IMG/VR virus record: IMGVR_UViG_3300033141_003324
Location: 1 to 21,445 of that record
From: a virus
DNA: 21,445 nt
Direction: 5' to 3' (one strand)
The position numbers and the translations under genes were made by a program. This document shows positions 1 to 21,445 of this stretch, piece by piece. The notes below the pieces were generated by a model, which was given only the letters and a program-made list of their open reading frames with translations, made no database searches and was not told the origin of the DNA. Each line of letters opens with the position of its first letter. The stretch's first letter is position 1.

Positions 1-735
1 GTTCGCGGCCGCCGCGCTCGCGGCGACCACGCGCTTGACCCACACGAAGCAGATTTCGCCGGGGTCCAGGTGCGCGTCGTGGTAGTCGATGTTTACGCCC
101 TGTCCCGTCGCCCTACTCGTCGCCGTGGACCAGTCGGAGACGCGGCCCGAGTTGACCGTCGGCGCGGTGGATTCGTTCGCGATCGTCTGCGCCGGGCCGT
201 TCGTCTCGCTGCCCGACTCCGGTACCTCGACGGCGAACGATATCGCGTCGTCCGAGTTGCCCGTCTCGACCGAGATGTAGATCGACACGTTGTAGGCCGT
301 GTCGGAGCCGTTCGTGTTCTTGACGCAGAAGCACCGGTACTCCGTGTCGCCGGCGGACGCCTCCGAGCCCGTCACGTGGTCGAAAAGCGTCTCGAGCGGT
401 AACGCCAGCACCGGCGTGTCGTCGTCGTGCGACGCGGCGGTCGTCGAAAGCGCCCCGCGCGTGCAGCCGGTGAAGCTCACCGAGGTCGTGCCCGTGTAGC
501 TTATCACCTCGTCCTCGATGGTGATGTAGCCCGAGGACGGGAAACCGGTGGTCGAATCCACGACGATCGTGGTATCGGCCGCGCTGATGCCGTCGCCGTC
601 GTCGATCTGTGTCTCGGTGTTCTTGAGCGTGCTTGAGCGGTAATTCCCCAGGCTCGCGGCCGGGTCCGTCTGCGTCCCGCCGTCGCTTGTCGCGCCGGTC
701 AGGTATACCTTGATGTCGCTTGCGGTAACTGCCAT
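1..735 (-). CDS. Tail/fibre-like structural protein, 3' end outside window
   Basis: The frame is open from the ATG at 735 to the window edge (245 codons, no stop), so the C-terminus is missing. The start is supported by a GGAGGG site about 9 nt upstream. The protein starts MAVTASDIKVYLTGA and is rich in Thr, Ser, Gly and Asp with few Lys, as in beta-structured virion proteins. Around residues 50-80 it has a segment of the type TTGFPSSGYITIEDEVISYT, a beta-hairpin module I associate with phage tail and appendage proteins. The visible part ends in an Ala-rich stretch. It lies downstream of the glycan enzymes at the distal end of the tail operon, which fits an appendage or adsorption-related protein. 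The role is inferred from composition and position; no specific family is recognised. Confidence 0.75.
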   Translation of the reverse strand, partial: MAVTASDIKVYLTGATSDGGTQTDPAASLGNYRSSTLKNTETQIDDGDGISAADTTIVVDSTTGFPSSGYITIEDEVISYTGTTSVSFTGCTRGALSTTAASHDDDTPVLALPLETLFDHVTGSEASAGDTEYRCFCVKNTNGSDTAYNVSIYISVETGNSDDAISFAVEVPESGSETNGPAQTIANESTAPTVNSGRVSDWSTATSRATGQGVNIDYHDAHLDPGEICFVWVKRVVAASAAAAN

Positions 736-762
736 TGTCTTTATCCCTCCTTGCGGTGTCTT

Positions 763-1659
763 TTAATTCCGCAAATCCCCCTCCAGCAGGCCCAGGACGC
801 GCGGCGTGCGCAGCCACGCCTCATTCCATTGCCTGCGGAAAAGCTCGTACAGGAAAGCGTCCCGGCGCGACGGGTGCAGTTCCGGGCCCCACTTCGCCCA
901 GAACGCCTCGCCGAGCGCCGTCACGGGCTTGTAAAACGCGATCCCCTCCAGGCCCACGGTCGAATTCACGGTGATGATTTCATCGCAACGGACCAGCAGG
1001 TCCGCCAGGCCGCGCGTCGCCGCGAGCGAGCCGGGCGGCCACCGGTAAGACGCGCGCGTCCTGTCCGCCTTCGGGTGCAGCTTGTAGACGATCTGTTTTC
1101 CGGGGCGCATTGCCGCGACTTCGTCGATGAAAACCTGCATGTCGTGGTATTTCGGCCCGTGCAGGACGATCTGGCTGTCGTCCTCGACCTGCAGCGGCGC
1201 GAGGACGAAGGGCTTGCGCGGCCAGACGTCCGCCGGCTCGGGCGAAATGCACCGAATCAGGAAGTCCTTGTAATGATCGAGCCTTGCATGCAACACCACC
1301 GATTCGGTTTCCGAGAGGCGGCGCCCCTCGAGGGTCCACGCGGAAATGCTCGAACGCGGCCCGACGCCCTGGTGGTCGAAATAGCACGTGCGGTATTGCG
1401 GCAGCCAGCCGAGTTCCGCGTAAAGCACCACCGCCCCGGCGTCGTGCGCGATCGCGGCCGCCTCTTTTTGGCAGGCCAGCGCGCCGTTCCAGATGAACAG
1501 GTGAGAAGCGCCGTCAAGGGCAGCCGCGATTTCTTCGGGCGGCAGGTAAGGCGCGTTTTGCAGCCGCGGTCCCGGCTGTTTTTCCCGTGCAATGATATGC
1601 CCCGCGTGACGGTCTTTTTGCGGGGTAGTCGCGACGCAATAGAAAACCACGCGCGCCAT
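763..1659 (-). CDS. Capsule polysaccharide synthesis (KpsC/KpsS-like) glycosyltransferase
   Basis: This 298-aa protein resembles the Capsule_synth family (KpsC/KpsS), whose bacterial members add Kdo to lipid acceptors of capsules. Visible family features are AELGWLPQYRTCYFD near residues 81-95, PLQVEDDSQIVLHGPKY near 155-171, VYKLHPKAD near 191-199, and VNSTVGLEGIAFYKPVTALG near 231-250. The last is the C-terminal nucleotide-sugar-binding half typical of the family. The ATG at 1659 shares one base with the TGA of the methyltransferase gene (TGATG) and has GGGGAGG 7 nt upstream; a GTG one codon earlier (1662) is also possible. It is the last enzyme of a three-gene glycan set. Substrate and acceptor cannot be read from sequence: it may decorate the virion or alter the host surface. 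Confidence 0.82.
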   Translation of the reverse strand: MARVVFYCVATTPQKDRHAGHIIAREKQPGPRLQNAPYLPPEEIAAALDGASHLFIWNGALACQKEAAAIAHDAGAVVLYAELGWLPQYRTCYFDHQGVGPRSSISAWTLEGRRLSETESVVLHARLDHYKDFLIRCISPEPADVWPRKPFVLAPLQVEDDSQIVLHGPKYHDMQVFIDEVAAMRPGKQIVYKLHPKADRTRASYRWPPGSLAATRGLADLLVRCDEIITVNSTVGLEGIAFYKPVTALGEAFWAKWGPELHPSRRDAFLYELFRRQWNEAWLRTPRVLGLLEGDLRN

Positions 1660-2258
1660 CACGTCGCCTCCCCAATGATTATTTGAAAGTCACCGGCCTG
1701 CGGTATCGTTTCCGCGCTGATCTTGGGGTCGACCGAGCCGCGCTGAATCGCGCGACCTACAATCTTGAAGCGCGATTCGACGAACTCCCTGAACTCGGCC
1801 ACCTCGAATTCGCGCTTGTGCCACGGGTTGTCGCGACCGGTTTTGACGGGCGTTGAAATCACAAGCCGGCCGCCGACCCTTATCGCCGCGCGGAAGGCGT
1901 CGAGGCACCTTTCGGGGTCTTCCATGTGTTCGATGGTCTCGAGGCACACGACGGCATCGAACGGACCGAGGTCGGCGGCGTCGGCGATTTCGGTCACACT
2001 ATAGATCACGTTCGGCGCGGCATAATGCTCGCAGGCGAACTCGACGGCCGGGCGATTTACGTCGATGCCGTGCACGCGGTCGGCGACGAATGAAAGCAGA
2101 TAGCAGCCGTATCCGCAGCCGCAGCCGGCGTCAAGAACGCGCGCGCCGAAGTCGATCGACCGCGCGGCGAACATGTAGCGTTGCACGTGGTCGCGGCGAA
2201 TCTTGTGTATCCGCTCGCCGACCTGCCGTTCTCCGCTGTTCAGGGCGTTGGGATTCAA
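1659..2258 (-). CDS. Class I SAM-dependent methyltransferase
   Basis: This 199-aa Rossmann-fold methyltransferase has motif I VLDAGCGCGYG at residues 41-51, an acidic residue in GIDVNRP near 64-70 that would contact the SAM ribose, and DAVVCLETIEHMEDP near 101-115, the UbiG/Methyltransf_11-type motif. The start is a TTG at 2258 that overlaps the stop of the preceding glycosyltransferase gene as TTGA. GGAGG lies 7 nt upstream, so the rare codon looks genuine. Being sandwiched between two glycosyltransferases suggests O-methylation or capping of a sugar, but a protein or small-molecule target cannot be excluded. Confidence 0.85.
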   Translation of the reverse strand: MNPNALNSGERQVGERIHKIRRDHVQRYMFAARSIDFGARVLDAGCGCGYGCYLLSFVADRVHGIDVNRPAVEFACEHYAAPNVIYSVTEIADAADLGPFDAVVCLETIEHMEDPERCLDAFRAAIRVGGRLVISTPVKTGRDNPWHKREFEVAEFREFVESRFKIVGRAIQRGSVDPKISAETIPQAGDFQIIIGEAT

Positions 2259-3637
2259 CCGACGGCCTCCAATCGCGCCGCAAAAGTCTGCGCAAGCCAG
2301 CAGTGTTGTTGATACCCGCGCGCACCGCCGCTGATGTTCCCCTCGTGTCGCCGGTAGCGGTATAGCGCGCCGTTGTCCAAAAAGACAAATTTCAACCCGC
2401 GCTCAAGCGCCCGCAACGCGAACTCGAAATCGTGTGAAGCGTTCAGTGCCTCGCTTTCGTTCTGGCCGCCCATATCGAGCCAGACGGAGCGGCGTATCAT
2501 CATCGTGGCCCCGGCGAATGAGTTCTTCAGGCTCAACATGTTCGTCGGGGTAATCGGCCCGACGCTGTTTCGCAGCCTCTTTCCCGAGCGCGCGGAAACG
2601 GTTTCGACGGCCGTATGACAGATGTCGTGGCCGGGATATTCCGCAAGGTATCGAAGCTGAAGCTCGAGCCTGTTCGGATGACTCCAGTCGTCGGCATCCT
2701 GGAAGGCCAGGATCGTCCCAGTCGCCCGGCGCGCGCCGAAGTTGCGCGCGGCCGCCGCCCCCTTGTGCTTGCGTCGAAAATAACGGATGCCGGCCAGTGT
2801 CGGAGATTCGCTGTGCGCGTATTTCAAAAGCAACTCCGACGTCCCGTCCGTCGAGCCGTCGTCCACGACGATAATTTCATGCACGGGCAGCGTCTGCGTT
2901 ATAACTGATTCGATCGCCTCCCGCACGTAGGCGACGGCGTTGTATACCGGCATTATCACGGAAACCGTCGGCGCGGCGTAGGTCTTGAGCGGTTGCGAAA
3001 CGCTCGCCCCGCCCCACTTCTCCGCGAACTGCGCCATGCCCTTGCGGAGACGGCCGTCCTGATAGGCGGACTTGCCGAAAGAGCTTGATGCCGCGTGATG
3101 CAGATACGCGCTCGAAACCCACGGCCGGATCGCCTCGCGGTAGCAGCGCGCGCAATAGTCTATGTCCTCGCCACCGTAGGCGTCGAAGCGCTCGTCGAAA
3201 AGCCCGACGCGGTCGAGCACCCAGCGGGGAAGCTGCACGCCGACAAAGCAAGTCGGCGATTTGCTTTCGCGCCACGGCCCGCGCCCCCACTGGAGCGCGT
3301 TCCCGGCCTGCCCCCGGCCGGTGCGGCACACCGCGAGCCGCTCCGGGTGCTCGCGGAATGCCTCGAACCAGCCCGGCGTCGCTTCTGTATCGTTGTTGAG
3401 CAGGATGACGTCGTCGCGGCCCGCGCGCTTGATGCCGAAGTTCGCCCGGTGGGCGAAAACGAATTTCTTGCGAGTTTTGACGATCTCCGCGCCCTCGGCC
3501 CAAGGCCCGAGCTTTGATTCCGGCCCCGCGACAAGGACAAGGCGATACTCGCCGGCGGGCGTGTGCTCGCGGATGGACCGCAGACACCGCTCGCTCATAT
3601 CGTCGCGCTGCGAAACAGGTATTACGATTGCCGTCAT
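2255..3637 (-). CDS. Bimodular family 2 glycosyltransferase
   Basis: This 460-aa protein has two GT-A modules in tandem. Module 1 (about 1-215) begins MTAIVIPVSQRDD, carries the metal-binding acidic motif as NNDTEA at 81-86, and has GGEDIDYCARCYR near 155-167. Module 2 (about 224-460) begins TVSVIMPVYNA, with VVDDGST at 257-263 for the nucleotide and QDADDW at 313-318 as the DXD site. Module 2 is a textbook GT2; module 1 is more like the truncated GT2 type found in phages and rhamnosyltransferases. Both keep their metal-binding acidic residues, so two successive sugar transfers are plausible. It is coupled at both ends: its ATG overlaps the stop of the 42-aa gene and its TGA overlaps the methyltransferase start. 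Confidence 0.88.
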   Translation of the reverse strand: MTAIVIPVSQRDDMSERCLRSIREHTPAGEYRLVLVAGPESKLGPWAEGAEIVKTRKKFVFAHRANFGIKRAGRDDVILLNNDTEATPGWFEAFREHPERLAVCRTGRGQAGNALQWGRGPWRESKSPTCFVGVQLPRWVLDRVGLFDERFDAYGGEDIDYCARCYREAIRPWVSSAYLHHAASSSFGKSAYQDGRLRKGMAQFAEKWGGASVSQPLKTYAAPTVSVIMPVYNAVAYVREAIESVITQTLPVHEIIVVDDGSTDGTSELLLKYAHSESPTLAGIRYFRRKHKGAAAARNFGARRATGTILAFQDADDWSHPNRLELQLRYLAEYPGHDICHTAVETVSARSGKRLRNSVGPITPTNMLSLKNSFAGATMMIRRSVWLDMGGQNESEALNASHDFEFALRALERGLKFVFLDNGALYRYRRHEGNISGGARGYQQHCWLAQTFAARLEAVG

Positions 3638-3762
3638 TTCTTCTTGCCGTGTTTTGCCGCCCTATAAGCCGCGTACGCCCGTTCGGCCGCCGCCCTGGTC
3701 TTGTAGATGCACTTGCCGTTTCCGATTCGCCATTTCCCGTTGGCGCATTTTATTACCGGCAC
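3634..3762 (-). CDS. 42-aa basic small protein
   Basis: A GTG-started 42-codon gene encoding VPVIKCANGKWRIGNGKC at its N-terminus, then an Ala/Arg/Lys-rich helix ending KHGKKK. It has GGAGAGGGGG about 7 nt upstream. Its TGA overlaps the ATG of the glycosyltransferase by 2 nt, and its start overlaps the end of the preceding gene by 10 nt. Two Cys (residues 6 and 18) and the pattern IKCxNGKWRIGxGKCxYKT look like a small family I recall from phage genomes, with no known function. The protein is strongly basic (predicted pI high), so nucleic-acid or virion binding is possible but unproven. Confidence 0.72.
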   Translation of the reverse strand: MPVIKCANGKWRIGNGKCIYKTRAAAERAYAAYRAAKHGKKK

Positions 3763-3989
3763 TTCGCTTCCCCCTCTCCAACGTCGGGAAACAGATCAAG
3801 GTCTCTCGCCTGCATCGCTCCGCAAAGCAGTCCCAACACGGCTGCTTTGTCGCCGTGCCACAAAAATCTCACCGTCTGCTTGTCGCTCGCAAGCTGCGTG
3901 CTGTAGAGGAACGCGGCACTATCGAAGCGCCGGCTCAGTTCTTCCCAAAGCTGTTCGGTGGTGAAAAACTCGAGCTGGTTGCCGTTCAC
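3753..3989 (-). CDS. 78-aa hypothetical protein in tail operon
   Basis: The GTG at 3989 overlaps the TGA of the upstream 47-aa gene as GTGA, which I take as the true start. The longer frame back to an ATG at 4064 has no ribosome binding site and yields an Arg-rich out-of-frame reading of the upstream gene. The product starts VNGNQLEFFTTEQLWEELSR and continues with two amphipathic helices and hydrophobic stretches (FLYSTQLASD, VLGLLCGAM). It looks like a small soluble alpha/beta protein. No family is recognised. Coupling to its neighbours argues that it is translated with them. Confidence 0.65.
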   Translation of the reverse strand: MNGNQLEFFTTEQLWEELSRRFDSAAFLYSTQLASDKQTVRFLWHGDKAAVLGLLCGAMQARDLDLFPDVGEGEAKCR

Positions 3990-4129
3990 CTTCCGGCCCT
4001 TCTGGCACGCCCGCGCCCGCGTCCGCTTCCGCGCGGCGCCCCACGTCTCCCGCCCGAGCCGCATGGCCCGAGGCCGCGGCCGGTTAAAGGCCCCTTCCCC
4101 TCCGGCCCGGTTCCATCTCTGTTAGGCAT
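3986..4129 (-). CDS. 47-aa DUF5320-like Gly/Arg-rich mini-protein
   Basis: The ATG at 4129 has GAGGAG centred about 8-10 nt upstream, and the stop overlaps the next gene as GTGA. The N-terminus MPNRDGTGPEGKGPLTGRGL matches the recurring pattern MPxxDGTGPxGxGPxTGRGxGxC that I know from DUF5320 proteins of anaerobic bacteria and archaea. The conserved Cys is present at residue 23. The remainder is a low-complexity Gly/Arg tail rather than the usual Gly/Tyr-rich or coiled-coil tail. The molecular function of the family is not established. The family call is from recalled pattern only. A random ORF is unlikely because motif, ribosome binding site and coupling agree. Confidence 0.7.
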   Translation of the reverse strand: MPNRDGTGPEGKGPLTGRGLGPCGSGGRRGAPRGSGRGRGRARRAGR

Positions 4130-4147
4130 TTCATTCTCTCCTCATGT

Positions 4148-4819
4148 TTACAAGTCCGGGCTTGCCGTCCAAGTCAGCGTCACTTCCCGCCCGGCGGTTG
4201 TATACGTGTATTGCAGGTTCGACGGCGGGCGCGGGGGCGCATAGATTGAGCGGCCGATGAGTACCATGTCCGTCTCATTACCCGCTGCATCGGCTGCCGC
4301 AAGGCCAAACGTATAGTCGCCGTTGGCGAGGTGATCCGATTGCCACGTGTAGTTCGTAACGCCGGTTTCATATTCAACCGTCTCAAGCAGCGTATCGGGC
4401 GTCTCGCCGTCGCCCGCGTCCCAGTAAATTCGAAACTCGCTCGGATCGCCGGTCCCGTCATGCGTCCAGGCCAGGAATACCTGGTTTCCGCCGCCGGCCA
4501 TGCCTTCGACGGCGTTGGACTGGTCTTTCCCCGCCAGGTGGCTTGCGATTCCGATGACCTCGATGGAGCTATGCTTGTCGGGGTCGATGTCGACGCGGAT
4601 GAAGTTGTCGCTTGTAACCGCGCGAAGCTCGGCGTCGACGTAGACTTGAAAGGCGACGTTTGCATTGTCCCCGAGGTAGTCGCCGAGGACATCGCCGCAG
4701 CGCGTCCCGCCGCCTTGCCAGGTAACGAGCACATCGGTTCCGAAATCCTCCTCGACGGCCTGCAGGTCGAGGATTCTGATTTCACCGGCGAAGTCGCCCA
4801 GGTATCCCCCGCATCTCAT
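4148..4819 (-). CDS. Distal tail protein with fibronectin III-like domain
   Basis: This 223-aa protein starts MRCGGYLGDFAGEIRILDLQ from the ATG at 4819, just after the preceding gene's stop; AAGGA lies about 9 nt upstream. The longer frame to 5023 reads Arg/His-rich antisense-like sequence and is not used. Residues 1-105 form a beta-rich domain with no family I can name. Residues about 111-195 look like an FN3-type beta-sandwich (NQVFLAWTHDG, FRIYWDAG, YTFGLAAADAAGNET). A second FN3 seems to begin at PPRPPSNLQYTY and stops after its B strand (VTLTWTASPDL). FN3 modules are common on phage tails, where they may bind carbohydrate. Position after the tape measure supports a tail-tip role. Confidence 0.72.
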   Translation of the reverse strand: MRCGGYLGDFAGEIRILDLQAVEEDFGTDVLVTWQGGGTRCGDVLGDYLGDNANVAFQVYVDAELRAVTSDNFIRVDIDPDKHSSIEVIGIASHLAGKDQSNAVEGMAGGGNQVFLAWTHDGTGDPSEFRIYWDAGDGETPDTLLETVEYETGVTNYTWQSDHLANGDYTFGLAAADAAGNETDMVLIGRSIYAPPRPPSNLQYTYTTAGREVTLTWTASPDL

Positions 4820-4824
4820 TGAAA

Positions 4825-5247
4825 TCAGTCCTTGACGATGATGTAATCGAAGGTTTCCGTCCCCGCCGCGTTCGAGTGCGTAACGGTGAACGAACCCGAC
4901 GCGACGGCGCTGACGTAAACGCCCGTGAGGGCCGCAAAGCCGGAGCTTGTCGCCGTAATAAGCACCTTGCTCGATGACGTGCAGTTCGAGTCCGAGACGG
5001 TCGTGCTCGTGCCGGCGTCGCACGTGGCGCTCCCGGCGAAGACGCGCTTGGCCGCCTCGAGTTGCGCGATTTTGTAGTCGTGCGAGTCGGTATCGGCGGA
5101 GCCGTCCACGCCCACCTTGGCTTCAAGCGCGGCGATTTCGTTCTGGATGGCGTTGATGTCCGCGCCGTTTATCCGGTCGGTCCCGGATACGTCGTTCGCC
5201 GTGCTCTTGTCCGTGAAAGTGTGAAGGCTTGTCGGGAACGTTGCCAT
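4825..5247 (-). CDS. Tail-tip/appendage protein
   Basis: This 140-aa protein has a strong GGAGG site about 8 nt before the ATG at 5247. The N-terminal part contains INAIQNEIAALEAKVGV (about 30-46), a short helix repeated in many phage tail and fibre proteins where it precedes a trimeric region. The rest is Thr/Ser/Ala-rich with alternating hydrophobics (SGSFTVTHSNAAGTETFDYI) suggesting a small beta domain. I read it as a trimeric appendage or fibre-base subunit. No enzymatic motif is seen. Confidence 0.72.
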   Translation of the reverse strand: MATFPTSLHTFTDKSTANDVSGTDRINGADINAIQNEIAALEAKVGVDGSADTDSHDYKIAQLEAAKRVFAGSATCDAGTSTTVSDSNCTSSSKVLITATSSGFAALTGVYVSAVASGSFTVTHSNAAGTETFDYIIVKD

Positions 5248-5259
5248 GTCCTACCTCCG

Positions 5260-5646
5260 TCAGGGTATAAGCTGGAAATACGTGATCTCATATTCCGCGA
5301 TAATGCTGCCGTCCGCAGTGGTCCGCTCGGGGCCGTACCGAAACTCCTGCATGACCACGTTGGCATGCGAGCGGCCGTAGTTGTCTATAAGCGTATGCGC
5401 GGTGCCGGCGTCCTCGTATGCCTTTATTGCGGCCACGCCCGTGGCGAACGCGGCATGGCTTTCGGCCACGATGTGCCCGCGCTGCACGATATATCGGCCG
5501 CGCTGGCCGAGGTTCATCCGGGTCGAGCCGGATACACCCGGAAATGCGTCGTCCTTTTTCGCGTGCGGCGCGCCGCCGAAAACGAATTGCGCCGTGCAGT
5601 CGCCCGCCCACAGGCTCTGTCCGTCGAAGGTCGCGCTTGTCGCCAT
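5260..5646 (-). CDS. Distal tail / baseplate-like hypothetical protein
   Basis: A 128-aa protein whose ATG directly abuts the TAA of the tape-measure gene, so translation is probably coupled. The C-terminal half (RYGPERTTADGSIIAEYEITYFQL) resembles the closing strands of small phage baseplate or tail proteins in which the last strands pack on the tube. The gene lies immediately after the tape measure, where siphoviruses usually encode the distal tail protein, though this product is shorter than a typical Dit. The assignment rests on position and general look only. Confidence 0.65.
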   Translation of the reverse strand: MATSATFDGQSLWAGDCTAQFVFGGAPHAKKDDAFPGVSGSTRMNLGQRGRYIVQRGHIVAESHAAFATGVAAIKAYEDAGTAHTLIDNYGRSHANVVMQEFRYGPERTTADGSIIAEYEITYFQLIP

Positions 5647-7731
5647 TTATGCCGTCTCCGTCAACGTTACAAGTCGCGGGCTCGTCCGGTTGACAACCGG
5701 GTCCAGCCCGAGCAGCCGCGACAGGTCATCGCGCTGACCGTAATTGATAATGCGCTCGTTGTGGTGATGGATGTGGATGGGGGGCGAGAGCATGGACATT
5801 CCGCCCGCCGGCCGGGAGGCGGGAATTTTCGGTTCAACCGACGCCGGGTTTTCTTCCGGCAAGTCCGGACGAAGCTCTACGCCCCCTTCGGGGCTTTTTT
5901 GGTATAATATGTTCGGGATGACATCGAAGCCGTGGCGCGTAACCAAGCCTTGCCCGGCCTTAAGAAAAAGTCGGGCATCTATCGGATGCGTGCCCCTTTG
6001 GATTTGTTTGAGTGCTTCGGGGATATCCTTCGGCGCAATCCCGCGATCCCTAAACCACCTTACCATCTTAAAAATTTCAGGACCGTATTTCTGTTCAAGC
6101 ACTAACCCGGAAACGCCGCCCAGCATACCTCCCACATAATCAGTAGCGGCCTGCTCAAGCTCCCCAGCACCGGCCTTTTGCGCCAACCTTCCCCATCTCT
6201 CTAGTCGGGCTACATCCATAGCCAACTTGTCCCACTCGGCGTATTCCCGTGCCATTTTGTTAAGCGCTTCGAGCTTGGCATCCGGGGTAAATGCCATCTC
6301 TTTTATGGCCCGGCCGATTTTACCCGTTAAGCTCAACCCCTTCTCTTTTCTTATCCAAGTAGCCTTCGCAAAACCCTTGGTTAAAAGAGCCATCACGTTG
6401 CGGGGTTTCTTACCGGCCAGAAGCGTTTCAAGTTCGGCCAAATGCTTGCTATACCCAACCGCCCCGACAACCTGTCCTATCGGGGTTTCCGCGGCGCGCC
6501 GCAAACTTTCGGTAGCCTGCATCGCCTTCGTTATGCGTTCCATAAAGTCGGCATAAGACTTTTCATCTAATAGCAGGCCTATGGCCTTGTTCGCTTGAGC
6601 AGACAACATGCGCTTTGTGCGCTCGCGGTCTGGCCCCGAAAGTTTTACAAGCATATTACGAAATTTCAGTATTCGCTCTAACCCGCCATATTCGATAAGC
6701 GGCTTTTCGGGTAGCGCCTCCGCAAGCGCAGCGGGTAAGCCCATTTTCGCCAAGGTGTCTTGGATGCCCGGCATGCCCTTGCGGAGTTCCATGAATTTTG
6801 CGAATTTTTCCGAGACGCCTGTTGTAAATGCGGCTACCAACATTTCCGTCATGGTCGATGCTAGCCGTGTTGTTCGTCCGCCCCCGGCGGCCTTGGTGTA
6901 AAACGCAAGCGCTTCTTCGGGAGTCCAGCCCTCCTGAATTGCCGTGGCGAAAAATCGAGAACCATAGGCAATCGTTTCCTCGGTTTCTCTCGGCGAAAGC
7001 TCCAGGGCGGCGGAAAAAAGCCTCGCGCCCTCCCGGGCCTGCACGCTTAGCGGTTTTTCCCTCGCCTCTCCTTTCAACGACGCGATATACGCTCCGATAA
7101 ATTGAAGCGCATTTGTTTGATCGAATGCTTTTCCGAAAGAACGAAACGTCTTTAGAATTTCTACGGTAGTTTCTGTGATTCGCCGCTGTCGTTCTTCCGG
7201 TTTCTCTCCTAAAATTTGGGGCATCGCGGACTGCATTGTATACCATGCGCTTTTAAGTTTCCGCCAATCCGAAATGCCGGTCTTCGAGGCCATCGAAACC
7301 AGGATGCCCATCTTCCCGCCCATAAACACGAAGTCCATGAGGTTCCCCAGGGCATCCGCTGCCGCATCCGCGAGGCCTTCCATTTCTCTGCGAATGTCCT
7401 GGGAGAAACCTTTAATTGCCTTAAAGCCCCTCAGGATCGTGCCGGCCGTAATTCCGGCGAAAGCGGCCTTGACCAGACCGGCCGGGGAGCCGAGATTTTT
7501 CAGCGCGCCCCCCAGCCCCTTGACCTCTCGCTTGGCGCCCCCGATCCTGCGTCCCGCGCGCGCGGATTCATCGCCCGTCTTGCGCAAGCTTCGAGCCGCG
7601 GAATCGGCTTCTTTCCTTGCGGCCCTTTCCTCTACGCCGAGGCCCTTCATCTCACGCGCGAGCTTCTTGGTATCCGCCGCCGCCCTTGCGGCTTTCGCCT
7701 CGAAAACCAGTTGAAGTTTCTTTTTTATCAT
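5647..7731 (-). CDS. Tail tape measure protein
   Basis: A 694-aa protein that sets tail length. Residues 1-75 form a Lys/Arg/Ala/Glu-rich coiled coil starting MIKKKLQLVFEAKAARAA. A Gly/Ala-rich hydrophobic stretch follows (about 85-110, GLVKAAFAGITAGTILRGF), then a long, largely helical body. The C-terminus is less helical and contains IHIHHHNERIINYGQRDD. It starts by ATGA overlap with the chaperone extension frame, exactly as expected for a tape-measure gene after G/GT. It is modest in length for a siphovirus tape measure, implying a tail of roughly 100 nm by the usual 1.5 Angstrom-per-residue rule (inference). The middle of the gene is noticeably less GC-rich than its neighbours. Confidence 0.88.
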   Translation of the reverse strand: MIKKKLQLVFEAKAARAAADTKKLAREMKGLGVEERAARKEADSAARSLRKTGDESARAGRRIGGAKREVKGLGGALKNLGSPAGLVKAAFAGITAGTILRGFKAIKGFSQDIRREMEGLADAAADALGNLMDFVFMGGKMGILVSMASKTGISDWRKLKSAWYTMQSAMPQILGEKPEERQRRITETTVEILKTFRSFGKAFDQTNALQFIGAYIASLKGEAREKPLSVQAREGARLFSAALELSPRETEETIAYGSRFFATAIQEGWTPEEALAFYTKAAGGGRTTRLASTMTEMLVAAFTTGVSEKFAKFMELRKGMPGIQDTLAKMGLPAALAEALPEKPLIEYGGLERILKFRNMLVKLSGPDRERTKRMLSAQANKAIGLLLDEKSYADFMERITKAMQATESLRRAAETPIGQVVGAVGYSKHLAELETLLAGKKPRNVMALLTKGFAKATWIRKEKGLSLTGKIGRAIKEMAFTPDAKLEALNKMAREYAEWDKLAMDVARLERWGRLAQKAGAGELEQAATDYVGGMLGGVSGLVLEQKYGPEIFKMVRWFRDRGIAPKDIPEALKQIQRGTHPIDARLFLKAGQGLVTRHGFDVIPNILYQKSPEGGVELRPDLPEENPASVEPKIPASRPAGGMSMLSPPIHIHHHNERIINYGQRDDLSRLLGLDPVVNRTSPRLVTLTETA
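5881..5900 (+). terminator. Terminator-like hairpin on the plus strand inside tape-measure gene
   Basis: GCCCC-CTTC-GGGGC followed by six T on the plus strand, opposite the C-terminal coding part of the tape measure (minus strand). It would stop antisense transcripts. It could also be coincidental codon use (SPEGG on the coding strand). Confidence 0.4.
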
Positions 7732-7994
7732 CTCTTGATTTTCGCCCTCTGTTTCAGGGCCGCGATAGCGGCGGCCTGGCGCTTTTGCTCGGCCTCTCTC
7801 CGCGCGGCTTCGCGCTGCTCTCGAACGAGTCGCGCAAACTGTTCGTCATGCGCTTCAAGGTATTCGGCGAAACCCTGAATCCTTCCGGTCGCCGCGAGCA
7901 TGTCGAGCACGTCATCGACCAGATAGTGCGGGCATGTAAACTCGCCGATGCCCGCGGCGATCAGACCTGCGCGCCGCCAATCGTCCCGAGTTCG
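7728..7994 (-). CDS. Tail assembly chaperone C-terminal (T) part made by -1 frameshift
   Basis: This frame has no credible start of its own: the first in-frame candidate is a GTG at 7910 without a clear ribosome binding site. It is open back to the A-run at 7995-8003, where a -1 slip from the upstream chaperone frame enters it. The slip adds 88 residues beginning RTRDDWRRAGLIAAG after a Lys-rich junction and ending in a long charged helix (REAARREAEQKRQ...). The joined product is about 211 aa, equivalent in layout to lambda gpGT, in which the T part binds the tail tube protein and G coats the tape measure. The stop overlaps the tape-measure ATG (ATGA). Confidence 0.78.
   Translation of the reverse strand, partial: RTRDDWRRAGLIAAGIGEFTCPHYLVDDVLDMLAATGRIQGFAEYLEAHDEQFARLVREQREAARREAEQKRQAAAIAALKQRAKIKR
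7939..7992 (-). promoter_or_regulatory. Possible frameshift-stimulating hairpin
   Basis: Hand folding of the mRNA just after the slippery site gives nested pairing. AACTCG (7992-7987) pairs with CGAGTT (7944-7939), CGAT (7983-7980) with ATCG (7949-7946), and GCGGCG (7977-7972) with CGCCGC (7959-7954), with a 12-nt loop. The outer stem begins 1 nt after the heptamer, so it would be partly melted when the site is in the ribosome; the GC-rich inner stem starts 16 nt downstream. No energy was computed. Confidence 0.5.
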
Positions 7995-8362
7995 TTTTTT
8001 TTTGACAGGTTATAGACGTCGACGACGTTCCCGGCCTCTTCGGGGCCGAGAAGGCCATTTGCCTGCTCGGGCGTCAACTCAGGATAGTTTTTTTTGAGTA
8101 TCAAATAGGCCGCAACGAACACGTCGGCCCAGGGCAGCGTTGCGCCCTCCCGTTCGGCCCGCTCGAAAATCTCCGCAAGCTGCCCGGTCTCGGCGCGCAC
8201 GCTGACCGCTTCGGAAACGACCTTGCCGGATTCGTCCAGGCGCAAGTTCGGCGATACCCGGACGATCGCCGCCGGTACAAGCCACTCTTCGCCGTTCGCC
8301 AGCCTTACCGGCTCGCCGGCGGCGTCGGGCTTGCGCAGTTTCGCTTCAAGCGATTCGGTCAT
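7961..8362 (-). CDS. Tail assembly chaperone (G-type, zero-frame product)
   Basis: A 133-aa product beginning MTESLEAKLRKPDAAGEPVR, with a small beta region (EWLVPAAIVRVSPNLRL) followed by helices. The gene lies between the tube protein and the tape measure, the invariant place of the G gene. Near its 3' end the codons TCA AAA AAA AAC place the heptamer A AAA AAC in the right phase for -1 slippage. Without slippage translation ends 11 codons later at TGA (7961-7963). Identification comes from synteny plus the frameshift signal. The sequence itself is weakly similar to known chaperones, as is usual for this group. Confidence 0.8.
   Translation of the reverse strand: MTESLEAKLRKPDAAGEPVRLANGEEWLVPAAIVRVSPNLRLDESGKVVSEAVSVRAETGQLAEIFERAEREGATLPWADVFVAAYLILKKNYPELTPEQANGLLGPEEAGNVVDVYNLSKKNELGTIGGAQV
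7994..8000 (-). promoter_or_regulatory. Programmed -1 frameshift heptamer AAAAAAC
   Basis: Read on the minus strand, A AAA AAC is a canonical X XXY YYZ slippery site in zero-frame phase, inside a run of nine A (7995-8003). Slipping back one base moves ribosomes from the 133-aa frame into the frame ending at 7728 with no intervening stop. Confidence 0.82.
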
Positions 8363-8365
8363 GGT

Positions 8366-8788
8366 TTAGCTCTTGTCCGCGATCGATATGGGGTCAGAAC
8401 TGCCGTCCGAACTGGACGCGATGCCGTTGTATGTGACCGTCCCTTCCGAGCCATGCGCGCTGTCGGTGCTGATGCCCGTTATAAGCGCGTTGGAAATCGT
8501 AATCGTCTGCTCGTTTCCGGTGCCGATCGGGTCCACGTCGGCAGTGAACGTCCCGCTCAGGCCCACGTACACGTCGCCCCCGAGCGCGGTGGCGACGTCG
8601 AGGGTTTCCAGAGACCAGGTCGTCCTGACGCTTACGACCTTTGAGACCTGCGAGCGGATTTCGTCATCCGACTCGGGCTCAAGCACCTGCGCGGCCGTAT
8701 CGGAAATCGTCAGCCGCGCCGCTTTCGCAAGACTGACCCCGCCGATACTCGCATCGTGAACGTTAACGACGTAGGAAGGTGCCGCCAT
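8366..8788 (-). CDS. Major tail tube protein (candidate)
   Basis: A 140-aa protein starting MAAPSYVVNVHDASIGGVSL with GAAGGGGG about 8-13 nt upstream of the ATG. It is beta-rich and acidic, with alternating hydrophobics (VVSVRTTWSLETLD, VYVGLSGTFTADVD, QTITISNALITGIS), and resembles small tube subunits of siphoviruses. Its position directly before the chaperone/frameshift genes is the standard place of the tube gene. It has no enzymatic motif. Confidence 0.75.
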   Translation of the reverse strand: MAAPSYVVNVHDASIGGVSLAKAARLTISDTAAQVLEPESDDEIRSQVSKVVSVRTTWSLETLDVATALGGDVYVGLSGTFTADVDPIGTGNEQTITISNALITGISTDSAHGSEGTVTYNGIASSSDGSSDPISIADKS

Positions 8789-8791
8789 GTT

Positions 8792-9172
8792 TTATCCCCC
8801 TTCGTTCTCTGTGGCGCCGAAAAGCATGCGCCTCAAGTCCTCGATATACTTTCTCTGAATTTCCCCAACCTCCGGCGCCGGTCCTTGTCGCGCAAGGGTT
8901 TCTTGGATTTGTTTTTGAATTTCCGCCTCAAGGCTTGCCGGCCGAAACCCGCACCGCCAAAGCTCGTCTATAAGCTCCTGTGCCCTTTCTTCTCCAATCT
9001 GAAGCGTGGGTGACGCTTCCTGTCTTTCGGCTATTTTTTTCCATTTCAGGATTGGAACAAAGCCCCCTATCAGGAGGCCATCGTCCTCTCGCGCGCTTGC
9101 GCTGATATAGAGCGAGATTCTTCTGTAAGCATAGTCGCGCGCCGCGAATACCCGAATGTCTTCAATTTCCAT
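8792..9172 (-). CDS. Hypothetical tail-module protein
   Basis: A 126-aa protein with a purine-rich GGAGGAGAGAGG ribosome binding site before ATG 9172. The N-terminal half is mixed beta (RRISLYISASAREDDGLLIGGFVP); the C-terminal half is a Glu/Gln/Arg-rich helix (LEAEIQKQIQETLARQ). It lies between the tail terminator candidate and the tube protein. No family is recognised. Confidence 0.68.
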   Translation of the reverse strand: MEIEDIRVFAARDYAYRRISLYISASAREDDGLLIGGFVPILKWKKIAERQEASPTLQIGEERAQELIDELWRCGFRPASLEAEIQKQIQETLARQGPAPEVGEIQRKYIEDLRRMLFGATENEGG

Positions 9173-9188
9173 TTCCTCTCTCCTCCGC

Positions 9189-9662
9189 TTATCTTGCCGT
9201 AACGTCTGAAATCAGGTATTGAGCCTGACACGAAATCACCTGCTCCTGTATCCCGTCTTTCACCTGCGGGTTTACCCTGTGGTTTCCGCTTGTAAACTGC
9301 CGCGTTCCGTCCGAATGCCCGTTCAAAGACGGGTCCGCATAGAGCGCGTTCAGAATCTTATTTTTCGCGTCGATCAGGTCCTCGACCTGCGGCCCGCTTA
9401 CCTGCGTCCGATGCCGCGTGCGGATGACAAGATCGAAATTCACCGTGCCCATTCGATCACCGTCGTGCGTTTCCGTGCCGACGTCGGCTTCGTCCGTGCC
9501 GAGGTAGACTATCCACGCCTTGATAGCGCGCGGCGGCTTGCCGGATTCATAGTCGCCGTCGAGGCCGAGAACGACCTCGGGGATTTTGGGGTCGGCGAGC
9601 GCCTCGAGCACGGCCTGCGCGCGCTTCAGAATTTCGTAGTCTTCGTTAGCCAACGTTCGCAA
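9189..9662 (-). CDS. Tail terminator / tail completion protein (candidate)
   Basis: A 157-aa protein with an alpha/beta layout. It starts with a helix (NEDYEILKRAQAVLEALAD) followed by strands (KAWIVYLGTDEAD, TVNFDLVIRTRHR), a helix (VEDLIDAKNKILNALYAD) and closing strands (EQVISCQAQYLIS). This order resembles tail terminators such as lambda gpU or Mu-like gp37 proteins. The start is uncertain: TTG at 9662 overlaps the preceding gene by 17 nt with AAGGG very close, and a second TTG at 9653 has the same site at longer spacing. The call is from fold impression and synteny. Confidence 0.68.
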   Translation of the reverse strand: MRTLANEDYEILKRAQAVLEALADPKIPEVVLGLDGDYESGKPPRAIKAWIVYLGTDEADVGTETHDGDRMGTVNFDLVIRTRHRTQVSGPQVEDLIDAKNKILNALYADPSLNGHSDGTRQFTSGNHRVNPQVKDGIQEQVISCQAQYLISDVTAR

Positions 9663-10176
9663 ACGCCCTTTCGATTTGTGTGACCACGTAGTCTGTCACA
9701 AGCTTTGTCGCGTGTTCCACCGCCTTGCGGTTAAGCCCGAAGTGCGGCCGCGCGGGGATGCGCATCTCGTACTGCGAATCGCCGCGCCTCACCGTCCCGA
9801 ACCAGCCCGTCTGGTGGAGGAGCATGTACCAGGCCTTTCGCGGCTCGTAGGAAAGCACGCCGCGCGTCTTCGTCTTGATTTGCCGCCGGTAGTTATGCTC
9901 GGAAAGTCCCTCGCCCGTCAATTGCAGCCAGCCGACGCCGCCGAAGCGCTTTCGCTTCCACCTGGCGTATGCCTCCGTGTACGCGGGATAGCCCGACATC
10001 CCGGAATCGTCCGGCGGGATGCCGCGGCCCGCGCGGCGGATCATGTCGTGGCGGAAATAGTCGAGCGCATCGCGCATCGGCTTTTTGAGGTCTTGCATCG
10101 CGCGGCTCGCCGCCAGTATTCCGCGCACCGCGGCATCAAGCCCCTTGACTCTTATTGTCGCCCCGAGCGAACTCAA
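9646..10176 (-). CDS. Phage virion morphogenesis protein, Mu gpG / tail-completion-like
   Basis: This 176-aa protein matches the gpG / phage-tail-completion S type. It has an N-terminal amphipathic helix after a small beta start (MSSLGATIRVKGLDAAV), a segment YTEAYARWKRKRFGG, LTGEGLSEH in the centre, and the family signature IPARPHFGL near residue 140. A C-terminal helix follows. The start is a TTG at 10176 overlapping the upstream TGA (TTGA), with GAGGTG 8 nt upstream. Members act in joining heads to tails, consistent with its place between adaptor and terminator genes. Confidence 0.8.
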   Translation of the reverse strand: MSSLGATIRVKGLDAAVRGILAASRAMQDLKKPMRDALDYFRHDMIRRAGRGIPPDDSGMSGYPAYTEAYARWKRKRFGGVGWLQLTGEGLSEHNYRRQIKTKTRGVLSYEPRKAWYMLLHQTGWFGTVRRGDSQYEMRIPARPHFGLNRKAVEHATKLVTDYVVTQIERAFANVG

Positions 10177-10823
10177 TGCCTGCGCACCTCGACCTGGTTT
10201 GCGAACGTCAGCATGTCGGCGTAGCCGTCGTCATCGGTATCCCATTCGATGGATACCAGGCGTGCCCACTTACGATAAAGCGCGTCGTAGTATTTCGCTT
10301 TTTCCCACTCGACCGAATCGCGTTCACGGCCCGCCGCAATCCCCTCGTAAATCAGCTGAAGCACGCGGTAGCAGACGACCGGCTTGACCTGGTCTGTATT
10401 CAGGACATCCGTAACGAGGCGGTCCTCGCCTTCATCGTTCGCGTTGAACCCGTGCAACGCGAACAGGTCATACATCGCCTGCTCGTGCTGATCGTCGAAG
10501 TGGTATATCGCAAACGATACCCCGCTCAGGCTCCCGGGCATCGCCGTCGAAAGCGCAAGCTGCGTCGCCGAGCTCGGGTCGCTCGCCACGGGATACACGC
10601 GGCCCTCCTCGTGCGTGCTTGTGCTCGCGGCCAGGTATACCACGTGCCCGGCCTCGACGCCGGCAGTCACGAAGTCGCTTCCCGCGCTGGTCAGCGTCGT
10701 GCCCGCCGAGTCGGTCGCGCCGTCCGCGCCCTCGACGAGCAGCTGATGCTGAAAACGCAGCGCGAAGATGTTCGGCTCGTAGACCAGCAGATCAGCGTCG
10801 CTTGTAAGATTGTCGCCTGCCAT
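10173..10823 (-). CDS. Head-tail connector/neck protein (candidate)
   Basis: A 216-aa acidic protein whose ATG shares one base with the preceding TAA (TAATG). The first 110 residues are Thr/Ser/Ala/Gly-rich beta sequence (GTTLTSAGSDFVTAG, VYLAASTSTHEEG). This pattern is also common in phage domains that handle values of a state variable along a sheet, and is not diagnostic. The second half is helical with aromatic residues (QVKPVVCYRVLQLIYEGIAAG, WEKAKYYDALYRKWARL) and resembles head-tail adaptor helices. Position after the minor head genes supports a connector role. Confidence 0.65.
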   Translation of the reverse strand: MAGDNLTSDADLLVYEPNIFALRFQHQLLVEGADGATDSAGTTLTSAGSDFVTAGVEAGHVVYLAASTSTHEEGRVYPVASDPSSATQLALSTAMPGSLSGVSFAIYHFDDQHEQAMYDLFALHGFNANDEGEDRLVTDVLNTDQVKPVVCYRVLQLIYEGIAAGRERDSVEWEKAKYYDALYRKWARLVSIEWDTDDDGYADMLTFANQVEVRRH

Positions 10824-11599
10824 TATTCACCCGTTTCGCGTTTGCGATATTCTTCCAAAACTTCATTGAGCCTGTTCCGGCGGACAGCTTGACGGACGAC
10901 TTCGACGGGGATTTCCAGATTGAAAATCGCGTTGATCACGTGTTGTTTCACGCCCGCCGCCCGGAGCAGATCGCGCATGAGTTCGGCCGTCTCCGGCATC
11001 TGCGCGAGCTTTACCGCCGTTTCCCGCACGCGCTTCAGGCTTGGGCCTACGAACTTCTCCTGAAGGCTCTGCCAGTATCGAAAGCCCTTGGCGTCAAGCG
11101 CGGCCTTTATCTGTTCAGCCTTCAGAAACTTCGCAAGCTCGAAAAAGGTCTTGACCCGGTTCGTCGCCATGACGTCGCGCGGGGCGACGATGCGCTTTTC
11201 GATGAGCCGCGCGTTATACTTGCCGACCGCGTTTATGCGCTCCGCCCGCGAAAGCTCCGGCCAGAGGTCTTCGAGCGGCCTGAAGCCGTATCCGTGCTGC
11301 CCGGGCATCACGGGCATATCGTCGCAGCGGCACCTGGTGTGATATTGCCCTTGCGTCACCTCAAAAAGCTGCCCATGCGCTTGCATACAACGCCCGCACG
11401 ATCGCGCGAATTTGCAGATGCGCTGGTACATCGTGCGCTCGCTCGTGTTGCGCGGCCGAAGCTCCGGATGGTCGACGTGCGCGATATGACCGGTCTCGCC
11501 GCGGAACTGCTCGAACGCCTCGCGTATGCGCTCCTGCCGCTCGGCAAGGCTCCGCACGTCGGAAACGTCGGTGCGTTCGAGTCCGGCCACGGCGGTCAT
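10823..11599 (-). CDS. Minor head protein with MuF-like cysteine motif
   Basis: The ATG at 11599 overlaps the upstream TGA (ATGA) with GGGAGG 8 nt upstream; the in-frame ATG at 11626 lies inside the preceding gene and lacks such a site. The 258-aa product has CGRCMQAHGQLFEV and HTRCRCDDMPVMPG in its first 110 residues, the paired Cys pattern (CxxC...HxxCRC) seen at the end of MuF/SPP1 gp7-type minor head domains. The C-terminal half is helical and basic, ending EEYRKRETGE. MuF proteins sit inside the capsid near the portal and may be ejected with DNA. Confidence 0.72.
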   Translation of the reverse strand: MTAVAGLERTDVSDVRSLAERQERIREAFEQFRGETGHIAHVDHPELRPRNTSERTMYQRICKFARSCGRCMQAHGQLFEVTQGQYHTRCRCDDMPVMPGQHGYGFRPLEDLWPELSRAERINAVGKYNARLIEKRIVAPRDVMATNRVKTFFELAKFLKAEQIKAALDAKGFRYWQSLQEKFVGPSLKRVRETAVKLAQMPETAELMRDLLRAAGVKQHVINAIFNLEIPVEVVRQAVRRNRLNEVLEEYRKRETGE

Positions 11600-12192
11600 G
11601 CGGCCATCCTCCCGGTCATGCCCCAAACGCGCGCGTTGTTGCGCGCGGCCTCGAATGCGTCGGCGAAATCGGCTATCGCCTTCGCAAGGAACCGCTCGAA
11701 CGCTTTGCGCGTCTCGCGGTTGATAAACGCGAGCTTCCCGGCTTCCGTGATATTCAGGTCGTGGGCGTCGTTCAGTATGCGCCGCACGTCGGCGGCCAGC
11801 GTAACACCGCGCGCGCGGAACCGCACTTCGGGTTTCGCGCCGCCGAGAACGCAGCGCCGGATTTCCGCGAGCATCGCCTTCGTGGGCCGATCCGACACGA
11901 GGTCCGGAAACCGCCGGTGAAGCTCGCGCCAGTACGACGCGAAAAAAGTCTCGGCCGCGCGGCCTTCCATCTTCGCCAGCCGCAACGCGAGCCGTTCGGT
12001 GATCCGCAAAAGACGTCGATAGTTTTCGTTCGTCTCAATTAGCCGCAAGAGTCGCGACGGCCGGGTTTCCGTCCGGAACCGCCGCGTGAACGTATCAAGC
12101 ACGCGCGCCATGCCGCGTTCACGCGCGCCGCGCACAAGCGAGCGCACCTTGTTGAGCGTCCGTTTCGCCTTGTCCACTGCGCGTTTGGCCAT
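11596..12192 (-). CDS. Minor head protein, first of coupled pair
   Basis: A 198-aa, strongly basic helical protein from the ATG at 12192, chosen because GGAAG lies 7 nt upstream; the alternative ATG at 12231 has no ribosome binding site and lies within the upstream small gene. The sequence begins MAKRAVDKAKRTLNKV, has a helical core (LLRITERLALRLAKMEGRAAETFFASYWRELH, a region of about 30 residues near 75-105) and ends FEAARNNARVWGMTGRMAA. It is directly coupled to the MuF-like gene. It could be the N-terminal part of an ancestral single minor-head protein, but each gene has its own signals. Function is inferred from position. Confidence 0.68.
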   Translation of the reverse strand: MAKRAVDKAKRTLNKVRSLVRGARERGMARVLDTFTRRFRTETRPSRLLRLIETNENYRRLLRITERLALRLAKMEGRAAETFFASYWRELHRRFPDLVSDRPTKAMLAEIRRCVLGGAKPEVRFRARGVTLAADVRRILNDAHDLNITEAGKLAFINRETRKAFERFLAKAIADFADAFEAARNNARVWGMTGRMAA

Positions 12193-12196
12193 GATC

Positions 12197-12358
12197 TTAC
12201 TTCCGCCGTCCTTCCGCCCGCTTCGCCGCATGTTCGATTTTTTTGCGCATCATCTGTTGCCACGTGCCCGACGGCAACCGACCGGTAGTCTGCAAGTGGT
12301 GTTTGTACGCGCGGCCCATGACCCGCTCGACCGCCGCACGTTCGTCACGCCGAGGCAT
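12197..12358 (-). CDS. 53-aa basic small protein in head operon
   Basis: A small gene with AGGGGGG about 6 nt before ATG 12358, overlapping the end of the glycosyltransferase gene by 14 nt and ending 4 nt before the next ATG. The product starts MPRRDERAAVERVMGRAYKH and ends KRAEGRRK. It is Arg/Lys-rich, predicted helical, and contains TGRLPSGTWQQMM. No family is recognised. Its spacing and ribosome binding site support translation. It could be a small nucleic-acid-binding or head-packing protein (speculative). Confidence 0.62.
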   Translation of the reverse strand: MPRRDERAAVERVMGRAYKHHLQTTGRLPSGTWQQMMRKKIEHAAKRAEGRRK

Positions 12359-13115
12359 GCGCCGCCCCCCTTATCCTCTCGCGGTCGCGCGGCTCGGAAA
12401 ACACGAAGACCTTGCGCGCCCCGCGCCTGAACTCGGCCCACTTCGCCGCGCTCGGGTATACGCGCCCGGTCTCGGCGTCCAGGTGGCCGCAGCGGACGGA
12501 TGAGTCGCAGTAAATCCTGTAACCCCTTTTGCGCGCCTCGATGCAAAACCAGACGTCCTCGCCCTTGGTGACGAGCGAATTGACGAAGCCGTCGCCCTGC
12601 TTGACCTGTAGAAACCAGTTCCACTGGAACGCGGGCCTGCCCGCGCCCTCGATAGAATCGAAAACTTCCATGGCCGTCAGGAAGCACCCGAACCCGCAGA
12701 CGTCCACCTCGAAGTAGTCCGGCCATTGCCAGCAGTCCGAGTACTCCGGGATGCCGCCGAGCCGCTCGCGCCGCCAGCCGATGCAGGCATGGTTTTCATC
12801 GTCATCAAGCTTGCGGAATACGACGCCGGTAACGAGCGGCGCGTTGTGCGCGGCGAGCTTTACCAGCGCGTCGTCCGGGACGACCGTGTCATCGTCCACC
12901 CACCAGATGTGCGTCGCGCCTTCCCGCCGCGCCCATGCGAGCAGCCGCAGGCGGTTCTCGACGGGGCTGTCGTTTTCGTCTGCGCCGGGGACCACCAGGT
13001 GCGCGGGCATGCTGCCCGTGGCGTCGAAGTATTTCAGCCGCGCGCGCAGGATCGACGCCGCGGCTACCGCGGGGATCGCGTTTCGCGTCGGGGTGCAGAC
13101 AACGATTCGCATCAT
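12345..13115 (-). CDS. Glycosyltransferase embedded in head gene block
   Basis: A 256-aa GT-A protein. It begins MMRIVVCTPTRN, carries the DXD site as WWVDDDTVVPDDAL at residues about 71-84, has VCGFGCFLTAMEVFD in the acceptor-side half, and ends with EDVWFCIEARKRGYRIYCDSSVRCGHL. This is the ED and His pattern of single-domain GT2-like enzymes common in phages and environmental bacteria. The ATG overlaps the upstream TGA by 4 nt. Being inside the capsid operon between two head genes suggests it acts on a virion protein or is made at late time to modify host glycans. Donor sugar is unknown. Confidence 0.85.
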   Translation of the reverse strand: MMRIVVCTPTRNAIPAVAAASILRARLKYFDATGSMPAHLVVPGADENDSPVENRLRLLAWARREGATHIWWVDDDTVVPDDALVKLAAHNAPLVTGVVFRKLDDDENHACIGWRRERLGGIPEYSDCWQWPDYFEVDVCGFGCFLTAMEVFDSIEGAGRPAFQWNWFLQVKQGDGFVNSLVTKGEDVWFCIEARKRGYRIYCDSSVRCGHLDAETGRVYPSAAKWAEFRRGARKVFVFSEPRDRERIRGAAHASA

Positions 13116-13486
13116 TCCGCCACCTTTCGCTTTTTCGCGACCGCCTTCTTTCGCTTTGCCCTGCGCACTTTCGGCTTGACTACCACGGACGGCTCCTCTT
13201 TTTCGGCCGGTTCGTAATTGAAGTGACGCCGAATCTGTTCGAGCGGCACTCCGGAGCCGAGGACGGCCTTGCGCTTCGCCTTTTCGATCATCGCCTCGGT
13301 CACGAGGTCGATCGGGACGAACCCCTTGTCGAGATAGCGCTGCACGCCATCCCCGCCGGTAGTCCGGGCGTCAACGGATACCGTTATCGTGTACGGGACG
13401 AGTTCCCCGCGCGCGTCGCGCAGGAACTTCCCCGTCCAGAACGTTATCCGCCGTTGCGCGGTTTCCGTTTCTCTCAGCGTCGCCAT
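13112..13486 (-). CDS. Head protein with Lys/Arg-rich tail
   Basis: The start at 13486 (MATLRETETAQRRI) has GGAGGGG about 9-10 nt upstream; the earlier in-frame ATG at 13504 overlaps that site. The 124-aa product has a beta-rich region (ITFWTGKFLRD, VPYTITVSVDA) then helices, and ends in a strongly basic tail (KPKVRRAKRKKAVAKKRKVAE region, last 25 residues). It follows the capsid gene. A decoration, DNA-binding or head-completion role is possible. No family is recognised. Confidence 0.68.
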   Translation of the reverse strand: MATLRETETAQRRITFWTGKFLRDARGELVPYTITVSVDARTTGGDGVQRYLDKGFVPIDLVTEAMIEKAKRKAVLGSGVPLEQIRRHFNYEPAEKEEPSVVVKPKVRRAKRKKAVAKKRKVAE

Positions 13487-13530
13487 GCCCTTTCCCCTCC
13501 GCAATTACGCTTTACCTTGAAGCGGGTTTG

Positions 13531-13560
13531 GACCGGGCCCGCGGAAAGCCGGGCCCGGTC
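13531..13560. other. GC-rich perfect hairpin after the capsid gene
   Basis: GACCGGGCCCG and CGGGCCCGGTC form an 11-bp perfect stem around an 8-nt loop, 15 nt after the capsid stop. There is no T-run on either strand, so it is not a standard intrinsic terminator. It could be an mRNA 3'-end stabiliser or processing site, or a partial terminator. Confidence 0.7.
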
Positions 13561-13575
13561 GTCCGCCCGTTATGC

Positions 13576-14424
13576 TTATGCGTCGGTGACGATCGGGCAC
13601 CCGTAAGCGTCCACGAGTTCGCCGACGCCATAGTTGGCCGTCACGACAATCTCCGTCGCGCGCAGGCTGGCGTCGCGCTCGAGCTCGGTCCGAATGCCCC
13701 ACTTTTTCACCATGCCGATGGCGTCCGCGCTGAACAGCGCGCCGACGCAGTCGGCCGCGGAATTCGCCGTCGGGCAGTTCGTCGTAGTGTAGATTTCCAC
13801 GCCGAAAAGCACGCCCGAAAAGCCGGTATTCACGATGGTCCGGCCGGCTTCCGCGCTGTAGGGCGTCCCGGTGTTGGACACGATGTCCTTGCGCAGGTCG
13901 GCCCACTGGCGCGGGTGGAGCACACAGTAGTAGGGCTTCGGCGCATTGGCCGCCTCGACCGTGTAAAGCGCCTCCAGGAAGTTGTCGTCGGTCATGTCGG
14001 AACCCGACGAGCCGACGGCGCTGCCGCTATTGAGCGCGCTGAAAAGCCCGCACAGGTCGGAATCCATCTTGTCGGCGACCGCGAGGCCCAGCTGGTTTGC
14101 GTAGTCGTCCAGGCCGATCAGGATGTCGCTGGCTTCCGCGACGTCCGTGACGGTCGTCATGATGCCGACCTCGCCGGCGGTCAGCGTGACCTTGTTGGTC
14201 GTGAGCGAGGTGTTGGAAAGGTCGGTGCCCTCGCTCACCGAATCCGCGCTCTTCGCCACCCAGACCGGGACGTCCATGGCCTTGGAAGCCTGGCCTTCAA
14301 GCGAGTACTTTTTGACCAGCGGCACGACGACGACCTTCGCGCGCGCGGCCTCGATGACGGCCTCGTTGATGATCGAACTGTAAACGAGGTCGTTTACGGA
14401 CGTGGTGGTGGTTTCGTTCGCCAT
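13576..14424 (-). CDS. Major capsid protein
   Basis: A 282-aa protein from ATG 14424 with GGAGG about 10-15 nt upstream. The start MANETTTTSVNDLVYSSIINEAVIEAARAK (a region of 30 residues) and the centre (TAGEVGIMTTVTDVAEASDILIGLDDYANQL) follow the pattern of HK97-fold capsid proteins of the type without an obvious protease. There is a long N-terminal arm, a spine helix (LGLAVADKMDSDLCGLFSAL), an A-domain stretch (PYYCVLHPRQWADLRKD) and a C-terminal strand (ATEIVVTANYGVGELVD). It is preceded by a scaffold and portal. No protease gene is present between portal and capsid. Confidence 0.88.
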   Translation of the reverse strand: MANETTTTSVNDLVYSSIINEAVIEAARAKVVVVPLVKKYSLEGQASKAMDVPVWVAKSADSVSEGTDLSNTSLTTNKVTLTAGEVGIMTTVTDVAEASDILIGLDDYANQLGLAVADKMDSDLCGLFSALNSGSAVGSSGSDMTDDNFLEALYTVEAANAPKPYYCVLHPRQWADLRKDIVSNTGTPYSAEAGRTIVNTGFSGVLFGVEIYTTTNCPTANSAADCVGALFSADAIGMVKKWGIRTELERDASLRATEIVVTANYGVGELVDAYGCPIVTDA

Positions 14425-14453
14425 TTACGTTTTTCCTCCCGGCCGACCGCGCG

Positions 14454-15254
14454 TCAGGCAATCGGGTCTATCGACCGCCGGGATGCGCTTTCGATCACCT
14501 TCTTGCGTTCCTCAGCGGTCAAGCTCGCCCACTTGGCGGGGTCGGCCTTGATATCTGCGATCGTGTATTCTCGGGGCTGTGCTGCCCCCTGGGGAGCGGC
14601 GTTGTCTCCCCGCCTGATTCCGGACCCGCCTGCGTTCGGTTGCTTGCGCAGATAGGAGTTTTCCGGGTCGGCCAGGAAACTCTCGACCAGGCGTTCGACC
14701 GTCATTACGTCGCCGGTTTCGGTATCCACCGGCGTTTGGTCGTTAACGGCCTTGACGCGAACCTCGCCCGTCGCCGGGTCCGTTTCAACCCGGTCGGAAA
14801 GGAGCACTGCGACGGTGTTGGCATTGTATGCGCCGAAGCGGTTCGCCGCGTTTTGCAGCACGTCCATCTTGTGCCGCTCGGCGAAGCGCTTAACCTGTTC
14901 GTCGCGTTCCTTGAGTCGGCTTTCCATTTCGGTCACGCGCTTCTTGAAACCCTCCAGGTGCGGATGGAGTGCCTTCTGGAGCGCATCTTCGTCGAGCGCG
15001 GCCTTTTGTTCCGGCTTGCCCTTTTCGGGCGCCGGCTTTTTGCTTCTCAGCGCGTCAAGCTCGGCGTTGACCTCGTTGAGCCTTTTTTCGAGCTCGGCCA
15101 GCTTGGGCTTGAACAGCCCCTCGGCTTTCGCAAAGCCCTCGCCGAACTTCTTGTCGATCAATTCCTGTACTTTCGCCTGCTGCTCTTCGTTGAAAAGCTG
15201 CCTGCGTTCGGTCCCCTGTTCTTTCTGCGCGTCGCCCGTGGATTCGTCTGCCAC
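14454..15254 (-). CDS. Capsid scaffolding protein
   Basis: A GTG start at 15254 with AGGAGGG 6 nt upstream. The 266-aa protein is highly charged and predicted mostly coiled coil from residue about 25 to 125 (QQAKVQELIDKKFGEGF, LAELEKRLNEVNAELDALRS, KKRVTEMESRLKERDEQVKRF). A less ordered centre and C-terminal helices (YTIADIKADPAKWASLTAEERKKVI) follow. This profile, and its place between portal and capsid, is that of a phage scaffold. The coat-binding part is usually the charged C-terminal helix, present here. Confidence 0.83.
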   Translation of the reverse strand: MADESTGDAQKEQGTERRQLFNEEQQAKVQELIDKKFGEGFAKAEGLFKPKLAELEKRLNEVNAELDALRSKKPAPEKGKPEQKAALDEDALQKALHPHLEGFKKRVTEMESRLKERDEQVKRFAERHKMDVLQNAANRFGAYNANTVAVLLSDRVETDPATGEVRVKAVNDQTPVDTETGDVMTVERLVESFLADPENSYLRKQPNAGGSGIRRGDNAAPQGAAQPREYTIADIKADPAKWASLTAEERKKVIESASRRSIDPIA

Positions 15255-15281
15255 GTTCAGCCCTCCTAATCGGAGTTGGTA

Positions 15282-16808
15282 TTACTCGAATTCACTCGGG
15301 GCTTTCTCGCCGCCGATCTGCTCGGGCAGTCCCGGCTCGATGCCGGTCAGTTCCATCGCCTCGATTTCGTCGTCGATCTCCCCGTAACGCTCCGGGCTCA
15401 GGCCCGGAAGCCAAGCGCGCGCCGCGCGCTTCATCGCCTCTTTAACCATCGTGGGCGACACGCTCGGAATGCGCGTCGCCGTGAGAATATCTTCAAGCTG
15501 CGTCGAGACGCCCCGGATGTCGTAGTTGCGCGGATACTGGACGCGGAATTCGTAGCCGTCCGGCGGCCAGCCCATCCACCGTGCGAGGATGTCCACGATT
15601 TCGGTCTCCGTGTATTCGCACTCCTTCGCCAGCTTGACGAAAACCTGGTTCGCGCGCTGGAAGTCCATCTCCTTGGAATAGCCCGATTCGGGCGCGTCGT
15701 GACGCGGCGAGCCGGCCGTATTGTCAAGCGTTGCCAGCCGGTAGATTTCCGCGATGCCCCACGCGATCTGCTTCGCCGTGAACTCACCGTGCTCGGTCGG
15801 CGGCCCGACGAACTGCGGCATGAACCGCGCCTCTCCCGGCAATTCGGTCGCGTTCGTGATGCCCAGTTGCGTTTCCTGCCCGGGTGCGAACGTGCCCTCG
15901 GGATAAAACAGGTGCGAGAAGTTCTGTTGATGGACGAAACTGTCGAGCAGGCTCGCCCACTGGTTTACCTGCCGGTTGACGAACGCGATGTCGTTCAGGA
16001 TCGACTTGCCGGTATCGGGATAGCGGGCGCTGCGCCGGGCGCGGTAGACCGTTACGGGCACGCGCCCGAGCGTGTGATATTCGCCGGCGACCGTCTCAAG
16101 CTTCGCCGAGTTCATGTCGCCGTCGGGACCGATTCTCAAAACCTGCCGCACCCAGGCGTTGCGCGTCCAGGTCAGGAATTGTTTCGCGGTGCCGCCCTCT
16201 ACGTCCTTGGTCTCCCGTTCGAGGAACCGAATCCACCAGAGCTTCCCGGTTTCGTCGAATTCCCAGGCCGGAACGGCCGTGGGCGCGATCGCCGAAACGT
16301 AGGGCTGCAAGCCGGCCTCCTGCGCCTGTGCGACCGTCTCCGCGCGCACACCGTCCGACAACGGCATGTCCACTACAACCCAGAGGAACCCGTAATACTG
16401 CGCAGCCGGGTGCCAGTGCTCCATCCACTCGGCGAGCGACCGGCCGGAACCGTCGACGTTGTCGAGAGCTTCGGCGAGTTCCTTTTCGCGCGTCCCGCGG
16501 ATGTCGCGGTTTGCGCCGTCGCGGAAAAGAAAGCCGGTGTAGGTGTCGATCACCGGGGCGCAGTAGTTCAGGTAAGCCGCGCGCTCTTTGCGTTTCGACC
16601 AGGCGTCCGACGGCTCTTTGGGATGCTGTGTGAGGTAGGTATCGGTCCATTGCCGGCCGCCCTCGTACGAGTCCAGAAAGAATTTCCAGATTCCCTTGCC
16701 CGAAACCGCGGCCTTCGAGAATTCTGCGAATTGCGCGTGCTCCAGGACGATTTCCTGGGCATTGTCGGTAATCCCGTAGTCGATGATTTGTTCCGGGTTC
16801 TCCGTCAT
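15282..16808 (-). CDS. Portal protein
   Basis: A 508-aa protein between terminase and scaffold. Characteristic portal features are YCAPVIDTYTGFLFRDGANR near 80-100 (wing/clip region start), the alternating strands around PTAVPAWEFDETGKLWWIRF, an FVNRQVNQWASLLDSF-type helix, and a long terminal helical region. Overall length is in the usual 450-550 range. It most resembles the DUF4055-like portal set from memory. It forms the dodecameric channel for DNA entry and exit. Confidence 0.85.
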   Translation of the reverse strand: MTENPEQIIDYGITDNAQEIVLEHAQFAEFSKAAVSGKGIWKFFLDSYEGGRQWTDTYLTQHPKEPSDAWSKRKERAAYLNYCAPVIDTYTGFLFRDGANRDIRGTREKELAEALDNVDGSGRSLAEWMEHWHPAAQYYGFLWVVVDMPLSDGVRAETVAQAQEAGLQPYVSAIAPTAVPAWEFDETGKLWWIRFLERETKDVEGGTAKQFLTWTRNAWVRQVLRIGPDGDMNSAKLETVAGEYHTLGRVPVTVYRARRSARYPDTGKSILNDIAFVNRQVNQWASLLDSFVHQQNFSHLFYPEGTFAPGQETQLGITNATELPGEARFMPQFVGPPTEHGEFTAKQIAWGIAEIYRLATLDNTAGSPRHDAPESGYSKEMDFQRANQVFVKLAKECEYTETEIVDILARWMGWPPDGYEFRVQYPRNYDIRGVSTQLEDILTATRIPSVSPTMVKEAMKRAARAWLPGLSPERYGEIDDEIEAMELTGIEPGLPEQIGGEKAPSEFE

Positions 16809-16827
16809 TTTCGGCTCTCGCTTGCAG

Positions 16828-18129
16828 TTAGAGGTTGATCAAAGCGCTGCGCGGGGTGTGACGGTGCCGCGCGGCCCAGACGGCCAGCGCAAGGGCGATC
16901 ACGCAGTCGTCGTGATAGCCCTCGGGAGCCGAGTATTTCATCTTGCCGGCCAGCCCCATGTGCCCCTCGAAGGCGCGCAGTTCGTTTGCCAGGTGCGCCC
17001 AGACCGGCTCGCGGTGCAGCACCGGGTCGGGCAGCTTCACCCGCCCCGCTTCCATCTCGACGGCGAGGTGTTCGATAAGCCGTGTTTTCGATTCGGCCGT
17101 GAATTTGTAGCCCTTGACGGGCAGCGACGCGCGCCGCAGGTGGTCGTAAACCGGGTCTCCGAGCCCGGTAGAATCCACGAGCATCGGCCCCGGATAGCGC
17201 TTGTGAAAAGCCTTGATGCGTTCCTCCTGCGCGGGCCATTCCATCCGGTTGAACCGCTGCGCGCCGATAACGGTAGAGGAACGGGCCTCGAAGGCGACCA
17301 AAACGGTGTAGTCGGCGGCTTTCGCCAGGTCGATGCCGACCGAAAGGGAGTCTCCCCCGCGCGCCTCGCGAGGCCCGGCGGGCGTCAAGCATGCGTCCAC
17401 GTTGCCGAATGCGCTCGATTCGTTTTCCAGAAATTCCGCGAGGTACTCCTGCCGGAAAACCCGTTCCGGCAATTCGCGCCGGGCCGCCTCGATTTCGCCG
17501 GCCGGGATGAACGGGTTGTCGCTTGTCGGCAGAGTCCACGATTGATATTCCGGGTTTTCGCCGGAAGCGCCCAATAGCCAGAGGTGATAGAACCAGTTGC
17601 GGCCGGCCGGCGTCGAGATGAATACCGCGCGCCCTCCCGTGTCCGAAAGCGTCGGGCGAAGCGCCTCCTGCCATGCGGCCTGCGGCACCTTCGCCGCCTC
17701 GTCTATCACGAGAAACTCGAGGCCGACGCCGCGCAGGGCGTCATAGTTCTCCGCCGTCTTGAAAGCGATTCGGCTGCCGTTCGGAAACAGGATTTCACGC
17801 GCGCCGCGCAGCCGCCGCAGGCCCGGCAACCTGCGCAGGCCGGCGTGAAGCATTTTTTCGGCGATGACGGACTGCGAATAAACGGGCGCAACCCACCAAA
17901 TCAGCTTGCCGGGATTATTCAACCCGACATGCGCGACCTCATTTACGCATGCAAGCGTTTTGCCCCAGCGCCGGCCGCACGCCAGCACGCGGAAACGCGC
18001 ATCGCTTTCATGAAACGCCCGCTGCGAGGGGCGCGGCGTGTAGAGCGTGACGGTAAGGCCCTCAGCCGACATGGCCGCCCCCGCGATAATCGCAATAACC
18101 GACAGGATGGTGCGCTTGAAGCCGTTCAA
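16828..18129 (-). CDS. terL: Terminase large subunit
   Basis: A 433-aa packaging motor. The ATPase domain has Walker A ACGRRWGKT (about residues 50-58), Walker B FLVIDEAA (about 138-145) and the coupling motif FISTPAGRNWFY. The RNase H-type nuclease has acidic residues in SVGIDLAKAADYTV, VDSTGLGDPVYD and GYHDDCVIALALA. Two starts are possible. TTG at 18129 overlaps the small-subunit stop (TTGA) with GAGGGGGG 9 nt upstream and adds a hydrophobic N-terminus (KRTILSVIAIIAGAAM). ATG at 18072 gives MSAEGLTVTLYTPRP, closer to the usual start of the family. I use the coupled TTG because two other TTGA junctions occur in this operon. Confidence 0.93.
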   Translation of the reverse strand: MNGFKRTILSVIAIIAGAAMSAEGLTVTLYTPRPSQRAFHESDARFRVLACGRRWGKTLACVNEVAHVGLNNPGKLIWWVAPVYSQSVIAEKMLHAGLRRLPGLRRLRGAREILFPNGSRIAFKTAENYDALRGVGLEFLVIDEAAKVPQAAWQEALRPTLSDTGGRAVFISTPAGRNWFYHLWLLGASGENPEYQSWTLPTSDNPFIPAGEIEAARRELPERVFRQEYLAEFLENESSAFGNVDACLTPAGPREARGGDSLSVGIDLAKAADYTVLVAFEARSSTVIGAQRFNRMEWPAQEERIKAFHKRYPGPMLVDSTGLGDPVYDHLRRASLPVKGYKFTAESKTRLIEHLAVEMEAGRVKLPDPVLHREPVWAHLANELRAFEGHMGLAGKMKYSAPEGYHDDCVIALALAVWAARHRHTPRSALINL

Positions 18130-18512
18130 TCGTCGTCGCCCCCCTCTGTATTGTCACTAGCAAATTCGGCAGTAAGTTTTTGGGGAATATGATGTTCAAG
18201 TTTGGTGGGCCGTAACTGCCGACAATGATTCAACAAGCTGTGCGCAGCCATTTGTCGCACGCGCTCATCGGTGGAGCGCAACAGTGACCGCTGGGTTAAA
18301 ATCGCCTCACCCTCAACCTCATCAAGGTAGAGTGCCCGCGCCTGCTCGTATTCGGAGCGCCACAGCTCTTTATGCTCTTGTGTAATGGAGCGAGCCGACA
18401 GATCAGAAGAACGCCCTATCCGCGGTGCAATTTGTTTCCACGAATTACCCTCAACGCGCAGCCGCGCCGCGAGTTTTATCATTTGTTGAGTATGTGGGGT
18501 CGGCTCAGGCAT
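18126..18512 (-). CDS. terS: Terminase small subunit (candidate)
   Basis: A 128-aa protein directly upstream of, and overlapping, the large terminase. It has a helix-turn-helix-like segment near residues 22-46 (GNSWKQIAPRIGRSSDLS...), a central helical region (LTQRSLLRSTDERVRQMAAHSLLNH) for oligomerisation, and an acidic C-terminus GGDDD. This is the usual layout of small terminase proteins that recognise the packaging site. Base composition is lower in GC than the rest of the packaging genes, like the adjoining accessory genes. Confidence 0.78.
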   Translation of the reverse strand: MPEPTPHTQQMIKLAARLRVEGNSWKQIAPRIGRSSDLSARSITQEHKELWRSEYEQARALYLDEVEGEAILTQRSLLRSTDERVRQMAAHSLLNHCRQLRPTKLEHHIPQKLTAEFASDNTEGGDDD

Positions 18513-18546
18513 TTTTGTTTTGTCACCGGATTTGTATAAATTTTAC

Positions 18547-18575
18547 TTGACAAAAACTTGTTTTTGTGCTATGTT
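18547..18575 (+). promoter_or_regulatory. Near-consensus sigma-70 promoter with 17-bp spacer
   Basis: TTGACA (18547-18552), 17 bp, then TATGTT (18570-18575) on the plus strand. It drives only the ASCH gene. The expected transcription start, about 7 nt after the -10 box, coincides with the ATG at 18582. Confidence 0.8.
18550..18567. repeat. Inverted repeat between -35 and -10 (possible operator)
   Basis: ACAAAAAC-TT-GTTTTTGT is an 8-bp perfect inverted repeat with a 2-bp centre. It overlaps the last bases of the -35 box and fills most of the spacer. A dimeric repressor bound there would block the promoter. Its binding protein is unknown. Confidence 0.5.
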
Positions 18576-18581
18576 GTTTAC

Positions 18582-19001
18582 ATGAAGGCACTTAGCGTAA
18601 AACAACCTTGGGCTTCGATGATAGCCGATGGCAAAAAGACGTTTGAAATCCGGTCCTGGAAAACCAGATATCGCGGCCCACTGCTAATCGTAGCCTCCAA
18701 AAAACCCGTTATCGGGGCGCTTCCTGTTGGCTGCTCGGTTTGCATTGTTGATCTTATTCAATGCACTCCGTTTCTGAGATGCCATGTTTCTGGTGCGTGT
18801 ACTGAATGGCGGCCAGGTTTATATGCTTGGGAAGTGCGAGTTTTGCGATTTACACCGCACATATCAATCAGAGGCTTGCCAGGAATATACAACATTGACT
18901 ATCCCATACCGATTTGGATTTCCGAAAGCGGAAAATCATTAAGCCATTTTGTCCAATCGCCTTCACAGTTATGTCTTAAATGCTCCAATGCCTTGGGGTG
19001 A
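18582..19001 (+). CDS. ASCH-domain protein, the only plus-strand gene
   Basis: A 139-aa protein. ASCH is a small beta-barrel domain proposed to bind RNA or modified nucleosides; some members (YqfB) are N4-acetylcytidine amidohydrolases. The signature GxKxxExR is exact (GKKTFEIR, about residues 17-24), preceded by MKALSVKQPWASMI and followed by SWKTRYRGPLLIVAS, then a C-terminal GLYAWEVRVLRF strand. The start at 18582 is taken because it matches the family N-terminus and the promoter. It has no ribosome binding site, consistent with a leaderless mRNA. The ASCH domain appears to end about residue 105-110; the last 30 residues overlap the convergent gene and may be read-through tail. It is AT-richer than the structural genes and looks like a moron. 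Confidence 0.83.
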   Translation: MKALSVKQPWASMIADGKKTFEIRSWKTRYRGPLLIVASKKPVIGALPVGCSVCIVDLIQCTPFLRCHVSGACTEWRPGLYAWEVRVLRFTPHISIRGLPGIYNIDYPIPIWISESGKSLSHFVQSPSQLCLKCSNALG

Positions 19002-19564
19002 AAATCCAATCCCCCCTGCTCCTTTCTACCAAGCCCGGGCGGGATAGGAATACGATGTCGCTCTAAGTAATCCAAGACGTGTTGACGTTTCCAAATGCGC
19101 AACGGATAAACCCGATGTCTGACAACATCATATCCGCGCCATTTTTTCAAAATAAGAGCGCGCGACAAACTATCGCTTCTCCTCCAGCCGTAAGCAATCC
19201 AATCGATTCGCGCTTCCTCGCGAAAACGATTTTCAATATCAGCAATTTTTATTTTGGGGGCATTTTTTAGTCCGATCCAATGTGGCTGCAAAACCGCATT
19301 TCGATAGCAGCGCGAGAGATCAAAGTGTGGGTACATGCGAACGCGCACACCAAATTTGTCTTGCGTTTGTTTTGCCCACTTGTTAACCGTTTCAAGGTTT
19401 CGCACCCGAAACAAATAATAAGCCTCAACCCGCCGAAACATTCCACAGCATAGATGCAGTGTCGCCATTGAATCCTTGCCGAAACTTACTGCCACTCCAA
19501 TAGCGTCGGTTTCCGCGCGCACAAGATTCAAAAGATTTAGGGCTGATTTAATATGCGCATTCAT
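18899..19564 (-). CDS. PAPS-reductase-family PP-loop protein
   Basis: A 221-aa member of the phosphoadenosine phosphosulfate reductase/ATP-pyrophosphatase superfamily. The PP-loop AVSFGKDSMATLHL is at about residues 25-38, followed by the alternating helices and strands of the adenine nucleotide hydrolase fold. WIAYGWRRSDSLSRALIL near 137-154 is the second conserved region. The C-terminal Cys of assimilatory PAPS reductases (ECG.H) is not seen, so sulfate assimilation is unlikely. It overlaps the ParB-like gene by ATGA. PAPS-reductase/ParB pairs (as in IbrA/IbrB) recur in phages and prophages. Activity is unknown; adenylation- or sulfur-type modification of a nucleic acid or protein is possible. 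Confidence 0.83.
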   Translation of the reverse strand: MNAHIKSALNLLNLVRAETDAIGVAVSFGKDSMATLHLCCGMFRRVEAYYLFRVRNLETVNKWAKQTQDKFGVRVRMYPHFDLSRCYRNAVLQPHWIGLKNAPKIKIADIENRFREEARIDWIAYGWRRSDSLSRALILKKWRGYDVVRHRVYPLRIWKRQHVLDYLERHRIPIPPGLGRKEQGGLDFHPKALEHLRHNCEGDWTKWLNDFPLSEIQIGMG

Positions 19565-20262
19565 CCGGTCGCCCCCGCATGTTTTACCGGCGCGCTTTTT
19601 GGGAGTTCCGATTGATTTTGAAGTTGATCTCGCCGTTTTGCTCTAACCTCAACAAGAGCCGACGAAACGTACCTCTCATCGGGTGAAAGCCCGAGCGAGC
19701 GCAAGGCAAGCTCTTTAGCGCCACGTGTGGGATATACCACAATTAAAAACTTTTCCGTGTCGTCCTTTTGCTGCTTATTTTCGTTACCTTGCTTTCTGCG
19801 CTCCTTTAGTTTTTTCAATTCGTCCAGATTTTCTTGAATGGAAGCTGGCGGTTCTTCAAATTCTATGGGCGCAGGAACATCCAACAATTTCAAAGCCTGA
19901 GTAAGTTCGGGCAATTTCGTCTCAAGAGTTTCCAATAAAGGCTTGACCTCTGCTGAAAATTCTCCGGTAATTTGCGGATTATTCAGCGCGACGTTAAGGG
20001 CCTTTTCACGCGCCGGGTCCAAGTCAACCACGGCCGTCAAGGCTTCCTTTTCGCCGGCATCAATCAATGCCTTTAGCCGCTGGTGTCCGGCCACGAGCGT
20101 CTGCGTGCGCTTGTTCCAGACCAGCGGTTGCACGAGGCCGAATTCGTTCAGCGATGCCGACAGGCCAGCAAGCGCTTCCTCGGAAATCGTGCGCGGATTC
20201 CATTCGGCGGGTTTAATATCCGCCAGCTTCATCGCTTTCAATTCGACCGGGCCGGCTGGCAT
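19561..20262 (-). CDS. ParB-like (sulfiredoxin-fold) protein
   Basis: The ATG at 20262 has GGAGG 7 nt upstream and gives a 233-aa protein starting MPAGPVELKAMKLADIKPAE. The ParB N-terminal domain shows WNPRTISEEALAGLSASLNEFG (about 21-42, 22 residues in total), then QPLVWNKRTQTLVAGHQRLKA, where GHQR replaces the classical GERR box as in phage ParB-like proteins. The C-terminal part has a charged linker (KKLKERRKQGNENKQQKDD) and a small alpha/beta domain (TEKFLIVVYPTRGAKELAL). There is no centromere-binding HTH, so this is not a partition ParB. It is coupled to the PAPS-reductase gene. The N-terminal half is GC-rich, the C-terminal half AT-rich. Confidence 0.83.
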   Translation of the reverse strand: MPAGPVELKAMKLADIKPAEWNPRTISEEALAGLSASLNEFGLVQPLVWNKRTQTLVAGHQRLKALIDAGEKEALTAVVDLDPAREKALNVALNNPQITGEFSAEVKPLLETLETKLPELTQALKLLDVPAPIEFEEPPASIQENLDELKKLKERRKQGNENKQQKDDTEKFLIVVYPTRGAKELALRSLGLSPDERYVSSALVEVRAKRRDQLQNQSELPKSAPVKHAGATG

Positions 20263-20385
20263 GGACAAACCTCCACAGGGCTCATCAAATCGAAGGGCGG
20301 CCGTTCGGGAGCGGTCCCATCCTTTATAAGTTTTTGCCCGATTAGGGCGGTCGTGGCGTTGCCCGAATTGCACTGCCCCTCTACC

Positions 20386-20757
20386 CTATGCACGTTTTAC
20401 CACTAATCGCCCTATTTGAGCTTTAATCGCGGATATTCGCCTGCTTATCCATTGCTGGCTACAGCCCATCTCCTGGGCGATTTCCCGTTGCGGCTTGCCG
20501 TCCAGGTAGAAGGCGAGCGCGATCCTGCGGTCGCGCTCATCCCGCAACCGTTGCAGGTTGTGCAACACCTCGCGGGTAAGCAGCCGCTTGGGCGCATCCT
20601 TTACCGGAATGCCCTTGGGGTCGAGCCCTACCGTTTGGACTCGGCGATACCGCCCGCCGTCCACACTCGGCAGGAACGCTTCGAGCTTGTCACAGATTTT
20701 TTTGCAGGTTTGGCGAGTCGGGCAGGACTCGCAAGGCGAGACGTTTTGTTTAGACAC
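20386..20757 (-). CDS. Sigma-region-4-like HTH regulator with N-terminal Cys cluster
   Basis: A 123-aa protein from a GTG at 20757 with AAGGGG 6 nt upstream. The C-terminal third holds a sigma-70 region 4 / LuxR-type HTH (ALAFYLDGKPQREIAQEMGC then SQQWISRRISAIKAQI). The N-terminus carries Cys at 9, 12, 18 and 22 (CESCPTRQTCKKIC), a possible metal site. It lies ahead of the ParB and structural genes, so it may be the late-gene activator. Small phage regulators of the ArpU/sigma-like type are similar in size. Confidence 0.75.
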   Translation of the reverse strand: MSKQNVSPCESCPTRQTCKKICDKLEAFLPSVDGGRYRRVQTVGLDPKGIPVKDAPKRLLTREVLHNLQRLRDERDRRIALAFYLDGKPQREIAQEMGCSQQWISRRISAIKAQIGRLVVKRA

Positions 20758-20758
20758 C

Positions 20759-20788
20759 GGAACCCCTTTTGGCGGGTCAAAGGGTTCC
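20759..20788 (-). promoter_or_regulatory. Inverted repeat overlapping ribosome binding site of the HTH gene
   Basis: On the minus strand GGAACCCTTT (20788-20779) can pair with AAAGGGGTTCC (20769-20759; one unpaired G). The AAGGGG ribosome binding site of the sigma-like gene lies in the second arm and the GTG starts 2 nt after it. The hairpin would hide the site and limit translation. Confidence 0.55.
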
Positions 20789-20875
20789 GGCTTTGCGCTG
20801 GCCTCAAGGGCTCGGGCAGGGAGCTAAAGCCGCGCACCCGCTCGATTTGCGCGGCCTGACCTCAGGTTTCGTTTT

Positions 20876-20898
20876 CAAAAATCCGGAATTACCGGATC
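20876..20898 (-). terminator. Rho-independent terminator-like hairpin after zinc-ribbon gene
   Basis: Minus strand: ATCCGG (20897-20892), loop TAATT, CCGGAT (20886-20881), then a T-run to about 20877. It lies directly after the TGA of the zinc-ribbon gene at 20901. The stem is only 6 bp (7 if a G-T pair is allowed), so it may be partial. Confidence 0.55.
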
Positions 20899-20900
20899 GT

Positions 20901-21083
20901 TCAAATCCTCACTTTCACGGATTCGGCGATTTCGGCCCATTCCTCGCCGCACTCCCGGCAATGCCTGAGCGTCCCGGGGCGACCGTCAACGGCCACGCGG
21001 CGCGATGAATGCCAAACGTGCCCGCACACCGGGCATTTGATCAAGTCGCGCGGCTTGCCCTGTTTGGCGGTTTCGCCGCTCAT
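20901..21083 (-). CDS. Small zinc-ribbon protein
   Basis: A 60-aa protein with two CxxC knuckles: CPVC at about 17-20 and CREC at about 42-45, separated by a basic loop (SSRRVAVDGRPGTLRH). It is preceded by a Lys/Arg-rich N-terminus. The start overlaps the resolvase stop (ATGA). Zinc ribbons of this size are common in phage early genes as DNA- or RNA-polymerase-binding factors. The function here is open. Confidence 0.75.
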   Translation of the reverse strand: MSGETAKQGKPRDLIKCPVCGHVWHSSRRVAVDGRPGTLRHCRECGEEWAEIAESVKVRI

Positions 21084-21445
21084 AATTCGTTCCCCGCGCC
21101 CACCGGCGCGTTGATAAACACCTCGACGCGCGGATTTTCGCGGTCATACTGGGGCGGCGCGTGGTAGCCGTACACCCATCGGTCGTCGCCGATGTTCTTT
21201 TTGCCCGCGGCACGAAGGACCGCCCGCGTCTCTTTTGGCACGTAGCAAAGCGCATCCACAATCCCCTTGCGCACGTTCTCCGGGTCGGGGTGTCGTTTGG
21301 AAGAAAACCAGCAAAGCACGTCAAGCCTTACCGGCTTTTGCTCACTAGCCTCAAGCGGAAGGCTTATGCCGGCATATCGCGCGCTTGTTCTTACAAGCTC
21401 GCACCATGCGTGATATATCCGCGCGCGCATGTCTACGAACCTGCC
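21080..21445 (-). CDS. RusA-like Holliday junction resolvase, 5' end outside window
   Basis: The frame is open to the window edge; an in-frame ATG is at 21430, but the family's N-terminal strand (xxGxPxPKxR) is missing, so the real start is probably beyond the window. Visible RusA features: a beta strand (PVRLDVLCWFSSK), then HPDPENVRKGIVDAL, equivalent to the RusA DLDN...K...DAL helix that supplies catalytic acids, and NIGDDRWVYGY, equivalent to the DDxxV motif. The second acid of DLDN is Glu here (DPEN). Resolvases of this type cut branched DNA before packaging. Confidence 0.75.
   Translation of the reverse strand, partial: GRFVDMRARIYHAWCELVRTSARYAGISLPLEASEQKPVRLDVLCWFSSKRHPDPENVRKGIVDALCYVPKETRAVLRAAGKKNIGDDRWVYGYHAPPQYDRENPRVEVFINAPVGAGNEL

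Follow-up and report, generated by a model that had tools for sequence, protein, structure and literature searches.

Two overlapping open reading frames located between the presumed major tail protein and the presumed tape measure protein of an uncultured tailed-phage genome appear to encode the tail assembly chaperones of a siphovirus-like phage, expressed through a lambda-type G/GT -1 frameshift; on the strength of the sequence we judge this reading very probable (roughly 0.85). The window, by which we mean the whole stretch of DNA analysed, is the virus record IMGVR_UViG_3300033141_003324 of IMG/VR, which comprises 21,445 bases at a GC content of 60% and has minus-strand late genes. The gene order (terL, portal, scaffold, MCP, ..., tube, G, T, tape measure) is the usual one for long-tailed phages, and the features that define it are listed here.

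18129-16828, minus strand: terL, identified by PHROG or Pfam family
16808-15282, minus strand: portal, identified by PHROG or Pfam family
14424-13576, minus strand: MCP, identified by PHROG or Pfam family
8366..8788, minus strand: presumed tail tube protein, 140 aa, assigned by gene order
8362-7961, minus strand: G-like ORF, 133 aa, the zero-frame product and presumed short chaperone of tail assembly, from the reading of the ORF and its codon usage
7728..7994, minus strand: T-like -1 extension, 88 codons and a stop, to be read solely as a post-slip fusion, from translation
5647..7731, minus strand: presumed tape measure protein, 694 aa, assigned by position and length

The identity of the genes on either side of the two frames follows from order and length, and on these grounds the placement between tube and tape measure, likened to that of lambda in the preliminary description of this DNA, was confirmed. 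Matches of the presumed tape measure protein to PHROG tape-measure families are weak only (E 0.08-0.1). The tube protein has no homologue in sequence searches, and its AlphaFold model, made without an alignment, was too poor for use.

The G-like ORF has the top codon-usage score among the six frames. Towards its end it contains a potential slippery site, and a second copy of the same motif lies further upstream; a hairpin had also been proposed earlier.

8087..8095, minus strand: second in-phase A AAA AAC (A8C) in the G-like ORF, seen in the sequence
7994..8000, minus strand: slippery heptamer A AAA AAC inside A9, in phase with the G-like ORF (codons TCA AAA AAA AAC)
7938..7993, minus strand: hairpin proposed earlier, drawable at -24.1 kcal/mol

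The preliminary description had named the heptamer, its phase, the nine-A run and a -1 frame open for 88 codons, and each of these is present as described: the phase of A AAA AAC matches ORF 8362-7961, the run of nine A occupies 8003-7995, and the -1 frame, whose product reads RTRDDWRRAG...KQRAKIKR, continues to a stop at 7730-7728 that overlaps the start codon of the tape measure gene (ATGA). Past the heptamer the zero frame of G runs for 10 more codons, and a +1 slip at the nine-A run gives 26 codons and then a stop. When codons are drawn at this genome's frequencies, an in-phase A AAA AAN within 40 codons has a chance probability of about 0.007, and any in-phase X XXY YYZ within the same distance one of about 0.03; under synonymous redraw of the G protein a nine-A run occurs with P about 0.016. 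The openness of the -1 frame by itself adds little, since 574 of 5000 dinucleotide shuffles (11%) also keep all 88 codons open. The codon usage of the T frame is the best of the six frames, but barely above that of one antisense frame.

The A9 and A8 runs, both within the G-like ORF, are the two longest homopolymers of the window, A9 being the longest, and synonymous redraw of the G protein gives two runs of at least eight A with P about 0.02. We rejected A8C (8095-8087) as a second shift site because slips in either direction stop within 3 codons (after 2 codons for -1 and after 3 for +1), and it is probably not functional. As the T-containing -1 frame begins just downstream of A8C, A9 is the sole usable site in the overlap; the A8 run is mildly curious and needs no explanation. 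The tape measure gene itself starts ATG ATA AAA AAG, so that its codons 2-4 (7720-7726) hold A AAA AAG in phase, and a -1 slip there leads to a stop after 22 codons.

The GC-rich hairpin proposed downstream of the site (7993-7938) can indeed be drawn; it was rejected as evidence, as it is no more stable than shuffled sequence (z = -0.5), leaves essentially no spacer to the slippery site and differs from the fold of the longer stretch. No unusually stable RNA structure was found 5-9 nt downstream of the slippery site, and no SD-like stimulator was seen in the sequence just upstream. The lack of both a well-spaced stable hairpin and an SD-like stimulator is compatible with a low slippage rate.

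Neither G nor T gave a significant match to a Pfam, PHROG or NCBIfam family. The AlphaFold model of G, made without an alignment, was poor (pLDDT 47), and the best Foldseek match obtained with it was a tail assembly chaperone at a non-significant E of 0.47. Searches with G, T, the tube and tape measure proteins and the gene at 5260-5646 found no relatives in viral contigs and/or phage records, and a profile comparison of the window's G and T with those of the capsid relatives described below was null. Likewise, the portal had no match among viral contigs and the MCP none among genome contigs. TerL as query retrieved many loci from viral and genome contigs, none of them with a homologous tail module. 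Since neither G and T nor the tube and tape measure proteins of the window have detectable sequence relatives, the G/GT identity is argued from gene order and architecture. Support for the earlier G/GT chaperone reading comes from the in-phase site, the open -1 frame, the position and the 54 relatives considered next, and not from any sequence homology of this G and T with the lambda proteins or with the chaperones of the relatives.

Comparison with relatives gives the reading its strongest support. These were collected with the window MCP and consist of phage records and 80 further contigs from an alignment search. They include pelagiphages HTVC112P, HTVC202P, HTVC111P and HTVC026P, the lake phage DSL-LC06 and marine contigs; their MCPs are about 38-40% identical to that of the window, and those of the phage records 37-39%. 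In every relative with a complete G-like ORF (54/54, not independent loci, as many are near-identical) a -1 slippery heptamer is found in phase at the last sense codons of that ORF, and the -1 frame continues from it; the two-frame arrangement is conserved in all of these distant relatives. The heptamer is A AAA AAC, A AAA AAG or A AAA AAA in 53 of the 54 and G GGA AAC in the remaining one (L088:9194), and the A runs span 6 to 10 A, several having 9 or 10. Complete -1 frames in the relatives are about 52-66 codons long and lead to the tape measure where that gene is included. Across ten pairs, which share sequences, so that the counts are not independent events, the first, second and third codon positions of these frames carry 82, 41 and 132 substitutions; this peak at third positions shows that the -1 frame is translated in the relatives.

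In DSL-LC06 the G-like ORF is annotated as a tail assembly chaperone and the next ORF as tape measure. The -1 extension is absent as a feature from HTVC112P (L005:19072-19246), HTVC111P (L007:11765-11942) and DSL-LC06 (L004:18673-18854), and HTVC112P gp41 and HTVC111P gp45 are opposite-strand ORFs annotated over it. The HTVC111P-type pelagiphages and DSL-LC06 (MN698245, MN698246, MN698248, MN698240, OR003941) have, like the window, the device ahead of the tape measure, with A AAA AAC or A AAA AAG as heptamer, and their MCP is related to that of the window. However, their heptamer abuts the G stop, whereas in the window G continues for 10 codons, their loci have 30-38% GC compared with 60%, and their G and T proteins, in records where the frameshift is unannotated, have no detectable sequence relation to those of the window. 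As the profiles of the two sets do not align, the relatives speak for the device and not for homology of G and T: the device is common in this head lineage, from which homology of the window's G/T to the relatives' G/T does not follow.

Among the capsid relatives the closest is L010, with an MCP 56% identical. Its tail module (10614-13160) is of quite another kind, in which a 317-aa tube-like gene is followed by a tape-measure-like frame, and no recognisable G/T pair was seen in the available part of the locus. This unlike tail module suggests that tail modules have been exchanged within the group. Genes that look glycosyltransferase-like in sequence lie within the late structural region of the window at 12345-13115 and 2255-3637, and L010 carries a homologue of the former at the corresponding position.

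In the most likely mechanism, the lambda-type one, the majority of ribosomes would make G (133 aa), while a minority would slip by -1 on A AAA AAC (7994-8000) through simultaneous slippage, with tRNA-Lys and tRNA-Asn re-pairing with AAA AAA, and would read 88 more codons to yield GT of about 211 aa. Tail assembly would then be controlled by the low proportion of GT to G that results from the slip, with G acting as a coat on the tape measure protein and GT bringing in tube subunits through its T part. The occurrence and rate of the slip and the chaperone role of these proteins are what we infer; the site, phase, open frame and gene order, and the conservation of the device in distant relatives, are observed.

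The resemblance to lambda, whose slippery sequence is G GGA AAG, lies in the location between tube and tape measure, the -1 slip near the end of G and the short T-like extension; the window differs in using A AAA AAC within A9, and no sequence homology to lambda G/GT was found. The lambda G/GT tail assembly chaperones have been described by Levin 1993 and Xu, Hendrix and Duda 2004, 2013, 2014 (as reviewed in PMC5009743), and the G-T frameshift is reported to be widely conserved in long-tailed phages (PMC5009743). The haloarchaeal virus HCTV-2 has a g-t shift site of A_AAA_AAC (PMC5009743), the same heptamer in the same gene position as in the window, but belongs to another phage group and infects another host domain; the two are likened here by site and position.

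The length of the A run raises the question of transcription. RNA polymerase might slip on A9, so that mRNAs with one extra A would give GT, alone or beside ribosomal slippage, and the G:GT ratio would be set partly or wholly in this way. On runs of 9 A or T slippage of the bacterial RNA polymerase is efficient, and Thermus dnaX makes use of it with a nine-base A/T run (PMC5009743); the T. thermophilus gene resembles the window in having such a run between two frames, but is a cellular gene that employs polymerase slippage, and several of the capsid relatives also have 9 or 10 A. However, A9 contains a complete in-phase A AAA AAC, and other relatives have only 6-8 A, or G GGA AAC, each time in the phase that fits ribosomal slippage. 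These shorter runs and the G GGA AAC site make ribosomal slippage the likely conserved mechanism, and we regard a contribution of the polymerase as unlikely, though as a real alternative or addition. The same run, being the longest homopolymer of the window, might instead hold a length error in the contig, since a run longer by one base or shorter by two would join G and T into one continuous ORF without any frameshift. This is very unlikely given that all 54 relatives have the two-frame organisation and that the neighbouring genes, and with them the A8 run of the G-like ORF, are intact.

T might be a separate gene, started after termination of G at GTG 7910 or ATG 7901, both of which are in frame and are the only starts available. 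In agreement with the earlier claim that T has no supportable start of its own, no Shine-Dalgarno-like sequence was found upstream of either; the product would drop the first 28 or more T codons, and in the relatives the -1 frame follows without a gap on the slippery codons beside the G stop, which makes separate initiation very unlikely. A chance A run and a chance open frame, with T left untranslated, might be argued from the 11% of shuffles that stay open and from the antisense frame that nearly equals T in codon usage. Yet the site, the openness, the position and the exact abutment to the tape measure start are jointly improbable by chance, and the same device is conserved in the relatives; coincidence is accordingly most improbable.

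The frameshift itself is already well known from lambda and many tailed phages, and the window is very probably an ordinary, if tidy, new example of it. The HTVC111P-type pelagiphages and their many marine relatives carry a GT frameshift that is unannotated in the phage records examined, a result that corrects gene models and leaves principles as they were. The window contributes a further phage lineage whose tail proteins have diverged beyond recognition and whose G/GT frameshift can be detected by architecture alone.
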